Assembly (NCBI RefSeq): GCF_022869165.1
Contig: NZ_CP094929.1
Span: 1,054,001 to 1,118,000 of the forward strand
Direction: 5' to 3'
Length of the DNA stretch: 64,000 nt
Source: Sphaerochaeta associata
GTDB taxonomy: Bacteria > Spirochaetota > Spirochaetia > Sphaerochaetales > Sphaerochaetaceae
Positions 1 through 64,000 of the stretch are shown in pieces; position 1 is the stretch's first letter, and each line of letters begins with the position of its first letter. The translations under genes and the position numbers were made by a program. The notes under the pieces were generated by a model. The model was given only the letters and a program-made list of their open reading frames with translations, was not told the origin of the DNA and did no database searches.

Positions 1-1
1 A

Positions 2-376
2 TTCGGCCCTTGGTCGGCTTTCATTGCAGCCGGCTTGGGAACCGCCCTCGCCGATCTAATCAGCGGCTACGCCCAGTGGGCACCCATTTCGTTTGTGGTA
101 CATGGCGTGGAGGGTCTTTTGATTGCTCTCATCGTCCGCCGGCAGGGTGATAAGGAAGCCTCCCTGATTCGCAAGCTTTTTGCCGGACTTGTCTGTATTG
201 CAACCGTATCCCTTGGGTATTTTGCCCTCTCTTCACTGTTTATCAGCACAGTCAGTGTTGCGGCTGCGGAGATTCCCGGCAACATTGCACAGAGCGGTGT
301 GGGCTTTGTGCTCGGTTTAGGCGTAGCAAGCGCAGTAAAACGCGCATACCCGCCGGTACGTTCACTGGCTTGGTAG
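2..376 (+). CDS. ECF transporter S component (C-terminal part, 5' end outside window)
   Basis: The reading frame is already open at base 2, so the start lies upstream of the window. A TTG near base 35 is only an internal codon. What remains is about 124 residues of very hydrophobic protein with the motif order seen in PF07155-type ECF substrate-binding subunits: GPWSAF, then GLGTALADLISGY, then a WAPISFVVHGVEGL segment. Members are integral membrane proteins that bind a vitamin or precursor and dock onto an EcfA-EcfA'-EcfT module. The ligand cannot be read from this fragment. The gene ends 58 nt before guaA with no obvious terminator between them. Family assignment is fairly secure; substrate is unknown. 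Confidence 0.72.
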   Translation, partial: FGPWSAFIAAGLGTALADLISGYAQWAPISFVVHGVEGLLIALIVRRQGDKEASLIRKLFAGLVCIATVSLGYFALSSLFISTVSVAAAEIPGNIAQSGVGFVLGLGVASAVKRAYPPVRSLAW

Positions 377-434
377 CAATTCACTCAATTTTTCGCTATA
401 CTCGCAACAAATTTCCAACAAAGAGGAACGCAGC

Positions 435-1988
435 ATGCAACAATTCCCCCATGATACCATCGTAGTGCTCGACTTTGGTGCCCAATACAGCCAGTTGATA
501 GCACGCAGGGTGAGGGAGATGCACGTCTACAGCCAGATAGTCCCCTATACCACTAGTGCGGCGGAGCTCAAGGCAATGCAACCCAAAGGAATCATATTCT
601 CCGGCGGCCCGGCATCGGTGAGAACCGAAGGATCTCCTCGTCCGGACCAAGAGCTCTACTCATTGGGCATTCCCATTCTGGGCATTTGCTATGGGCTGCA
701 GGTCATGAGTGTTCAAAACGGGGGCTCGGTGGAGCGGCCCGATAAACGCGAATACGGATTTGCCGATTTAAAGATTCTAAATCATGATTCTCAGTTGTTG
801 AAGGGCATCTCCCAGAATTCAAGGCTCTGGATGAGCCATGGCGATTCGGTGAGTTCTCTTCCCAAAGGCTTCGAGCATACAGGCAGCACCGAAAACTGCA
901 CCTTTACAGTCGTTGAGAACAAGGAGAAGCAATTCTACGGTGTGCAGTTTCACCCCGAGGTCGTTCATACCGCTGAAGGGAAAACCTTCCTTGAGAACTT
1001 CGTCCTGGGTATTTGCAAGGCCCAGCCCAATTGGGACATGGGCTCCTTCATCGCAAGTGCGATTGAGGAAATTCGGGCCAAGGTGGGAGACAAGCAGGTG
1101 CTCTGCGGCCTGTCCGGTGGTGTTGACTCGGCTGTAGCCGCCGTCTTGATCCATAAGGCCATCGGCGACCAGCTTGTTTGCGTCTTTGTAAACAACGGTC
1201 TGTTGCGTAAAGGCGAGGCTGAGATGGTGCTCAAGCTTTTCAGGGACAACTATAAGATAAGGTTGCAGTATGCCGATGCACAGGAGGCCTTCCTCTCTGC
1301 TCTGAAGGGTGTGACCGAGCCTGAAGCCAAGAGAAAGATCATCGGCAAGGTTTTTGTCGATACCTTCTACAGCGAAGCCCGTAAGGCCGGCGAGATTTCA
1401 TTCCTTGCCCAAGGTACACTCTATCCTGATGTAATCGAGAGCAAGAGTCCCTCCGGTGGTCCTTCTGCAACGATTAAGAGCCATCACAATGTCGGAGGTC
1501 TTCCTGACGATCTCAAGTGGGACCTGTTGGAACCGCTTCGCGAGTTGTTCAAGGACGAGGTGCGTGCCTTGGGCCGTGAGCTTGGGCTTCCCGAAGTATT
1601 GGTAACCCGCCACCCCTTCCCGGGACCGGGTTTGGGTGTCCGTTGCGTCGGTGAGGTCACCAAGGAGCGCCTGGATACCCTGCGCGAAGTCGATGCCATC
1701 TTCATCGATGAGATCCGCAAAGCCGGTCTCTATCACGATATCTGGCAGGCTCTTGCATGCCTCCTGCCTGTCAAGAGCGTCGGAGTGCAGGGAGATGAAC
1801 GCACTTACGAGGAAGTCTGCTCGCTCAGGGCGGTAACCAGCGAGGATGCCATGACAGCCGACTGGTTCCGGTTCCCCCCGGATGTCCTGCAGCGCTCTGC
1901 AAGCAGAATCTGCAACGAGGTAGCCGGAGTAAACCGGGTGCTCTATGACATCACGAGTAAACCTCCCGGGACGATCGAGTGGGAGTAA
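435..1988 (+). CDS. guaA: GMP synthase (glutamine-hydrolysing)
   Basis: Full-length 517-residue GuaA, which converts XMP, glutamine and ATP to GMP in the cytoplasm as the last step of guanine nucleotide synthesis. The N-terminal class I amidotransferase domain shows the nucleophile Cys85 in GICYG and the His173/Glu175 pair in FHPEV. The ATP-pyrophosphatase domain starts near residue 200 with the PP-loop SGGVDS (227-232), and the C-terminal dimerisation domain ends in the typical PPGTIEWE. The ATG at 435 is preceded by GAGGAA at a normal distance. The gene ends at a strong bidirectional terminator shared with the convergent MATE gene. Confidence 0.98.
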   Translation: MQQFPHDTIVVLDFGAQYSQLIARRVREMHVYSQIVPYTTSAAELKAMQPKGIIFSGGPASVRTEGSPRPDQELYSLGIPILGICYGLQVMSVQNGGSVERPDKREYGFADLKILNHDSQLLKGISQNSRLWMSHGDSVSSLPKGFEHTGSTENCTFTVVENKEKQFYGVQFHPEVVHTAEGKTFLENFVLGICKAQPNWDMGSFIASAIEEIRAKVGDKQVLCGLSGGVDSAVAAVLIHKAIGDQLVCVFVNNGLLRKGEAEMVLKLFRDNYKIRLQYADAQEAFLSALKGVTEPEAKRKIIGKVFVDTFYSEARKAGEISFLAQGTLYPDVIESKSPSGGPSATIKSHHNVGGLPDDLKWDLLEPLRELFKDEVRALGRELGLPEVLVTRHPFPGPGLGVRCVGEVTKERLDTLREVDAIFIDEIRKAGLYHDIWQALACLLPVKSVGVQGDERTYEEVCSLRAVTSEDAMTADWFRFPPDVLQRSASRICNEVAGVNRVLYDITSKPPGTIEWE

Positions 1989-1992
1989 ACAA

Positions 1993-2033
1993 AGAAAGGC
2001 CCAACGTACTGAGGAAGTAGGTTGGGCCTTTCT
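1993..2033. terminator. Bidirectional intrinsic terminator between guaA and MATE gene
   Basis: A perfect 13-bp stem (1993-2005 with 2021-2033) surrounds a 15-nt loop. The stem ends in A-rich sequence on one side and T-rich on the other, so it can stop transcription from both convergent genes. Confidence 0.85.
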
Positions 2034-2034
2034 A

Positions 2035-3390
2035 TTACGCTGCCAGCGTCTTGATTTTCTTCACATATACCTTTCTGAAAAAGTAAATGGTGAGACCCAG
2101 TGAAGAAGTCTCAGCGATGATGAATGAATACCACAGCGCATCCAACCCGACGAAACGACCCAGCAGGTAGGCCGCCGGCAGCAGGAATATAAGCTGCCTG
2201 GTAACGCTGATGATCATGGAAATGTATCCATCGCCGGTTCCTTGGAAGAGGGCTCCCAATACAATGCAGAACCCTGCAGAGATGAAACACAGGCTGATGC
2301 GTTGCATGGCAACAACGCCTATGGCCATCATCTCATCGGTTGCATTGAACCAGCTCAGCAGGATGTGGGGGATGAATGTGAAGACGGCAAACCCGACGCT
2401 CATGATGGACAGTGATACGATGAGTCCCACTTTGACGGTACTGGTGATGCGCTTGGGTCTCTTCGCTCCATAGTTGTATCCAATGACAGGAATCATGCCG
2501 CTGTTCAGACCGAAAATCGGCATGAAAATAAATGATTGCAGTCGGAAATAGATGCCGAAAACTGCAACGGCGGAAGTTCCGAAACCGATGAGGATCTTAT
2601 TCAGGTTTGTAGTCAGAATGGTTCCGATCGCCTGCATGATGATTGATGGGAGCCCGACGGCGTAGATGTCCTTCACGGTTTTCTTTTCAAGACGGAACGA
2701 CGGCCGGTCGAGTACAATCTCCCGATTCTTTTTCACATAATATATGGCAAGGACAGCAGAGACATGCTGGGCGAATACAGTTGCAATGGCGGCTCCCAGC
2801 ACTCCCATGCGTGGGAAGCCGAAGAGGCCGAAGATGAGAATCGGGTCGAGGATGATGTTGACGATCGCCCCGGTGCCTTGGATGATCATGGGATGGAAGG
2901 TATCCCCGGTACCCTGCAGGATGCGCTCACAGGTGATATCGATGAAGATTCCCAAGCTAAAGAAGAGACAAATTGCACTGTATTGCGTTCCCATCCTGAT
3001 CAGTTCGGGGTCGCTGGAAAAGAAGCTGATGAAAGCCTTGGTGAAGAAGAGACCGATTATCGCAAAGAACACCCAGCTGATCAACGAGAGGGTCAGCCCG
3101 TTGCCTGCAGCTTTCTTTGCCGCCTCCAAATCCCTTGCACCGAGTTTCCTGGACAATAGGGAATTGACTCCGATTGATGTTCCAACACTGACGGCGATCA
3201 ACAGGTTCTGCAGCGGAAACGCCAAGGTGACTGCTGTCAATGCAGTCTGGCTGTAATGAGATACAAACATGCTGTCCACTATGTTGTAAAACGCTTGGAC
3301 AAGCATGCTGAGCATGACGGGAAATGACATGGACAGGACGAGTGATGGGATGGGTTTCACTCCCATTTTATTTTCTTGCAAGGCTTGCAT
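2035..3390 (-). CDS. MATE family multidrug/metabolite exporter
   Basis: A 451-residue polytopic inner-membrane protein with about 12 hydrophobic segments arranged as two repeats. The MATE signature is seen in the N-terminal SMSFPVMLSMLVQAFYNIVD stretch, SVGTSIGVNSLLSRKLGA, and PIFGLNSGMIPVIGYNYGA. MATE proteins export cationic drugs or metabolites in exchange for Na+ or H+. The ATG at 3390 has AAGGA about seven bases upstream on the minus strand; a second in-frame ATG at 3366 is less well placed. The gene is convergent with guaA and follows an MFS gene in the same orientation after 77 nt. Substrate is unknown. Confidence 0.92.
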   Translation of the reverse strand: MQALQENKMGVKPIPSLVLSMSFPVMLSMLVQAFYNIVDSMFVSHYSQTALTAVTLAFPLQNLLIAVSVGTSIGVNSLLSRKLGARDLEAAKKAAGNGLTLSLISWVFFAIIGLFFTKAFISFFSSDPELIRMGTQYSAICLFFSLGIFIDITCERILQGTGDTFHPMIIQGTGAIVNIILDPILIFGLFGFPRMGVLGAAIATVFAQHVSAVLAIYYVKKNREIVLDRPSFRLEKKTVKDIYAVGLPSIIMQAIGTILTTNLNKILIGFGTSAVAVFGIYFRLQSFIFMPIFGLNSGMIPVIGYNYGAKRPKRITSTVKVGLIVSLSIMSVGFAVFTFIPHILLSWFNATDEMMAIGVVAMQRISLCFISAGFCIVLGALFQGTGDGYISMIISVTRQLIFLLPAAYLLGRFVGLDALWYSFIIAETSSLGLTIYFFRKVYVKKIKTLAA

Positions 3391-3467
3391 GGGTTTTCCT
3401 TATTCTCCGAGGTATCAGAGAGTGTAGTCATATCACAGCCGCCTTATATAGTAAAGCATTCCAGGAA

Positions 3468-4748
3468 TTACTGGTTCTTCAGGAACGCCTCAATTTCTGC
3501 CTGACCCTTTGTTTCGTCCACACGCTTGAGCAGGATGAATCCCAAAGCAAAAAGAGCAACAAGACTCACGATGCCTGAGCGGACATTTCCCGTGACCAAG
3601 GTCACAACTCCCATAAGCAGCGGACCGATGATGGCGGCAAATTTTCCAAGCATATTGAAGAAACCGAAGAACTCTGCAGAGCGCTCCTTTGGGATGAGAC
3701 GGGTATAGTATGAACGGGAGAGGGCCTGGATGCCGCCCTGAAAGAGACCGATAATCACCGCCAGCAGGTAGAAGTGAAGAGGGGTGGTCATGAAGTAACC
3801 GAGGACGGCGATGATGGTATAGGCGCCTATGGCGACTTGGAGGGCTTTCTTGACTCCGATCCTGTTGCCGAAAGCCGAGTAGAGCAACGCGGAGGGAAAT
3901 GCGACGAACTGGGTGATCAACAAGGCGATGATCAGCGACTCGCTGGGGAAATTAAGGCTGGTGCCGTAGTTGACGGCCATCCTGATGATGGTGTCCACCC
4001 CATCGATGTAGAGCCAATATGCCGCCAGAAAGAGTGCGATGGTTTTCAGCTGTCTGAAACTGCGAACGGTGTTGATGGTAATCCCCAGGCCTTTTTCAAC
4101 AGCCTGTCGCACTCCCATTGGCTCTAGGGGCTTCTCTTCCTTCACGAGAAAGATCAGGGGCAGCGTGAAGGCTGTCCACCAGATGCCTACGATGACAAAG
4201 CAAGCCTTGATTGCGCTTTCCTGGCTGGAGAACCCGAACCATGAGGGGTTGAGGTACATCAGGACGTTTACCAAAAAGAGCAGTCCGCCTCCTATGTAGC
4301 CCAGGCTGTATCCTAGTGATGAGACATAGTCCACTTTCTTTTCAGAGGCTACAAAGGGGAGCAGCGCATCGTAGAAGGTATTGGCTCCGCTGAAACCCAC
4401 CACTGCAAGCGAGTAGAAGAGGACCGCCATGGGCCAGTTGCCCATCTGCAGGACATAGAGGCTCGCCGTCATCACCGACCCGAGGAGGGCGAAGAAGGCA
4501 AGCAATCGTTTCTTGTAACTTCCCCAGTCTGCTATGGCCCCCAGAAAAGGTGCCAACAAGGCGACAATGAGAGAACCAAGTGAGTTGGCGACCCCCAAAT
4601 AGAAGGTACCCTGTTCACTGCTGGCCCCCACCGCCCAATAGGCACTGAAAAAAACAGGAAAGAAGCCTGCCATGACCGTGGTTGCAAAGGCACTGTTCGC
4701 CCAATCGTAACAAGCCCAAGCCAAAATTGAACGTTTTGAGTCCTGCAT
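3468..4748 (-). CDS. MFS transporter, UMF1/Atg22-like family
   Basis: A 426-residue protein with 12 predicted membrane helices. It opens with KRSILAWACYDWANSAFATTV, the hallmark of the UMF1 (PF11700, vacuole effluxer Atg22-like) branch of the major facilitator superfamily, and has the loop motif GAIADWGSYKKR after helix 3. Related bacterial proteins are presumed exporters of amino acids or similar small molecules; the substrate here is unknown. It is transcribed in the same direction as the MATE gene. The next gene, aspartate kinase, is divergent. Confidence 0.88.
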   Translation of the reverse strand: MQDSKRSILAWACYDWANSAFATTVMAGFFPVFFSAYWAVGASSEQGTFYLGVANSLGSLIVALLAPFLGAIADWGSYKKRLLAFFALLGSVMTASLYVLQMGNWPMAVLFYSLAVVGFSGANTFYDALLPFVASEKKVDYVSSLGYSLGYIGGGLLFLVNVLMYLNPSWFGFSSQESAIKACFVIVGIWWTAFTLPLIFLVKEEKPLEPMGVRQAVEKGLGITINTVRSFRQLKTIALFLAAYWLYIDGVDTIIRMAVNYGTSLNFPSESLIIALLITQFVAFPSALLYSAFGNRIGVKKALQVAIGAYTIIAVLGYFMTTPLHFYLLAVIIGLFQGGIQALSRSYYTRLIPKERSAEFFGFFNMLGKFAAIIGPLLMGVVTLVTGNVRSGIVSLVALFALGFILLKRVDETKGQAEIEAFLKNQ

Positions 4749-4808
4749 GATTTCCTCTTGTACGTAGAGTAGCAGTGAACAGGCTTTCTGTCATGCATTT
4801 TCTCACAC

Positions 4809-4837
4809 TTGCACAACAGGCTATCCTTCAATACAAT
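4809..4837 (+). promoter_or_regulatory. Candidate sigma-70 promoter of aspartate kinase
   Basis: TTGCAC (4809-4814), a 17-bp spacer and TACAAT (4832-4837) lie about 40 bp ahead of the ATG. The layout implies a short leader with no room for a lysine riboswitch. Confidence 0.55.
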
Positions 4838-4876
4838 ACGCACTTAGATATCTCTATAAGGTGGGAGGTTACCCCC

Positions 4877-6184
4877 ATGATCGTGTGTAAATTCGGTGGA
4901 AGTTCGGTTGCTGAAGCCAAGCAAATACAGAAAGTCAAATCAATCATTGATGCTGACCCAGATAGACAAATAGTGATTGTTTCCGCACCTGGTAAGCGGA
5001 ACAAGGATGACGAGAAAGTCACCGACATGCTCTACAACTGCAACTCCATGGTGCAGCAGGGCCAGTCTTGTCGCGAACTGTTCAAGAAAGTCGCCAATCG
5101 CTATACCAACATCCTCAGTGAACTGGGAATGGCCCAAAAGCCCTTTCTTCCGATTTTGGATGAAGTACGGCAGATGATCGATGCAGGCCATGGGGCGGAA
5201 TATGCCGCCAGTCGCGGCGAGTACTTGTGCGCCCGTATGGTTGCCGCATATTTCGGCTGGACCTTTCTCGATACCGATCCGCTTATCGTCATCAAGGATG
5301 ATGGAACCGTTCATGAGGACACCTACACAAATCTGAAAAAAGTCCTGAAGAAGGGCGAGAAGTATATTGTACCCGGATTCTATGGCTGCAGCACTGAAGG
5401 GAAGGTTAAAACGTTCAGCAGAGGTGGTTCTGATATCACCGGAGCAATCCTCAGCCATGCAGCGGATGCCGATATCTACGAGAACTGGACCGATGTAAGC
5501 GGTGTATTCAGTGTCGATCCCCGGTTGGTCAAGGATGCGAAGGTCATCAAGACCATGACATATCGCGAAGTCCGTGAGCTTGCCGGTGTTGGAGCAGGTG
5601 TATTCCATGAAGAAGCCATTGCACCGGTTATCGCCGCCAAGATTCCCATCAATGTGAAGAATACCAATGCACCGATGGACGACGGGACGATGATCGTGGG
5701 CAGCCGTGAGATTGATGGGCACCCTCTGGCCGGCGTTTCCGCCAAGAGCGGATACAGCCGCCTCACCCTGCGTAAGCTCATGCTTTTCAAGAGTACCGGT
5801 ATCAGGCATGCCTTGCTTACCATGTTGCATATCTTCGGGGTTCGTCCTTCCTTTTCCATGTTCGGTGTAGACAGCATTGTCTGGTTCTTTGAATCCACCC
5901 AAGCCAGCGAGAGCGTACTCAACGCGATGTGTATCCGTATCAAGAGCGAGTTTAGCCTGGACTCCATCGAAGTCGACCATGGTCATGCCGTGGTAGGTAT
6001 TGTCGGTGCGGGTGTCATGCAGGAGACCGATTTGATTGCAAAGAGTACAACAGCCTTGGCTGAAGCAAAAATCAAGCTGAACTTCTATAATTACGGCTCG
6101 TCCGATACATCCATTTTACTGGGAGTACATGCTTCGCAGGCTCAGGATGCTGTGAAGTGTCTCTATCACGCCTTATTCGAATAA
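4877..6184 (+). CDS. lysC: Aspartate kinase
   Basis: Monofunctional aspartokinase of 435 residues that phosphorylates aspartate, the first step toward lysine, threonine and methionine. The kinase domain begins at once with KFGGSSVA (residues 5-12), followed by FSRGGSDITGA in the catalytic core. The C-terminal third after about residue 300 has the length and spacing of a tandem ACT regulatory region. The open frame extends upstream to 4775, but the ATG at 4877 has GGGAGG in place and starts exactly where the family starts. There is no fused homoserine dehydrogenase. The allosteric effector cannot be told from sequence. Confidence 0.93.
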   Translation: MIVCKFGGSSVAEAKQIQKVKSIIDADPDRQIVIVSAPGKRNKDDEKVTDMLYNCNSMVQQGQSCRELFKKVANRYTNILSELGMAQKPFLPILDEVRQMIDAGHGAEYAASRGEYLCARMVAAYFGWTFLDTDPLIVIKDDGTVHEDTYTNLKKVLKKGEKYIVPGFYGCSTEGKVKTFSRGGSDITGAILSHAADADIYENWTDVSGVFSVDPRLVKDAKVIKTMTYREVRELAGVGAGVFHEEAIAPVIAAKIPINVKNTNAPMDDGTMIVGSREIDGHPLAGVSAKSGYSRLTLRKLMLFKSTGIRHALLTMLHIFGVRPSFSMFGVDSIVWFFESTQASESVLNAMCIRIKSEFSLDSIEVDHGHAVVGIVGAGVMQETDLIAKSTTALAEAKIKLNFYNYGSSDTSILLGVHASQAQDAVKCLYHALFE

Positions 6185-6208
6185 CACAGACGTTCTTTTT
6201 CTTTGCAG

Positions 6209-6235
6209 CCCTCCCCATAACGGAGGGTTTCTTTC
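6209..6235 (+). terminator. Intrinsic terminator after lysC
   Basis: CCCTCC (6209-6214) pairs with GGAGGG (6222-6227) around a 7-nt loop and is followed by TTTCTTTCT. Confidence 0.75.
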
Positions 6236-6305
6236 TCGGTATGTAGTAAGCGAAAAGGAAAACTATTTATACCATTCCTAAAATGGAATATATAGATTAT
6301 ATGGA

Positions 6306-6335
6306 TTGACATTGCTTCTTTCTGTTTTCTATCGT
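6306..6335 (+). promoter_or_regulatory. Candidate promoter of the UPF0316 gene
   Basis: TTGACA at 6306-6311, an 18-bp spacer and TATCGT at 6330-6335, about 55 bp upstream of the start codon. Confidence 0.45.
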
Positions 6336-6391
6336 ATGGTGTCAAGACGGACAGCTGTTCCATCTCCATTATATATATTGAGGGTAGGCTT

Positions 6392-6901
6392 ATGTTTACC
6401 AATGAATCTCTGATGTTGGCCTTGGTCATTTTTGCAGCCAGGGTGGTTGATGTTTCCCTCGGCACCATTCGTCATGCAATGATAGTACGTGGGAAACGCT
6501 TCATAACGTTCTGTATTGCTTTTCTTGAGTCGTTGGTCTGGGTGTTCGCCGTGTCGAAAGTACTCAGCGACCTTTCTGAACCCATGACGGCTTTAGCTTT
6601 TGCCTTGGGCTTTGCTACCGGGACTTTTGTCGGCATGACCATTGAGAATCTGCTGAAGATCGGCGATCAGGTGGTCAAGGTGTTCTCCAGCAAGGGAAAG
6701 GAAGTTGCCGCCTTGCTCAGGGATGCAGGCTTTCGGGTCACCGAGTTCGAGGGACGTGGTCGCGATGGACAGGTGATTCTTCTCTTTGTCCAGGTGCGTC
6801 GAAGGGATGCAAAGAAAGTACTGCAGACGGCTCGCAGCTTCGATAAGAATTGCTACTTGGTCATCGAGGATATTCGCTGGAGGCAGAACGCATTGCTGTA
6901 A
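6392..6901 (+). CDS. UPF0316/DUF2179 membrane protein
   Basis: A 169-residue protein with three hydrophobic segments in the first 90 residues and a soluble C-terminal domain of about 75 residues (from GDQVVKVFSSKGKE to the end), matching UPF0316 proteins with DUF5698 plus DUF2179. The DVSLGTIRHAMIVRG segment near the N terminus is characteristic. The function of the family is unknown; the DUF2179 domain folds like a small ligand-sensing ferredoxin-like module. The start at 6392 follows GAGGGTAG at a suitable distance. It stands alone between a terminator and a 300-nt gap. Confidence 0.85.
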   Translation: MFTNESLMLALVIFAARVVDVSLGTIRHAMIVRGKRFITFCIAFLESLVWVFAVSKVLSDLSEPMTALAFALGFATGTFVGMTIENLLKIGDQVVKVFSSKGKEVAALLRDAGFRVTEFEGRGRDGQVILLFVQVRRRDAKKVLQTARSFDKNCYLVIEDIRWRQNALL

Positions 6902-7095
6902 ATTAAATGGCAAGGTACGCCGCTTGGGGCCGTTCGGCCCCGACAGGCGGCTGATAGTCGTGTTATCTATCGTCCTCCAATGCTGGACTGTTCATTGATT
7001 TGGGTTGTCGAAATGCCGCTAAAAGAAGTAACGTTACCGCAGATGTCAGTCCTTCTTTCTTTCATATTCACGCAAGAAACACGCTATAAAAAAGC

Positions 7096-7124
7096 TTGAC
7101 GGCTCATTTTACCGATGATAGAGT
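7096..7124 (+). promoter_or_regulatory. Candidate promoter of the chvE operon
   Basis: TTGACG (7096-7101), a 17-bp spacer and TAGAGT (7119-7124). The operator at 7162-7179 would lie about 30-50 bp downstream of the start point. Confidence 0.45.
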
Positions 7125-7161
7125 TAGTTGAACATCTTTTTGATGTGTTTGTTTTCATATG

Positions 7162-7179
7162 TGCGTTAACGATAACGCA
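7162..7179. promoter_or_regulatory. LacI-family-type operator upstream of chvE
   Basis: An 18-bp inverted repeat centred on CG (TGCGTTAAC/GATAACGCA, one mismatched pair) ends 22 nt before the chvE start. A central CpG flanked by A/T and then G/C is the usual layout of LacI/GalR-family operators. No such regulator gene is in the window. Confidence 0.6.
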
Positions 7180-7201
7180 TTAAGCTTAAAGGAGGCTGTG
7201 T

Positions 7202-8299
7202 ATGAAAAAGTTGCTAGTAGTGGGATTGGTCCTGTTATACGCAATGACCACGGTTTTCGCAGCAGGTGCTGCCGAAAGCTCATCCGCGAAGGGGATGATT
7301 GGTGTCGTAATGCCCACCAGGTCTGAAGAGCGTTGGAACAAGGATGGCGCGGCAGTCAAGTCCGGATTGGAGGCTCTCGGGTACAAGGTTGACCTGCAGT
7401 TCTCTGACGACGATATTCCCACCCAGGTTCGCCAGATTGAAGATCTGATCACCAAGAATGCAAAGGTGCTCGTCATCGCTTCGATTGACGGCGTTGCCTT
7501 GAGCGATGTACTTGCGAAAGCAGCGGATGCAAAAATTCCTGTAATCGCTTACGACCGCTTGATCATGAAATCGCCGAACGTTGACTACTATCTGTCATTC
7601 GACAACTATGCCGTCGGCCAGCAGATGGGTGACATTCTTATTAAAGGAATGAACCTTGATAATCCGAAGAAGAAGCCGCTTTTGATCGAACTGTTCGGTG
7701 GCTCTCCCGACGACAACAATGCGTATAAGTTCTATGACGGCGCCATGGATAGGCTCAAGCCCTATTTTGACAACGGAACGCTCAAGATCGGTTCCGGCCA
7801 GAAGGGTATGGATACTGTTGGAACGCTGCGCTGGAGCAATGAGTTGGCTATGTCCAGAATGGAAAATCTTCTTTCTGCGCATTACACCAATCAGACCCTC
7901 GATGGAATTCTCTCCCCCTACGATCCTATCAGCCTTTCAACGCTTGAAGCTTGTAAGGCCGTCGGATACGGCACGGCAGGCAAGCCGCTGCCGGTCGTCG
8001 GTGGACAGGACTGTATCGTTGCCTCTTGTAAGTCGATTCTTGCAGGCGAACAGTATGCTACCGTACTCAAGGATACCCGCGTACTTGGTCAGGCGACCGT
8101 CGAACTCGTAGACACAATCATGCGCGGTCAGGTTCCCCAGGGTCTCGATACCACCAGTTACAACAACGACTCCATCAAGAACGGTAAACCGTATATCGTT
8201 CCCTCCGTTCTCTTGAAGTCTGTGATCGTTACGAAGGACAACCTGAAGGCTGAAGTGGTCGATACCGGCTACCATACCGCCGCTGAGGTTGGACTCTAA
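7202..8299 (+). CDS. chvE: Periplasmic sugar-binding protein, ChvE type
   Basis: A 365-residue substrate-binding protein with a signal peptide ending near VFA-AG (about residue 20). It follows ChvE of Agrobacterium closely: IGVVMPT at the start of the mature protein, DDDIPTQVRQIEDL, VLVIASIDGVALSDVL, IAYDRLI, ELFGGSPDDNNA, MDTVGTLRW and GQDCIVASCKSILAGEQY. ChvE binds aldoses such as glucose, galactose, arabinose and xylose and hands them to the GguAB transporter. AAAGGAGG precedes the ATG at 7202. The ATPase and permease follow in the order chvE-gguA-gguB. There is no lipobox cysteine, so a soluble periplasmic form is expected. Confidence 0.93.
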   Translation: MKKLLVVGLVLLYAMTTVFAAGAAESSSAKGMIGVVMPTRSEERWNKDGAAVKSGLEALGYKVDLQFSDDDIPTQVRQIEDLITKNAKVLVIASIDGVALSDVLAKAADAKIPVIAYDRLIMKSPNVDYYLSFDNYAVGQQMGDILIKGMNLDNPKKKPLLIELFGGSPDDNNAYKFYDGAMDRLKPYFDNGTLKIGSGQKGMDTVGTLRWSNELAMSRMENLLSAHYTNQTLDGILSPYDPISLSTLEACKAVGYGTAGKPLPVVGGQDCIVASCKSILAGEQYATVLKDTRVLGQATVELVDTIMRGQVPQGLDTTSYNNDSIKNGKPYIVPSVLLKSVIVTKDNLKAEVVDTGYHTAAEVGL

Positions 8300-8308
8300 G
8301 ACTAAGTA

Positions 8309-8332
8309 TCCGGCTTCAGCATAGAAGCCGGA
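8309..8332 (+). other. Intercistronic hairpin between chvE and gguA
   Basis: TCCGGCTTC (8309-8317) pairs perfectly with GAAGCCGGA (8324-8332) around a 6-nt loop just after the chvE stop. No T-tract follows, so it looks like an mRNA-stabilising or attenuating element rather than a full terminator. Confidence 0.7.
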
Positions 8333-8417
8333 ATTGCATCGCATGATCGCGAACCCGGTACCATCTGCCTGCGGCTGAGTTGGAATCGGGTTCCGGTCTG
8401 TATTTCGGGGGACCTGT

Positions 8418-9965
8418 ATGCCAAACAATTCCATTCTGCTGTCGATGAAGCATATCACCAAGACTTTCCCGGGCGTGAAAGCGCTTGATGATGTCAGCTT
8501 GGATGTCAAGGAACGTGAGATTCATGCTCTGGTTGGAGAAAATGGCGCCGGAAAGTCGACACTGATGAAAGTACTGTCCGGAGTTTATCCTTATGGCTCT
8601 TACGAAGGGGACATCTTCTTTGGGGGAAAACGTTGTGCGTTTTCAAACATCAAGCAGAGCGAACAGGCTGGAATTGTCATCATCCATCAGGAATTGGCAT
8701 TAAGTCCTTATCTTTCCATTGCCGAGAATATGTTCATCGGTGACGAACGCGCCAAATTCAATATCATCAACTGGGACAAGACCCGTGAAGATGCCATGAA
8801 ATACATGAAGCGTGTCGGCTTGAATGAGAATCCCAATCTTCCGGTCAACAAGCTGGGGGTGGGCAAGCAGCAGATGGTTGAGATTGCAAAAGCCTTGGCC
8901 AAGCATGCCAAGCTGCTGATTCTTGACGAGCCTACTTCCGCACTGAACGAAAAAGACAGCAAACATTTGCTTGAAATCCTTAAGGAACTTCGTGACAAGA
9001 GCAATATTGCATCCGTATTGATCTCTCACAAGCTTAACGAAGTCGCGGCCGTCGCCGATTCCATTACGATTCTACGTGACGGAAAAACAATCGAGACGTT
9101 GGAAGTCGTTCGGTCGAACCAAGGTGCAGTATCAATCGGTGAGGAGCGGATCATCAAGGGTATGGTGGGGCGGGAGATTACGGATATGTTTCCCAAGCGC
9201 AACAATCCAATAGGTGATGTATTGTTCGAAGTCAAGGACTGGACGGTTCAGAATCCTGACAACCCTGAGCGGAAGAAGCTTGATGGAGTTAACATCAAGG
9301 TTCGTGCAGGGGAGGTGGTCGGTTTGGCGGGTCTTGTCGGTGCCGGACGCACCGAACTCGCCATGAGTGTGTTCGGCCGTTCTTACGGTGAGAACATCAC
9401 CGGAAAGACATTGATCGAAGGCTCTGAGGTTGATATCAGCACAATTCCCAAGGCAATTGCCCGTGGTGTTGCTTATGTACCTGAGGATCGCAAGGAACTG
9501 GGGCTGGTGATGATTCAGAACGTGAAAGAAAATACGACGATTGCAAAGCTGAAGAAAATTGCCAATATGTCGGTCATCAATGAGCACGATGAGAATGTCG
9601 TGGCAGAAGATTTCTGCAAGCGGCTCAATACAAAAACGCCGACCATTCTTCAGATGGCAGGAAATCTGTCGGGAGGCAACCAACAGAAGGTTGTCCTTTC
9701 AAAGTGGCTGTTCACCGATCCGAGGGTCCTTATCCTCGACGAACCCACCCGTGGAATCGATGTCGGTGCAAAGCATGAGATTTATACAATCATCAACTCG
9801 CTTGCCGCACAAGGTATGGCGTGTCTTCTGATCTCCAGCGAAATGCCTGAGATTATCGGGATGAGTGATAGGATATATGTGATGAGCGAGGGAAAGATCA
9901 CTGCTGAACTGTCGGGTGAGACGGCAACCCAGGAAGAGATCATGCGTAACATCCTGAATAATTAG
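8418..9965 (+). CDS. gguA: Sugar ABC transporter ATP-binding protein with two ABC domains
   Basis: A 515-residue CUT2-type ATPase that energises monosaccharide uptake with the GguB permease. The first ABC domain has Walker A GENGAGKST near residue 40 and Walker B LLILDEPTSAL. The second has the usual degenerate loop GLVGAGRTELA and the strong signature LSGGNQQKV with LILDEPTRGIDVG. This two-domain form with a weak second P-loop is normal for MglA, XylG and GguA. The operon partner chvE fixes the likely substrate class as aldoses. The ATG at 8418 is 118 nt downstream of chvE, behind the hairpin. Confidence 0.92.
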   Translation: MPNNSILLSMKHITKTFPGVKALDDVSLDVKEREIHALVGENGAGKSTLMKVLSGVYPYGSYEGDIFFGGKRCAFSNIKQSEQAGIVIIHQELALSPYLSIAENMFIGDERAKFNIINWDKTREDAMKYMKRVGLNENPNLPVNKLGVGKQQMVEIAKALAKHAKLLILDEPTSALNEKDSKHLLEILKELRDKSNIASVLISHKLNEVAAVADSITILRDGKTIETLEVVRSNQGAVSIGEERIIKGMVGREITDMFPKRNNPIGDVLFEVKDWTVQNPDNPERKKLDGVNIKVRAGEVVGLAGLVGAGRTELAMSVFGRSYGENITGKTLIEGSEVDISTIPKAIARGVAYVPEDRKELGLVMIQNVKENTTIAKLKKIANMSVINEHDENVVAEDFCKRLNTKTPTILQMAGNLSGGNQQKVVLSKWLFTDPRVLILDEPTRGIDVGAKHEIYTIINSLAAQGMACLLISSEMPEIIGMSDRIYVMSEGKITAELSGETATQEEIMRNILNN

Positions 9966-10009
9966 GTGATGTTGTGCATTTGAATCCGGTAAATGATAAG
10001 GAGTGTTGG

Positions 10010-11197
10010 ATGAGTGGCTTGATAGCGATTTTGAAAAAGAATGTAAGGCAGTACATGATGGTCATCGCCTTGGCTGTGGCGATGATTGCATTTGGGCTCT
10101 TGACGGACGGTATCTTTTTCAGACCGGTTAATCTGACGAATTTGGTACTTCAGAACAGCTATGTCCTGATTCTAGCCGTCGGCATGTTGTTGTGCACGCT
10201 GACAGGAAACGTCGACCTTTCCGTCGGATCGATCGTATGCTTCATTGGTGCACTGTGCGGTGTCATGATGGTCGACCTTCAGTGGAATCCGTATGTGGCT
10301 ATGCTGCTTGCTCTCCTTGTCGGGGCTTTGATCGGTATGTGGCAGGGCTTCTGGATAGCATTCGTGAATGTTCCTCCGTTTATTGCAACCTTGGCAGGCA
10401 TGTTGGTCTTCCGCGGCCTTGGCCAGGTAATCATGAAAGGGCAGACAAAGGCTCCGTTCCCCAGAGAGTTCCAGTTGATTTCCTCCGGTTACATTCCCGA
10501 TCCGTTCGGAGGGGCTGCCATCGGTACGATGCATCTGCATCTCTTTACGTTGTTGATCGGCTTTCTTATTGTTGCTTTGATCATTTTCAGTGAAATCCAA
10601 AAGCGGAAAAAGCAAAAGCAGTATGACTTTGACCTGCTTCCTGGGGGAATTTGGCTTGCAAAGGTAATATTCATTGCTGTTGTTCTGGTTGCATTCACTG
10701 TTGTTTTTGCCATCTACAAAGGCTTTCCCAATATTCTCATCCTGTTGGGGGTTCTCGTAATCGCATACCAGTTCGTTGCATCCAAGACCGTTCAAGGCCG
10801 TCACATCTATGCTCTTGGAGGAAACAGGAAGGCTGCAGAGCTCTCCGGCGTTAAAGTCAAATGGGTGATGTTCTGGATTTATACCAATATGGCGATTCTG
10901 GCTGCGGTGGCTGCGATGGTATTCACCGCAAGACTGAATTCCGCAACTCCGAAGGCCGGGCAGAACTTTGAGATGGATGCCATTGCTGCTTGTTATGTCG
11001 GCGGTTCCGCTGTCTCCGGTGGTATAGGAACTGTGATCGGGGCTGTCGTCGGCGGTCTGTTCATCGGAGTGTTGAACAATGGTATGTCGATCATCGGCAT
11101 CAGTACTGACTGGCAGCAGGCGATCAAGGGGTTTGTCCTTCTCTCAGCCGTTGCGTTCGACCTGTATTCGAAGTCGAGGTCATCGAAGGTAGCATAA
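10010..11197 (+). CDS. gguB: Sugar ABC transporter permease
   Basis: A 395-residue inner-membrane permease of the BPD_transp_2 (CUT2) family. It has about ten hydrophobic segments, the conserved loop LTGNVDLSVGSIV near residue 60, FIATLAGMLVFRG, and the late motif AACYVGGSAVSGGIGTVIGA. Proteins of this length with an inserted soluble stretch (EIQKRKKQKQYDFD) are typical of GguB/XylH. The frame is open from a GTG at 9974, but AAGGAG at 9998-10003 points to the ATG at 10010. It closes the chvE operon. Confidence 0.9.
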   Translation: MSGLIAILKKNVRQYMMVIALAVAMIAFGLLTDGIFFRPVNLTNLVLQNSYVLILAVGMLLCTLTGNVDLSVGSIVCFIGALCGVMMVDLQWNPYVAMLLALLVGALIGMWQGFWIAFVNVPPFIATLAGMLVFRGLGQVIMKGQTKAPFPREFQLISSGYIPDPFGGAAIGTMHLHLFTLLIGFLIVALIIFSEIQKRKKQKQYDFDLLPGGIWLAKVIFIAVVLVAFTVVFAIYKGFPNILILLGVLVIAYQFVASKTVQGRHIYALGGNRKAAELSGVKVKWVMFWIYTNMAILAAVAAMVFTARLNSATPKAGQNFEMDAIAACYVGGSAVSGGIGTVIGAVVGGLFIGVLNNGMSIIGISTDWQQAIKGFVLLSAVAFDLYSKSRSSKVA

Positions 11198-11223
11198 CCT
11201 TACACACATCCAACACATAAGGG

Positions 11224-11258
11224 CCCCTGGGATACATAATTCCCAGGGGTCTTTCTCT
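11224..11258 (+). terminator. Intrinsic terminator of the chvE operon
   Basis: CCCCTGGGA (11224-11232) pairs with TCCCAGGGG (11241-11249) and is followed by TCTTTCTCT. Confidence 0.85.
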
Positions 11259-11261
11259 CAT

Positions 11262-11288
11262 AAAAAACCGGCTCATTGCTGAGCCGGC
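11262..11288 (-). terminator. Intrinsic terminator of ugpC
   Basis: On the minus strand CCGGCTCA, a 4-nt loop and TGAGCCGG are followed by six Ts. It lies just past the ugpC stop. Confidence 0.85.
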
Positions 11289-11305
11289 ATTTTCATAACC
11301 TGAAC

Positions 11306-12400
11306 TTATTTGATTACCAGTTCGGTCTCAAGATCGAAGAACTTCGCCTTGACCATATCAGGAATCAAGGAAATCTTGGTATCCGGCTTCGGAACAAGCG
11401 TGGGTTCAATCTTACCGACAACCTGGCTTCTGGAAGTGGATACAAATACGTGAGTCTCGCTGCCGAGGGGTTCAACAACACTAACCGTACCATTGATGGT
11501 TTCGCCATCCTTGGGGGTATTGCTGAAGACTACATCCTCAGGGCGAATACCGAACGTGACAGACTTGCCTACATACGGAGTCAACATCTTCTTCTGCTCG
11601 GCGGTAACCTTGAGGCGGAACGTGCCTTCATTCACATAAATGTCGGAACCATCAGCTTCGACTGCAGTTTCGAGGAAGTTCATGGGAGGAGAACCGATGA
11701 AGCCTGCAACAAACTTATTCTGAGGATTGTTGTACAGGTCAAGCGGTCCACCGATCTGCTGGATGACGCCGAACTTCATGACGACGATGACGTCTGCCAT
11801 GGTAAGAGCTTCAACCTGGTCGTGGGTGACGTAGATCATCGTAGCCTTGAGGCGGTTGTGCAGGGAGGAAATCTCTGCGCGCATCTGGACACGAAGTTTT
11901 GCGTCGAGGTTGGAGAGTGGTTCGTCAAAGAGGAATACCTTGGGCTTGCGGACGATTGCGCGGCCTACTGCAACACGCTGTCTCTGTCCACCGGAGAGGG
12001 CCTTGGGCTTTCTGTCAAGCAGTTCTTCGATCTCGAGGATCTTGGCTGCTTCACGTACACGCTGATCGATCTCTTCCTTGGGGAACTTGCGGATCTTCAA
12101 TCCGAATGCCATGTTATCATACACGGTCATGTGGGGATACAGAGCATAGTTCTGGAATACCATGGCGATGTCTCTGTCTTTCGGGGGAACATCGTTTACG
12201 AGGTTTCCATCGATGTAGAGCTCACCACTGGTGATGTCTTCCAAACCTGCTACCATGCGGAGGGTCGTGGACTTACCACAACCGGAAGGTCCGACGAGGA
12301 CGACAAACTGTCTGTCCTTGATGTCAATGTTGACATTGTCGACGGCCTTTACTCCACCATCGTACACTTTGCAAATGTTCTTGAGTTGTACTGTGGCCAT
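11306..12400 (-). CDS. ugpC: CUT1 sugar ABC transporter ATP-binding protein (MalK/MsmK/UgpC type)
   Basis: A 364-residue ATPase with the full set of motifs: Walker A GPSGCGKST (about residues 37-45), LSGGQRQRVAVGRA, Walker B VFLFDEPLSNLDA, the switch His in YVTHDQVEA, and a C-terminal OB/TOBE regulatory region with FGIRPEDV. Such stand-alone ATPases power several CUT1 importers. In the window it is the only candidate ATPase for the binding protein and permeases at 19.9-23.0 kb, which have none. GGAGG lies upstream of the ATG at 12400, and an intact promoter survives between the gene and the neighbouring insertion sequence. Symbol is by family resemblance; msmK or msmX would serve equally. Confidence 0.88.
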   Translation of the reverse strand: MATVQLKNICKVYDGGVKAVDNVNIDIKDRQFVVLVGPSGCGKSTTLRMVAGLEDITSGELYIDGNLVNDVPPKDRDIAMVFQNYALYPHMTVYDNMAFGLKIRKFPKEEIDQRVREAAKILEIEELLDRKPKALSGGQRQRVAVGRAIVRKPKVFLFDEPLSNLDAKLRVQMRAEISSLHNRLKATMIYVTHDQVEALTMADVIVVMKFGVIQQIGGPLDLYNNPQNKFVAGFIGSPPMNFLETAVEADGSDIYVNEGTFRLKVTAEQKKMLTPYVGKSVTFGIRPEDVVFSNTPKDGETINGTVSVVEPLGSETHVFVSTSRSQVVGKIEPTLVPKPDTKISLIPDMVKAKFFDLETELVIK

Positions 12401-12430
12401 AATGCCTCCAATTTATTTTATCTACCGTTC

Positions 12431-12459
12431 ACTTTACCCTAGGGGATGTCAGCTGTCAA
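12431..12459 (-). promoter_or_regulatory. Candidate promoter of ugpC
   Basis: Minus strand: TTGACA (12459-12454), a 17-bp spacer and TAAAGT (12436-12431). It lies 54 bp inside the left end of the insertion sequence, so the gene keeps its own promoter. Confidence 0.65.
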
Positions 12460-12512
12460 ACAAAAAATGAGAATAGTTTTTATTGAGGTTCCATAACTAT
12501 ATACATGTAAAA

Positions 12513-14449
12513 ACCCATGTTCTTTAATGTAGTGCGAAAAGATTATCTTGCTTTGGGTTTCGGGCCGCGCTTTTTCACCAGTTGAGCCTGAACATCCTGC
12601 GATTTCACCGGTAAGGGAACACCCAGGCATCTCAAGATCATTGCCTGCTTCTCTGATATCTCACACCACTGTGTCTTGCCCTTGATGGTGAAGCTGTACA
12701 TGCATTCCAGTTCCTTTACCAGCTTGCCGTAGGTCATCTTTCGGGTCAGTTCCTTCCGGTGGGCACGCATGGCGTTGCGGATGATTGTGGAAAGCATGCC
12801 TGCAAGCATGACTATGAACACCTTGCCCTCGAGGGTGGCATCGGTCTTCACGGCAGGGCGGTCGAACCCGATGTCGTTCTTCACGTTGTTGAACACCCGC
12901 TCCACCCCATCCTTTGACCGGTAGATGTCCAGCACCTGGGCGGCGGTGAGATTCTCCGTACTCAGCAGTACGAAATAGCCTAGCTTGCCGGCAGCCCCGT
13001 CGACCTTCTTGCAATCCATCTCGAAGACGCACCTGCTGTTGCCGGTCTTGCGCACTGAAACCAGGGCCTTCTGCTTGCAGGAAAACAACCTCTTCTGTGC
13101 ATCGCTGACGGACAGTTCCTTCTTCTGCACCTTCTCGGTCAGCTCGGCGATGGAGTCCTCCAGGTCCCTGTACAGCTTGGGCTCCTGTTCGGCAGCCTTC
13201 AGCCTGTTGTAGTAGACATGTACGTACGCAGTGGTCGGGTGTTCGACTCCGAGGTTGTCGGTTAGGACAATGCTCTGCTTGACGGTCTTGCCATACACAG
13301 CATGCTCCGCCAGATAGCAGGTGCTGTCGGCCTCGAAGGTCCCGCGCGTTGTCTGCAGAGCATCCTTGTACACCGACATGTTGGACTTCATGCACATGAT
13401 CACCTCGTATCGGCACTCATGGTACAGCCGATGGAGGTTGCTGTAGCTGCAGTACCCCCTGTCCAGGACCATTCTTCGGAAGTTGTACCCCATCGCCTTG
13501 GTCACGTCGACGAAGTTGTCGATGGTCTTGATGTCGGGTATGTTCCCCCGGTACAGCCGGTAGTAGGCGCACCTGCCCTCGTTGCTGCTGTACACCGCTG
13601 CCATGGCGAAATGCCTCAGGTCCGGGTCCTGTTTGCCCCTTGAAACCTCAACCTCGGACAGATTGTTTGAATACGAGCTGAAGGCGGTCCCGTCGAAGGC
13701 GCAGAAATGGTCCTCCTTGCTCCTGGAAGGACCTGCGTCGCGCATCGCCTTGAAAAACCCGTTGACATGCTCGGGCTTTATCGATGCAAGGACGGCGCTG
13801 CTTTCGCTGCTGCCGATGTCCGAGCCGTAGGGATGCTCATGCGAGGCGTCAAAATAGCAGAAGTCGTCAAGGGCCTCGTTCCTGGTGGCGAGCACATAAT
13901 AGGAGAGGGAGAGTATCTTCTTGGCCGAATCCCCGCCGAAGACACCCTGCAGCGCCTGCACGAACCCTTTTGTCTCGGCGATGTGCCCCAGTGCATGGGT
14001 GAGGCCGGCTTTCTTCTTCCCGGAGACCGAGCAGACAACTGAGGAGAGGGCCTGCATCTCCTTCTGCTGCTTCCTGATCCCCCGGTCCATGCCGTCCAGC
14101 TCTTTCTGCAGCTTTTCCACTTCGGCCTGGAGTTCTTCCTTCCTTGACCGTTCGATGAAGAACTTGTTGGGCACGAAGGCGCCCTGTTCGTCCATCTTGC
14201 CTATGTACACCTTGCGCTGTTTGGGGTATTTGCATCCAGGTTCCCGGTAGGACGTTACCTCGGCGACGGCTCCGTTGCGCTTGTCGATGTTGATGTACAC
14301 GGCTTGGTCTCCTTTCTTGCTGTAGTATGTTTATCTAACTACTTCAACGAAGAAAAGTCAACCCCCTTACATGGTTTTATTCATATTATTGCAATGATTT
14401 ATTCTGATTCCTTAGGTTTTTTCAACTGACTACATTAAAGAACATGGGT
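12513..14449. mobile_element. IS1634-family (IS4 superfamily) insertion sequence, apparently intact
   Basis: Perfect 21-bp terminal inverted repeats (12513-12533 and 14429-14449, outermost bases ACCCATGTTC) enclose one transposase gene, giving about 1.94 kb. Both outer flanks are runs of A, so a short AAAA target duplication is possible but cannot be separated from homopolymer. The element is visibly richer in GC than its flanks. It sits between ugpC and the minus-strand yesM-yesN-heparinase operon. Confidence 0.9.
12543..14300 (-). CDS. IS1634-family DDE transposase
   Basis: A 585-residue transposase with the DDE triad at Asp203 (AFDGTAF), Asp280 (VLDRGY) and Glu467 in the Y-(2)-R-(3)-E signature YRSKDGVE followed by NNVKND. 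A basic N-terminal region with a coiled-coil helix at about 50-85 precedes the catalytic core, as in IS1634/IS1549 relatives. The start is a GTG at 14300 with AAGGAG upstream. The frame is intact from end to end and spans nearly the whole element. It is oriented like ugpC and the heparinase gene on either side. Its GC-rich third codon positions differ from those of neighbouring genes. Confidence 0.93.
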   Translation of the reverse strand: MYINIDKRNGAVAEVTSYREPGCKYPKQRKVYIGKMDEQGAFVPNKFFIERSRKEELQAEVEKLQKELDGMDRGIRKQQKEMQALSSVVCSVSGKKKAGLTHALGHIAETKGFVQALQGVFGGDSAKKILSLSYYVLATRNEALDDFCYFDASHEHPYGSDIGSSESSAVLASIKPEHVNGFFKAMRDAGPSRSKEDHFCAFDGTAFSSYSNNLSEVEVSRGKQDPDLRHFAMAAVYSSNEGRCAYYRLYRGNIPDIKTIDNFVDVTKAMGYNFRRMVLDRGYCSYSNLHRLYHECRYEVIMCMKSNMSVYKDALQTTRGTFEADSTCYLAEHAVYGKTVKQSIVLTDNLGVEHPTTAYVHVYYNRLKAAEQEPKLYRDLEDSIAELTEKVQKKELSVSDAQKRLFSCKQKALVSVRKTGNSRCVFEMDCKKVDGAAGKLGYFVLLSTENLTAAQVLDIYRSKDGVERVFNNVKNDIGFDRPAVKTDATLEGKVFIVMLAGMLSTIIRNAMRAHRKELTRKMTYGKLVKELECMYSFTIKGKTQWCEISEKQAMILRCLGVPLPVKSQDVQAQLVKKRGPKPKAR

Positions 14450-14549
14450 AAAAAATATGGGATTATGTTGGGACCAAGAAATCTGAATGTTGAGATTCAT
14501 GTCGGCTATGTTTGCTGTCGCTTGATTGAAACAAGACAAGCCTTTGAGG

Positions 14550-16337
14550 TTATTGTATGTGAATAATCAAATTTGTTTCATAGAAAACCAACACGCGATA
14601 GATTTTTTCGGGCCAGACACTTCGCAACCTTGCATCAGTGATGGGTATCTCCTCTACCGTGAAGGACTGGAACGGAGTTTGAATCTCCAGCGTTGCTGCC
14701 TCGCCCAAGGTGATGGTGTTCTCTTGCACAGTTGGCTTATGCATGCTCATCAGTGTCAAGACGGGTTTGACATCTCCCTCAACCTCTTCTCTGAGCATAA
14801 TCTCCTTTCCCTTGAAGTGTGTCACCGTACGCTTATACGAGACGAGCGGGCACCCAGGGTCGTAGCAGGCTTTAAGTTGGAGGCTGATGGTCGAAGTCTC
14901 TCCTAGCTCGAGTATTTCACTCTTGTACTCTTTGCCGGCAAGCTGTTCAAAGGGTGGGAAGTTGGTTACGTTGTGAAAGATCGACCGCATTGTCCAGATG
15001 GAATATCGATCATTGGAGAAAGTTTTCTTGGTGTAGGTCTCTACACCCACATCGATGAGAATGGGCGTGCCGTTCTTAAAGAGGGTGATGCTGCCCGTAT
15101 CGTTGTGGTTGTGGCTGTCATCGTTGCCTCCGGCCTTCACCGAGAGTGCATAAGTGTCGTCGCGGCTGATGAATATCCCGACGCTCGGATAAAAATGGTC
15201 TCTTTCCTGTGGGAATGATGTCTTTAGTGCATGGTTGGAGGCATATATGAGCTCAAGCAAACGATAGGTGAGGTTTATTTGGTCGGGAAGGTCTTTTTCT
15301 TCTTCATTCCTTGTATTTCTCGATGCAAGGGCGAATCTTTCAAGCTCTTCATCTCCCACAGCCTTGGCAAAAAGGTACTCGCGGATGGTGCAGCTGCCGG
15401 CAAGGGGAGAGCAATCGGAGAAGTTGAAGTAGTACGGTCCCTGTGCATGCATATGGCGGATGTACGAAGCAATATTGCGGATTTTCGGCTCTTTGAAGAC
15501 ATCCGTCAATGCATTGCTGCTTACCTGGTTGAGAATATCCAGGCACAAGTACAAGCAGAGGCCTGCATGCCGGAAATACTGGGCGCCTTCACTGCAACAT
15601 CCATCATCACCGTAGTCCTTGAGGAAGCAGTCCATGCTGTACAGTGCCTTCTCGAACACTTTTTTTCGAAAGGCTTGGCCGGTAGGGAGCAGGAACGTAC
15701 ACAACAGTACGTTCTGTGTACACCAAACGGTCCAATTGTTCATCGGCTCATCTTCGTTGCCCATCCACCAGAAATGCTCGGTAGTGTAGGGTGTGAAGAT
15801 TCGTTTCTCAATCTCATCAATGATGCGTTTGGGCAGGAGGGGGGAAACCCCCTCCAAGTCGTCGCCGATAAGGGAGTAGGTTTGTGCAAGCAAGGCTCCC
15901 GTCTCTGCACTGAAGAGGTCTATCACCGGCCGATTCACATCGGCAAGAGGGAGTTGTTCGGTATCGCGTATATAGCTGTTGTGGGCAGGCAGGCACCAGG
16001 TGGTCTCTTCACAGATCGCCCAAATCCCATCGATTATGGCATCGAGCAGGGCCTCCGATCTATCAATGCAGTACCCAAGCACCAGGGATGCAAGCAGGGT
16101 GCGTCGTTTGAAATAGGGTGACTCATAGGCGATCCGGCTGCCCTTTCGGGTAAAAGCAAGATACTCGGTCGCAAGCAGGGCAGGGAAGGCTTGCTTCTGT
16201 GCATCAAGTGCATGTGTATGTACCAGCATTGCATGCTTTGAATCGAGTGATTGCCAGAAAGAACGGTTTCCGGCATTAGGCGCACTACGATAGCTGGTGA
16301 GAACAGGAGGAATTTTTTCATGATAACTGGTAAGCAT
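14550..16337 (-). CDS. Heparinase II/III-family polysaccharide lyase
   Basis: A 595-residue protein with an N-terminal alpha/alpha-toroid region and a C-terminal heparinase II/III-like beta-sandwich. Visible active-site candidates are the EGAQY segment (about residue 250), the HNHND motif (409-413) before GSITLF, and FHNVT near 455. Family members cleave uronic-acid-containing glycans such as heparin, heparan sulfate or alginate by beta-elimination, leaving a 4,5-unsaturated uronate. No signal peptide is seen, suggesting cytoplasmic action on imported oligosaccharides. The ATG at 16337 lies two bases after the yesN stop and has GGAG upstream; a TTG six bases earlier is less likely. Confidence 0.85.
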   Translation of the reverse strand: MLTSYHEKIPPVLTSYRSAPNAGNRSFWQSLDSKHAMLVHTHALDAQKQAFPALLATEYLAFTRKGSRIAYESPYFKRRTLLASLVLGYCIDRSEALLDAIIDGIWAICEETTWCLPAHNSYIRDTEQLPLADVNRPVIDLFSAETGALLAQTYSLIGDDLEGVSPLLPKRIIDEIEKRIFTPYTTEHFWWMGNEDEPMNNWTVWCTQNVLLCTFLLPTGQAFRKKVFEKALYSMDCFLKDYGDDGCCSEGAQYFRHAGLCLYLCLDILNQVSSNALTDVFKEPKIRNIASYIRHMHAQGPYYFNFSDCSPLAGSCTIREYLFAKAVGDEELERFALASRNTRNEEEKDLPDQINLTYRLLELIYASNHALKTSFPQERDHFYPSVGIFISRDDTYALSVKAGGNDDSHNHNDTGSITLFKNGTPILIDVGVETYTKKTFSNDRYSIWTMRSIFHNVTNFPPFEQLAGKEYKSEILELGETSTISLQLKACYDPGCPLVSYKRTVTHFKGKEIMLREEVEGDVKPVLTLMSMHKPTVQENTITLGEAATLEIQTPFQSFTVEEIPITDARLRSVWPEKIYRVLVFYETNLIIHIQ

Positions 16338-16339
16338 GG

Positions 16340-17938
16340 TCAACTCCGTTTGCGCTCCAGGTGCTGTAGATATTGGCGGGGAGATACACCTTCCACTTTT
16401 TTAAAGACTTTGCTGAAGTAAAATGAACTCTCAAAGCCAAGCTTGTCGGCAATCTCATATACCTTATAATCACCGTTTGCCATCATCTCCTTGGCCGCGG
16501 CGATTTTTGCATTGGTGGTGTATTCAACGAAGCTGCACCCGCTGTATCGGGAAAACAGGCTGCTCAAGTAGTTTTGGCTGAATCCGAACATGAGTGCCAC
16601 CTCACCCAAATTGAGCTTTCGCGTTACATGCTCCTTGATGTACTGCTGGATGTTTGCCACCACCTTTGCCCGGTAATCCTGCCTGCGTGACTGCAACTGC
16701 TCGGTCAAGCCTGCAGCCAGCTGTCTGAGGTAGGCACTGCACTGGGCAGTGGTTGCAAAGCTGTAGATCTGGCGATAGCCGCCGCCCTCATCAGGGAATG
16801 CACTTTGCACAAGGTTTTGTCCATCCGGCAGAAGCGTAATGGCCATATAGAGGATGTTGCTCGCAGTCTCGACCGCTTGCAAGGAGTGTATGTTCTGTTG
16901 TTCCAGCTCAGTCGCAATATCCTCGAGGACTTTCGCAAGCCGGGCTGCATCGAGTTCCTCGAAGGCACTGGTAAGACGCGCCTTGAACGGATCCAAATTG
17001 AAACTTGAGCCTTCGTTGTTTCTGCGTTCGGCCACCAGAATTGTTCTTTCATCACTTCTACAGGCCATAAGCTGTCGTGCCGATAGGAAGGATTCATTGA
17101 GATGATAGGGATCCTGGACCGTGTGTCCGACACAACAGACCAGCTGAACGGAAAAGTAGTTGTAGATGACTTGCAGAGTCTTTTCCAAAACTTGGCGGAT
17201 AATGGTCCTGTAGTGCTGTACCTGCTCATCGGTGAGACAGAAGGTAATTGCCAGATGATGCAGGTCGAGACTGGTGATATAGGTGGTCAGATACCTGCCA
17301 AGCGTTTCCTTGAGCATCCCCACCGTGCTGTAATAGAGGTTTACCTCCGCCTCCTCCTGCTTTGAATGTATTTGTACGTAGCAGACAGCATACCAACGTT
17401 CATCGAAGGAGATTTGCAGCTCATGCTTCTGCGTCTCAAAGCTTTGGCGGGAGTCGATCAGGCCGTTGAAGAGTCGAACGAAAAACTTATCGCGGAATGA
17501 TTGCATGGCGCTGCGCTCAAGCAGGGGGAATGTATGACCCCGTTCGGCTTTCAGCTCCTCAAGCATCCCAAGAGCCTTTGTCACCGAGGTGCGAAGGCTC
17601 TGCTCTGTAAGCTCCAGCTTGACCAAATAGTCCACAGCCTGAAGCGTCAAGGCTTCCTTTACAAAGCTGAACTCCTCATAGCTGGTCAAGAGAATGAACA
17701 AAGGGATTCTCCCATAGGTTTTCGAGCTCTCCTTCAGGACTGTCAGTCCGCTTTTAATCGGCATTTTGATGTCGGTGATCACCAAGTCGGGCTTCTCTTT
17801 GGCGATCGCTTCCTCCAGTTGTTTGCCGTTGCGGGCTACTGCAACTATCTCGATGCCAAGCTCATTCCACGAGAGCATGGATTGCAGACCCACGAGTACC
17901 AACGGCTCGTCGTCGGCGATGATCAGTTTGGTTGCCAT
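16340..17938 (-). CDS. yesN: Response regulator with AraC-type DNA-binding domain (YesN type)
   Basis: A 532-residue cytoplasmic transcription factor. Residues 1-120 form a CheY-like receiver with the acidic pair DDE (9-11), phosphorylatable Asp56 in VITDIKMP and a conserved Lys near 108. A long middle region of unknown fold follows. The last 100 residues carry two AraC helix-turn-helix motifs (LGEVALMFGFSQNYLSSLF and the YEIADKLGF-containing helix). It overlaps the sensor kinase gene by 16 bp and is followed by the lyase, so it very likely controls this polysaccharide locus. Direct repeats spaced two helical turns apart in the divergent promoter region are a plausible target. Confidence 0.9.
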   Translation of the reverse strand: MATKLIIADDEPLVLVGLQSMLSWNELGIEIVAVARNGKQLEEAIAKEKPDLVITDIKMPIKSGLTVLKESSKTYGRIPLFILLTSYEEFSFVKEALTLQAVDYLVKLELTEQSLRTSVTKALGMLEELKAERGHTFPLLERSAMQSFRDKFFVRLFNGLIDSRQSFETQKHELQISFDERWYAVCYVQIHSKQEEAEVNLYYSTVGMLKETLGRYLTTYITSLDLHHLAITFCLTDEQVQHYRTIIRQVLEKTLQVIYNYFSVQLVCCVGHTVQDPYHLNESFLSARQLMACRSDERTILVAERRNNEGSSFNLDPFKARLTSAFEELDAARLAKVLEDIATELEQQNIHSLQAVETASNILYMAITLLPDGQNLVQSAFPDEGGGYRQIYSFATTAQCSAYLRQLAAGLTEQLQSRRQDYRAKVVANIQQYIKEHVTRKLNLGEVALMFGFSQNYLSSLFSRYSGCSFVEYTTNAKIAAAKEMMANGDYKVYEIADKLGFESSFYFSKVFKKVEGVSPRQYLQHLERKRS

Positions 17939-19698
17939 GGTCGGCCCTCCTTGGTGAGTTTGGGCAGACGGATGATTGCCTTTGTGTAAGAGCCGACCTC
18001 ACTCTCGATGGAAAGCCCGTATTCCGGTCCGTATGTATACTCGATGCGTTTGGCAACATTGCGGATACCGATTTCACGGAACATGCCTTTCGCCGGTGAG
18101 CTTGATGTGCTGAACACTTCCTCGATCGTCTTCTCATCCATACCCACTCCATCGTCCTTGATGATCAGGGTGATGGCTTGGTCGTTTTCTTCGTATGCTT
18201 GGAGCAGTACCGTCCCGGCCCCTCCTTTGGGTTCGATACCATGGAAGATGGCATTCTCCACCAACGGCTGCAGGGTGAAACGAGGGATGCCGAGGCTTAG
18301 GAACTTGGCGTCGATTGCAGTTTGGAGTATCAGGGTTCCACCGTACCGATATTTCTGAATGACAAAATAATCGTCAAGCAATGCAAGCTCCGCTTCCAGG
18401 CTTATGATCGGCTCATCGGCTTTGCTCACGTTTTTCATCAGGCGGGAGAGGCTGGTTGTCATCTCCGCTATGCCTGTTGCCTGCTGCAAGGTAGCCATCC
18501 ATTTGATCGAGTTGAGGGTATTGTATAGGAAGTGGGGATTGATTTGGCTTTGCAGCATCCGATACTCCAAATCCTGTTTCTTCTTCTCATCGGCGATACG
18601 CCTTTCAAGCAGCGAGTCGATGCGCAGGGCGAGGTCGTTGACCCCCTTGCCGATGTCCCCGAGCTCATCGTCCCATTCTATGGAAGGATCACTGGAGAAG
18701 TCACTGTGGGCGATGGCTTTCACTTTTTCCTGGATTTTGGCGATAGGTCGGTTGAACAAGCGATTGAGCAGGAGCGTGAGCAGCGAACCGAACAAAAGGA
18801 CGACGATCAGGATGATTACAAGCAGAGAGAAGTACAGCGTGCGTTCGAAGCGGACCTTGGCCAGGGGTAGACTTTGGGAGAGCGAAATATCCTGGAAGCC
18901 GGTGGGGCACGTTACCAACAGATGTTTCTCTCCACCTATTCGTACTGAATTGACGGTGGTCTGTTCGCCGGCGGTATCGAAATCCTGCTTGACCGGCTGG
19001 GGTGTCTGTATAAGGGTGAAGTGATTATCCCGAATCTCATAAAAATTGTCCCCGATGGTGAGGTAGAGCGATGAATCCTCGCTGAGCGTATAGTCCTTGA
19101 TCAGGTCCAGGATCAGGGACGCTGAAACAGCCAGATAAAGCTGCCCGGTTACCTCCGGTGAGGAGGATCGGTTGATGACCCGCCTGATCGGCAGAACCTG
19201 TTCGTCCTTCAGCAGAAAGGGGTCTTCCCCGATGAGGCTCCATCCGGCGTTCTGTGTGTAGGAGAGGGGAAGCACCTGTTGGACGTTGGTGACTGTCACG
19301 GGCTTGCTGTCGCTCATTGAAAGCCCGGTGTGAATCAGCTTGGTGTGGTTGATGTCGGTGATGATGATCCTGCTCACATAGCTCTGGGCAAGGTTGTTCA
19401 TCACCTCTTCCTTCACTCGTTCATAGGTTACCAGGGCATTCTGAATGCCATCGGTTTCCAAATAGGCCAATACTTGGGCGTTGGTGGTGCTCCAGCGTAC
19501 CAACGAGTCGATGGCCACCATGCTCTCCCTGGCTTTCGCCCCGATGAACTGCAGGTTGAACTCGGTCGAGGAGATTTGGCTTTGGAGGGCGAACGACCGA
19601 AACAGGAAAAAGCTGAAGGTTGCCACCAGGATGGCGAGGGTAAGCGTGAATGTCACGGTGATCAATGTTATTTTCCCCTTCAGGGTTTTCAGTCGCAT
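17923..19698 (-). CDS. yesM: Sensor histidine kinase, YesM type
   Basis: A 591-residue membrane kinase of the HPK7/LytS-YesM class. One hydrophobic helix at 9-35 and another at 288-311 bracket an extracytoplasmic sensor of about 250 residues. A HAMP linker (312-365) leads to the His_kinase domain with His389 in SQINPHFLYN and an ATPase domain with PLVENAIFHG and DDGVGMDE motifs. Partners of this class detect extracellular saccharides or the loaded binding protein. It is the first gene of the minus-strand yesM-yesN-lyase operon, divergent from the transporter operon. Confidence 0.9.
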   Translation of the reverse strand: MRLKTLKGKITLITVTFTLTLAILVATFSFFLFRSFALQSQISSTEFNLQFIGAKARESMVAIDSLVRWSTTNAQVLAYLETDGIQNALVTYERVKEEVMNNLAQSYVSRIIITDINHTKLIHTGLSMSDSKPVTVTNVQQVLPLSYTQNAGWSLIGEDPFLLKDEQVLPIRRVINRSSSPEVTGQLYLAVSASLILDLIKDYTLSEDSSLYLTIGDNFYEIRDNHFTLIQTPQPVKQDFDTAGEQTTVNSVRIGGEKHLLVTCPTGFQDISLSQSLPLAKVRFERTLYFSLLVIILIVVLLFGSLLTLLLNRLFNRPIAKIQEKVKAIAHSDFSSDPSIEWDDELGDIGKGVNDLALRIDSLLERRIADEKKKQDLEYRMLQSQINPHFLYNTLNSIKWMATLQQATGIAEMTTSLSRLMKNVSKADEPIISLEAELALLDDYFVIQKYRYGGTLILQTAIDAKFLSLGIPRFTLQPLVENAIFHGIEPKGGAGTVLLQAYEENDQAITLIIKDDGVGMDEKTIEEVFSTSSSPAKGMFREIGIRNVAKRIEYTYGPEYGLSIESEVGSYTKAIIRLPKLTKEGRPWQPN

Positions 19699-19783
19699 AG
19701 AGGCCTCCTTGCTAGAGTATGAGACCAGAGTCCTGATTTTCGCAACCAGAAAGCTAAGAGGCTGGAGTATCTTCGGAAGAATC

Positions 19784-19811
19784 TACAGGTTGAAGGAAAA
19801 AAGTACAGGTT
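19784..19811. promoter_or_regulatory. Direct repeats TACAGGTT, 20 bp apart (candidate YesN-type operator)
   Basis: The octamer TACAGGTT occurs at 19784-19791 and 19804-19811, exactly two helical turns apart. It lies 19 bp upstream of a possible -35 (TTGTCA, 19831-19836). AraC-family activators typically bind such repeats next to the -35 element. Confidence 0.45.
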
Positions 19812-19830
19812 TTTCAGCTTTTGTGGAAAA

Positions 19831-19859
19831 TTGTCAATGTTTTGTGAAGCGAATTACAT
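19831..19859 (+). promoter_or_regulatory. Candidate weak promoter of the uronate-oligosaccharide transporter operon
   Basis: TTGTCA (19831-19836), 17-bp spacer, TTACAT (19854-19859). The poor -10 would fit activator dependence. Confidence 0.35.
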
Positions 19860-19943
19860 GGTGTTGTGTAAAAATGGGCCGTACCCTTGATGTAGGAAGC
19901 GAGGAATATCCTCGGCTTGTATGAACCGTAAGGAGGTTTATTC

Positions 19944-21227
19944 ATGAAAAAGGCAATCACTATTCTTCTGGTACTCTGCCTGGTGTTCAGTTCTGTGTTC
20001 GCACAGGGAACCAAGGAAGCAGCAACCACTACCGAAGGCACGACCAACCTGAAATGGGCGTTGTGGGATATCGCATCCACCACCTATTATGAACCGTTGA
20101 TCAAAGCCTATGAAGCAAAGAATCCCAACGTCAAGATTGAAATGCTTGACCTCGGCTCGGCCGACTTCATGACCATGTTGTCAACCCAGCTTTCCGGCGG
20201 CGACTCCTCGATCGACGTTGTCACCATCAAGGACATCCCGGGCTACAACAACCTGGTCAAACGCAATCTCTTGATGAACCTGAACGACAAAATCAAGAGT
20301 GAGAACGTAGACCTTTCCCTCTATGGCGGCACCACCGATCAGATTTCGGTGGACGGTAAGCTCTACGGCATTCCGTTCCGCAGTGATTTCTGGGTTGTGT
20401 TCTACAACAAGGATGTCTTTGACAAGGCCGGCGTTGCATATCCCGACAACGATATGACGTTCGCCGAGTATGACGCTCTTGCCCGCAAAATGACCAGCGG
20501 TGTCGGAGCTGCAAAAGTCTACGGCGCCCACTACCATACCTGGAGATCTGCAGTACAGCTCTTCGGTATCCTCGATGGCAAGAACACCATCGTCGACGGT
20601 ACCTACAACTTCCTCAAGCCCTACTATGAGATGGTCCTCAGCCAGCAGAAGGACGGCATTGTTCAGAATTATGCCACGCTCAAGACCTCTTCCACCCACT
20701 ACAGCGGTGTTTTCTACAACAACAGTGTAGCCATGATGAACATGGGCTCATGGTTCATCGCCACCCTCATCAGCCAAATCGAGCAAGGCAAGACCGAAGT
20801 GAAGAACTGGGGTCTGGTCAAGTATCCGCATGCTGAAGGCGTTCCCGCCGGAACCACACTTGGAACCATCACCAGTCTTGGTGTCAGCAATGCTTCCAAG
20901 AAAAAGGATGCAGCCTTTGATTTTGTCAAGTTCGTCACCGGTCCTGAAGGCGCTCAGATCATTGCCAAGACCGGAACGATTCCTTCCATCAAAGACTCTG
21001 AAGTCGTAAAGATCATCGCCTCCAAGCCCGGCTTCCCATCCGATCAGGGCAGTAGGGATGCTTTGCAGGTTGCAAAGACCTATCTTGAGATGCCGCTGCA
21101 CGAAAGAGCCGGTGAAATCGAGGTTGTTCTCAATCAGGTCCATGACGAGATCATGACCAACAACATCAGTATCGATGCAGGTCTTGCAAAGATGAACGAT
21201 CAGGTTCAGAAGATTCTGGCCAAATAA
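19944..21227 (+). CDS. CUT1 extracellular sugar-binding protein
   Basis: A 427-residue solute-binding protein of the bacterial extracellular SBP family 1. A signal peptide ends near VFA-QG (about residue 20) with no lipobox Cys. The mature part starts with LKWALWDIA and has YEAKNPNVKIEML and GKLYGIPFRSD, typical of cluster B sugar binders. It opens an operon of two permeases, a GH88 hydrolase and a heparinase-type lyase, so unsaturated uronate oligosaccharides are the probable cargo. That substrate is inferred from the neighbours, not from the binding site. AAGGAGG precedes the ATG. Confidence 0.9.
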   Translation: MKKAITILLVLCLVFSSVFAQGTKEAATTTEGTTNLKWALWDIASTTYYEPLIKAYEAKNPNVKIEMLDLGSADFMTMLSTQLSGGDSSIDVVTIKDIPGYNNLVKRNLLMNLNDKIKSENVDLSLYGGTTDQISVDGKLYGIPFRSDFWVVFYNKDVFDKAGVAYPDNDMTFAEYDALARKMTSGVGAAKVYGAHYHTWRSAVQLFGILDGKNTIVDGTYNFLKPYYEMVLSQQKDGIVQNYATLKTSSTHYSGVFYNNSVAMMNMGSWFIATLISQIEQGKTEVKNWGLVKYPHAEGVPAGTTLGTITSLGVSNASKKKDAAFDFVKFVTGPEGAQIIAKTGTIPSIKDSEVVKIIASKPGFPSDQGSRDALQVAKTYLEMPLHERAGEIEVVLNQVHDEIMTNNISIDAGLAKMNDQVQKILAK

Positions 21228-21243
21228 GTTCTCCGCAGTTTCA

Positions 21244-21271
21244 GGTACAGGGATCTGGTGGTCCCTGTACC
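21244..21271 (+). other. Intercistronic hairpin after the binding-protein gene
   Basis: GGTACAGGGA (21244-21253) pairs perfectly with TCCCTGTACC (21262-21271) around an 8-nt loop. No T-tract follows. The position mirrors the hairpin after chvE. Confidence 0.7.
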
Positions 21272-21295
21272 CAATATTTACGAGGGGATGGTTTC

Positions 21296-22174
21296 ATGGC
21301 CTCAAAGAAAGCTAACTTCAAAAAACAGTTGGTTGCATACAGTTTCCTGGCACCCAACTTCATCGGTTTTGCCATTTTCACCCTTGTTCCCATCGTCTTT
21401 GCCGTTGTCCTGGCATTTCTTCGTTGGGATGGTGCAAATCCCATGGAGTGGGCGGGGTTTTCCAATTTTACAGAATTGTTCGATGACGACCAGTTCAAGG
21501 CTGCGTTGAAGAATACGATAGTCTACACCGCAGGCACCGTTCCCTTTACCCTGCTGGCCAGCTTGTTTCTGGCAGTTATTCTTAATCAGGGAATCAAGGC
21601 CCGCAATTTTTTCCGTACGGTGAGCTTTTTCCCGTACATTGCATCGTTGGTAGCGGTTGCGGCAGTCTGGAATATGATTTTCAATCCCTCGAAGGGACCG
21701 GTCAACATGCTTTTGTACGCACTTGGTTTTGAGAATGTCCCCGGTTGGGCTGCAGACAAGGATTGGGCGATGGTTACCATCATTCTCTTCAGTGTCTGGA
21801 AGTATATGGGTTACTATATGATCATCTACCTTGCAGGATTGCAGGGGATAAATCCCGAGCTGTACGAAGCTGCGAACCTGGATGGGACAAACGCCTGGCA
21901 GCGATTCCGCTATGTTACCGTCCCTCAGCTCAGTGCAACAACCTTCTTTATCTTGGTGATGCTCACCATCCAGTGTTTCAAAGTCTACGATATCGTGTAC
22001 ATGGTAACCCAGGCAGGTCCGGGGACTGCTACGTTGGTTCTGGTCTATGATATCTACAACAAGGCTTTCATAAGTTGGAATCTTGGCTCCGCCAGTGCAG
22101 TGGCCATGGTGCTCTTCGCCCTCGTTCTTACTGTCACCTTGATTCAGTTCAAGGCTGAACAACAAAAGCGGTAG
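21296..22174 (+). CDS. CUT1 sugar ABC transporter permease (MalF/UgpA type)
   Basis: A 292-residue inner-membrane permease with six hydrophobic segments. The EAA loop reads YEAANLDGTNAWQRFRYVTVPQL (the Gly of the usual EAA-x3-G is present), which docks onto the shared ATPase. An N-terminal AYSFLAPNFIGFAIF segment is typical of the MalF/UgpA branch. It is followed after 10 nt by the MalG-type partner. The ATG at 21296 has GAGGGGATGG upstream. Confidence 0.92.
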   Translation: MASKKANFKKQLVAYSFLAPNFIGFAIFTLVPIVFAVVLAFLRWDGANPMEWAGFSNFTELFDDDQFKAALKNTIVYTAGTVPFTLLASLFLAVILNQGIKARNFFRTVSFFPYIASLVAVAAVWNMIFNPSKGPVNMLLYALGFENVPGWAADKDWAMVTIILFSVWKYMGYYMIIYLAGLQGINPELYEAANLDGTNAWQRFRYVTVPQLSATTFFILVMLTIQCFKVYDIVYMVTQAGPGTATLVLVYDIYNKAFISWNLGSASAVAMVLFALVLTVTLIQFKAEQQKR

Positions 22175-22184
22175 GGGGTAAGAC

Positions 22185-23021
22185 ATGCAAGTACACGCAG
22201 ACAAACAAAAAGTAACGTTTACGCTTCTCTACACGCTTTTGGTGCTTTGCTCCCTGGCTATGCTGGTACCCTTCATCTGGATGATCAGTTCCTCCCTCAA
22301 GCTCGACAAGGATGTGTTCACATTCCCCATCGAGTGGATACCGTCCAATCCTCGTTGGGAGAACTATGCAGAAATCTGGACCACCATCCCTTTGGGGCAG
22401 TTTCTCAAGAATACAGCCAAGCTCACCCTCATCGTGACGTTGCTGCAGTTGCTTACATCTTCCTTTGCCGCTTATGCATTTGCAAAGCTGCAATTCAAAG
22501 GCCGTGACATTCTCTTCTTGGGGTATGTGGCTACCATTGCCATGCCTTGGCAGGTGTACATGGTCCCCCAGTTCATGATGATACGCTCCTTCGGCCTGAA
22601 CAATACCCACTTGGCGATCATCTGCCTTCAAGCCTTCAGCGCTTTCGGTGTCTTCCTGATGAAGCAGTTCTACATGAGCGTTCCCGACGAGCTATGCGAG
22701 GCTGCAAGGATCGACGGCATGAGCGAGTATCGGATCTGGGCTCAGATCATGCTTCCGCTTTCCAAGCCGGCTCTCTCGACCCTGACGATTTTTACCTTCG
22801 TCAATACCTGGAATGACTTTTTAGGTCCCTTGCTCTATTTGACCAGGATGGAGCTGAAGACCATCCAAATAGGCCTGAGGATGTTCATCAGCCAATACTC
22901 AAGCGAGTACGGACTGATCATGGCGGCCAGTGTCGTAGCCCTCATTCCGGTGGTCATCGTCTTCCTTGCATTACAGAAGTTCTTCGTCCAAGGCGTAGCC
23001 ACTGCGGGACTGAAGGGGTAG
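22185..23021 (+). CDS. CUT1 sugar ABC transporter permease (MalG/UgpE type)
   Basis: A 278-residue inner-membrane permease with six hydrophobic segments, PFIWMISSSLK after the first helix and the EAA loop CEAARIDGMSEYRIWAQIMLP. It pairs with the upstream permease to form the translocation channel. It is packed between its partner and the GH88 gene with only a few bases on either side, so transport and cytoplasmic breakdown are co-transcribed. Confidence 0.92.
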   Translation: MQVHADKQKVTFTLLYTLLVLCSLAMLVPFIWMISSSLKLDKDVFTFPIEWIPSNPRWENYAEIWTTIPLGQFLKNTAKLTLIVTLLQLLTSSFAAYAFAKLQFKGRDILFLGYVATIAMPWQVYMVPQFMMIRSFGLNNTHLAIICLQAFSAFGVFLMKQFYMSVPDELCEAARIDGMSEYRIWAQIMLPLSKPALSTLTIFTFVNTWNDFLGPLLYLTRMELKTIQIGLRMFISQYSSEYGLIMAASVVALIPVVIVFLALQKFFVQGVATAGLKG

Positions 23022-23023
23022 CA

Positions 23024-24169
23024 ATGAAAGAAATCACAAGCCAAACTGTCCTCAAGGCCCTCGATGAGGCGGTAAGCCAAGTCAGAAGGAATCTCCCTTC
23101 GTTCACCTACCAGTGTCAGAATCACTCGTCGGTCAATAATTTCTATCCTGCGGTTGAAAACAATCAGTGGACCTGCGGGTTCTGGCCTGGAGAAGTCTGC
23201 CTCGCTTACGAGCATACAGGCGACCCGGTGTTGGTACACGCAGCGCATATTTTGAGTGAAAGTTTTCTCTCGCGCATCGAACAGAAAATCGAGGTTGACC
23301 ATCATGACATGGGCTTTCTTTACACTCCCTCCTGCGTCTCCTTGTTCAATCTGGATGGAAGTCTCAGGGCACGCAAGGCGGCCCTGCTTGCAGCAGACCA
23401 ATTGCTGACGCGCTTTCAACAGAGGGGTTCCTTCTTGCAGGCATGGGGCCCGATGGGGGCGAGGGAGAACTATCGCTTCATCATCGACTGCCTGATGAAC
23501 CTGCCGCTGTTGTACTGGGCGAGTGAACAGTCAGGTGATGAGAAATATCGAACGATTGCACTGAAGCACACCCAAACCTGTCTCGCCAACTCCTTCCGTC
23601 CCGATGGCTCGACCTTCCATACCTTCTTTATGGATCCTGAAACCGGCCTCCCTGTTCGCGGGGAGACTTGCCAAGGGTATCGGGCCGACTCGTCCTGGGC
23701 CCGAGGTCAGGCTTGGGGAATCTATGGCTTGGCTTTGAGCTACCGCTATACCTCCGATCCTGTGTGTGTTGATCAGTTCAGGACTGCTTCGGAGTATTTT
23801 CTTTCCAAGCTTCCCTCCGACCTGATTCCCTACTGGGACCTTATCTTCACCGAGGGCGACGAACCAAGAGACTCCTCCTCGGCCTCCATCGTCGCCTGTG
23901 GTTTTCTGGAGATGGCGGCGATGCTTGCAGCAGATGAGGCGGCCTACTACATCTCTTGGGCCAAGGCCTTGATGCAGAGCCTGTATGAACATTATCGCGT
24001 CACCGATCCACATACTTCCAACGGTTTGGTATTACATGGTACGTATTCGAAGAAATCACCGTATAATACCTGTACTCCCGAAGGGGTTGATGAGTGTGTA
24101 TCATGGGGCGATTATTTCTACATGGAAGCACTGACCAGGCTCAAGGGTGATTGGGTTTCGTACTGGTAG
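23024..24169 (+). CDS. ugl: GH88 unsaturated glucuronyl hydrolase
   Basis: A 381-residue (alpha/alpha)6-barrel enzyme that removes the 4,5-unsaturated uronic acid left at the non-reducing end by polysaccharide lyases. The two catalytic-site aspartates of the family are visible as Asp95 in HHDMGF and Asp155 in FIIDCLMN; WTCGFWPGE near 50 and DSSWARGQAWGIYGL near 225 are also characteristic. No signal peptide, so it acts in the cytoplasm. It sits between the permeases and a lyase gene, completing the pathway lyase, import, hydrolase. Confidence 0.9.
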   Translation: MKEITSQTVLKALDEAVSQVRRNLPSFTYQCQNHSSVNNFYPAVENNQWTCGFWPGEVCLAYEHTGDPVLVHAAHILSESFLSRIEQKIEVDHHDMGFLYTPSCVSLFNLDGSLRARKAALLAADQLLTRFQQRGSFLQAWGPMGARENYRFIIDCLMNLPLLYWASEQSGDEKYRTIALKHTQTCLANSFRPDGSTFHTFFMDPETGLPVRGETCQGYRADSSWARGQAWGIYGLALSYRYTSDPVCVDQFRTASEYFLSKLPSDLIPYWDLIFTEGDEPRDSSSASIVACGFLEMAAMLAADEAAYYISWAKALMQSLYEHYRVTDPHTSNGLVLHGTYSKKSPYNTCTPEGVDECVSWGDYFYMEALTRLKGDWVSYW

Positions 24170-24178
24170 GAGGGTTCG

Positions 24179-26179
24179 ATGACAAGGGACGAGTATGCAA
24201 AGCAGACACGCATCTGCTTTCTGGATGATCGGGATGCCGTGGCCTCGTATGTGAAAACCTATGAAGCCTCTGAGCTGGAGAAGATTCTTGCCATCGCAGA
24301 CGATGTGGTCGATCAATCGTTTCTGTTCAACCTGCGCTGGGACATGGAGCGTACTTTCGAGCCGGTTGTCTTTCCTGATGTAATCGACTGGCTTCACCAG
24401 CCCGGTGACGACAGTGAATGGGTTTTCGCCTTCAATCGGATGAGATTCTGGATCTGTCTTGGCCAAGCCTATGCCTGCACCAAGAACGAGAAGTATGCCA
24501 AGGCATTTGCCTCCCAGCTGTGTGATTGGGTTGCACGCGTCAAGCGCACCGATCCTGGTTGTGCAAAGGCTTGGCGGTCGATCGAGGCCGGCTTGAGGAT
24601 GGAGTACTGGACAAAGGCGATGCAGTACTTCCTTGACAGCCCTTCCATCACCGAAGAGGTCATCGATGTATTTCTCTGCTCGGTTGCAGAACATGCCCAG
24701 TTTCTCTATTCAGTCTGGGACAGCTATCATCTGATGAGCAACTGGGGAGTATTGGAGAACCACGGGCTTTTCCTTGCATCCCTTGCCCTGCCCAAGAATG
24801 AGACCAGTGAGAAGTACACCAAGGAAGCGTTCAGGCGCTTGGCCCTGGAGATACAAATACAAGTATACGATGACGGAGTACAATGGGAGCAGTCTCCGAT
24901 GTATCACAACGAGGTTGCCCATGATTATCTTGACGTGGTGCTGATGGCAAAACGTCTCGCCCTTCCGATCGATGACAACATTGTTGAGAGAACCCACCTG
25001 ATGTGCCGTGCCAGCATGGCTTGGCAGAAACCCGACGGGACGGAGCCGTGCATGGGGGACAGCGACCGCATCGACCAACGGGATATTGTCACCAAGGGTG
25101 CCTATCTGTTCAGTGACGGCCGACTCAAGGCGGCGGGGTATCCTCATCTCGATTTTGACTGTGTCTGGGACCTCGGGGCCAAGGCGATCGAGGAGTACGA
25201 CCGGCTTGTCGCCATACGGGAGCAGCAGAGACTGACAGTTCTTTCTGAAAGCGGGAATGCGATTGTCAGGCAAGGCGATATGTACCTGAGGTTCCACTGC
25301 GGAACCTTGGGGGCAGGCCACGGGCATAGCGACAAGCTCCATTTCGACTTGTTTGCCAACGGCGAGGATATCCTGGTCGATGCAGGTCGGTTCACCTATG
25401 TACCGAAAGCGGAGCGGTACGAGTTCAAGGACAGCACCGCTCACAATACCACCACCGTGGACCGCAAGAATTTCACGGTCTGCAAGGACAGCTGGGAGTG
25501 TTCCAAGCTGTCGGCTCCCCTAGGATTTCGAACGGTGGAGAAGGGGCCGTACTGTGCTCTGCAAGGCAGCCATCAGGGGTACCTCGATGTCGGGGTGCTG
25601 CCCAAACGGACCATCATCACCCTTTGCGATGACCTGATCCTTCTCTCGGATGCATTTCTTAGTGTAAGCGAACACTCCTATCAGAGCTATCTCCATTTCA
25701 ATGACAGTGGAAAGGTCAAGCTGACCGATGACGGGACATTCTTTGAGAGTCCGTCCTCCAAGGTACAGGTTCTGGTCGCCTCCGGTGGCGGCGTCACCCA
25801 ATTTGTCAAGTCGACCCGCCTTTCACGACACTATAATCAATTGGTTGACAACAAAACCCTGGTAAGCGAGATTGAGACGGTCGGCTTCGGATCGCTGTTC
25901 ACCCTTGTTTCAGTAAACAAGGCAGGACAATTTGTTCCCGCCAAGCTGTCCAAGGTCCGGGTGATGAGCAACTTCAAGAAGATTCGCTTCGGCGACGATT
26001 GGATTGAAGCTGTAAAGGTTCAGCGGGGGGATAAAGCTTTCACTGTGGTGGTTGCACATCAGGAGTGGGCGACTCCCACCGATACCTTCAATGCCGATGG
26101 ATGCACTGGCTTTGGTTCGGTTGTTGTCTTCAATACTGCAGAAGGGGAGAAGGAGATAGGAACGAGATTGTTCTGTTAA
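24179..26179 (+). CDS. Heparinase II/III-family lyase, second copy of the locus
   Basis: A 666-residue protein with an N-terminal helical toroid (WVFAFNRMRFW near 81) and a C-terminal heparinase II/III beta-sandwich. Candidate catalytic elements are EQSPMYHNE (237-245), HGHSD (381-385) and AHNTT (421-425), the arrangement of PL12/PL15/PL17-like lyases. It differs strongly from the 595-residue lyase on the minus strand, so the two probably cut different linkages or chain lengths. No signal peptide is visible, implying intracellular action. It ends the operon, 57 nt before tRNA-Gly. Confidence 0.87.
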   Translation: MTRDEYAKQTRICFLDDRDAVASYVKTYEASELEKILAIADDVVDQSFLFNLRWDMERTFEPVVFPDVIDWLHQPGDDSEWVFAFNRMRFWICLGQAYACTKNEKYAKAFASQLCDWVARVKRTDPGCAKAWRSIEAGLRMEYWTKAMQYFLDSPSITEEVIDVFLCSVAEHAQFLYSVWDSYHLMSNWGVLENHGLFLASLALPKNETSEKYTKEAFRRLALEIQIQVYDDGVQWEQSPMYHNEVAHDYLDVVLMAKRLALPIDDNIVERTHLMCRASMAWQKPDGTEPCMGDSDRIDQRDIVTKGAYLFSDGRLKAAGYPHLDFDCVWDLGAKAIEEYDRLVAIREQQRLTVLSESGNAIVRQGDMYLRFHCGTLGAGHGHSDKLHFDLFANGEDILVDAGRFTYVPKAERYEFKDSTAHNTTTVDRKNFTVCKDSWECSKLSAPLGFRTVEKGPYCALQGSHQGYLDVGVLPKRTIITLCDDLILLSDAFLSVSEHSYQSYLHFNDSGKVKLTDDGTFFESPSSKVQVLVASGGGVTQFVKSTRLSRHYNQLVDNKTLVSEIETVGFGSLFTLVSVNKAGQFVPAKLSKVRVMSNFKKIRFGDDWIEAVKVQRGDKAFTVVVAHQEWATPTDTFNADGCTGFGSVVVFNTAEGEKEIGTRLFC

Positions 26180-26195
26180 GTCTGTTCCAAGGTTA

Positions 26196-26224
26196 TTTAC
26201 AACCCCCTGCGATTTTGCTATGAT
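26196..26224 (+). promoter_or_regulatory. Promoter of tRNA-Gly
   Basis: TTTACA (26196-26201), 17-bp spacer, TATGAT (26219-26224), 12 bp before the mature 5' end. Confidence 0.65.
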
Positions 26225-26236
26225 GCCTAGACAGTT

Positions 26237-26308
26237 GCGCTAGTAGCACAATGGTTAGTGCTCGTGCTTCCCAAGCATGAGACGGGGGTTCGATTCCCCT
26301 CTGGCGCT
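26237..26308 (+). tRNA. tRNA-Gly(CCC)
   Basis: The 7-bp acceptor stem GCGCTAG/CTGGCGC, anticodon loop TTCCCAA with CCC anticodon, and T arm with TTCGATT fold into a normal cloverleaf of 72 nt. CCA is not encoded. It reads the rare GGG glycine codon. Confidence 0.93.
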
Positions 26309-26311
26309 CTC

Positions 26312-26349
26312 ACCCCCTTGGTCTTCGGATCGAGGGGGTTTGTTGTCTT
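26312..26349 (+). terminator. Terminator of tRNA-Gly
   Basis: ACCCCCT plus two more pairs (26312-26320 with 26331-26339) form a 9-bp stem followed by TTGTTGTCTT. Confidence 0.75.
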
Positions 26350-26355
26350 AAGAGA

Positions 26356-26384
26356 CGGAGGCCGGGTACACGACCCGGCCTCCG
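26356..26384 (-). terminator. Terminator of the encapsulin operon
   Basis: A perfect 12-bp GC-rich stem (26356-26367 with 26373-26384) and 5-nt loop lie 23 nt past the encapsulin stop. On the minus strand the stem is followed by TCTCTT. Confidence 0.7.
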
Positions 26385-26407
26385 AGAGCACATAGTGATG
26401 GAAAGTC

Positions 26408-27193
26408 TTACTTGAATACTACGATTGCCTTTGGCTCCAACACCCTGAAGGTGAAGGATTCGGTTGCAAAGAGGGTGACTTCCTTGGTGTCATGGGTCTC
26501 ATATCCAAGAGCGAAGTCCTGCCCGATGGTCAGCTCGAGGTTCTCATTGTTGTATGGTACCAACAATGCTCCTTCCAGACTGTTTGCAAGTACCACTTTC
26601 GACCCAAGCATCTTCTCGATCCTGTCCAGGAGGCTCTTTCCGTACGAGTCACGGCTGAGCAAAAGCCAGGTCGGCTTTCCGACTACCAAGGTGTAGGGTC
26701 CGTGGATGAATCCCTTCTTCAGCAGCAGCACTCCTTCGGCAATCGAAGTGAGGATGTCGTTGGGTTCGGTTCCCAAGGTCAACGCCTTGTGAGCCGAGGA
26801 CTCCTTCAATCCCTTGATGCCGCCCTTTGCATAGCCGTTGTAGACTGCATTCTCCTCAAAGAAGGCAAGCTTTTCCAGGGCTGTATCGAGATTGTCGAAG
26901 TCGATGTCCTTCGCTCCGCGAGCCAGGTTGTCCAGCTCCCACTTGTTCAGCGAGAAGCGAATTCTTGCTTCGGTAAGAGGCTTGGCTGTGTAGGTACCGG
27001 CTTTCACTTCGCCATCGTCGACCAAGGTGAGTCTGCCTTCGCTGATGACGGTGAAGTCGATACCCTTAGGACCGTCAACATCAACGACCTTGCGGGCGGT
27101 GAGGCGGGAGAGCAATACTTCCTTTGCTCGTGCTTCTATTTCACTCCAGGCTTGTGCCGAAAGGGGTGCGAGTTCGCGTTTAAACATATCCAT
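26408..27193 (-). CDS. Encapsulin shell protein (family 1)
   Basis: A 261-residue HK97-fold nanocompartment protein. It aligns from memory along its length with the Thermotoga maritima encapsulin: FKRELAPLSAQAWSEID-like N terminus, VDVDGPKG, the E-loop region, KWELDNLARG, the GPYTLVVG strand, and the C-terminal LTIGQDFALGYE and ESFTFRV. Sixty or more copies would form a closed icosahedral shell that captures proteins bearing a C-terminal docking peptide. The ferritin-like cargo gene lies 19 nt upstream in the same operon. ATG at 27193 is 10 nt after GGAGG; the TTG six bases earlier is too close. Confidence 0.95.
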   Translation of the reverse strand: MDMFKRELAPLSAQAWSEIEARAKEVLLSRLTARKVVDVDGPKGIDFTVISEGRLTLVDDGEVKAGTYTAKPLTEARIRFSLNKWELDNLARGAKDIDFDNLDTALEKLAFFEENAVYNGYAKGGIKGLKESSAHKALTLGTEPNDILTSIAEGVLLLKKGFIHGPYTLVVGKPTWLLLSRDSYGKSLLDRIEKMLGSKVVLANSLEGALLVPYNNENLELTIGQDFALGYETHDTKEVTLFATESFTFRVLEPKAIVVFK

Positions 27194-27212
27194 TTTCAAC
27201 TATCCTCCAATG

Positions 27213-27557
27213 TTATTTCTTCAGGTCGCCGATCGACAGGGAGGAAGCATGTGCACTGCTTTCTTCTGCACCGCCTTCCTCGACTTCCAGTACAGAGCCG
27301 GAGGTAAACAGATAGGTCTTCAGCTCGTGATCCCATCCGTCCATGTTTCTTCTCAGCCACTCCAGTGTCATTACTGCATGCTCGATCTCTTCGTCACGAT
27401 TATGGGCCATGATGCCTTTGAGCTCGGGATCCTTGGATGTGTTGACCCTCTGGTTGTACCAGTCAACCGCCTCCAGTTCCTCCCTGAGGCTGGTAATTGC
27501 ACGAGAGATATCCCTCGTCTTTTCGTCTATTGCATCATACGGTTCTGTGTAAGCCAT
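27213..27557 (-). CDS. Encapsulated ferritin-like cargo protein (EncFtn)
   Basis: A 114-residue two-helix ferritin-like protein of the encapsulin-associated type. EELEAVDWYNQR (about 26-37) and NRDEEIEHAVMTLEW (53-67) match EncFtn; by analogy Glu27, Glu57 and His60 would build the ferroxidase site across a dimer interface, with Trp33 and Tyr34 nearby. The last residues SLSIGDLKK, after an acidic and Ser-rich linker, are a typical encapsulin docking peptide. EncFtn oxidises Fe(II) and passes it into the shell for storage. The ATG at 27557 has AGGAGG five bases upstream. Oxidative-stress and iron storage roles are by family. Confidence 0.94.
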   Translation of the reverse strand: MAYTEPYDAIDEKTRDISRAITSLREELEAVDWYNQRVNTSKDPELKGIMAHNRDEEIEHAVMTLEWLRRNMDGWDHELKTYLFTSGSVLEVEEGGAEESSAHASSLSIGDLKK

Positions 27558-27776
27558 TTCATCCTCCTGTTGAGACGTTGTATCAATATCTATGATACTC
27601 ATATTTTTCCAAGAAAGAAAGGGCCTTGACCCCGTTTTTCAGTACACAAGCCTGGAAGGAAGGTGGGGGATGGAGATTGCATGAGAAAAGGTAGGACTGG
27701 TATGGTAGTGCGTTTTGTTTGAGAGAGGAAAGTTCTTTCGAACGGGCCTGGACTTCTGAAAAGATTTCTTGCTCAC

Positions 27777-27805
27777 AGTATATCAATGAAATATTAGTAT
27801 TTCAA
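27777..27805 (-). promoter_or_regulatory. Promoter of the encapsulin operon with palindromic operator in the spacer
   Basis: Minus strand: TTGAAA (27805-27800), 17-bp spacer, TATACT (27782-27777). The inverted repeat GAAATA-TTAG-TATTTC (27788-27803) fills the spacer and overlaps the -35, a position where a bound repressor would block RNA polymerase. Confidence 0.65.
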
Positions 27806-27807
27806 AA

Positions 27808-27841
27808 AATGTACTATTAGTGATATATAATGTACTATTAG
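27808..27841. repeat. Two 13-bp direct repeats at 21-bp period
   Basis: AATGTACTATTAG occurs at 27808-27820 and 27829-27841. The 21-bp period places both copies on the same face of the helix, just upstream of the encapsulin promoter and about 115 bp before gntR. Confidence 0.6.
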
Positions 27842-27953
27842 ATATGTAAAACGTATCCTAAATAAGACAAAATCCTTAATGAACAATTACATAATTTGTA
27901 TTATACTTACCATACAAACTTACTCCTGAACTTGCACTACACGGAGGCTTTTT

Positions 27954-28691
27954 ATGGCATTGAAATTCAAGTACGTCTATACACAGCTTCAAATGAAGAT
28001 TATTTTCGGCGAATGGCCTGAGGGCTACAGGATTCCAACTGAGATGGAATTATGTGAACAATATGATGTTTCCCGTGTCACCATACGACGCGCTCTCGAT
28101 GGCTTGGTAACCCAAGGGTATATATCCCGTACAAGAGGCCGCGGCTCGTTCGTACTGTTCAAGCGGTCGGTGGTCGGCTTGGGATATCCCCAGATTATTG
28201 AATCTGAGGCGGAAATTGTTCCAAAGGGTACCTATAGAATTCTCCTGAAGGAACAGGTGGAAGCTTCTCCGACCGATAAGGCTCAGTTCAATCTTTCCGA
28301 TCGGCCTGAGGATTCGATGATGTGGCACTTCAAGAGCCTGCATATTGTCGACGGCAAGCCTTCTGTACTCAGTGATTTCTACGTAGCCCCCCGATTTGGA
28401 TCTAGTCTGGCTATGCTTGAGGAAACGAGCGACCAATCCTTCTTCGAGATCGTAGGCAGGAGGACCGGACAGCGGTGCCATTTCGTCAATGGCAAGGTGG
28501 CGGCAATCAATCCCAATGAGGAGATTTGCAAGCAGCTTGGCATCGACTGCAAATCTGCAAGCTTGTGGTGCAGAGGTCTTTGTGTCCTCGACGACGGTAC
28601 CCTTGTAGGCCGTTGTACGAAGGTTTTCAATGGCTTGATGTATGAGTTTGCCGTGGAGAGTAAATCCGGTTTGCACATCGGAAGTGCATGA
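27954..28691 (+). CDS. GntR-family transcriptional regulator with UTRA domain (HutC subfamily)
   Basis: A 245-residue cytoplasmic regulator. The N-terminal winged helix spans about residues 5-70 with LCEQYDVSRVTIRRALDGLV and the wing YISRTRGRGSFV. The C-terminal UTRA ligand-binding domain follows, typical of HutC/FarR-type repressors that bind amino sugars, histidine intermediates or fatty acids. It is divergent from the encapsulin operon and 106 nt upstream of an acyl-CoA ligase gene, so either may be a target. ACGGAGG precedes the ATG. The effector is not predictable. Confidence 0.88.
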   Translation: MALKFKYVYTQLQMKIIFGEWPEGYRIPTEMELCEQYDVSRVTIRRALDGLVTQGYISRTRGRGSFVLFKRSVVGLGYPQIIESEAEIVPKGTYRILLKEQVEASPTDKAQFNLSDRPEDSMMWHFKSLHIVDGKPSVLSDFYVAPRFGSSLAMLEETSDQSFFEIVGRRTGQRCHFVNGKVAAINPNEEICKQLGIDCKSASLWCRGLCVLDDGTLVGRCTKVFNGLMYEFAVESKSGLHIGSA

Positions 28692-28737
28692 TTGACTACA
28701 AATTCACGATAAGCCTCTACTCTTTCCTTGTGTTTTC

Positions 28738-28768
28738 TTGACAACTAGGATATACGTGTAAGTATAAA
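28738..28768 (+). promoter_or_regulatory. Candidate promoter of the acyl-CoA ligase gene
   Basis: A perfect TTGACA (28738-28743) with TATAAA (28763-28768) at a slightly long 19-bp spacing, 30 bp before the ATG. Confidence 0.5.
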
Positions 28769-28797
28769 ACACTTGGACAGTAATAAAGAGGCTTACC

Positions 28798-30720
28798 ATG
28801 GAAAGAACGATTGTTCAGATGCTGCACGATGCAGCAAAAAAATACGGGGACCGGGCCTATACCAATACCAGAACGGATGCCCAATGGCAGCCCAGCTCCT
28901 TCAAGCAAACCGATATTCAATCAGATTACGTTGCAGCATACCTGCTCAGCCATGGCTTCAAGGCTGAGCAGACTGTCGGTATCCTCAGTGAAGGCAAGAG
29001 CTCCTGGGTTACGTGCGAGCATGGTGTCATCAAGGCAAAGATGATCAGCGTCCCCTTGTCCATCAAGCTAACCCCGGAGGAAATTGCATTTCGAATCAAC
29101 CACAGTGAGGCTGTAGCACTGGCTGTTTCTGCCAATACACTTGGCAATGCAGTGAAGGCTCTGCCGCTCTTCGACCACCATGTCATGTTCATCTACCTCG
29201 ACGAGCAGGACGACCGTTTGGAGAATCAGATTCGTCAGGCCGGTTGGAAGCAGGATGTGGACTACGTTCCCTATCAGACGATGCTGATGGACGGTGAGGC
29301 CTGGCTTGCAAAGAAGCCGAATCTGGTCAAGGATGTTGAGGCAACGATCAGCGAGCAGGATACAATCAATATTTGCTATACCAGCGGCACGACGGGTAAT
29401 CCGAAGGGGATCATGCTCACCCATGTAAACTACTGGGTCAACTCGCATGATGCAATCGAGTTGTTCCAGCTTCCCGACGCCCAATTCGAGACCTTGGTCG
29501 TACTTCCTGTCGACCACAGCTTCGCCCATACCGTCGGCATCTATACGTCGCTGCTCAGAGGCATCACATTGCACTTTGTCGATTCCCGCGGTTCCAATGC
29601 CGCAATCATCCGAAACTTCCCCAAAAACCTGGTGGAGTTGAATCCGGTGTTCCTGATGACCGTTCCTTCCATCACCGGCAACTTCATGAAGAAGATGATT
29701 CAGGGAATTCATCAGAAAGGTGCCTTCGTCGAGGGCATATTCAACAGGGGCCTCGAGGCGGGCATGCTGAGAAACGGTGATGGTTTTCACAAGGGCGGCA
29801 CCTGGATTCGTATCAAGACGTGGCTGCCGTATACCTTGGCTAATCTTTTGGTATTTCCCAAGCTCCGCAAGGTTTTCGGCGACAGGATGCTCTACTGTGT
29901 CGGTGGGGGTGCATTGCTGGAGGCCAAGCAGCAGAGGTTCTTTGCTGCCATCGGTGTTCCCGTATTCCAGGGATACGGCCTGACCGAAGCGGCTCCCATC
30001 ATCAGCAGCAACTCTCCCCATCTGTACAAGTTCGGCACCAGCGGCATGGTGGCCAAGAGTGAAATCTGCAAAATCATGATCGATGAGACCACCGAGGCAA
30101 AGGTGGGGCAGCGGGGTGAGATCGTCATCAAGGGCGAGAACGTCATGAAGGGCTACTTCAAGAATCCGGCAGCCAGTGCCGAGGTGCTCCGAGACGGTTG
30201 GCTCTGGACGGGCGACCTCGGGTATTACGACGAGGATGGTTTCTTGGTTGTAACCGGTCGTGCGAAAGCTCTTCTGATCAACAAGGATGGAGAGAAGTAC
30301 AGTCCCGAGGAAGTTGAGGAAGTGATGATCAACAGCCTTTCGGTGTTGAATCAACTGATGGTGTACAACGACCATCAGATGATTACCACTGCCTTGGTCA
30401 CCCTGCAGGAGGATGTGGTCACCCGCATGATTGAAGAGAAGGGTTGCAAGAGTGCCGAGGAGGCCTTGGACATGCTTGTGACAGAGCTCAGGTCCTATGA
30501 GGCGCAAGCCGGTGCCATTCCGAATATGTGGCTCCCTTCACGGTTTGCCATCATCGAAAAACCCTTCAGCGAGGCAGACGGCCTGGTCAATTCAACGATG
30601 AAGCTCGTACGGTATAAGACCGCTGAATTCTACAAGGATAGGATTGCAACCCTCTATGAAAGCGAAGAGGCGAATAGAAAAGCCAACCTTGAGGTGATCA
30701 AGCAGCTGTTTTTCAAATAG
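28798..30720 (+). CDS. AMP-binding long-chain acyl-CoA synthetase-like protein
   Basis: A 640-residue adenylate-forming enzyme. The P-loop motif TSGTTGNPKG (about 196-205) and the A5-A8 motifs GYGLTEAAP, WLWTGDLGYYDEDGF and TGRAKALLINKDGEKYSPEEVEE are complete. Length and motif spacing fit FAA1-type long-chain fatty acid CoA ligases, which activate exogenous or recycled fatty acids at the membrane. AAGAGG precedes the ATG. It is monocistronic, with its own promoter and terminator. Acyl specificity is unknown. Confidence 0.87.
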   Translation: MERTIVQMLHDAAKKYGDRAYTNTRTDAQWQPSSFKQTDIQSDYVAAYLLSHGFKAEQTVGILSEGKSSWVTCEHGVIKAKMISVPLSIKLTPEEIAFRINHSEAVALAVSANTLGNAVKALPLFDHHVMFIYLDEQDDRLENQIRQAGWKQDVDYVPYQTMLMDGEAWLAKKPNLVKDVEATISEQDTINICYTSGTTGNPKGIMLTHVNYWVNSHDAIELFQLPDAQFETLVVLPVDHSFAHTVGIYTSLLRGITLHFVDSRGSNAAIIRNFPKNLVELNPVFLMTVPSITGNFMKKMIQGIHQKGAFVEGIFNRGLEAGMLRNGDGFHKGGTWIRIKTWLPYTLANLLVFPKLRKVFGDRMLYCVGGGALLEAKQQRFFAAIGVPVFQGYGLTEAAPIISSNSPHLYKFGTSGMVAKSEICKIMIDETTEAKVGQRGEIVIKGENVMKGYFKNPAASAEVLRDGWLWTGDLGYYDEDGFLVVTGRAKALLINKDGEKYSPEEVEEVMINSLSVLNQLMVYNDHQMITTALVTLQEDVVTRMIEEKGCKSAEEALDMLVTELRSYEAQAGAIPNMWLPSRFAIIEKPFSEADGLVNSTMKLVRYKTAEFYKDRIATLYESEEANRKANLEVIKQLFFK

Positions 30721-30744
30721 CAGAGAACCATGAAAACCGGTATA

Positions 30745-30775
30745 CAAGCGGAGACGAGAGTTTCCGCTTGTTCTG
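30745..30775 (+). terminator. Terminator after the acyl-CoA ligase gene
   Basis: CAAGCGGA (30745-30752) pairs with TCCGCTTG (30763-30770), followed by TTCTGT. The T-tract is short. Confidence 0.55.
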
Positions 30776-30959
30776 TAGGTGGTCGATAGTAGACATTGCT
30801 AGAAAAATGTGTAACGCTTTAGCTGTAAGTTAGTTTTCTATGTACGACGATGTGACATACCTAAGTATATCGTCCGATAGCTACCGAGAGATATCCTTTA
30901 CTTGTAAGGGTGAGGGAGTGGGAAGATAACGTATGGTTTCCCCCACAGAGGAGGGCATC

Positions 30960-32384
30960 ATGAAGAAAATGTTCGTACTGGTTTTGTTAGTACCGATTCT
31001 AACAATTGCATTGATTTCCTGTGACGCTGATATACGTTCCAACATAGCCGGCTTTATGGGCGGACTGGGTGGGAATGTGTATGTCGACAATGAGTGGGTT
31101 CAGCCCAATACTGAAGACCTCGATAAAGTCAAAGATACTCTCAACAATTTAGCGCCCGTTGCAATTAGTGGTTCAACTTCTGCTCTAGGCATAAACGTGA
31201 CAGGCGTTGTTGCAACAAGTATCCTATCGCCCCAAAACGAGTCTGAACAGGCTGCTGTGAAAGAAAGTCTTGCAAAATCATTGACAACACAAGATAGAAT
31301 TGATGATTTAGTTTTAGAATTAAGCCAAGACGCTACAGCTGAACAAAAAGTTGCTGTTGAAGGGACTGTTGAAGTCTTTAACAAGACGGTTGATGCAATA
31401 ATTCTTCAAGTTATGGCAAATACTCCTGAGCTGGAGGCTACTCTCAACGACTTGAAGATTACAATACCATCCGGAGGAACAAATAGCTATACAAAGGGTG
31501 ATGTATTGGTGATGCAACTCATGACTAATTTAATTTCCAATACAATCAGCACATTAGAAGAGGTGGGAGGAGGATCTTTGGGGGACCTAGCTTCCTCTGA
31601 TATCAGCAGTACTGCAAACAAAGATAAAGTGCTTTCTATCGTAAATGAGGCGCTCTTTGCAGCAAAAATTGCTGAGCAAGTTTCGGGGACTGCTGCCTTG
31701 AACCTGTCTACTCAACTGAATCTTGGAGCGTTGATTGAAGAAATGAATAAAAATACCAGATCACGCGGAGAACCGATCGCATTGACTGATGCCGGAGAAT
31801 TCATTGATTCAATCAATCTGATTTCTAAAGATTTGATAAGTCTGATGCATTTAACACAGTCGGGTGATACCTACACTTTTAGTGATGAAGCATACAAGAG
31901 TTTCTTGCTTGGTCAAAAGGCTTATAAAGCAGCACTTGACCATGCTGTGGGTCTTGCTCGTCTTGGCCAGATTGATTTGAAGGATGCGGATACAATAAAT
32001 TTTGATCCGATAACTGTAATCAAGTATGCATATGCTACCATTATTACTGAACATCATTTGTTCTGGGAAAATGAAACTCCTTCGCAAACAGCTAATGACT
32101 TGATTGAAGCATACTTAACTCATACAGATAGTAATAAGAAACTTATTACAGGAACTCTCACAACTGTTGATAGTTTGACTGCTCCGACATTTGACGACTT
32201 TGATTATGAGGATTGGCCAACATTCTTAAAGACAAGGAATCAAGCTTATTACGAAACTATTATCGATACAATGATTCGGATTAACAAGGTTGGAGGCGTC
32301 GCTCAATTAACGGGCAAACTCGATGAATTCGCGAATACTGAATCAACGGGTGATAACATCCAAACTTGGTACAACAACCTGTAA
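30960..32384 (+). CDS. Predicted lipoprotein of unknown function
   Basis: A 474-residue protein that I do not recognise. Its N terminus is a lipoprotein signal: two lysines, a hydrophobic stretch and a lipobox-like LISC with Cys21. The mature part is acidic, largely helical and rich in Ser, Thr, Asn and Ile. Base composition is clearly more AT-rich than its neighbours. GAGGAGGGC lies upstream of the ATG at 30960; an ATG at 30933 in the same frame would spoil the signal peptide. It ends 14 nt before an outer-membrane barrel gene whose ribosome binding site follows directly, so the two are probably made together as an envelope pair. Confidence 0.75.
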   Translation: MKKMFVLVLLVPILTIALISCDADIRSNIAGFMGGLGGNVYVDNEWVQPNTEDLDKVKDTLNNLAPVAISGSTSALGINVTGVVATSILSPQNESEQAAVKESLAKSLTTQDRIDDLVLELSQDATAEQKVAVEGTVEVFNKTVDAIILQVMANTPELEATLNDLKITIPSGGTNSYTKGDVLVMQLMTNLISNTISTLEEVGGGSLGDLASSDISSTANKDKVLSIVNEALFAAKIAEQVSGTAALNLSTQLNLGALIEEMNKNTRSRGEPIALTDAGEFIDSINLISKDLISLMHLTQSGDTYTFSDEAYKSFLLGQKAYKAALDHAVGLARLGQIDLKDADTINFDPITVIKYAYATIITEHHLFWENETPSQTANDLIEAYLTHTDSNKKLITGTLTTVDSLTAPTFDDFDYEDWPTFLKTRNQAYYETIIDTMIRINKVGGVAQLTGKLDEFANTESTGDNIQTWYNNL

Positions 32385-32398
32385 AGGAGGAAGAGAAA

Positions 32399-33661
32399 AT
32401 GAAAAAGATTAAATCTATAGTGATTATTGCACTAGTAATTATCGTGGGCTCTCCTCTATTTGCAGTAGATTATTCACCGACTAACACGGTGTATAAACAA
32501 GCAGCTGAGCCATTCGTTGGAACAAGTGTACGGATGCTTGGAATGGGAGGTGCAGGTCTTGGTGTGAAAGGCTATCACGATAGCTTCTTGTACAACCCTG
32601 CAAACTTGGTTCGCTCTGGATTCAAGTTCTCCTTCCCTTCGGTAACCGTAACTGCTTACAATCCTAAAGCAATTTTGGAAAGCGGAGCCATTGAAGAGTT
32701 CGAGAAAGGAACGGATGCCGGTATGGTTGCTGGAGCCCAAAAGTTTCTTAACGTGTTCGAAATTGGTCCTGGCGATGTTCTAACCACTGATGTATCAACA
32801 ACGATTACTATCGGCAGTTTTGGACTTTCTCTTCAGGCTCAGGAAAGATTGATGTCGTTTACCCCCTCAGCTGATCCTTTAGGAACAAAACTCGTTGCAC
32901 AAGTGACGACTGCGGTTACAGCAGGATTTGGTTTTAGAATACCTATTGCTGAATCCATAAGTATCGATTTGGGAATCAGCGCCCAAGCAGTCTATAAAGC
33001 ATATTTGGCTGAAATGAGTGCCTCCTCGATTACTGATATGATTGGAGATGATGGTTCAGATTTTGCAGCGGAGTTCTTGGATAAGACGCCTTTGATGGCT
33101 GGGTATGCCCTGCCACTTTCTGCTGGTATCAATTTCAACTTCCCCTTTGGCCTTACTCTTTCAACAGTTGCTAAGAACATCAACGGGAATTACACTATGA
33201 GCACGTATAATTCGGCTAATGATTGGGCAGAAGAAGTGTTAGGCCAGAGATTGTCTGAAGATAGTGATTCTTCACCAGGAAGTAGTACGATTGAGACCGA
33301 TTGGACAATCGAGAGCCCCTGGAGACTCGATGCCGGTCTTACTTGGAAGCCGAACATTGGTTCGCTGATCAGACCCATCATTGCTGTTGACGTAGTCGAT
33401 GTGATGGCGATGTCCGGAAAGACTGGTGACGCTCTTACCCGTGCCTTTTTTGAACAGACCAGACTCGGTGCTTCTGTAAGGCTTCTCAGTCTCCTGGATT
33501 TCCGCTACGGCCTGAACAAAGGCTATCATTCAATTGGTGTTGGATTCGATCTCTTGATCTTCCACATCGATGCAGCATACTACACTCAGGAGTATGGTTC
33601 GAGTATTGGAGAGAAATCCATCGATGCACTCTCGCTTCGATTCTCGCTCTTCTCTCGCTAG
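32399..33661 (+). CDS. Outer-membrane beta-barrel protein, FadL/PorV- or UPF0164-like
   Basis: A 420-residue protein with a signal peptide ending near LFA-VD (about residue 22). The start of the mature part, FVGTSVRMLGMGGAGLGV followed by SFLYNPANL, is the typical opening of PorV/FadL-type barrels and of the treponemal UPF0164 group. Alternating hydrophobic strands run to the C terminus. AAAGGAGG precedes the ATG. It is translated from the same message as the lipoprotein upstream. Transport of hydrophobic ligands is possible by family, but the cargo is unknown. Confidence 0.75.
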   Translation: MKKIKSIVIIALVIIVGSPLFAVDYSPTNTVYKQAAEPFVGTSVRMLGMGGAGLGVKGYHDSFLYNPANLVRSGFKFSFPSVTVTAYNPKAILESGAIEEFEKGTDAGMVAGAQKFLNVFEIGPGDVLTTDVSTTITIGSFGLSLQAQERLMSFTPSADPLGTKLVAQVTTAVTAGFGFRIPIAESISIDLGISAQAVYKAYLAEMSASSITDMIGDDGSDFAAEFLDKTPLMAGYALPLSAGINFNFPFGLTLSTVAKNINGNYTMSTYNSANDWAEEVLGQRLSEDSDSSPGSSTIETDWTIESPWRLDAGLTWKPNIGSLIRPIIAVDVVDVMAMSGKTGDALTRAFFEQTRLGASVRLLSLLDFRYGLNKGYHSIGVGFDLLIFHIDAAYYTQEYGSSIGEKSIDALSLRFSLFSR

Positions 33662-33682
33662 TGTCGTTTCTTCTACTCAACT

Positions 33683-33716
33683 GGAATGCCCTCCCTGGAA
33701 AGGAGGGCATTTCCAC
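33683..33716 (+). terminator. Terminator of the lipoprotein/barrel operon
   Basis: AATGCCCTCC (33685-33694) pairs with GGAGGGCATT (33702-33711) with extra G-C pairs at the base; the T-run is short. Confidence 0.65.
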
Positions 33717-33877
33717 ATCTAGCGGGTAGTGTATTCTTGGTTCTGTTATTTGAATAACATTCTGTGTAAATTTCCATAAAACTGCATAGTTCGACCTATA
33801 CTTTGTAACGAAAGCCGTGGTATAGTCACGCTATATCACACATTGAGGGTCTTTCACCCTATTTGAGAGAGGTCAAC

Positions 33878-35497
33878 ATGACAAGTTTTGGAATTTGGGG
33901 ACTTATTCCTCCCGTTCTCACCATTACGCTTGCTTTCATTACCAAGGATGTAATGGTATCCCTGTTTCTGGGTATTTTCTCCGGGGCGATCATTGTAGCC
34001 GGCGGCAATCCCTTGATGGCAATCATCAATCTGACCGATATGATTGCAGGTTCCCTCAACGATGGCTGGAACATCCGCATCTTCCTCTTCTGTGCATTGC
34101 TCGGCGGCTTGGTCGGTATGCTCAGCAAGACCGGCTCAGCCCATGCCTTCGGCCGTTGGGCTGCAGACAAGCTTCACACAGAAAAGACCAGCCTCTTGAT
34201 GACTTGGTTCTGCGGACTCTTGATTTTCATCGACGACTACTTCAACAGCCTTGCTGTGGGAACGGTCATGAGACCCATCACCGACAAGAACAAGGTGAGC
34301 CGTGCCCAGCTGGCTTATATCCTCGACTCAACGGCAGCTCCGGTATGCATCCTGGTACCCATCTCCAGCTGGGTGATCACTGTCATGTCGATCGTTAAGG
34401 GCTCTGAAGGCTTCGAGTCTCTCGGAGTAAGCGAATTTTCCTTCTTCATGCGCTCGATCCCCTACAATCTCTATGCTCTGCTCACGGTTCTGATGGTGCT
34501 GGTCATTGTATTGACAGGAAGGAACTTCGGTCCGATGGCCCGCAGCATCGCTTATGCGAAGGAAACAGGCAAGCTCTACAACGAAACCTACGGTCCTGCT
34601 CCTGGTGAAGTCGACATTGATGGCAATGCAAATGCAGCGAAGGCAAAGCCTTTGGACATGCTTTTCCCCATTCTTGTCCTCATTATAACTGCAGTAGTAT
34701 TTTTCCCTGTCACCACCTATCTTGGATCCATCGATGGAGAGACCATTACTTCGTTGGGAGCAGCTGCTGCTTCCATGTCCCTCGGTGATGCCTTCAACAA
34801 CACCGACGCCTCCATGGCTCTCTTTTATGCAGTAATTTTCACCTTGGTGATTTCGTACATCTACTATACCGTACGAAAGCTTTTCACCATCAAGTCCGCA
34901 AGTGAAGCCATCGGCGATGGCATCAAGTCGATGGTTCCCGCCTTGATCATCCTGACCATGGCATGGACCATCGGGACTGTCATCAAGAGCAGCCCGGAAG
35001 ACGGCGGCCTCGGCCTTGCAGCCTTCCTCAGCGATGTGGTTGTCGGTGGTGGGTTCCCGATTGCTTTGGTACCTGTCATTGCCTTCGCGCTCTCTGCCTT
35101 GATCTCCTTCTCCACCGGAACCTCCTGGGGTACGTTCGCCATCATGATCCCGATCGTAATGCCCATCGCCGTCGGTCTTGCCCAGGCCAAGGGCCTTGGT
35201 GACGGAGCCCTGCTCAATGCAGCAATGATCAGCGTCAGTGCCGTACTCGGCGGTTCGGTATTCGGTGACCATGCTTCCCCGATTTCCGACACCACCATTC
35301 TCTCCTCGACCGGCGCTGGATGCCCCCACCTTGAACACGTTGCAACACAGATGCCGTATGCAGTAACGGCGGCAATTTGTACCTTGATCGGTTTCATCTT
35401 CGGCGGTATCACCCTCAATGTCTTTGTTGCCTGGTTGGCTACACTCATTTGCTTCGCCGCAGCAATGGTGTTCCTGCCGCGCGTTTACAACAAGTAA
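33878..35497 (+). CDS. nhaC: Na+/H+ antiporter, NhaC family
   Basis: A 539-residue inner-membrane antiporter of PF03553 with about 12 membrane segments. Landmarks are IFIDDYFNSLAVGTVMRP, DSTAAPVCILVPISSW, FSTGTSWGTFAIMIPI and GGSVFGDHASPISDTTILSS, which form the predicted ion path. It exchanges cytoplasmic Na+ for protons; some relatives exchange malate/lactate or amino acids. The ATG at 33878 has GAGAGAGG upstream; the TTG at 33863 is in frame but overlaps that site. Monocistronic with a clear terminator. Confidence 0.88.
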   Translation: MTSFGIWGLIPPVLTITLAFITKDVMVSLFLGIFSGAIIVAGGNPLMAIINLTDMIAGSLNDGWNIRIFLFCALLGGLVGMLSKTGSAHAFGRWAADKLHTEKTSLLMTWFCGLLIFIDDYFNSLAVGTVMRPITDKNKVSRAQLAYILDSTAAPVCILVPISSWVITVMSIVKGSEGFESLGVSEFSFFMRSIPYNLYALLTVLMVLVIVLTGRNFGPMARSIAYAKETGKLYNETYGPAPGEVDIDGNANAAKAKPLDMLFPILVLIITAVVFFPVTTYLGSIDGETITSLGAAAASMSLGDAFNNTDASMALFYAVIFTLVISYIYYTVRKLFTIKSASEAIGDGIKSMVPALIILTMAWTIGTVIKSSPEDGGLGLAAFLSDVVVGGGFPIALVPVIAFALSALISFSTGTSWGTFAIMIPIVMPIAVGLAQAKGLGDGALLNAAMISVSAVLGGSVFGDHASPISDTTILSSTGAGCPHLEHVATQMPYAVTAAICTLIGFIFGGITLNVFVAWLATLICFAAAMVFLPRVYNK

Positions 35498-35517
35498 GAA
35501 ATCGTTTCTTCCGACTT

Positions 35518-35546
35518 AGCCCGCCGTATGGCGGGCTTTATCTTGC
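35518..35546 (+). terminator. Terminator of nhaC
   Basis: AGCCCGCC (35518-35525), GTAT loop, GGCGGGCT (35530-35537), then TTATCTTG. Confidence 0.85.
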
Positions 35547-35588
35547 CCTCATGGTGTAAGCCTCCTATACTTGTATGAGGAGGACGGT

Positions 35589-36800
35589 ATGGACATAGTA
35601 CAAATACAGGGACACATCAAAGAGTATGATTGGGGCAACAGCTCGTTCATTCCCGCTCTTCTCTCTCAAGATGAAGATGGCAAGAGCAAGGCCGAGCTTT
35701 GGTTCGGTACGCATCCGAATGGCGATGCCAAGGTTGTTGAGACAGGACAGCAACTCTCCGAATTCCTTGCACAGGACAGTCTTCATTGGTTCGGTCAGGA
35801 ACATCTGGACTGTTTTGGTGATCAGCTTCCGCTTCTGCTCAAGGTTCTCGCCATTGATAAACCCCTCTCCATCCAGGTACATCCAACCAAGGCCCAAGCC
35901 GAGGAAGGGTGGGCCAAGGAAGAGCTGACCAGAGCCCATCAAAAGAAGGAACTGTGGAACTATAAGGACCCGAACCGGAAAGCGGAAGTAATTTATGCGC
36001 TCACTCCCATTACGGCAATGTGTGGATTCAGGCCCCTGAAACAGATAATACCTGTATTGAAGCTTCTTATTCCCAACGGGTATGCGAAGCATTTTGGGTA
36101 TTTGGACACAGTGCAGGAGGACTCGGACAAGCTTCTTGCCAAGTTGTTTGAAGATTTGTATACGATGCAATCGGAGCAACTTGTACAACTGGTGGATGAG
36201 TATATTGCCTCGTTGAAGAAACACGAGGAACTTCCCTTTGCCACCGGGGATGGTGCATTTTTGGAGAGCAAGGGCATCGTTCTCTCCTGTTATGCAGCCT
36301 ACCCCAAGGACCCGGGGTTGTTCTGCCCCTTTATTCTGCACGTCAAACACCTCCATCCGGGTGAAGCCCTCTATCTGGAGCCTCGAACCCTCCATGCCTA
36401 TGTGCTTGGCAACGGCATCGAGCTGATGAGCGCTTCGGACAACGTACTGCGAGGCGGACTTACCAACAAGAAAGTGGATGTGAAAGAGCTGATGAGAATC
36501 CTGGAGATCAAGGGCAGGGAAGTAGAGAAAGCCCCGATGCTCATAGGTCGCTCAGGCAGGCTTCATGTGCTTACTCCCACCGAGGAGTTCCATCTGATGG
36601 TGCTCAAAAGCGGGACGTACCACATCAATGAACGCAGAAGCATTGAGCTGTTGTTCGTGACCGAGGGACAGGCGGTGTTTCAATCGGCTGCTGAGAAACG
36701 AACCTTGGAGAAAGGTAGCTGCCATGTGGTTGCAGCCTCTCTTTCCTCTTACTCCTTGGAGGTTGAGGGGACGCTTTTCATCGCCGATGTTCCCCGCTAA
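35589..36800 (+). CDS. manA: Mannose-6-phosphate isomerase, class I
   Basis: A 403-residue zinc isomerase interconverting fructose-6-P and mannose-6-P. The zinc-site motif LSIQVHPTKAQAEEG near residue 95 and the later EPRTLHAYVLGNGIELMSASDNVLRGGLT near 262 are complete, as is KEYDWGN at the N terminus. GAGGAGGAC precedes the ATG at 35589, while a TTG at 35571 in frame overlaps the ribosome binding site. It lies upstream of an unrelated UPF0597 gene. With nagB nearby it serves hexose and amino-sugar metabolism. Confidence 0.93.
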   Translation: MDIVQIQGHIKEYDWGNSSFIPALLSQDEDGKSKAELWFGTHPNGDAKVVETGQQLSEFLAQDSLHWFGQEHLDCFGDQLPLLLKVLAIDKPLSIQVHPTKAQAEEGWAKEELTRAHQKKELWNYKDPNRKAEVIYALTPITAMCGFRPLKQIIPVLKLLIPNGYAKHFGYLDTVQEDSDKLLAKLFEDLYTMQSEQLVQLVDEYIASLKKHEELPFATGDGAFLESKGIVLSCYAAYPKDPGLFCPFILHVKHLHPGEALYLEPRTLHAYVLGNGIELMSASDNVLRGGLTNKKVDVKELMRILEIKGREVEKAPMLIGRSGRLHVLTPTEEFHLMVLKSGTYHINERRSIELLFVTEGQAVFQSAAEKRTLEKGSCHVVAASLSSYSLEVEGTLFIADVPR

Positions 36801-36856
36801 TCAAATTTCTCGCTTTGGGGTTGGAAAGCCTGTTCTCAGAATGCTATAGTCCTTGT

Positions 36857-38131
36857 ATGGATACTTACCTGAAGGTACTACAAAAAGAGATGCGCCCTGC
36901 AATGGGGTGCACTGAGCCTGCCGCCTCAGCCCTCGCCGGGGCCAAGGCCGCTCAGTTGTTGGATGGCCGGCCCACTTCCCTGGAGGTTGTAACCAGCAGG
37001 GATATGGTGAAGAACGCCATGGGTGTGGGTCTGCCGAATTGCTCGCTCAAGGGGATTCAGGCAGCGGTAGCCCTTGGTGCGTCAGGCGGTGATGTTGATA
37101 AGGGCTTGAGTATTCTCAGCGAATTGAGCGATGAGCAGATTCAGCATGCGAGTTCCATGCCGGTTTCCCTTGCCATCGATTCCGAAGTTCCTTCGCTATA
37201 CATCAAAGTGGTTGCCAAGAATGAAGGCGGCACTTCTGTCGCTGTCATCAGTGGTGAGCATGACCGTTTCAGCTACCTCGAGCAACATGGGCAGGTACTG
37301 CTCAGTTTGGCTGTTGATGCCTGCGGTTCCTCCCTGCAAGAGGAGGATGAACAGTTTATGGGCGGCAGTTCCTTGTCCGACCTGCTTGCTTGGGTGCAGC
37401 AGGCACCGCAGGAAGCTCTGACGTTGGTCCTTGAAGCCAAAGATACCAATATGGCTATTGCTCAGCATGCCTTGGAGCACTCCTACGGTCTGTCTGTAGG
37501 CAGAATCGCAGCCGAGCCTATCGGTAAAAAACCTTCCAGCCTATCCGAGGCTTTCAGCCTCGCTTCGGCCATGGCGGCAGCGGCCAGTGATGCAAGAATG
37601 GCAGGCTGTCCGCTTCCTGTAATCATCAACAGCGGCAGCGGCAACCAAGGCATCACCTTGACAGTACCCCTTGCTGTGGTTGGATCCTATTTGGCATGCA
37701 GTGAAGAGAAACTGGCCAGAGCCCTGCTGCTCAGTCAACTGGTAGGTCTCGCCCTGACTGCAAAGAAGAATCGGCTCAGTGCCTTGTGCGGCGCCTTTAC
37801 GGCAGCCATAGGTACGGCATGCGGGCTTGTGTACCTGCTCGATGGGACCCTTGTTGAGATGGACAGGGCGTTCAATACCATGGTGGGCAACCTGACCGGT
37901 ATTATTTGTGATGGGGCGAAGATGACCTGCGCCTTGAAGATTTATAGCTGCGTCGAGGCAGCGAACCTGGCCTGCAAACTTGCTTTCAGGGGTATGTCTC
38001 CAGGAAATGAGAGCGGCATTGTCGGCAAGACAAGCAAAGAGAGTATGGATTTCCTTTCGAGAATCAGCCATGAAGGGATGGAGGAGACGGATAAAACGAT
38101 TCTTTCCATCATGTTGGGAAAACAAGCATGA
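36857..38131 (+). CDS. UPF0597 family protein, probable L-cysteine desulfidase (CyuA/YhaM-like)
   Basis: A 424-residue protein of the serine dehydratase alpha-chain-like UPF0597 family. The opening EMRPAMGCTEPAASALAGAKA with Cys18 and the ending with FRGMSPGNESGIVGK are diagnostic, and VINSGSGNQGITLTVPLAVV lies in the core. Family members such as CyuA degrade cysteine to pyruvate, ammonia and sulfide using a labile Fe-S cluster. Start choice is uncertain: the ATG at 36857 lacks a clear Shine-Dalgarno sequence, and an upstream TTG at 36815 is also open. It overlaps the next gene by four bases (ATGA), so the two are translationally coupled. Confidence 0.85.
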   Translation: MDTYLKVLQKEMRPAMGCTEPAASALAGAKAAQLLDGRPTSLEVVTSRDMVKNAMGVGLPNCSLKGIQAAVALGASGGDVDKGLSILSELSDEQIQHASSMPVSLAIDSEVPSLYIKVVAKNEGGTSVAVISGEHDRFSYLEQHGQVLLSLAVDACGSSLQEEDEQFMGGSSLSDLLAWVQQAPQEALTLVLEAKDTNMAIAQHALEHSYGLSVGRIAAEPIGKKPSSLSEAFSLASAMAAAASDARMAGCPLPVIINSGSGNQGITLTVPLAVVGSYLACSEEKLARALLLSQLVGLALTAKKNRLSALCGAFTAAIGTACGLVYLLDGTLVEMDRAFNTMVGNLTGIICDGAKMTCALKIYSCVEAANLACKLAFRGMSPGNESGIVGKTSKESMDFLSRISHEGMEETDKTILSIMLGKQA

Positions 38132-38721
38132 ATTATGTAGCAATAGATTTTGAAACGGCGAACGGGTATCCAGGTGGAGCCTGTTCGGTCGCCCTGGCCC
38201 GCTTCGATGAGGAAGGGATGCTGCTGGATACCTACTATTCACTCATTCATCCCAAGCACCCCTATTTCGATCCGAGTATGACGGCAGTACACCAACTCAA
38301 GGATGAGGAGTGCCTTGGCGCCCCTGAGTTTGATATGGTTTGGCCGGCTATGCGGGAATTCATCGGCCGCGATCTCCTGGTTGCCCACAACGCTGTCTTC
38401 GATATGGGTGTTCTGAAGGGCTGCTTTGAGGTGTATGACTTGGAAGCAAGACAGATGCCCTATCTTTGTACGCTCACCATCGCCAAGAAAGTCTGGCCGA
38501 AGATGCTCAGCTATAAGCTTGCATATTTGGTGGATTATTACGGCATGGAGTATCAGGCGCACTATGCCCTCGATGATGCGATCATGTGCGGGAAAATGAT
38601 GCACAAGCTCTGCTATGGGCACCTCAATGAGATGCTCGATCTCAGGCGCTTTTTGATCACCAAGGGCATTGAGCCGAAATTCATCGAGAACCAGCGAAAA
38701 GACGGAGATTTTTTCCTATAA
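38128..38721 (+). CDS. DnaQ-like 3'-5' exonuclease (DEDDh)
   Basis: A 197-residue exonuclease domain protein. Exo I is AIDFETANG (Asp7, Glu9), Exo II is VAHNAVFDMGVL, and Exo III is HYALDDAIMCG, giving a complete DEDDh site. It resembles the stand-alone proofreading-subunit homologues that trim single-stranded DNA or RNA ends, not a polymerase-fused epsilon. It overlaps the upstream UPF0597 gene by four bases and runs 41 bp into the convergent PAP2 gene at its 3' end. Confidence 0.87.
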   Translation: MNYVAIDFETANGYPGGACSVALARFDEEGMLLDTYYSLIHPKHPYFDPSMTAVHQLKDEECLGAPEFDMVWPAMREFIGRDLLVAHNAVFDMGVLKGCFEVYDLEARQMPYLCTLTIAKKVWPKMLSYKLAYLVDYYGMEYQAHYALDDAIMCGKMMHKLCYGHLNEMLDLRRFLITKGIEPKFIENQRKDGDFFL

Positions 38722-39580
38722 GCGGATATAGTCCTGTCGCCCAAAGTCCTACCAGCGTATAGCGGACGAAGGATCCGACTGCATACAGTGATTCGGGGAT
38801 GATCACCTTGGCACCCATGAACAGCAGGATGCCGACCAGCCCGATGACGTAACGGACGATCTGCTTGCTTCGCTTCTCCTCGACAGTGAAATTCACCTTC
38901 TTATTCTCCAAGGCGAAGCCCAGGTAACCTCCGCCACCGAGGGCGAAGACTTTCATGAGGTCGGTGAAGGCGACCTCATCGATGGTCCCTGTATTGAGCA
39001 GAATTGCCGTAATGGCTCCTGCAGCAAAAGAAAGGGAGCCGATCCACAAACTGAGGCGGATGCGCTTGTTCTTGTCGTCATAGAGAGCGTTCAGATAACG
39101 GCTCACTGTAAAGCTGATGGTTACACCAAGCAAAAGCCCTGCAAACACATCGATGGGCCAGTGTACTCCCAAGTAGAGACGGCTCAGTCCGACCAAGGCC
39201 ATCATGACTGCACAGAGGATGCTGACAGGCCGTTTCTTGAACGTAAGTGCAAGGGCGGTATAGAAGGCCGCCCCGGTAGTGGTATGTCCGCTGGGGAACG
39301 AGTAGCCGGTTGCTGTCTCCAGGCGCTTGCCGTCGATGGATTCGAGCACCTGGAAAGGTCGTGGTGCGCGGACGACCGCCTTGAGGATTCCCATGCCCAG
39401 TACGGCAAACAGGACCGACGTAAAGAGGCCGAACCCTTTCTTCTTGTCGTAGTTGTAGAAGATGTAGAGAATGACTGCTATGACGAAGGTCTGTTCGCCC
39501 ACTGCAGAGGCGATGTTGGCCAGAAAATCAAGGATGGGGTTTGCAATGTTGAGAAAGAACAACATGATGGATTCTTGCAT
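38681..39580 (-). CDS. PAP2-family membrane phosphatase
   Basis: A 299-residue polytopic protein with the three phosphatase motifs in order: KAVVRAPRPF (about 68-77), the PSGHT motif near 96-100 and SRLYLGVHWPIDVFAG near 132. Such enzymes dephosphorylate phosphatidate, undecaprenyl pyrophosphate or related lipids on the outer face of the inner membrane. The C-terminal 110 residues add four more hydrophobic segments beyond the minimal family fold. It is convergent with and overlaps the DnaQ-like gene by 41 bp. A GAGTC-type weak ribosome site precedes the ATG. Confidence 0.87.
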   Translation of the reverse strand: MQESIMLFFLNIANPILDFLANIASAVGEQTFVIAVILYIFYNYDKKKGFGLFTSVLFAVLGMGILKAVVRAPRPFQVLESIDGKRLETATGYSFPSGHTTTGAAFYTALALTFKKRPVSILCAVMMALVGLSRLYLGVHWPIDVFAGLLLGVTISFTVSRYLNALYDDKNKRIRLSLWIGSLSFAAGAITAILLNTGTIDEVAFTDLMKVFALGGGGYLGFALENKKVNFTVEEKRSKQIVRYVIGLVGILLFMGAKVIIPESLYAVGSFVRYTLVGLWATGLYPLIGKNLRLFAGSR

Positions 39581-39639
39581 GATTGACTCCTTTCAGAGAG
39601 TATACGTGAGGAAAATATGTCTGACAACTGCTAATCCAG

Positions 39640-39668
39640 TTGACAAAAAAATGCGTTTCGTGTAGTTT
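39640..39668 (+). promoter_or_regulatory. Promoter of first tRNA-Asp
   Basis: Consensus TTGACA (39640-39645), 17-bp spacer, TAGTTT (39663-39668). Confidence 0.7.
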
Positions 39669-39683
39669 CCAAGAGTGCTTTTT

Positions 39684-39757
39684 GAGGGTGTAGCGAAGCT
39701 GGTTATCGCGACGGCCTGTCACGCCGTAGATCGCGGGTTCGAGTCCCGTCACTCTCG
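39684..39757 (+). tRNA. tRNA-Asp(GTC), copy 1
   Basis: A 74-nt cloverleaf with acceptor GAGGGTG/CACTCTC, anticodon loop CTGTCAC (GTC) and T loop TTCGAGT. CCA is not encoded. Identical to copy 2. Confidence 0.95.
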
Positions 39758-39763
39758 CTATTG

Positions 39764-39801
39764 CAGCCGCTTTGGGTCTTCCGAGGCGGCTGTAGTTTTT
39801 T
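39764..39801 (+). terminator. Terminator of first tRNA-Asp
   Basis: CAGCCGC (39764-39770) pairs with GCGGCTG (39785-39791), extended to about 12 bp with G-U pairs, then TAG and seven Ts. Confidence 0.85.
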
Positions 39802-39821
39802 GGAAATCTCTTTTCAGGTTG

Positions 39822-39850
39822 TTGACAAAACTATTAGGATAGTGTAGTTT
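39822..39850 (+). promoter_or_regulatory. Promoter of second tRNA-Asp
   Basis: TTGACA (39822-39827), 17-bp spacer, TAGTTT (39845-39850), the same -35, spacing and -10 as the first copy although spacer sequences differ. Confidence 0.7.
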
Positions 39851-39862
39851 CACTCATGCTAT

Positions 39863-39936
39863 GAGGGTGTAGCGAAGCTGGTTATCGCGACGGCCTGTCA
39901 CGCCGTAGATCGCGGGTTCGAGTCCCGTCACTCTCG
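39863..39936 (+). tRNA. tRNA-Asp(GTC), copy 2
   Basis: Identical 74-nt sequence to copy 1, 105 nt downstream of it. Anticodon GTC; CCA not encoded. Confidence 0.95.
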
Positions 39937-39942
39937 CTTTCA

Positions 39943-39971
39943 GAAACCGCCTTGGATTCCAGGGCGGTTTC
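39943..39971 (+). terminator. Terminator of second tRNA-Asp
   Basis: GAAACCGCC (39943-39951) pairs with GGCGGTTTC (39963-39971), with three or four further inner pairs. The following sequence is AT-rich but not a pure T-run. Confidence 0.7.
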
Positions 39972-40009
39972 GTTATTATATACAGGTGTATCCTGATTTT
40001 GGAGGAATG

Positions 40010-41080
40010 ATGAAGGTACTGGTAGGCATGAGCGGAGGGATCGACTCTTCAGTCGCAGCTTACTTATTGAAACAGCAGGGCCACGAGGTGATGGGCGTTA
40101 CGATGACCATATGGAATAAACGTTCCCATTTGTCACGTCCGTTGAACTCCACCAGCTGCTTTGCTCCGGATAAAACCGAGGACATTCGAGCCATCAAGAA
40201 GATATGTGAGAAAATCGGGATCGAGCATCAGGTGCTCGAACTCAGTGATCTCTTTGAAGAAATAGTGCTGTCCAATTTCAAGGCGGAGTACATGGATGGA
40301 AGGACACCCAATCCCTGTGTCTGGTGCAATGCAAAGATCAAGTTTGGAGCAATGGTCGAGTATGCCATGCAAAGCGGCCTTGTCTTTGATAGGTTCGCCA
40401 CCGGTCACTATGCCAGGATTGTCGAACAAAACGGCCGGTATGCAGTCGCAAAGGCAGTGGATTTGAAGAAGGACCAATCGTACTTTCTCTATCGCCTCAA
40501 CCAAGAGCAACTTGCCAGAACCCTTTTCCCCCTCGGTGGAATGACCAAGGAAGACGTGCGCAAGATCGACGTCGCCCAAGGGTTTCACAAGGTGTACCAA
40601 GAGGAGAGCCAGGATTTCTATGATGGCGATTACACCGACTTGCTGGATATCTCAGCCCGTCAAGGAAACATTGTCACCAAGCAGGGCGAGGTGCTGGGCC
40701 GCCATGAAGGCATCTGGCATTACACCATCGGCCAACGTAAAGGTTTGGGTATTGCAGCACCAAGGCCGCTCTACGTGCTTGAATTGAGAGCCGATACCAA
40801 CGAGGTTGTGGTAGGCTTTGTTGAGGATACCCTGCAGAGTACCGTAACCGCATCTGATGTTGTCTGGTCAAAGGTTTCCTCGCTGGAAGGCGAGGTTGTG
40901 GTACAGGCAAAAATCCGCTCCACCGGCTATGCAACCGAAGCCAAAGCCCGTCAGAATGACGACGGGACCATCACGGCAATCTTCAGCGATGAAGTGAAAG
41001 CCGCCACCGTCGGTCAGTCGCTGGTGCTGTATGACGGAAGCACGATACTCTGTGGAGGCATCATCGTTCAAGCCTGTTGA
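40010..41080 (+). CDS. mnmA: tRNA 2-thiouridylase, variant lacking the canonical second cysteine
   Basis: A 356-residue enzyme that thiolates U34 of tRNA-Lys, Glu and Gln. The PP-loop GMSGGIDSS (6-14) adenylates the base, and NPCVWCN carries Cys103 and Cys106. The second catalytic cysteine, usually in a GICFIG- or DLCFV-like segment near residue 200, is absent: here the segment reads ESQDFYDGDY. Cys50 in TSCFAPD is another candidate ligand or nucleophile. The C-terminal beta-barrel (IGQRKGLGI onward) is normal. Start taken at 40010 because GGAGG lies at 40001-40005; the preceding ATG at 40007 is too close. Confidence 0.9.
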   Translation: MKVLVGMSGGIDSSVAAYLLKQQGHEVMGVTMTIWNKRSHLSRPLNSTSCFAPDKTEDIRAIKKICEKIGIEHQVLELSDLFEEIVLSNFKAEYMDGRTPNPCVWCNAKIKFGAMVEYAMQSGLVFDRFATGHYARIVEQNGRYAVAKAVDLKKDQSYFLYRLNQEQLARTLFPLGGMTKEDVRKIDVAQGFHKVYQEESQDFYDGDYTDLLDISARQGNIVTKQGEVLGRHEGIWHYTIGQRKGLGIAAPRPLYVLELRADTNEVVVGFVEDTLQSTVTASDVVWSKVSSLEGEVVVQAKIRSTGYATEAKARQNDDGTITAIFSDEVKAATVGQSLVLYDGSTILCGGIIVQAC

Positions 41081-41132
41081 GTGTTGCCCACCTCCTTGTT
41101 TCAGACTATGATGGAGTGACAAGGAGAGAGCA

Positions 41133-41945
41133 ATGCGAGTCATCATCCAAAACGATTATGAGAATCTGTCCCTTTGGGCTGCACGGTATATAGCCAATAG
41201 AATCAGGGCCTTTGAACCGAATGCAAATCGACCATTTGTCCTTGGCCTTCCTACGGGATCCTCCCCGCTTGGTACCTATGCTGAATTGATCAGGCTCAAT
41301 AGGGAAGGATATGTTTCCTTTGCCAATGTCGTCACCTTCAACATGGATGAGTATGTAGGGCTTGCTCGTGAGCACGAACAAAGCTACTACACCTTCATGT
41401 GGAAGAACTTCTTCAATCACATCGACATCAAGGCTGAGAATGTGCACATTCTTGATGGAACCGCCAAGGACCTGGAAGAGGAGTGTTGCTTGTATGAAGA
41501 GGCAATCGCCGCCTTCGGCGGTATCGAGCTGTTCCTTGGAGGCATCGGGGCGGACGGGCATATCGCCTTCAATGAACCCTTCTCCAGCCTGTCCAGCCGC
41601 ACCCGCATCAAGAGCTTGACCTACGACACTAAGGTCATGAACAGCAGGTTTTTTGAACACGACATGAACAAGGTTCCCTCCCAGGCTTTGACGGTCGGGG
41701 TTAAGACGGTGACCGACAGCCGTGAGGTGATCATCCTGGTCAACGGTCACAACAAGGCACGTGCCTTGCAGGCCACCATCGAGGGAGGCGTCAGCCAGAG
41801 CTGGACATGCAGCGCCCTCCAACTTCATCCGAAGGCTGTCATCGTGTGCGATGAAGCGGCCTGCGGAGAGCTGAAGGTAGATACCTACAAGTACTTCAAG
41901 GACATCGAGAGCGAGAATCTCTCGGTTGCAGCGATGCTCAAGTAG
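41133..41945 (+). CDS. nagB: Glucosamine-6-phosphate deaminase
   Basis: A 270-residue cytoplasmic isomerase/deaminase converting GlcN-6-P to Fru-6-P and ammonia. Motifs are [11 protein letters not shown] near 37, the catalytic region NMDEYVGL with Asp72, and the [16 protein letters not shown] active-site stretch near 137. It completes amino-sugar use; no nagA is present in the window. AAGGAGAGAGC precedes the ATG. It lies 52 nt after mnmA and ends at a GNRA-looped hairpin. Confidence 0.95.
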
Positions 41946-41959
41946 GGAAACGGAGAACA

Positions 41960-41985
41960 GGCTCAGCGGGAAACCGCTGAGCCTG
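41960..41985. terminator. Hairpin between nagB and the convergent barrel gene
   Basis: An 11-bp perfect stem (41960-41970 with 41975-41985) is capped by GAAA. There is no good T-tract on either strand, so termination is likely but not certain. Confidence 0.5.
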
Positions 41986-41991
41986 ACATCT

Positions 41992-42627
41992 CTAGAAAGC
42001 CATCGACACCCCAACATAGGGGCTGAGTGTGAATCCGTCAACTGAATAGTCTTGGGATGCACTAAAGCCTCCTATACTGGCTTTCATTGTTCCTGACAGT
42101 GGCAGGATTGCCTGGATTCCGACATTGAGGAATGTAGTTTGATTCAATGCATAATTCAGTTCAGCCAAAAGTGTGAAGGAATACAGCGAGGTTGTCACTG
42201 AAGTAGAGGGCGAAGTGGAATCATCGGTTTCAGAATCGTTTGCAATCATTACACCTATAGCGCCTTCGAAGAATGCATCCATGTTTATCGGTTGTTGAAA
42301 GGCAACGCCAAGTGAAACATCCCATCCAATCGGTTCATCAGAGACATCCATTGAAGTTCCGCTTACTTTCAAAGAAGTGAGTTTCCCGAATCTTGCCATA
42401 TAACTCACACCGATTGGGCTAGATGGTGAGAAATATGAAGTCCCTTTGACGTAGGCCCCCAGGCTGTTTCCCTTGGCATCAGTTGTGAGAACTGTACCTC
42501 CTGCTGAAATTGAATCAATGGTTTCAGATGTGTAAAACCCACCTACAGATACTTTGCTTGTTGCTCCAAACATAGGAATGGATGTGAGCAAAGCGATGAT
42601 TACCAAGGTAATAGCCGTCTTCTTCAT
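41992..42627 (-). CDS. Small outer-membrane beta-barrel protein, function unknown
   Basis: A 211-residue protein with a signal peptide ending near MFG-AT (about residue 21-22). The mature part starts with KVSVGGFY and alternates short amphipathic strands, ending with SPYVGVSMAF, whose terminal Phe is typical of outer-membrane barrels. About eight to ten strands fit the length, like OmpA/OmpX-type barrels. No closer family is recognised. The ATG at 42627 follows GAGGAG; a longer frame up to 42687 would hide the signal peptide. It is somewhat AT-rich, like the toxin genes beyond it. Confidence 0.7.
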   Translation of the reverse strand: MKKTAITLVIIALLTSIPMFGATSKVSVGGFYTSETIDSISAGGTVLTTDAKGNSLGAYVKGTSYFSPSSPIGVSYMARFGKLTSLKVSGTSMDVSDEPIGWDVSLGVAFQQPINMDAFFEGAIGVMIANDSETDDSTSPSTSVTTSLYSFTLLAELNYALNQTTFLNVGIQAILPLSGTMKASIGGFSASQDYSVDGFTLSPYVGVSMAF

Positions 42628-42676
42628 GAAAAACTCCTCAATCAATAGTGATATAGTTTTGCTGATAGCAACTAAA

Positions 42677-42705
42677 ACCATAACCATTGGTGATTACTAT
42701 TTCAA
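42677..42705 (-). promoter_or_regulatory. Candidate promoter of the small barrel gene
   Basis: Minus strand: TTGAAA (42705-42700), 17-bp spacer, TATGGT (42682-42677), about 50 bp before the ATG. Confidence 0.5.
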
Positions 42706-42882
42706 TGATTATTTTTATATCTTTTTACATTGATCCAGGAATTATCCAAATAATTGCACTTCATGGTCCGTACGTAAGATAACGAACTACCCAAATTATA
42801 CTTTCCCGATGAATGAGACGCTGTGAGCTTGATTTTTGTGGTCGGCTCTACTTCTACTTGAGGGATAATTCGGACAAGAAAC

Positions 42883-42995
42883 AGCAGATTGACGGCTTCT
42901 TTATAGTCCAGGCGATATTCTATACAAACCATACTCATAGATGTACGGCAACGCATGCAGAGTACAGTAGTGTAGTTGCTGAGAAAATTATTTAA
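42883..42995 (+). pseudogene. Decayed 3' fragment of a HigB toxin gene
   Basis: The end of a 60-codon frame reads THAEYSSVVAEKII, close to THAEYSKVHAETI at the end of the intact toxin about 590 bp downstream. Twenty identical bases are shared (42950-42969 and 43541-43560). Upstream of that, similarity continues at DNA level but needs a frameshift. No antitoxin follows. This looks like the remains of a duplicated or earlier HigB gene. Confidence 0.6.
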
Positions 42996-43236
42996 GCCCC
43001 AAATTTTCAAGGAATACTGGGGTCTGTTGAGAGTTCTTTGCTGATCTCAGTGGAAAATTATCTCTATTTTCTGTGGAATAAAGCTTATAAGCAACACATG
43101 CTTGAAGCAATTCGCTTACATATGCATGTAATAGGTATAGATAGTATGGTACGGAAGTTTTTTACCATGAAAGACTGCCGTGGTGATACTACTGAATGGA
43201 ATGTTCAGAATGTTGGAGCTGGTCCATATAAAAATA

Positions 43237-43249
43237 TCCCTAAAAGGGA
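43237..43249. promoter_or_regulatory. Palindrome upstream of higB, candidate antitoxin operator
   Basis: TCCCT-AAA-AGGGA is a perfect 5-3-5 inverted repeat 41 nt ahead of the toxin start. HigA-type antitoxins usually repress their own promoter through such sites. Confidence 0.35.
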
Positions 43250-43289
43250 AATTTCTATATTGATTATTTCCGAAAAGGGATTATACTAT

Positions 43290-43583
43290 ATGCATGTGAT
43301 ATCAAGAAGGTGTTTGATTGAGTTTGGGACTTGTCACCCAAATGTTAAAGAAGAACTGGATACTTGGTTTTATATGATGGAAAAGAATGAATATCCTAGT
43401 CCCATATCCATCAAACAGGTATTTGGTTCAGCAGACATTATTGCTGGAGACAGAGTAATATTCAACATCAAGGGTAATTCATATCGGATCATAGTGAAGG
43501 TAAAATATTCCACACAAACTATGTTTATCAGGTTTATCGGAACGCATGCAGAGTACAGTAAAGTACATGCGGAGACAATATAA
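43290..43583 (+). CDS. higB: HigB-family mRNA interferase toxin
   Basis: A 97-residue protein of the HigB (RelE superfamily) toxin type. MHVISRRCLIEFGTCHPN at the start, a middle DIIAGDRVIFNIKGNSYRI strand pair and the terminal MFIRFIGTHAEYSKV match this family, which cleaves mRNA on the ribosome. The frame is open back to 43038, but the family starts at MHVIS and AAGGGA lies nine bases before the ATG at 43290. The stop and the start of the antitoxin share a base (TAATG), giving tight coupling. The gene is clearly AT-rich. Confidence 0.87.
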   Translation: MHVISRRCLIEFGTCHPNVKEELDTWFYMMEKNEYPSPISIKQVFGSADIIAGDRVIFNIKGNSYRIIVKVKYSTQTMFIRFIGTHAEYSKVHAETI

Positions 43584-44779
43584 TGAAACCAAAAATCTTA
43601 AAGAATAATCATGATTATGAAATGGCACTTAAGCATATAGCATTTCTGATGGATGCCCCTGAATCGGCAGAAATCAATGAAGAGATTGAGTTGTTCACTT
43701 CATTGATCTCGTTCTATGAGGAGAAGACTTTCCCTGTTGATCTCCCAGACCCGATTAATGCGATCCTGTTTGTAATGGAACAGAGAAGTCTCACAAGAAA
43801 AGATCTTATTCCTATTCTTGGAAGTCAGGGAAAAGTATCAGAAATCTTGAATAGAAAACGGCCTCTTAGTCTATCCATGATCAGAAAGCTACATGAAGCA
43901 TTGCATATACCAGCAGAAATTCTTCTCAAGGATTCACAGCGAAACCAGATTCCTGAAAAACGATTTGAATATGATAACTTTCCAGTTCCTGCTATGTTTG
44001 CGTTAGGGTATTTCCCAAATTACCATTCGATTTCTCAAGTTAAAGAATACTTTGAGGAAGCAATGTCCACCTTGTTCAGTCAATTTGATGGCAAAGATAC
44101 CCAGCCGATGTATTCTAGGCAATCAAAAGAAAGCTTAAATCCAGATACTTTATTGGCATGGCAGGCACATATCCTGAGGAAGATCTCCACAGATGAGATT
44201 GATGCATTTTCATTGGAGGCTCTTACTAGCTCATTCTTCGAGGAATTGCTTTCATTCAGTATGTATTCCAAAGGTCCGTTATTAGTGAAAGACTACCTTC
44301 AATCGTATGGAATTCATTTTGTGATAGAGCCGCATCTCCCTAAGACATATATAGATGGTGCAGCATTTAAATCTCATGATGGCAAACCTATAGTTGCTCT
44401 TTCTTTACGATATGATCGAGTTGACAACTTCTGGTTTACACTCTTGCATGAGTTGGTTCATGTCAAAGAACATCTCTATAGCGGGCCGGATGACAGAGTC
44501 TTTTTTGACGACACCTCATCCAGCTCTGAGGAATGTGAATCGCAACTGGAACAAGAAGCAAATCAATTTGCCAGGGAGTATTTAATCCCATCAACGCTCA
44601 TAGATTGTGATGAATTGGGAGATTCCTCTGTTTGGTCTGCATCCAGAATACTTGCAACATCAAAAGAGCTTAGACGTTCTCCTGCGATACTTGCAGGTTG
44701 CATACGATATGAAACCGGAAACTATGCTATTTACTCTGATATGTTGGGCTCTGGAGGTCTGAAACACCTTTTTCAGTGA
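43583..44779 (+). CDS. higA: HigA-type antitoxin fused to an ImmA/IrrE metallopeptidase
   Basis: A 398-residue two-domain protein. Residues 56-118 form a HigA-like helix-turn-helix (DPINAILFVMEQRSLTRKDL, then SEILNRKRPLSLSMIRKLHEAL). After a linker, residues about 230-398 are an ImmA/IrrE zinc-peptidase domain with HELVH (289-293) and the third ligand Glu325 in EQEANQFARE. The HTH part should bind and neutralise HigB and repress the operon. The peptidase part is not found in ordinary HigA of about 100-140 residues and may cleave this or another repressor in response to a signal. No terminator is seen before the convergent gene. Confidence 0.9.
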   Translation: MKPKILKNNHDYEMALKHIAFLMDAPESAEINEEIELFTSLISFYEEKTFPVDLPDPINAILFVMEQRSLTRKDLIPILGSQGKVSEILNRKRPLSLSMIRKLHEALHIPAEILLKDSQRNQIPEKRFEYDNFPVPAMFALGYFPNYHSISQVKEYFEEAMSTLFSQFDGKDTQPMYSRQSKESLNPDTLLAWQAHILRKISTDEIDAFSLEALTSSFFEELLSFSMYSKGPLLVKDYLQSYGIHFVIEPHLPKTYIDGAAFKSHDGKPIVALSLRYDRVDNFWFTLLHELVHVKEHLYSGPDDRVFFDDTSSSSEECESQLEQEANQFAREYLIPSTLIDCDELGDSSVWSASRILATSKELRRSPAILAGCIRYETGNYAIYSDMLGSGGLKHLFQ

Positions 44780-44861
44780 CTTGGCTCATGGGCATGTTCG
44801 ATATATGCTTTCTTAAAAACCTCGAAGATGTGTTCACTACACCTTTAATAAGGGCCGGATA

Positions 44862-45683
44862 TCAGAGCCTGTCTTCTTTACGCAATCCCATCTCTACGGC
44901 AACCTTGATGGCCAGCTGCGGCCTGTCAGTCATGATTGAGTCCACTCCAAGGGTATAAAGCCTTCGCATCTCAGCTTCATCGTTGATGGTCCACACCTGG
45001 ATGACAGCCCCGCGGGCGTGCATCACCTCGACAAACTTCCTGGTGATGACCTCGATGCCCCACTGGCGTACCGGTACTTGGAAAATTACCTTGGATCTGG
45101 CAGTTGTCCTTTTAGGCAGGAGATGCAGTTTCTGTAAAGCGAGCAAAGGAATCACTTCTTTTGTGGTGAGGCTGGTCTGGATTCTTGGTTCACGTTTTCT
45201 GAGAAGTTTCAGATTGGAGAGATGGAATGATGCAGCAACTACGCGTCTGGTTGCATGCTCGTCCTTGATCACCTGAATAAAGGCATCGACGATGGCTGCT
45301 CCTTCACTCTTCAAATCGACATTGAAGCACATTGCCGGACAAGTTTGCAGAGCATCTTGAAGCGTGCACAGCTGTACACCCTTGCCTCTGAAGGGATAGG
45401 TTTTTCCCTCGTCGGTGGTGAATGTATAGCCGGCATCGAATGCCTTCAATTCTTCAAGTGTATGGTCCTCGACACTGCCGCTGCCGTCGGTGTTGCGGTC
45501 CAGGGTGGGGTCGTGCCAAATGACCAGGTGACCATCCTTGCTCAGGTGTACATCGGTCTCGATTACATCCACGCCCATTTTACAGGCACTCTCAAAGGCC
45601 GGCAGGGTGTTTTCAGGAAAGTGAGCGCTGTCACCGCGGTGAGCGACCACGCGCGGCATAGGGTCAAAGAAAGACTTGAACAT
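44862..45683 (-). CDS. ugpQ: Glycerophosphodiester phosphodiesterase
   Basis: A 273-residue cytoplasmic-type GDPD. The catalytic motifs are VAHRGDSAHFPENTLPAF near residue 13, IETDVHLSKDGHLVIWHDPTLDRNTDGSG near 40, and VQVWTINDEAEMRRL near the C terminus. No signal peptide, so it resembles UgpQ rather than periplasmic GlpQ. It releases glycerol-3-phosphate from deacylated phospholipids. Its start overlaps the end of the TrmJ-like gene by 20 bp, giving a two-gene minus-strand unit. Confidence 0.88.
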   Translation of the reverse strand: MFKSFFDPMPRVVAHRGDSAHFPENTLPAFESACKMGVDVIETDVHLSKDGHLVIWHDPTLDRNTDGSGSVEDHTLEELKAFDAGYTFTTDEGKTYPFRGKGVQLCTLQDALQTCPAMCFNVDLKSEGAAIVDAFIQVIKDEHATRRVVAASFHLSNLKLLRKREPRIQTSLTTKEVIPLLALQKLHLLPKRTTARSKVIFQVPVRQWGIEVITRKFVEVMHARGAVIQVWTINDEAEMRRLYTLGVDSIMTDRPQLAIKVAVEMGLRKEDRL

Positions 45684-46419
45684 CGTCGTCCGTCTCCTTG
45701 TGCGCCTTGATGCGGGACATCTTTACAAAAACCTTCTCCATTTTCTGGATTTCGCTCTCGGTCAGACCGGCGCGCACGAACACATCCCTGAGAAACCTGA
45801 AAGTCCACAGCTTCTCCTGGGCCAGCTTGAAATATCCAATACCATCGAGGGCCTCACACGAGGCGAGGGCGGCCTGCTCGCACCTGTCCTGGGTCACCGG
45901 GTTTGCCTGTACAGGAAACGTCTTGATGGTATCGAAGAGTGTGAACGTGACAATCTGTACGGCTTGGGAAAGGTTGAGGGAAGGAAACTGGTCGCTGGTA
46001 GGGATGGTCACCACCTGTGAACACTCGGCAACCTCATCGTCGGTCAAGCCATCCGACTCCCGGCCGAAGACGATGGAAACCAACCCTTCACCCGTTTTCA
46101 TCACGGTATCGGCCAATTGGGCCGGGCTGAGCGCGCTGTTTTTGCGGAACTTGCCTCGTCTGCGGGTGGCCGCAACCGAGAGTACGCTGTCAGCAAGTGC
46201 CTTCTTGAGTGTAGGAAAACGCTTTGCATTGTCCCACACATCGCTGGCATGGAGGGCGAGCGTCCGTACACGGTTCTCGTCGTACTCGCGTTCCCCGACA
46301 AGGACCAGGCGAGTGATGCCCATCGTCTTCATGGCTCGACACGTAGAGCCGATATTTGCCCCATCCTGCGTGTCCACAAGTACAATTTGAATCCTGGCGA
46401 GATTGCTTTGTTGGTCCAT
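45664..46419 (-). CDS. trmJ: TrmJ-like SPOUT tRNA/rRNA 2'-O-methyltransferase
   Basis: A 251-residue SPOUT (TrmH-family group 1) methylase. IVLVDTQDGANIGSTCRAMKTMGI at the N terminus, FGRESDGLTDDEV in the middle and IPTSDQFPSLNLSQAV form the knotted SAM site. E. coli TrmJ methylates position 32 of tRNAs; that target is likely but not provable here. The ATG at 46419 matches the family start; a TTG at 46455 is also in frame. It is divergent from the AI-2E-type gene with 55 nt between starts. Confidence 0.85.
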   Translation of the reverse strand: MDQQSNLARIQIVLVDTQDGANIGSTCRAMKTMGITRLVLVGEREYDENRVRTLALHASDVWDNAKRFPTLKKALADSVLSVAATRRRGKFRKNSALSPAQLADTVMKTGEGLVSIVFGRESDGLTDDEVAECSQVVTIPTSDQFPSLNLSQAVQIVTFTLFDTIKTFPVQANPVTQDRCEQAALASCEALDGIGYFKLAQEKLWTFRFLRDVFVRAGLTESEIQKMEKVFVKMSRIKAHKETDDDVQVFL

Positions 46420-46474
46420 GATTCCAGTAGTAACAGATATTGCAGGTTTTTCCAAGCTAGTCTATAGTTGTTGC

Positions 46475-47707
46475 ATGACAGAAACTTCGTCCGGCAGCAA
46501 CAAGTATTCACACATCTTTCTGGGGATACTCGCAGTTTTAGCCATCCTTGCAGCGTTGAAGCTCTCCAAGGATGTTACCATTCCGTTGGTTCTCTCCTTC
46601 TTTTGTTTTCTTTTATTCAGCCCGCTGCTGCGTCGTCTCGATAAGTTGCATATTCCCAAGATCATCTCGGTAACATTTGTCATGGTGTTGCTTCTCTTCA
46701 TATTCGTGCTGGCTGGTTGGTTTGTGATCATGACAGTGGACACGTTGGTACGTCTCATTCCCTTCTACGCCGAGAAAGTGGTTTCGCTCGACCGGCTTAT
46801 TTCCAGCAGGGTGTCCGAGTTCATCGACCTGCCGCTGGGAACCAGTTTCCTCTCCCTGTTGCCGGTGAACTGGTCCAGTCTTGCGATCAGCAGCCTCACT
46901 TCCATATCGAATAAGTTCCTGGACATCACCAAGGTGGCGACCTTGGTCTACATCTTCTTCCTCTTTCTGCTTCTGGAACGGCAGAGTGTCATTCCCAAGC
47001 TGCTTGCGGCAGTGCCAAAGAGCAAGGGGATGAAGATTGCTGTGATGTTTGAACGCATCACCCGCCAGATTTCCAAGTATTTGATTCTCAAAGCTGTAAT
47101 CAGTGCCTTCACCGGCTTGTTCTTCTTCCTGACTGCAGTTGTCACCGGTCTCGATTTGCCCATCCTTTGGGGTGTCTTGGCTTTTATTTTCAACTTCATT
47201 CCCTCCATCGGATCGGTCATCATCACCACCCTGACCATTTTCATGGCCCTGATCCAATTCGCTCCCGACTGGACGAACGTGATTTATGTCGGCATCCTTA
47301 CGATCAGCACCCAGATGATTCTGGGAAACATCATCGACCCCCGACTGCAGGGAAACCAGCTTAATCTCTCTCCCTTCGTCATTTTGGTCTCCTTGTCCTT
47401 GTGGGGGTTCATTTGGGGTATTCCGGGAATGTTCATCTCTGTACCGCTGACCAGCGTGCTGCAGATCCTGTGTGCGAATATCAAGAGTCTCAGGCCGGTC
47501 GCCATTCTCATCTCCAGCGGGAAGAGTTACCAGCGCGAGAGTGCCAAGCAACGTGCGCTGGAACGGTATTTGCGCAAGCAGGACAAGCTCAAAAGGGGAG
47601 AGCATCCATCGGCCGCCCATATGGCCGAGGCGGAGGATGCCGAGGCGACCAACGTATACCACAAAGGCGATTTCGTACTGCCTGAGAGTTTCGGCGATAA
47701 AAAATGA
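46475..47707 (+). CDS. AI-2E transporter family membrane protein
   Basis: A 410-residue membrane protein of PF01594 (formerly UPF0118). About seven or eight hydrophobic segments are seen, with the conserved C-terminal LGNIIDPRLQGNQLNLSPFVILVSLSLWGFIWGIPGMFISVPL region. Relatives include the autoinducer-2 exporter TqsA and Na+/H+ antiporter-like proteins, so function is uncertain. The last 70 residues are charged and cytosolic. The ATG at 46475 lacks a strong ribosome site. It overlaps the next gene by four bases (ATGA). Confidence 0.85.
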   Translation: MTETSSGSNKYSHIFLGILAVLAILAALKLSKDVTIPLVLSFFCFLLFSPLLRRLDKLHIPKIISVTFVMVLLLFIFVLAGWFVIMTVDTLVRLIPFYAEKVVSLDRLISSRVSEFIDLPLGTSFLSLLPVNWSSLAISSLTSISNKFLDITKVATLVYIFFLFLLLERQSVIPKLLAAVPKSKGMKIAVMFERITRQISKYLILKAVISAFTGLFFFLTAVVTGLDLPILWGVLAFIFNFIPSIGSVIITTLTIFMALIQFAPDWTNVIYVGILTISTQMILGNIIDPRLQGNQLNLSPFVILVSLSLWGFIWGIPGMFISVPLTSVLQILCANIKSLRPVAILISSGKSYQRESAKQRALERYLRKQDKLKRGEHPSAAHMAEAEDAEATNVYHKGDFVLPESFGDKK

Positions 47708-48588
47708 ACGGCTTTCCTTCCTTGACAGAAGAGGAGGCGGCTTCGTATCTGTGGCCCGCCTTTACCCTCGACGAAGCCTCGTTGCATGAGTTTCGCTCGC
47801 GCATCCTTGCATTCTATGAGTTGCACGGTCGTCGCTTCATCTGGCGGGAAACCACGGATCCTTACCGCATCTTGCTCTCCGAGGTGATGCTTCAACAAAC
47901 CCAAACTTCGCGAGTCCTCCCCAAGTATGAGTTGTTTCTCACGCTTTGGCCCACCTTCGCTGATTTGGCGGCCGGTTCGCTCGATGCATTGCTCTATCAC
48001 TGGAAGGGACTCGGGTACAACCGAAGGGCATTGAATCTGAGAAAGAGTGCCAAAATGACCGAGGCCTGGGGCTGGACCATTCCCGACGATCCTGCCTTGA
48101 TCGCGACCCTGCCGGGTGTGGGAAAAGCAACAGCCGCTGCATTGCTTGCATTCTGCTACCAAAAGAAGTCCATCTATCTGGAAACCAATATCCGCAGGGT
48201 CCTGCTTACCTGCTTCTTCCCGCACCAGGAGGCGGTGAAGGACCGACAGCTTGAAGAGCTGCTTGGCCTGCTGGCTGAGGGAGTGACGGATATGAAGAGC
48301 TGGTACTATGCCCTGATGGACTACGGGGTGCTGCTCAAGCAACTGCTTCCAAATGCCAATGTACGCAGCGCCCACTATACAAAACAGAGCGCCTTCGAGA
48401 ATTCAAACCGCCAGATCCGCGGGCAGTTGATCCATCTGCTCTCCGACACCGGGGCGAAAGAGAAGGATCACATTATCGCTTTGCTCTCTTCGTTTGATGA
48501 GGAGCGCATTCATGCCTGTCTTCAGCAACTGCAGAACGAAGGATTTGTGCAGGAACAAGAGGGTGTATACCGTATTGCTAAGGATTAG
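47704..48588 (+). CDS. HhH-GPD DNA glycosylase, MutY-like variant without Fe-S cluster
   Basis: A 294-residue base-excision enzyme. SEVMLQQTQTSRV carries Glu60 at the MutY catalytic position, and LPGVGKATAAALLAF (136-150) is the helix-hairpin-helix. The residue at the usual catalytic Asp is Glu160 (YLETNIRRV where MutY has LDGNV). The Cys-X6-X2-X5 cluster is missing, and instead of a Nudix-like 8-oxoG-reading domain the C terminus has a winged-helix-like segment from IRGQLIHLL. It may still remove mispaired adenine, or act on another lesion. Overlaps the preceding gene by four bases. Confidence 0.8.
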   Translation: MNGFPSLTEEEAASYLWPAFTLDEASLHEFRSRILAFYELHGRRFIWRETTDPYRILLSEVMLQQTQTSRVLPKYELFLTLWPTFADLAAGSLDALLYHWKGLGYNRRALNLRKSAKMTEAWGWTIPDDPALIATLPGVGKATAAALLAFCYQKKSIYLETNIRRVLLTCFFPHQEAVKDRQLEELLGLLAEGVTDMKSWYYALMDYGVLLKQLLPNANVRSAHYTKQSAFENSNRQIRGQLIHLLSDTGAKEKDHIIALLSSFDEERIHACLQQLQNEGFVQEQEGVYRIAKD

Positions 48589-49483
48589 CCTTTTTGTCGG
48601 CAAATAGATTGCCTCCCATGCCCAGGAGCATCAAGAGCGAACCGAGCAGCAACGGCAGGGAAAAACTGTCAAAGAAGACGGTATCGATGGCCAGACTCAT
48701 GAGAATCTGGGACGAAGACAGCAGCAGGGCCGAGTAGACTGCCGGAATCTTGACGATGACGTAACTGGTGCTCACAACCACGAACACGGCAAGGGTTCCC
48801 CCTGAGAAAACCAACAGGAACGGAAGGCCGGCGGTGGTGGCCAGACCTCCTAGCGTTTGTTCGCCCTGCAGGAGGAAGTAGAAGACCAGCCCTGCAACCA
48901 AACCGCCGATGAAGTTCTGATGACTTGCCCGAATCGCTCCCTTGTAGATTGCCAGCGTGCTGTTCAGTACCATCTGGGTCATGGTCAATGCTCCTGCAAG
49001 GATGCCGAGCAGAATGAAAAGCAGGGCGAACGTACCGTCGCCGCTGGCAGCCATGATGAGGATGCCAACCAAACTGACAGTCAGACTTACCGCCTTGACT
49101 TTGTTCAAGGAGCGTTTCTGCATTCCCATCCAACCAGTGAGGTCAAAAACAAGCGAGCAGATGCTCTGCCCGAAAACCGTTGAAGCCATGGCCAGGGAAG
49201 CACCTGTGTTGATGACTGTGTAGTAGTTCAGGTTCAGGATGGCCAGACCGAACAAGCCGTTGAAGTACAGGTACCAAGGAGCTTTCATCCTCGGACCCCT
49301 GATCGCAGGTTTGTTTCTGCCCAGCAGCAGGATAAGCGTAAGGACGGTCAAGCCGATGGTATGGTTGACGATCAAGGAGACGCCCATGGTCGTCGCCTGC
49401 CCGTAGAGGGTGTTGGCAACCACCATGATCGAGATGACCATACCGGTCAGGACATCCAAAAAGAGGTAGAGTGCAAGGTTCAT
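48578..49483 (-). CDS. DMT-superfamily transporter (YdcZ/DUF606 type)
   Basis: A 301-residue protein with about ten hydrophobic segments in two homologous halves. NTLYGQATTMGVSLIVNHTIGL in the first half and STLAIYKGAIRASHQNFIGGLVAGL in the second are characteristic of the DUF606/YdcZ branch of the drug/metabolite transporter superfamily. Substrate unknown. Its 3' end overlaps the glycosylase gene by 11 bp tail to tail. It is divergent from cobT with 59 nt between them. Confidence 0.82.
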   Translation of the reverse strand: MNLALYLFLDVLTGMVISIMVVANTLYGQATTMGVSLIVNHTIGLTVLTLILLLGRNKPAIRGPRMKAPWYLYFNGLFGLAILNLNYYTVINTGASLAMASTVFGQSICSLVFDLTGWMGMQKRSLNKVKAVSLTVSLVGILIMAASGDGTFALLFILLGILAGALTMTQMVLNSTLAIYKGAIRASHQNFIGGLVAGLVFYFLLQGEQTLGGLATTAGLPFLLVFSGGTLAVFVVVSTSYVIVKIPAVYSALLLSSSQILMSLAIDTVFFDSFSLPLLLGSLLMLLGMGGNLFADKKANP

Positions 49484-49542
49484 GGGGGCATTGTATCCTG
49501 TAATGCCTTGTCATGCCAGCACAACCTACCTACAATGTGTGC

Positions 49543-50589
49543 ATGTCAATACCACCGATCGACCGAAGCAGTCTTGTTCGCTATCAGCAGATCTTGCTGA
49601 GCAAAGCGATGCCTCCCCACAGTCTGGGAAGGCTCTCCGATCTTGCCTTGGACCTGGCAATGATCCGTCCACGTCCGCTCAAGCATCTCTCGCTGTTGCT
49701 CTTTGCCGCCGACCACGGCATTGTCGAGGAGGGGGTGACTCACAGCCCGGTGGAAATAACCTATCAGCAGTGTTTGAATTTCGCCAGGGGCGGGGGAGCC
49801 TGCTCGCTGTTTGCCTCCCAAGTCGATGCGGCACTAGCGGTCATCGATGTAGCAGTCAAGCATACCTTCAGCATCTCCGACAACGTGGTGGATCGGAAGG
49901 TGGCCTGGGGCAGCAGGAACTTCCTGACGGCTCCCGCCTTGGAACGGGAGGCCTGTCTCAAAGCCGTTGAGACAGGCAGGCAGTTGGTTCTTCAAGCTCA
50001 TGAAAGGGGTTGTGATGCCATCGCCTTCGGGGAGATGGGAGTAGGAAACACCACCAGTGCGTCCAGCATGGCTGCCGCCCTCACCGGCCTGCCAGTACCC
50101 TCTCTTACCGGTAAGGGTTCCGGCTTGAGTGATGCAGAGCTTCTGCACAAGATTGCGGTGATCGAGCAGGCTCTTGTCCTTCATCCGCAGCGGGCGCCTT
50201 TTGAGGTGCTGTGCAACCTTGGAGGCTATGAGTTGGCGGCAATAGTCGGTGGTATGTGGCAGGCTGCAGAGCTTGGGCTTCCGATATTGCTTGATGGTTA
50301 TGTTGTGAGCAGTGCCGCCTTGGTGGCGGTGAAACTTGAACCTGCATTGGCTGACTACCTGATCACCTGCCACCGTTCCGCAATGCAGGGTCATCAGGCA
50401 ATCCTGGATGCCATTGGATGCAAGCCTCCTTTGCTGGATTTGGCGATGCAGTTGGGCGAGGGTACCGGCGCTTTGGCCGCCTGGCCCTTGGTTCGCCTGG
50501 CAAGCCGCATTCTCTTTGAGATGACCAGCTTCGAAGAAGGCAATGTAACCAATAGTACGGCACTTTTGGCACAGCTGGGGGTGGTATGA
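49543..50589 (+). CDS. cobT: Nicotinate-nucleotide:dimethylbenzimidazole phosphoribosyltransferase
   Basis: A 348-residue CobT that activates the lower-ligand base of cobamides as an alpha-riboside phosphate. Visible motifs are PPHSLGRLSDLA near the start, FAADHGIVEEGV, FGEMGVGNTTSAS and the catalytic Glu306 in LGEGTGA. No benzimidazole synthesis gene (bluB, bza) is in the window, so the base is probably scavenged. Start uncertain: the ATG at 49543 fits the family N terminus but lacks a Shine-Dalgarno site, and an ATG at 49513 is also open. It overlaps the CbiR-like gene by four bases. Confidence 0.93.
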   Translation: MSIPPIDRSSLVRYQQILLSKAMPPHSLGRLSDLALDLAMIRPRPLKHLSLLLFAADHGIVEEGVTHSPVEITYQQCLNFARGGGACSLFASQVDAALAVIDVAVKHTFSISDNVVDRKVAWGSRNFLTAPALEREACLKAVETGRQLVLQAHERGCDAIAFGEMGVGNTTSASSMAAALTGLPVPSLTGKGSGLSDAELLHKIAVIEQALVLHPQRAPFEVLCNLGGYELAAIVGGMWQAAELGLPILLDGYVVSSAALVAVKLEPALADYLITCHRSAMQGHQAILDAIGCKPPLLDLAMQLGEGTGALAAWPLVRLASRILFEMTSFEEGNVTNSTALLAQLGVV

Positions 50590-51386
50590 AGGTACCGCAC
50601 CTGCGCATAGGAACGACCAGCTACATCCTGGCCGACGACATTCTTCCGAATGTCCGCTATTTGGCTCCAATGGTGGACGATATCGAGCTGGTATTGTTTG
50701 AGAGTGAAGAAATGAGCAATCTTCCTTCCAAGGAGGTCGTTGAAGAGCTCGCTGTCCTGGCCCGGCAGCATGACCTTACCTATACGGTGCATTTTCCATT
50801 GGACATCCAGCCAGGTAGTGCTGATCCTGCTCTTCGGTCGGCGTGTGTAGCTTCGATCCTTTCCATCATTGCATTGACCCGGAACCTGAAACCTTTCGGC
50901 TATGTGCTGCACCTCACTCCCGAGCTGTATGGAACTGTACCATCGCCGGAAGTGGAGCGTTGGCATGACTGCCTGGGGAAAACGTTGCAATCACTGTTTG
51001 AGCAGACCGACGTCAGTCCGAGAATGTTCTGCATAGAAACGCTCAGCTACCCATTTGCCTGTGTGCAGGACTTGGTTGAACGCTACGATCTTTCAGTAAC
51101 CTTGGATATCGGGCATGTCTGGTTGATGGGCTACGACAGCCGCAAGGTCCTCGATTCCTTGTTGGAGAGGACCCGCATCTGTCATCTGCACGGAGTGAAG
51201 GACAAGACCGACCATCTTGGTCTTGACCAAGGAGATGCGGAGGCAATCGAGTATTTTCTGAAGAGGCTTGTGCTGCAAGGCCAGAGGGACAGGATTGAAC
51301 GTGTTCTTACCCTGGAGGTTTTTTCTGAGGCGGAGTTTTTTGCCTCCCTCTCCCTCTTGCAGGAAAGCCATGCTATGATGAGATGA
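50586..51386 (+). CDS. cbiR: CbiR-like cobamide-remodelling TIM-barrel hydrolase
   Basis: A 266-residue AP-endonuclease-2/xylose-isomerase-like TIM barrel. Strand ends carry plausible metal ligands: Glu near 38 in VLFESEE, HFPLDI near 79, HLTPELY near 113, IETLSYPF near 148, DIGHVWLM near 173, HLHGVKD near 200 and LEVFSEAEF near 250. Its sandwiching between cobT and cobU, with a 4-bp overlap to cobT, matches CbiR, described in Akkermansia as cleaving the nucleotide loop of cobamides to give cobinamide for rebuilding with a preferred base. Sequence alone only gives the fold; the assignment leans on context. Confidence 0.78.
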   Translation: MKVPHLRIGTTSYILADDILPNVRYLAPMVDDIELVLFESEEMSNLPSKEVVEELAVLARQHDLTYTVHFPLDIQPGSADPALRSACVASILSIIALTRNLKPFGYVLHLTPELYGTVPSPEVERWHDCLGKTLQSLFEQTDVSPRMFCIETLSYPFACVQDLVERYDLSVTLDIGHVWLMGYDSRKVLDSLLERTRICHLHGVKDKTDHLGLDQGDAEAIEYFLKRLVLQGQRDRIERVLTLEVFSEAEFFASLSLLQESHAMMR

Positions 51387-51402
51387 AATCGGGGAGGGTG
51401 CC

Positions 51403-52050
51403 ATGGCTACCATTGACTTGAAAAAGAACCAGATAAAGGGATATCCGCTGCATGCCGGCAAGGGGACGATTGTATCAACGGCCGGGAGCATCAAGATTCA
51501 CACCCGCATCAAGAGTCAGGTAAGCCTGATAATCGGTGGTGGGAGAAGCGGAAAGAGTTCCTATGCCCAGGACTACGCCCTGAGTGTCTGCGAAGGGACT
51601 GAGTCGCGGGCCTACATCGCTACCGCCGAGCCGATCGATGAGGAGATGAAGCAGCGGATTGCCGCTCATCAGAAGGACCGTGGCGACCGTTTCATCACCA
51701 TCGAGGAACCCCTTGACTTGGCGAAGGCCATCAAGGACCTGCCCCCTTCGGTGGAAGTATGTGTGATTGATTGCCTTACGGTATGGTTGGGTAATCTTCT
51801 GCACCATAGTGGAGTTCCTTCCAAACGGTTTGAACAGATGGACGCCCTGTATGAGGTGCTTCACCATCCGCCGTGTGAGATTCTGCTGGTTACCAACGAG
51901 ACCGGGCTGGGTTTGATTCCCGCGGATGCAGAGAGCAGGGCGTTCCGCGATCTTGCCGGTTGGATGAATCAGGATATTGCCGAAATCGCCCAAAACGTCA
52001 TTCTGCTCGTTGCAGGCCTGCCCCTTGCATTGAAAGGCTCCGTGTTGTGA
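51403..52050 (+). CDS. cobU: Adenosylcobinamide kinase / cobinamide-phosphate guanylyltransferase
   Basis: A 215-residue CobU. The P-loop GGGRSGKSSYAQ starts near residue 46, IATAEPIDEEMKQRIAAH carries the His that is guanylylated in the family, and VCVIDCLTVWLGNLL is the Walker B region. It phosphorylates cobinamide and adds GMP for CobS. Unusually, about 38 residues precede the first strand, in a segment with no recognised domain. GGGAGG precedes the ATG at 51403, so the extension is probably translated. It overlaps cobS by four bases (GTGA). Confidence 0.93.
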   Translation: MATIDLKKNQIKGYPLHAGKGTIVSTAGSIKIHTRIKSQVSLIIGGGRSGKSSYAQDYALSVCEGTESRAYIATAEPIDEEMKQRIAAHQKDRGDRFITIEEPLDLAKAIKDLPPSVEVCVIDCLTVWLGNLLHHSGVPSKRFEQMDALYEVLHHPPCEILLVTNETGLGLIPADAESRAFRDLAGWMNQDIAEIAQNVILLVAGLPLALKGSVL

Positions 52051-52793
52051 CCTCTCTTGGCTTGAGTCTGGCGATCAGAACCCTGACCCGGTTTCCTGTG
52101 CCCGGAAGGGGCGAGGAGGCACCGGAGAAAAGCTTGTTTTGGTTCCCTTTCGTAGGCGCCCTTCTTGGATTGTGCTCATATGGTGTCGCGTCTCTTCCGT
52201 TGGCCGGCACCGTTCGCGCCGCCTTGGTGCTTGCTCTCACCGCTTATCTGACACGTGCCTTCCATCTCGACGGACTTGCAGATTTCGCCGACGGGTTGGG
52301 TGGAGGATGGACTCGTGAACGTGCGCTTGAAATCATGCGCGACAGCCATAGCGGCGCATTCGCTGTCGTAACGCTCATCGTTGTTCTTCTTGTACAATAC
52401 TCCTGTCTCACGATCATTGTGGACGCTCTTGCACCCGCTCTCATACTTGCACCTGCCATCGGAAGGTTGATGCAGGTCATCGCAGCTTCCTTTCTGCCCT
52501 ATGCCAGAAGCGGGGAGGGCACTGCATCCCAACTGGTGAGAAGGGCGACCAGGAGACACAGCCTTCTCCCGCTTGTACAGGTGCTTGGCACCTGTCTTGT
52601 CTTGTATCTCTTCTTTGACGAAGAGCTCGCCCTGAAGGCTTTGACGGCGCTTGGGTGTGCCCTGCTGATGAGCCTGGTTGTGATGCAGGTGGCAAAGCGA
52701 CGGCTGGGCGGAGTAACAGGCGATGTATTGGGAGCGATTGAGGTATTGGGCGAGAGTGCAGCCCTACTTGGCTTCCTTCTCCCTCTTGCATGA
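52047..52793 (+). CDS. cobS: Adenosylcobinamide-GDP ribazoletransferase (cobalamin synthase)
   Basis: A 248-residue polytopic membrane enzyme joining GDP-cobinamide to the alpha-riboside phosphate made by CobT. The signature DGLADFADGLGGGWTRERALEIM, followed by RDSHSGAFAV, holds the metal-binding aspartates. About six hydrophobic segments follow. The most likely start is the GTG at 52047, within the cobU stop (GTGA overlap), giving the family N terminus SLGLSLAIRTLTRFPVPG; the frame is open further upstream but overlaps cobU. The product needs a phosphatase, and a HAD protein follows 48 nt downstream. Confidence 0.92.
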   Translation: MTSLGLSLAIRTLTRFPVPGRGEEAPEKSLFWFPFVGALLGLCSYGVASLPLAGTVRAALVLALTAYLTRAFHLDGLADFADGLGGGWTRERALEIMRDSHSGAFAVVTLIVVLLVQYSCLTIIVDALAPALILAPAIGRLMQVIAASFLPYARSGEGTASQLVRRATRRHSLLPLVQVLGTCLVLYLFFDEELALKALTALGCALLMSLVVMQVAKRRLGGVTGDVLGAIEVLGESAALLGFLLPLA

Positions 52794-52841
52794 AATTTGC
52801 GTGTCGGTAATACTACCTTACACAACATGAGAGGTAGGGTG

Positions 52842-53447
52842 ATGGATATTGTTTGTCTTGATATGGAAGGGGTGCTCGTACCGGAAATCTGGATCAATGT
52901 TGCCTTGCGCACCGGCATTGAAGAGCTGAAGATCACCACGCGTGAGGAACCTGATTACGACAAGCTCATGGCCAATCGCATCAGGATTCTCAAAGAGCAC
53001 AACCTGCGACTTTCCGACATCCAGGATGTAATCGCGGGGATGGGGCCGCTTGAGGGGGCCTACGAGTTTTTGCAGTCGCTCAGGGCGATGACCCAGGTGG
53101 TGATCTTAAGTGACACCTTCACCGAGTTTGCGCAGCCTCTGATGCGTCAGCTCGATTACCCGATGATCTGGTGCAACAGCCTTGTAGTTGATGAACAGAA
53201 TATGATCGTCCGTCACCGGATGAGACTGCACGACGGGAAACGCAAGGCGGTCCAGGCAATGAGAAGCCTTAACTATCGAACGTTCGCAGCAGGGGACTCC
53301 TACAATGATTTGAGCATGATCAGGGAGGCTGACGGGGGTTGCTTGTTCCGGGCACCCCAGAACATCCTAAGCGAGTGTCCCGACCTTCGCATCACCAATA
53401 CCTATGAAGAGTTCCTCTGTGAGATCAAAGGGTTTCTGGGGACATGA
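52842..53447 (+). CDS. thrH: ThrH-like HAD phosphatase (phosphoserine phosphatase / homoserine phosphotransferase type)
   Basis: A 201-residue HAD protein very like Pseudomonas ThrH. It has the nucleophile motif CLDMEGVLVPEIW (Asp7 aligned with the HAD Asp; ThrH has the same DLEGV form), KATTR-like KITTREEPDY, motif II VILSDTFTEFAQPLMRQL, Lys in HDGKRKAV and motif IV AAGDSYNDLSMI. ThrH dephosphorylates phosphoserine or transfers phosphate to homoserine. Here it sits directly after cobS, where a CobC-type phosphatase is otherwise missing. GAGGTAGGG precedes the ATG at 52842. It overlaps the next small gene by four bases. Confidence 0.9.
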   Translation: MDIVCLDMEGVLVPEIWINVALRTGIEELKITTREEPDYDKLMANRIRILKEHNLRLSDIQDVIAGMGPLEGAYEFLQSLRAMTQVVILSDTFTEFAQPLMRQLDYPMIWCNSLVVDEQNMIVRHRMRLHDGKRKAVQAMRSLNYRTFAAGDSYNDLSMIREADGGCLFRAPQNILSECPDLRITNTYEEFLCEIKGFLGT

Positions 53448-53665
53448 AACGCGAGAGACTGACTCCCACCATCATCCTGCTCATTCTGTCCATGCTTGTC
53501 GGCTTCTCATTGCTCTACAAGCTCTCCAAGCCTTCCGTATTGGTTGCAGCCGTGTTAGGATTGGTGGTGATCGGCATGTCGGTTGTCCTTCTTGTCCAAG
53601 CCGTGAAATTCGATCGTCAGACGAGAGGGCGGGAGAAACGTAATGAAGAGTCGGCTAAGAAATGA
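53444..53665 (+). CDS. Small two-helix membrane protein, function unknown
   Basis: A 73-residue protein with two hydrophobic helices (about 8-26 and 30-52) and a basic, highly charged C-terminal tail ending in [10 protein letters not shown]. No family recognised. It starts inside the ThrH stop (ATGA overlap) and its end overlaps the SAM hydrolase gene by 23 bp, which strongly supports real translation as part of the operon. Confidence 0.68.
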   Translation: MKRERLTPTIILLILSMLVGFSLLYKLSKPSVLVAAVLGLVVIGMSVVLLVQAVKFDRQTRGREKRNEESAKK

Positions 53666-54527
53666 ACTTATGGCAAACCAAGCGTGGAAAGAGAGGCGGA
53701 CAGTAGTCTTTCTCAGCGACTTCGGAACCAGCGACGGGGCGGTTTCAGCCATGCACGGGGTGGCCGACGGCATCTCCAATACGCTTCGCTTGGATGACTT
53801 GACCCACGATATTCCCCAGTTCAATATTTGGGAAGCTTCCTACCGCCTGGCCCAGGCTCTCCCGTATTGGGCTCCTGGTACGGTGTTTGTCTGCGTCGTC
53901 GATCCAGGGGTCGGTTCGGACCGCAAGAGCATCGTCGCCTTGACCGAGAGCGGCCACTTGGTGGTCACCCCTGACAATGGGACGCTCTCCCATGTGGCCG
54001 ATCGAATCGGGCTGATCGAAGTCCGTACCATCAATGTCGAGGACAACCGCCTGGCAGGAAGCCAGCAGAGCCATACGTTTTTCGGCCGTGATGTATATGC
54101 CTATACTGGGGCACGCCTCGCCTCGGCTCAGATAGAGTTTGAACAGCTTGGACCGGTTCTTCCCAAACTGGTGAGGTTGAAGATTGAACGTGTACGGCTT
54201 GAAGGTACGACCCTGATAGGCTCCATCGATATCCACGACAGCCGCTACGGCTCGCTATGGACAAATATCGGTAATGAGTTCCTTGAACAACTGGGCGTAG
54301 ACTGGGGTGACCAGCTGCAGGTTGTGATCACCAAGGATGGAAGAATCGTATATGGCTATCATCTCACGCTTTGCAAAGCCTTTACCGATGTCCAGAAAGG
54401 AGAACCGCTGATCTACGTCAACAGCCTGCTCAAGCTTGCAGTTGCGGTCAATCAGGGAAGTTTCGCAGCAACGTATCAAATAGGCACGGGTGAAGGCTGG
54501 AAAATTACATTTTCGGTGGTATCATGA
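53643..54527 (+). CDS. S-adenosyl-L-methionine hydroxide adenosyltransferase (DUF62, SAM hydrolase)
   Basis: A 294-residue protein of the SAM hydrolase/fluorinase superfamily. [18 protein letters not shown] with the SAM-contacting Asp, [45 protein letters not shown] and [14 protein letters not shown] are the conserved blocks. The enzyme splits SAM to adenosine and methionine using water activated by the Asp-Arg-His set. It lies between a cobamide block and an ECF transporter, so it may serve methionine/SAM balance in the same regulon. GGGAG lies eight bases before the ATG at 53643; an ATG at 53670 is a shorter option. Confidence 0.88.
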
Positions 54528-54558
54528 CAAACATATTTGTTATTCAGGAGGTTCTCAT

Positions 54559-55125
54559 ATGAATACATCCAAAGGCATGCAGGCGGTCAAGGCTGTAGTT
54601 GTAATCGCCATCGGTGCTGCACTGTATGGAGTAGGTGGTCTGATCAGCATCCCGGTGTTTGCCAATACGACCATCAAGCCGGCGATGGCGGTTCTGGCGC
54701 TTTTTGCCGCTGTCTACGGGCCGGTCATCGGCTTCTTGGTCGGCTTTCTCGGGCACTTGCTCACCGACCTCTTTGCAGGTTGGGGTGTGTGGCTTACCTG
54801 GGTGCTCGGAAGCGGCATAGTAGGAGCGGCAATCGGTTTGTTCGGGAGAATGACGGAACACTCCATTGACAAGGGAGAATTGAAGCGATCAGCAATCGGT
54901 CTGTTCATCCTGCTCTCCTTTTTGGGGAACTTCATTGGATATATGATCAGCGCCATCCTTGACTATCTCATCTTTGCCGAACCCATGGACAAGGTCATCA
55001 CCCAGCAGTTGATCATAGCTTTCTCCAATACCATCGTCATCGCAATCCTCGGCACGCTGCTTCTCATGCTCGTTGTAAGACGCACTACGAGTAAGATGAA
55101 TCTGCAGAAGGACAACGAGGCATAA
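54559..55125 (+). CDS. ECF transporter S component, UPF0397 family
   Basis: A 188-residue integral membrane protein with about six helices. GIGAAL-like [44 protein letters not shown] and [12 protein letters not shown] are the UPF0397 blocks, and small-residue motifs in helix 1 fit docking to EcfT. The ligand of UPF0397 proteins is not established to my knowledge. The preceding cobamide genes suggest corrinoid or benzimidazole, and the SAM hydrolase suggests a methionine precursor. CAGGAGG precedes the ATG. The energising module is the next gene. Confidence 0.87.
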
Positions 55126-55164
55126 AAGGAGTACGAGCGGGGCCTTGCGGCTTTGCGTGGATAC

Positions 55165-57798
55165 ATGCAAGAAGATCTCATCACGTTTACAGACTTCAGC
55201 TTCACCTATAAGGGCCAGACGGAAGCCACGCTCCATCATATTAATCTTCGGATCAGGAAAGGCGAAAAAATTCTCGTCGCCGGTCCTTCAGGGAGCGGGA
55301 AGAGCACCCTCGGCTACGCCGTCAACGCCCTCATCCCTCACGCCTACAGCGGGAAGGTCGAGGGTAGGGTTGTTGTATGCGGTTTGGATATCCAGCATTC
55401 TGACATCTATGCGGTCAACAAGAAGGTCGGAACGGTGATGCAGGATACCGATGCCCAATTCGTGGCCCTCAGCAGCGCCGAGGACATCGCCTTCTCTCTG
55501 GAAAATCAGTGCATGGACCAACAAGACATGCAACGTCTGGTGACAAGCATGGCCCGCATCGTCGATATGGAGGCCTTTCTCTCACACAGCCCCCAGGACC
55601 TGTCAGGCGGGCAGAAGCAACGAGTCTCGCTTGCCGGGGTGCTCGTCGATGATGTGGATGTCCTGCTCTTCGATGAGCCGTTGGCCAATCTCGATCCTGA
55701 GACGGGGAGGACCGCCATCGCCCTGATCGATGAACTGGCCAAGACGACTGATAAGACGATCATCATCATCGAGCATCGTCTGGAGGATGTCCTATCCTGC
55801 CCGGTGGACCGAATCCTGGTGATGCAGGAAGGTTGTCTGGTATCGGATACGTCACCGGCCGAATTGCTCGGCTCGTCTCTTCTGCCTTCACTGGGAATCC
55901 GCGATCCCCTCTATCTCGGGGCCTTGAGGCTTGCAGGCTGTGACCTTTCAACGCTTGGCGATGTGAGTGACCTCAAGAGCATGAGTGTTGAGCGTTGTGC
56001 TGCACAATTGTCGGCATGGCATACAAAAAGCCGGGTCGAGCATCCACGGGCGGAACGGGCGGTCCAGTTGAGGTTCAATGGCCTGAGCTACTCCTATGAT
56101 GGCATGACCCCGGTTTTACAAGGTCTGGATGCGACCATCCATGAAGGAGAGATGGTCAGTATATTGGGAAGCAACGGGGCGGGGAAATCGACACTCGCCC
56201 AGCTTCTGATGGGGGTGCTCAAGCAGGACAGCGGGGATATTTTCTTTGAAGAGCATCTCATCAACGACTACTCAGCCAGCCAGCGATCTTCGATGATCGG
56301 GTTTGTGATGCAGAACCCCAACCATATGATAAGCTGCGACCTTGTCTATGATGAGGTGGCATTCGCATTGCGTCAGAAGGGCTATCCGGAAGCGCAAATC
56401 AAGGACCGGGTGATGGATGTGCTGGGACTGTGCGCCCTGCGTCCCTACCATCACTGGCCGATTTCCGCCCTAAGCTACGGCCAGAAAAAGCGGGTGACCA
56501 TAGCATCGATCCTGGTCACCCAGCCCAAGGTCCTGATTCTTGATGAACCTACCAGCGGTCAGGACTATCAGCGTTATACCACCCTGATGGAGTTTCTCAG
56601 CCACCTCAATCGTACCATCGGGCTGACCATCCTGTTCATCACCCACGATATGCATCTGGCTTTGGAGTATACCCATCGATCATTGGTGTTGCATCAGGGG
56701 GTGCTTCTTTGCGACAAGCCCACCGGCGAGGTTTTCAGTGATGAGGCTGTACTCAAGCAGGCGAATCTGAAAGTAACCAGCCTTTATACACTCGCAAAGC
56801 GGTGCGGCATTGAAGATATTCCGTCATTCATTGAAACGTTCGTTGAAACCGAAGCCAAGACTCGTGTTGCTTCAGCCGATGCTCGCCCGATTCCCTGGGA
56901 GGAGCAAGCCCGGTTCACGGCAGAGCTGAAACAAAAACCCAAAAAGAGAGTACTGAAGGGCGGCCGAAAATTCGGCTTCACCCTGACCTATGAAGATACA
57001 GCATCGGCATTGCATGCGCTCAACGGGGTGACCAAGCTGGGAGTGTTCCTGCTATGGATCATGTTCAGCCTTACCACCTTCGACTTGCGGTTTCTAGCCT
57101 TCGGGACGGCTTTTTCGTTCATATGTTTGCTCGCTTCAAAAATTCCTCTGCTCAAGTTCAAGCCCTATTTCATCGGGATGGGCACGGTCATTGCATTGAA
57201 CGCCCTGTTCATCTATCTTTTTTCCCCCGACCAAGGGACGCTGTATTTAGGTTCCAGGACGGTTCTTCTCGGATCGGAGGGTGCAACGTATGCCCTGACA
57301 CGTGAGACGCTGTTTTATCTGGTTGTGGTTTGTCTGAAATACTTCTCGATTTTCCCCATGGCCCTATTGTTTGTCAGTATCACCAACCCTTCTCAATTCG
57401 CTTCTTCCTTGAATCGTCTGGGACTCTCCTATAAGATCAGTTACGCAGTAGCCCTTGCGCTTCGCTATCTGCCGGAGGTCTCATCCAGCTACCTGCACAT
57501 TCTTCATGCCCAGATGGCACGCGGGGTGGATATCTCAAGGAATGTCTCCTTGGGCAAGAGACTCTCATCGGTGAGCAGGCTTCTCGCTCCATTGGTGCTT
57601 TCCAGTCTTGACCGAATCGAGGTGATTACCAATGCGATGATCCTCAGGGGGTTCGGCCGAATGGATACGAGGACCTGGTACCTCAGTCAGAAACTGCGCG
57701 TGCAGGATTATCTTGTTCTTGGATTTGCGTTTGCCTTGGTTGCAGCCAGCCTTTGGGTACGGTTTTGGATGAATGTCATGTTTTGGTATCCCTTTTAG
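55165..57798 (+). CDS. Fused ECF energising module (EcfA-EcfA'-EcfT in one polypeptide)
   Basis: An 877-residue three-domain protein. Residues 1 to about 260 are an ABC ATPase (Walker A GPSGSGKST near 41, signature LSGGQKQRV, LLFDEPLANLDP). Residues about 290-550 are a second ATPase (Walker A GSNGAGKST, signature in the variant form LSYGQKKRV, LILDEPTSGQD). After a basic linker, residues about 615-877 form an EcfT/CbiQ membrane domain with five hydrophobic segments and the coupling motifs ARGVD and RGFGR. Normally these are three separate subunits. The S component lies 39 nt upstream. Start at the ATG 55165 is tentative, as a TTG at 55153 is also open and no strong ribosome site is seen. Confidence 0.92.
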   Translation: MQEDLITFTDFSFTYKGQTEATLHHINLRIRKGEKILVAGPSGSGKSTLGYAVNALIPHAYSGKVEGRVVVCGLDIQHSDIYAVNKKVGTVMQDTDAQFVALSSAEDIAFSLENQCMDQQDMQRLVTSMARIVDMEAFLSHSPQDLSGGQKQRVSLAGVLVDDVDVLLFDEPLANLDPETGRTAIALIDELAKTTDKTIIIIEHRLEDVLSCPVDRILVMQEGCLVSDTSPAELLGSSLLPSLGIRDPLYLGALRLAGCDLSTLGDVSDLKSMSVERCAAQLSAWHTKSRVEHPRAERAVQLRFNGLSYSYDGMTPVLQGLDATIHEGEMVSILGSNGAGKSTLAQLLMGVLKQDSGDIFFEEHLINDYSASQRSSMIGFVMQNPNHMISCDLVYDEVAFALRQKGYPEAQIKDRVMDVLGLCALRPYHHWPISALSYGQKKRVTIASILVTQPKVLILDEPTSGQDYQRYTTLMEFLSHLNRTIGLTILFITHDMHLALEYTHRSLVLHQGVLLCDKPTGEVFSDEAVLKQANLKVTSLYTLAKRCGIEDIPSFIETFVETEAKTRVASADARPIPWEEQARFTAELKQKPKKRVLKGGRKFGFTLTYEDTASALHALNGVTKLGVFLLWIMFSLTTFDLRFLAFGTAFSFICLLASKIPLLKFKPYFIGMGTVIALNALFIYLFSPDQGTLYLGSRTVLLGSEGATYALTRETLFYLVVVCLKYFSIFPMALLFVSITNPSQFASSLNRLGLSYKISYAVALALRYLPEVSSSYLHILHAQMARGVDISRNVSLGKRLSSVSRLLAPLVLSSLDRIEVITNAMILRGFGRMDTRTWYLSQKLRVQDYLVLGFAFALVAASLWVRFWMNVMFWYPF

Positions 57799-57917
57799 GA
57801 CAAAGGTCCACTAGTAATGCAAAAAGTGTGGTAGAGAGCTTGACAGATGGCCGGGTTATCCCCATCTTATATGGAATAAAAATCCAAGGGTCGAAGTTTG
57901 ACTTTTGCAGGAGGCAT

Positions 57918-58280
57918 ATGGTGTCCGACACGTTTGTACTAGAGATGGAAGATCAGCTTATTGCCATGAGAAAGGAATTGCTGGACAAGTTGACTGAGGA
58001 TAACAGTGACTTTCGGGAGATGGTCAATGCCATGGGCATTAAGGACAGCATCGATGTTGCCGCGGATGATATAGCCTTTAAAAAAATGGAAGCGATCAAC
58101 AAGCATGAGGCTAATCGCCTGCGTTCGATTGAGAATGCGCTAGCCCGTATTCACAACGGCAAGTACGGTCATTGCCTGAAATGTCTGAAAAAGATTCCTG
58201 AAGAGCGGCTGAGGGCAATTCCCTATGCTGTACTCTGCGTTGATTGCAAGAACGCCGAGGAAGTCCCAGGTAGACGCTAA
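57918..58280 (+). CDS. TraR/DksA-type C4 zinc-finger protein
   Basis: A 120-residue protein with a long N-terminal coiled coil (about 5-80) and a zinc finger of four cysteines, Cys86, Cys89, Cys107 and Cys110, in CLKC and CVDC. DksA-like proteins enter the secondary channel of RNA polymerase; in this one the acidic tip DVAADDIAF (46-54) is in the expected place. GCAGGAGG precedes the ATG at 57918, though the frame is open back to 57753. It lies 119 nt after the ECF fusion and ends at a strong terminator. Confidence 0.87.
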   Translation: MVSDTFVLEMEDQLIAMRKELLDKLTEDNSDFREMVNAMGIKDSIDVAADDIAFKKMEAINKHEANRLRSIENALARIHNGKYGHCLKCLKKIPEERLRAIPYAVLCVDCKNAEEVPGRR

Positions 58281-58299
58281 AGATCGCTTTTGAACAAGA

Positions 58300-58346
58300 A
58301 AGAACAGAAGATTATCCCGCTGTCGGGTCTCTTCTGTTCTTTTTTG
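58300..58346 (+). terminator. Strong terminator after the TraR/DksA gene
   Basis: A perfect 11-bp stem AAGAACAGAAG (58300-58310) with its complement (58331-58341) contains an inner CCCG/CGGG hairpin and is followed by TTTTTGTT. Confidence 0.9.
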
Positions 58347-58356
58347 TTGCTGGATG

Positions 58357-59004
58357 CTAGAGATACGGATTGTGCTGTTCCCGTGCAATCGTACTTGCAG
58401 GCCCATGCCCGGGAAGGATCTGCACTTCTTCGGGGAGAGTCAGCAACCGTTTGCAGCTTTCAATGATGAGCGAATAGGAACCACCTTGCAGGTCAGTGCG
58501 GCCGATGCTTCCGGCAAACAGGGTATCGCCGGTAAACATGAACTGACCCTCCTCATGATAAAAGCAGAGTCCTCCAGGGGTATGCCCCGGAGTTGCCAAT
58601 ACGGTAAGGCGGCTGTCTTGCAGAAACTGTCCATCATGCAGAAATGCGGTAGGTTGGGGAAGATGGCTCAGCTCTGTTTCATACTTGTCCCAAAAGCTCT
58701 TGTCGAAACAGACTTGTTTGAGGTTGTCGTATCCATCCGGACCCAAATAGAGGGAATCCTCTTTGCTGACCAGAATCTCCAGCTCGGGCCAATGTTTCTT
58801 CAAACCGCCAAGAGCTGTGATGTGGTCCCAATGGGTATGGGTCAGAAGGATTGCTACCGGTGTGACATTACGCTTCTCCAGGCTGCGGATGATGACACTC
58901 TCGTCACTGCCTGGATCAATAATCCAAGCGCTTGAGGTCTCCTCATTGCCAAAGATGTAGCAGTTGGTCTGGTAAGGTCCCACCACAAGTCGTTCGACAA
59001 ACAT
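58357..59004 (-). CDS. MBL-fold metallohydrolase (glyoxalase II-like)
   Basis: A 215-residue metallo-beta-lactamase-fold hydrolase. THTHWDH supplies the HxHxDH metal motif near residue 55, with the later ligands in TPGHTPGG, FTGDTLF and the C-terminal GHGPAST. Small proteins of this type hydrolyse thioesters such as S-lactoylglutathione or related substrates. The ATG at 59004 has AAGGAG spaced correctly, and that site lies within the last codons of the upstream RNA-binding protein gene, so the two are coupled. Confidence 0.88.
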   Translation of the reverse strand: MFVERLVVGPYQTNCYIFGNEETSSAWIIDPGSDESVIIRSLEKRNVTPVAILLTHTHWDHITALGGLKKHWPELEILVSKEDSLYLGPDGYDNLKQVCFDKSFWDKYETELSHLPQPTAFLHDGQFLQDSRLTVLATPGHTPGGLCFYHEEGQFMFTGDTLFAGSIGRTDLQGGSYSLIIESCKRLLTLPEEVQILPGHGPASTIAREQHNPYL

Positions 59005-59007
59005 CAA

Positions 59008-59583
59008 CTACTCCTTATTGGAATAGCTTACAGCGGCGGTTCTGCCCTTGATGTCCATTCCATTGAGCTTTGCGATGGCCTTTTCACAGTGTTCCTCACT
59101 CATGCTGATAAAAGAGTACTTGTCGTGGATACGGATGCTGAAAATGTCATCGCGGGTGATTTCAAGTTCGGTCTGCAAGAGCTGACTGAGCTCTTTTGCA
59201 TAGAGGCGTTTCATTTTTCCGATGTTCAGGTACAGGGTGCGTGCGCCTTCGGGCAGCGCCTTCTCTTCCCTGGCTTTTTCCTGGGCCGGGGCCTGTGCCT
59301 GCTGCTCGGCCTTGGCCGGCGCCTTGCTCTCCCGCTTCACTCGTGCCGGTTTGGCTGTTTCTCTACCACTTGCCCTTCTGGGATTGTTCGCCTGCAGGAT
59401 TTCACGCAGGAGATAGGCCATAAAATAGCCGCGCAGAGTAAAGGGTACGTTCTTCTTGATGAGCTTCTTCAGTTTTTCCAATTCATCGGGACTGGGGTCG
59501 GCCTTGACTTTTCCTGCCAATAATTGAATGGTGCCGGTCAGCAGGTCTTCTTCGTTCGGGGTGCTCTTGTTTTCATTGTCCAT
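59008..59583 (-). CDS. DbpA-type RNA-binding domain protein
   Basis: A 191-residue protein. The N-terminal 85 residues are helical and acidic, a middle stretch (about 85-115) is rich in Lys, Ala and Pro and probably disordered, and the C-terminal 75 residues (TLYLNIGKMKRLYAKELSQLL to the end) form a DbpA C-terminal RNA-recognition domain (PF03880), with DIFSIRIHDKYSFISM as the central strands. DbpA uses this domain to bind 23S rRNA, but no helicase domain is present here. AAGGAG precedes the ATG at 59583. Transcription seems to start about 310 nt upstream. Confidence 0.83.
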   Translation of the reverse strand: MDNENKSTPNEEDLLTGTIQLLAGKVKADPSPDELEKLKKLIKKNVPFTLRGYFMAYLLREILQANNPRRASGRETAKPARVKRESKAPAKAEQQAQAPAQEKAREEKALPEGARTLYLNIGKMKRLYAKELSQLLQTELEITRDDIFSIRIHDKYSFISMSEEHCEKAIAKLNGMDIKGRTAAVSYSNKE

Positions 59584-60000
59584 GAGCAAGTCTCCTTGAT
59601 AGTGTTTTGCCTCGCTTTGGGTGCCAGCGGCGGGCTTTTTTGTTTCCTGGATACGTAGCTGCACCTCTGACTCTTTCCGACCGGCCGCGGCAGGGAAGAG
59701 GTAGGAAGGGCGAGCTGTCTCCTTCGTCATCTGCAAGAAACAGGCTGATGGCGAAAGCAAGCGGATACCGCCAGGCGGTCACACTCATTAGGAGGAAGGT
59801 GCATGCTGGCACATACACAAGCTTCCCTCCAGCCCTGTCCTCGGGAGGAACACATATGCATGAGGTAAAGGTCCCCATCCCACGGGCAGTTTGTAGTCAG
59901 AATACTCAACCTCTTCAAGCTTTGTCAAGGAACGATAGAATAGTGCGAGGCTTGGTTTCTCTCTTTGCGTAGAATGCCTTGGGTGTGGTACTATCCGGAT
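59584..60000. other. Long leader / intergenic region upstream of the DbpA-type gene
   Basis: About 400 nt with no supported gene on either strand. On the minus strand it would be a 5' leader of roughly 310 nt. It contains several complementary GC-rich blocks (for example ACCG/CGGT around 59770 and a GGCCGCGGCC-rich patch near 59685), but I could not match it to a known riboswitch or structured RNA. Confidence 0.55.
59899..59928 (-). promoter_or_regulatory. Candidate promoter of the DbpA-type/MBL operon
   Basis: Minus strand: TTGACA (59928-59923), 18-bp spacer, TATTCT (59904-59899). Confidence 0.5.
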
Positions 60001-61086
60001 ATGGGTAATTTGCAGGCGGACATCCAACAAAAGCAGAAGGAGATTGAACAGCATCAAAGTGATGTCTTTTCCCTCTATGCAGATTTGGGCAGGAGTGTTG
60101 CACTTGTGCAGCAGATTTCCCCGCTTCCATACGCTGCAGGCGAGTATCAGCTTTTCTGTACCCAGATGGATGCCTATGAGAGTGCAAAGCATTCGTTTGA
60201 ACAGATTTCCGGATATATCGCCCAAATCGAGGATCGCTCCAGGAAAATAAAGGAGATCGAGAAGGACATTCGCCTGCTGGCCAGGCCGTTTGCACGGGTG
60301 TACGCCCAACTCGGGGCGATAGCGTATGAAGCATATGGTTCGCAGACCCTGGCAGAGCATGTAGCGCAGGCTTGTTTCCCGTTTTTCGAGGAGCATGCCA
60401 AGCGAACCCGGAAACTGGAGAATCTGAAGCAGTCTCATGTTGGGTTTCTAGGGCGTCGCCTTATCGGCCTTCAGCTGGATTTGCAGCGGAAAATTCTTCC
60501 CGCTTTATTGGCGAAGGCCGGAGCACGACTTGTGGCAATCAGCTGTGAGAAGGACCTTCCTCTTTCGGGCAGGCAGTCCTTGCTCGACGAGCTGGAAGAT
60601 CTGAAAGAGCGAAGACGGGAGTTGAGTCAGGAACTCGAATTGCACCAGAGCGCCATGGCCAAATTGCAATCGGAGGAGGTCCAGAGCCCCAAGGCCCGCA
60701 TGGAAGAGCGGGCCAATGTGATGAAGATGGAGCAAAAGGCGGCTGAGAAGGCAGCCTCATCGTATGGCAAAGCCTTGTATGAAACGTTGCCCGAAAGTGT
60801 GCACTCCGACCAAATCGGCCAGAAAGCCATTCAGCTCATGGATCAGATTACGCTGCATCATAAGCGGATTAAAAGCCTGCAACGGGAGATCAAGCAACTG
60901 GAGAATCTGATTCAGGTGCAGGAATTGGAAGCCCAGATTGAGCTGGAGAATCAGAAAATCGAGCTGCTCCGTTCCCAAATCGATACCTGCAATCGACAAA
61001 TCAGCCAGATAGCTGCCTCCATTCACGAGAAGCAGAACCGTATCACCATCCTGCTTCCTCCTTCCATGGTACACACAGATGGCTGA
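60001..61086 (+). CDS. Coiled-coil protein of unknown function
   Basis: A 361-residue cytoplasmic protein without signal peptide or membrane segment. Three long heptad-rich stretches are visible (about 3-25, 200-250 and 285-350, the last with repeated LEAQIELENQKIELLRSQI-like heptads), separated by a helical middle region with Ala- and Gly-rich turns. No family is recognised. The start is uncertain: ATG at 60001, with ATG 59974 and TTG 59965 also in frame and no strong ribosome site. The stop lies 8 bp inside mltG, so the two are translationally coupled and may work together in envelope growth. Confidence 0.75.
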   Translation: MGNLQADIQQKQKEIEQHQSDVFSLYADLGRSVALVQQISPLPYAAGEYQLFCTQMDAYESAKHSFEQISGYIAQIEDRSRKIKEIEKDIRLLARPFARVYAQLGAIAYEAYGSQTLAEHVAQACFPFFEEHAKRTRKLENLKQSHVGFLGRRLIGLQLDLQRKILPALLAKAGARLVAISCEKDLPLSGRQSLLDELEDLKERRRELSQELELHQSAMAKLQSEEVQSPKARMEERANVMKMEQKAAEKAASSYGKALYETLPESVHSDQIGQKAIQLMDQITLHHKRIKSLQREIKQLENLIQVQELEAQIELENQKIELLRSQIDTCNRQISQIAASIHEKQNRITILLPPSMVHTDG

Positions 61087-62485
61087 GAAACCTAAAGAAC
61101 CCACGCAGCTGACCTTGGATTTGGAAGAGACCAAGGCAAGTACGTCTGCGAAGTCCAACACCTCTTCGTACAAAGTGGTGTTGAAGGATGATGCTGCACA
61201 AACCCCATCGCGTCCTGCCGTGCGCCGTAAGCCTTCGGTGAACACCCGCAGTATGACGGTAAAAATTTCTTCCCGCAATAAAACGGATTCCCCTGCTTGG
61301 AAACCCAAGAGCAGTACACAGACAAAGCAGGGCGGCGTATCTGTACGTACAAGAGTACAGACAGTCAGGACGGCGGAACAGCCGAATCCTCATTTGGTCC
61401 AAACTCATGCAGTGAAGGGTAAAAGCACTACGGTTGCAAGACCGAAGGTGCAACCGCCTCCGATCGGAAAACGCAAGGGGTATAGAAAATCGAAAGCTGC
61501 AATGCTTCTCATTCCACTCTTGGCGGCAACCTTGCTGTTCTGTATCGCAATCCTGTGGTGGGTGATCTCAACCCAAAGAGACGAATACCATGTGGTGATG
61601 AGCCCGCTAGTCGAGGACAGGGCGGTAATCGCCTTGAATATCGAGCGCGGCATGACCGCTCGTTCCGTAAGCTTGCTCCTACAGCAGTCAGGGGTGGTTG
61701 AGGATGCCCAGGCATTGCTCGCCTACATCGTAGAGAATGATCTGGCTACTATTTTAAAGACAGGTTCGTATCTGATGAACAACACAATGAGTTTCGAGGA
61801 AATCGGGAAAATGCTCACCGCAGAGCCTGAAATGGTGCAGCTGACCATCCCCGGCGCCTTTACCCTGGAGACCATCGATGCATATTTAGTCAACCGACTG
61901 GGATTTGAGCAAGGAACATTTCTGCAATCTTCTCACGATCTGGCAACCGCTTACGGGCTCAGCTTCACCGAAGGTTGGCTGCTTGGCGGCACCTACTCGG
62001 TGAATAGGCAGCGCGCCGCCAATGATTTGGCCTTGTCCATGCACCAAGCCATGCTCGAGGAGGTTCGCAAGCACCTCTCCTCCCCGTTGTTGGAGCAATA
62101 CTCCATTGAAGAGTTGTTGATTATAGCTTCCATGATTCAGGCCGAGACTCAGGATGTAAGCCAAATGCCGGGTATTTCTTCGGTGATTCACAATCGGTTG
62201 AAGAATAATGAACCGCTTGGAATCGATGCCACCACCCGCTATGAGTTGAACGACTGGGTCAATCCCATTCCAACCCATGCCCTGGAAACAAAGACTCCGT
62301 ACAACACCCGTCGTAGAGTCGGCCTACCCCCGACAGGAATCTGCAGCCCCACTTCCGATGCAGTGCAGGCAGCGTTCCATCCTGCCGATACTCCGTATTT
62401 CTACTATCTGCACGATACAGACAAGCAGATACATTTTGCACGTACCTATGAGGAGCACAAGGAAAATATCAAACTGTATCGCTAG
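61079..62485 (+). CDS. mltG: Endolytic murein transglycosylase
   Basis: A 468-residue MltG/YceG protein that cuts nascent peptidoglycan and sets glycan strand length. The first 140 residues are a basic, Ser/Thr/Lys-rich cytosolic region, much longer than in E. coli MltG. A single transmembrane helix follows (about 141-164), then the LysM-like and catalytic YceG region. Glu356 in ASMIQAET is the likely catalytic residue, and HNRLKNNEPLGIDAT and GLPPTGICSPTSDA are conserved. The gene starts inside the coiled-coil gene and its end overlaps the convergent SdpI-like gene by 17 bp. Confidence 0.9.
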   Translation: MAEKPKEPTQLTLDLEETKASTSAKSNTSSYKVVLKDDAAQTPSRPAVRRKPSVNTRSMTVKISSRNKTDSPAWKPKSSTQTKQGGVSVRTRVQTVRTAEQPNPHLVQTHAVKGKSTTVARPKVQPPPIGKRKGYRKSKAAMLLIPLLAATLLFCIAILWWVISTQRDEYHVVMSPLVEDRAVIALNIERGMTARSVSLLLQQSGVVEDAQALLAYIVENDLATILKTGSYLMNNTMSFEEIGKMLTAEPEMVQLTIPGAFTLETIDAYLVNRLGFEQGTFLQSSHDLATAYGLSFTEGWLLGGTYSVNRQRAANDLALSMHQAMLEEVRKHLSSPLLEQYSIEELLIIASMIQAETQDVSQMPGISSVIHNRLKNNEPLGIDATTRYELNDWVNPIPTHALETKTPYNTRRRVGLPPTGICSPTSDAVQAAFHPADTPYFYYLHDTDKQIHFARTYEEHKENIKLYR

Positions 62486-63128
62486 TCTGTTCGGTCCTGT
62501 ACAGGATGAACGAATAGATTGCCGGAACTATGACCAGGATTGGTATGCCGATTATGAAAAGGGGAGCAGCATCCAGGTTGAGCAGCAGTCCGAGGATGAA
62601 GGCGATGCTTACAACCGTCCAGAGCCAACCGGCAAAGCGGTGGGTTTTCCTCCAGTTGTACTCGCTGGCCAGTGTCCAGGGAATCTTGATGCCTATGGTG
62701 TAATTCTGTTTGCATTTCGGCAGATAGTTGCCGATGATCAGTAGGAGTATGGAGACGGCCATCGGTACGACTCGTTGTACTTCAATCGGTTTTCCTAAGG
62801 CGATCAAAAGGGTGAGGGGAGTCAAAAAAAGATTGAGTGATGCAATGAGCCAACGGGAGATATGGTAGATTCTCTCTTTGGGATCCCTCTTTGGGTCGGC
62901 TTTCAAGGCGACCTGCAGCACTACGTTCAACAGCGTGAGCAACAATGGGAGACCAAATGCAGCAAAGGCCTTGGAGGCAAAGTTGTCCGGCTCTCCGGCA
63001 GCATTGAAGTGAATCGCCACTCGGTCGGGCAGCTCTGCATATACCAAAGCCGAGAATACGAGTGGCAGCAGGCAGACCAAGGTGGTAACGACGAGTGTTC
63101 GGTCAAGAAGAGAGCGTGGTTGTTTCAT
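62469..63128 (-). CDS. SdpI/YhfL-like membrane protein (DUF1648 family)
   Basis: A 219-residue membrane protein with about six hydrophobic segments. LPDRVAIHFNAAGEPDNFASK is the DUF1648 signature, and NYTIGIKIPWTLASEYNWRKTHRFAGWLW is the SdpI C-terminal motif. In Bacillus SdpI confers immunity to the SDP toxin and sequesters the repressor SdpR. Here it is co-transcribed with an ArsR-type regulator whose stop overlaps it, the same order as sdpRI, but no toxin gene is nearby. GGAGG precedes the ATG at 63128. Confidence 0.85.
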   Translation of the reverse strand: MKQPRSLLDRTLVVTTLVCLLPLVFSALVYAELPDRVAIHFNAAGEPDNFASKAFAAFGLPLLLTLLNVVLQVALKADPKRDPKERIYHISRWLIASLNLFLTPLTLLIALGKPIEVQRVVPMAVSILLLIIGNYLPKCKQNYTIGIKIPWTLASEYNWRKTHRFAGWLWTVVSIAFILGLLLNLDAAPLFIIGIPILVIVPAIYSFILYRTEQTSDTV

Positions 63129-63396
63129 CAGATCCTCCAGTAAACTGCGCACACCAGAGCATGATTTCCTCGAATACCGAGGCGTTCAGTTCATAATAAA
63201 TGAAATTCTTGAATTTGCTTTCCGTTATCAAGGAAGCTTTTTTTAAAAGGGAGAGGTGGTAGGATACCGTGGCGGCTGAAAGATTGGGGAAATTTCCTAC
63301 AATTTCTCCTGCACTGAGCCTGCCCTTTTTCAGCAGGGAAAGCATCTCACGCCTCTGAGGGTCGGAAATGGCTTTCATGGTTTCTGAGAACCCCAT
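63103..63396 (-). CDS. ArsR-family regulator, SdpR-like
   Basis: A 97-residue winged-helix repressor. MKAISDPQRREMLSLLKKG and the recognition region LSAATVSYHLSLLKKASLI are typical of the SdpR/ArsR group, and no metal-binding Cys motif of the ArsR kind is present. It overlaps the SdpI-like gene by 26 bp. Between its predicted promoter and start codon lie two adjacent ATTT-N2-AAT-type palindromes that are likely its operator. Autoregulation released when SdpI binds the repressor at the membrane is the known Bacillus scheme. Confidence 0.85.
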   Translation of the reverse strand: MGFSETMKAISDPQRREMLSLLKKGRLSAGEIVGNFPNLSAATVSYHLSLLKKASLITESKFKNFIYYELNASVFEEIMLWCAQFTGGSDETTTLSS

Positions 63397-63406
63397 GGTT
63401 ACTCCT

Positions 63407-63426
63407 ATTTCGAAATAATTCTAAAT
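63407..63426. promoter_or_regulatory. Tandem palindromes upstream of the ArsR/SdpR-like gene
   Basis: ATTTCGAAAT (63407-63416) is a perfect palindrome followed directly by AATTCTAAAT (63417-63426), an imperfect copy. Both lie between the predicted -10 and the start codon. Confidence 0.55.
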
Positions 63427-63428
63427 AG

Positions 63429-63457
63429 ATAGTAGTCACGGCTCACATGTTCGTCAA
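63429..63457 (-). promoter_or_regulatory. Candidate promoter of the sdpRI-like operon
   Basis: Minus strand: TTGACG (63457-63452), 17-bp spacer, TACTAT (63434-63429). Confidence 0.5.
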
Positions 63458-63495
63458 GTGGAGACGATTCAGCAGGTACATTTTATACGGTTTTG

Positions 63496-63573
63496 GACAA
63501 GGAAAATCCTCCTTGGCTGAGGTTCATCTGTGTTAAATTTCCATTCATTACTAAATGAGGACTTTTCCTTGTC
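63496..63573. repeat. Inverted repeat with 16-17 bp arms
   Basis: GACAAGGAAAA-TCCTC (63496-63511) is complementary to GAGGACTTTTCCTTGTC (63557-63573) except for one extra base. A 45-nt loop separates the arms. Confidence 0.6.
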
Positions 63574-63622
63574 GGGAAAGTTCAGAGCCTGCATACCCTT
63601 TATATGACCTGAGGGTTGCTAT

Positions 63623-63661
63623 AAAAAAAGTACACACTCTCTTGAAAGCAGTTGTGTACTT
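63623..63661 (-). terminator. Terminator of tRNA-Leu
   Basis: AAGTACACA (63629-63637) pairs with TGTGTACTT (63653-63661). On the minus strand the stem is followed by seven Ts. Confidence 0.8.
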
Positions 63662-63692
63662 CTTTTATTTCTTTGCAGAATAAACATTTAAC

Positions 63693-63777
63693 TACCGGCG
63701 ATCGGAATCGAACCGATACGGATTACTCATCCATCAGATTTTGAGTCTGACGTGTCTACCAATTTCACCACGCCGGC
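63693..63777 (-). tRNA. tRNA-Leu(CAA)
   Basis: An 85-nt class II tRNA on the minus strand with acceptor GCCGGCG/CGCCGGT, anticodon loop CTCAAAA (CAA), a long variable arm and T loop TTCGATT. CCA is not encoded. Confidence 0.94.
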
Positions 63778-63790
63778 ATCAGCGAAATTC

Positions 63791-63819
63791 ATGCTATCAA
63801 ATCCGGTTGGAAAAAGCAA
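63791..63819 (-). promoter_or_regulatory. Promoter of tRNA-Leu
   Basis: Minus strand: TTGCTT (63819-63814), 17-bp spacer, TAGCAT (63796-63791), 13 bp before the mature 5' end. Confidence 0.55.
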
Positions 63820-63845
63820 CACAGTTTTAAAAATTTAGCGGTAGA

Positions 63846-63874
63846 TTGTCTTTTCACTCCAATTGTTTTAGAGT
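63846..63874 (+). promoter_or_regulatory. Candidate promoter of the partial secreted-protein gene
   Basis: TTGTCT (63846-63851), 17-bp spacer, TAGAGT (63869-63874), 21 bp ahead of the start codon. Confidence 0.5.
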
Positions 63875-63895
63875 AAAGCGTACACGGAGGGAATT

Positions 63896-64000
63896 GTGAA
63901 GAGTCTTAAGAAATTCCTCGCCATGCTTTTATTGCTTTGTATGGCGGTTTCCACATTGGCAGGTATGGATGCAGATGACATTCTCAGTGCCGACCTTCCT
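63896..64000 (+). CDS. Secreted protein, N-terminal fragment (runs off window)
   Basis: GTG start with CACGGAGGG upstream, followed by 35 codons to the window edge. The peptide begins with KSLKKF and a hydrophobic core, with a likely signal peptidase site near TLA-GM (about residue 23). The mature start MDADDILSADLP is acidic. Too little is present to assign a family. Confidence 0.65.
   Translation, partial: MKSLKKFLAMLLLLCMAVSTLAGMDADDILSADLP

Follow-up and report, generated by a model that had tools for sequence, protein, structure and literature searches.

A probable cobamide remodelling and salvage operon with a CbiR hydrolase in corrinoid-auxotrophic Sphaerochaeta

The chromosome of Sphaerochaeta associata carries a compact cobT-cbiR-cobU-cobS gene cluster, and the question it raises is whether this organism rebuilds cobamides made by others or uses these genes for some narrower purpose. 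The cluster lies in a stretch of 64,000 nucleotides (contig NZ_CP094929.1, positions 1,054,001 to 1,118,000), here called the window. A preliminary description had proposed that the genes remodel cobamides and that the organism relies on corrinoids from its community, and sequence comparisons argue for both. We consider it highly likely that the cluster is an operon with which a corrinoid-auxotrophic Sphaerochaeta remodels and salvages cobamides.

The genes occur on the forward strand in the order cobT-cbiR-cobU-cobS. CobT (49543..50589) is the nicotinate-nucleotide:DMB phosphoribosyltransferase, which activates the lower base. It matches PF02277 with 372 bits, TIGR03160 with 355 bits (cut-off 319) and the CobT structures 1j33 and 1jh8; an upstream ATG at 49513 is also a possible start. 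The cobamide remodelling phosphodiesterase CbiR (50586..51386) is encoded next, its gene overlapping cobT by four nucleotides (ATGA). After a gap of 16 nucleotides comes CobU (51403..52050), the adenosylcobinamide kinase/AdoCbi-P guanylyltransferase, which matches PF02283, known CobU structures and NF004469 (172.5 bits, cut-off 161). CobS (52047..52793), the AdoCbi-GDP ribazoletransferase, begins with GTG, overlaps cobU by four nucleotides (GTGA) and matches PF02654 and TIGR00317 (122 bits, cut-off 110). The positions, the spacing and the four identities given in the preliminary description are thereby confirmed, all four proteins passing curated family models with concordant Pfam matches.

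Upstream of cobT is a divergent intergenic region of 59 nucleotides (49484..49542, assigned to neither strand), in which a consensus scan tentatively places a promoter-like TTGTCA-17-TACAAT at 49508-49536. An Rfam search of the locus found no riboswitch. Control of the operon by a cobalamin riboswitch was rejected on this result and on the position of the genome's riboswitches, which sit elsewhere. Terminator-like matches at the locus are no more frequent than in shuffled sequence. A candidate internal extended -10 promoter for cobU-cobS, TGnTATGAT, lies inside the 3' end of cbiR just upstream of cobU (51371..51379, forward strand); it is invariant in 21/21 aligned Sphaerochaeta loci, an invariance partly due to conserved Met codons, and within the window such a motif is no rarity.

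Comparison of CobU homologues reveals an N-terminal extension of about 38 amino acids starting with M[AP]TID (51403..51516, forward strand). The extension is found in Sphaerochaeta and genus g14 only, and is missing from genomes G098 and G102 and from other genera. Its dN is well below its dS, so it is a translated and selected part of the protein. The predicted model of CobU with the extension has a mean pLDDT of 46, too poor for use.

The gene after cobS, at a distance of 48 nucleotides, encodes a ThrH-type HAD phosphatase (52842..53447, forward strand; NF010109 and TIGR02137 over cut-off). A thrH-type gene follows cobS in most of the loci read, a conserved position. Further downstream (53670-57798) is a cluster encoding a SAM hydroxide adenosyltransferase, an ECF S component and a fused EcfA-A'-T protein; the first two of these are also present downstream in several relatives.

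The reading of the operon depends on the identity of its second gene. CbiR matches the equivalog model NF041277 with 280.4 bits against a cut-off of 105, aligning to profile positions 2-248 of 249 and so over the full length, and matches PF01261 with 44 bits (cut-off 31). Eight residues (H69, H109, E151, D174, H177, H200, H202 and E244) are invariant in 33 homologues, as also seen in an alignment of 11 sequences. The signature residues of CbiR, whose lack would have told against the preliminary description, are present. The invariant histidines, aspartate and glutamates are of the types that members of the superfamily are expected to use as metal ligands, and a profile alignment places most of them in line with those of a solved relative, MJ1311 (3wqo). 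The profile retrieved MJ1311, and a phmmer search of the PDB with CbiR gave no match. A scan of genome contigs with CbiR yielded only two loci. The predicted model (pLDDT 79) has the AP-endonuclease-2 TIM-barrel fold.

The superfamily also includes sugar isomerases and AP endonucleases, and the gene might encode one of these, merely neighbouring the cob genes. The nearest folds to the CbiR model are indeed ketose 3-epimerases and endonuclease IV, with Z scores of 19-22 over nearly the whole length. The equivalog score speaks against this reading, and other superfamily members of the same genome reach about 40 bits or less against NF041277. CbiR is moreover encoded beside cobamide genes, stays at the cob locus across genera and is fused to CobT in relatives. 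We therefore regard a chance neighbour as very improbable and identify the TIM barrel of the window as CbiR, for which homology predicts cobamide hydrolysis. A protein of genome G027 (L063:3816-4712) scores 135 bits, over the NF041277 cut-off, and is probably not CbiR; its gene lies among those of a sugar ABC transporter, so passing the cut-off alone is no proof of CbiR, and the curated cut-off may admit paralogues.

CbiR of Akkermansia muciniphila produces cobinamide-phosphate and alpha-ribazole (PMC7733943). The enzyme works only under anaerobic, reducing conditions, and EDTA inhibits it (PMC7733943). The preliminary description had named the product as cobinamide, which is wrong by comparison with the Akkermansia enzyme. 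We infer the enzyme activities and substrate ranges in the following route. Cobamides from outside would enter via riboswitch-linked BtuB-like/TonB/ExbB and BtuFCD-like systems, and CbiR would cut the phosphoribosyl bond to release adenosylcobinamide-phosphate and alpha-ribazole. Because the product is cobinamide-phosphate, CobU would be needed for its guanylyltransferase half, converting AdoCbi-P to AdoCbi-GDP. CobT would make a new alpha-riboside phosphate from whatever base is available, CobS would join it to AdoCbi-GDP, and some phosphatase would finish the product for use by MetH and NrdJ. The ThrH-type protein encoded after CobS is, as a conjecture, a possible supplier of this last phosphatase step and so a link to cobamides. 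CbiB would be dispensable because the CbiR cut keeps the aminopropanol arm.

The gene content of the genome, which is closed at 3.55 Mb, fits such a route. The preliminary description had reported no corrin ring genes in the operon, and this holds for the operon and extends to the genome. No ring-building tetrapyrrole methylases were found in the genome, where the one TP_methylase is the rRNA enzyme RsmI, and CbiB is absent from this genome and from 26/26 genus genomes, as its dispensability would lead one to expect. With RsmI as the sole TP_methylase and no CbiB, corrin ring synthesis is impossible; full de novo synthesis, which would have refuted the preliminary description, is absent. The presence of CobU, CobT and CobS and the absence of CbiB fit the gene set of a cobinamide salvager. 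A CobA/BtuR-type adenosyltransferase is present, and no PduO-type adenosyltransferase was found in the genome. Cobalamin users in the genome include MetH and NrdJ.

A genome search for BluB gave no match over the cut-off, and the sub-threshold BluB-like matches are probably general nitroreductases. Without BluB the base would be scavenged, or would be adenine. Adenine, or a benzimidazole that is scavenged, is thus the likeliest final base. Adenine is the base of the pseudocobalamin made by Akkermansia. The predicted CbiR may act on the operon's own product, a point that tells against remodelling and is a problem for Akkermansia CbiR too.

Three cobalamin riboswitches are present in the genome, none of them at the operon. 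They precede genes for a BtuB-like receptor with ExbB and TonB, a B12-independent NrdDG and a BtuFCD-like transporter. The BtuB, BtuF, BtuC and BtuD matches are below the equivalog cut-offs, so these names rest on family likeness and on the riboswitches. The best CobC candidate in the genome scores 80 bits against a cut-off of 163. The distance of the riboswitches from the operon and the lack of a CobC over the cut-off are both counted against remodelling.

Two further observations concern B12-related genes elsewhere in the genome. The riboswitch 5' of NrdDG (L042:3492-5825; G000:C1:7491-9824), with the B12-dependent NrdJ encoded separately, likely forms a switch between the two reductases. 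A protein of 353 amino acids with a B12-binding domain, distantly CarH-like (L044:3209-4270; G000:C1:3141208-3142269), is followed by an uncharacterised protein and then a MerR-like regulator, and is a possible corrinoid sensor.

The operon is widespread in the genus. Of the 26 genus genomes, 23 encode both CobT and a CbiR over the cut-off, and the other three have neither cbiR nor cobT. Gene order and flanks are conserved, and such a recurrence of all four genes across the genus, identically ordered and between identical neighbours, is not chance. In the family, CobT is present in 33/34 genomes with CbiR (a set that includes the doubtful G027, where the CbiR-like gene lies away from the cob locus) versus 8/105 without (Fisher p 3e-23, uncorrected for relatedness). 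The gene cbiR is kept at the cob locus across genera, and two genus g21 genomes have cbiR-cobU-cobS with cobT elsewhere.

The remaining rival explanation is that the operon serves mainly for cobinamide salvage by CobU, CobT and CobS, with CbiR confined to housekeeping, as a hydrolase for the recycling of cobamides that are damaged or in excess, and no exchange of the base. Salvage can evidently stand alone, since syntenic cobT-cobU-cobS loci without cbiR are found in one clade of relatives, G124, G027 and G020 (L098, L099 and L100); those of G027 and G020 were read further and are followed by a Gfo/Idh oxidoreductase gene and then thrH. On a tree of CobU and CobS the presence or absence of cbiR at the locus fits a single change. 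Since cbiR occurs to either side of the outgroup root, the absence reads as a loss, a direction that is tentative because the outgroup branch is very long. Against salvage without base exchange, no genus genome has only one of cbiR and cobT, the two genes overlap in several loci, and three genomes have them fused. We judge this explanation improbable and favour remodelling.

The fusions occur outside the window, in three genomes (G023, G079 and G025) of two other genera of the family, where CobT and CbiR form one polypeptide of about 608 amino acids (L060:841-2667, L061:322-2148 and L092/L093). Two of the fusions lie on single contigs, and each of these has a complete CobT domain and a complete CbiR domain. 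In G025 the fusion is split over two contigs, which join by an exact overlap of 127 nucleotides to give one open frame. We found no mention of a CobT-CbiR fusion in the literature examined, the supplements of PMC7733943 excluded, and consider it mildly novel. The fusion might, as a tentative idea that we think rather unlikely to be right, couple cleavage with the supply of a new base and so stop the endless cutting of the pathway's own product, the overlapping cobT and cbiR of the window being the unfused form.

The operon is, on good support, an ordinary instance of the CbiR remodelling type already known, in a new setting. The locus of the Akkermansia muciniphila CbiR (Amuc_1679) contains cobDQ, cbiB, cobT, cobS and cobU (PMC7733943). 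The two are alike in that CbiR is encoded beside nucleotide-loop genes in a host that lacks ring synthesis, and the proteins share a superfamily and a conserved His/Asp/Glu pattern. In contrast to the Akkermansia locus, the set is here reduced to four genes in a genome devoid of CbiB, CobU carries its N-terminal extension, and some relatives encode CobT and CbiR as a single protein.

Remodelling of the CbiZ type, as in Rhodobacter sphaeroides, likewise removes the lower ligand for replacement. The amide bond that CbiZ cleaves adjoins the aminopropanol linker, and rebuilding the arm needs CbiB, which S. associata does not have. The salvage of cobinamide by cobT-cobU-cobS in Escherichia coli shares the three assembly enzymes and the lack of a de novo ring, but CbiR is missing from E. 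coli, as none of the control genomes passes the NF041277 cut-off.

The organism had been called a gut-type spirochaete in the preliminary description, which is unsupported. The genus Sphaerochaeta is described as free-living and anaerobic, from sediments, sludge and other anoxic habitats (PMC6284720). With this operon Sphaerochaeta, of anoxic sludge, sediments and methanogenic cultures, joins the predicted reshapers, rather than makers, of community cobamides. The family offers a natural series, with CbiR as a separate protein, CbiR fused to CobT, or cbiR cleanly missing from that same position, which allows direct tests of coupling, of futile cycling and of the ecological value of remodelling.
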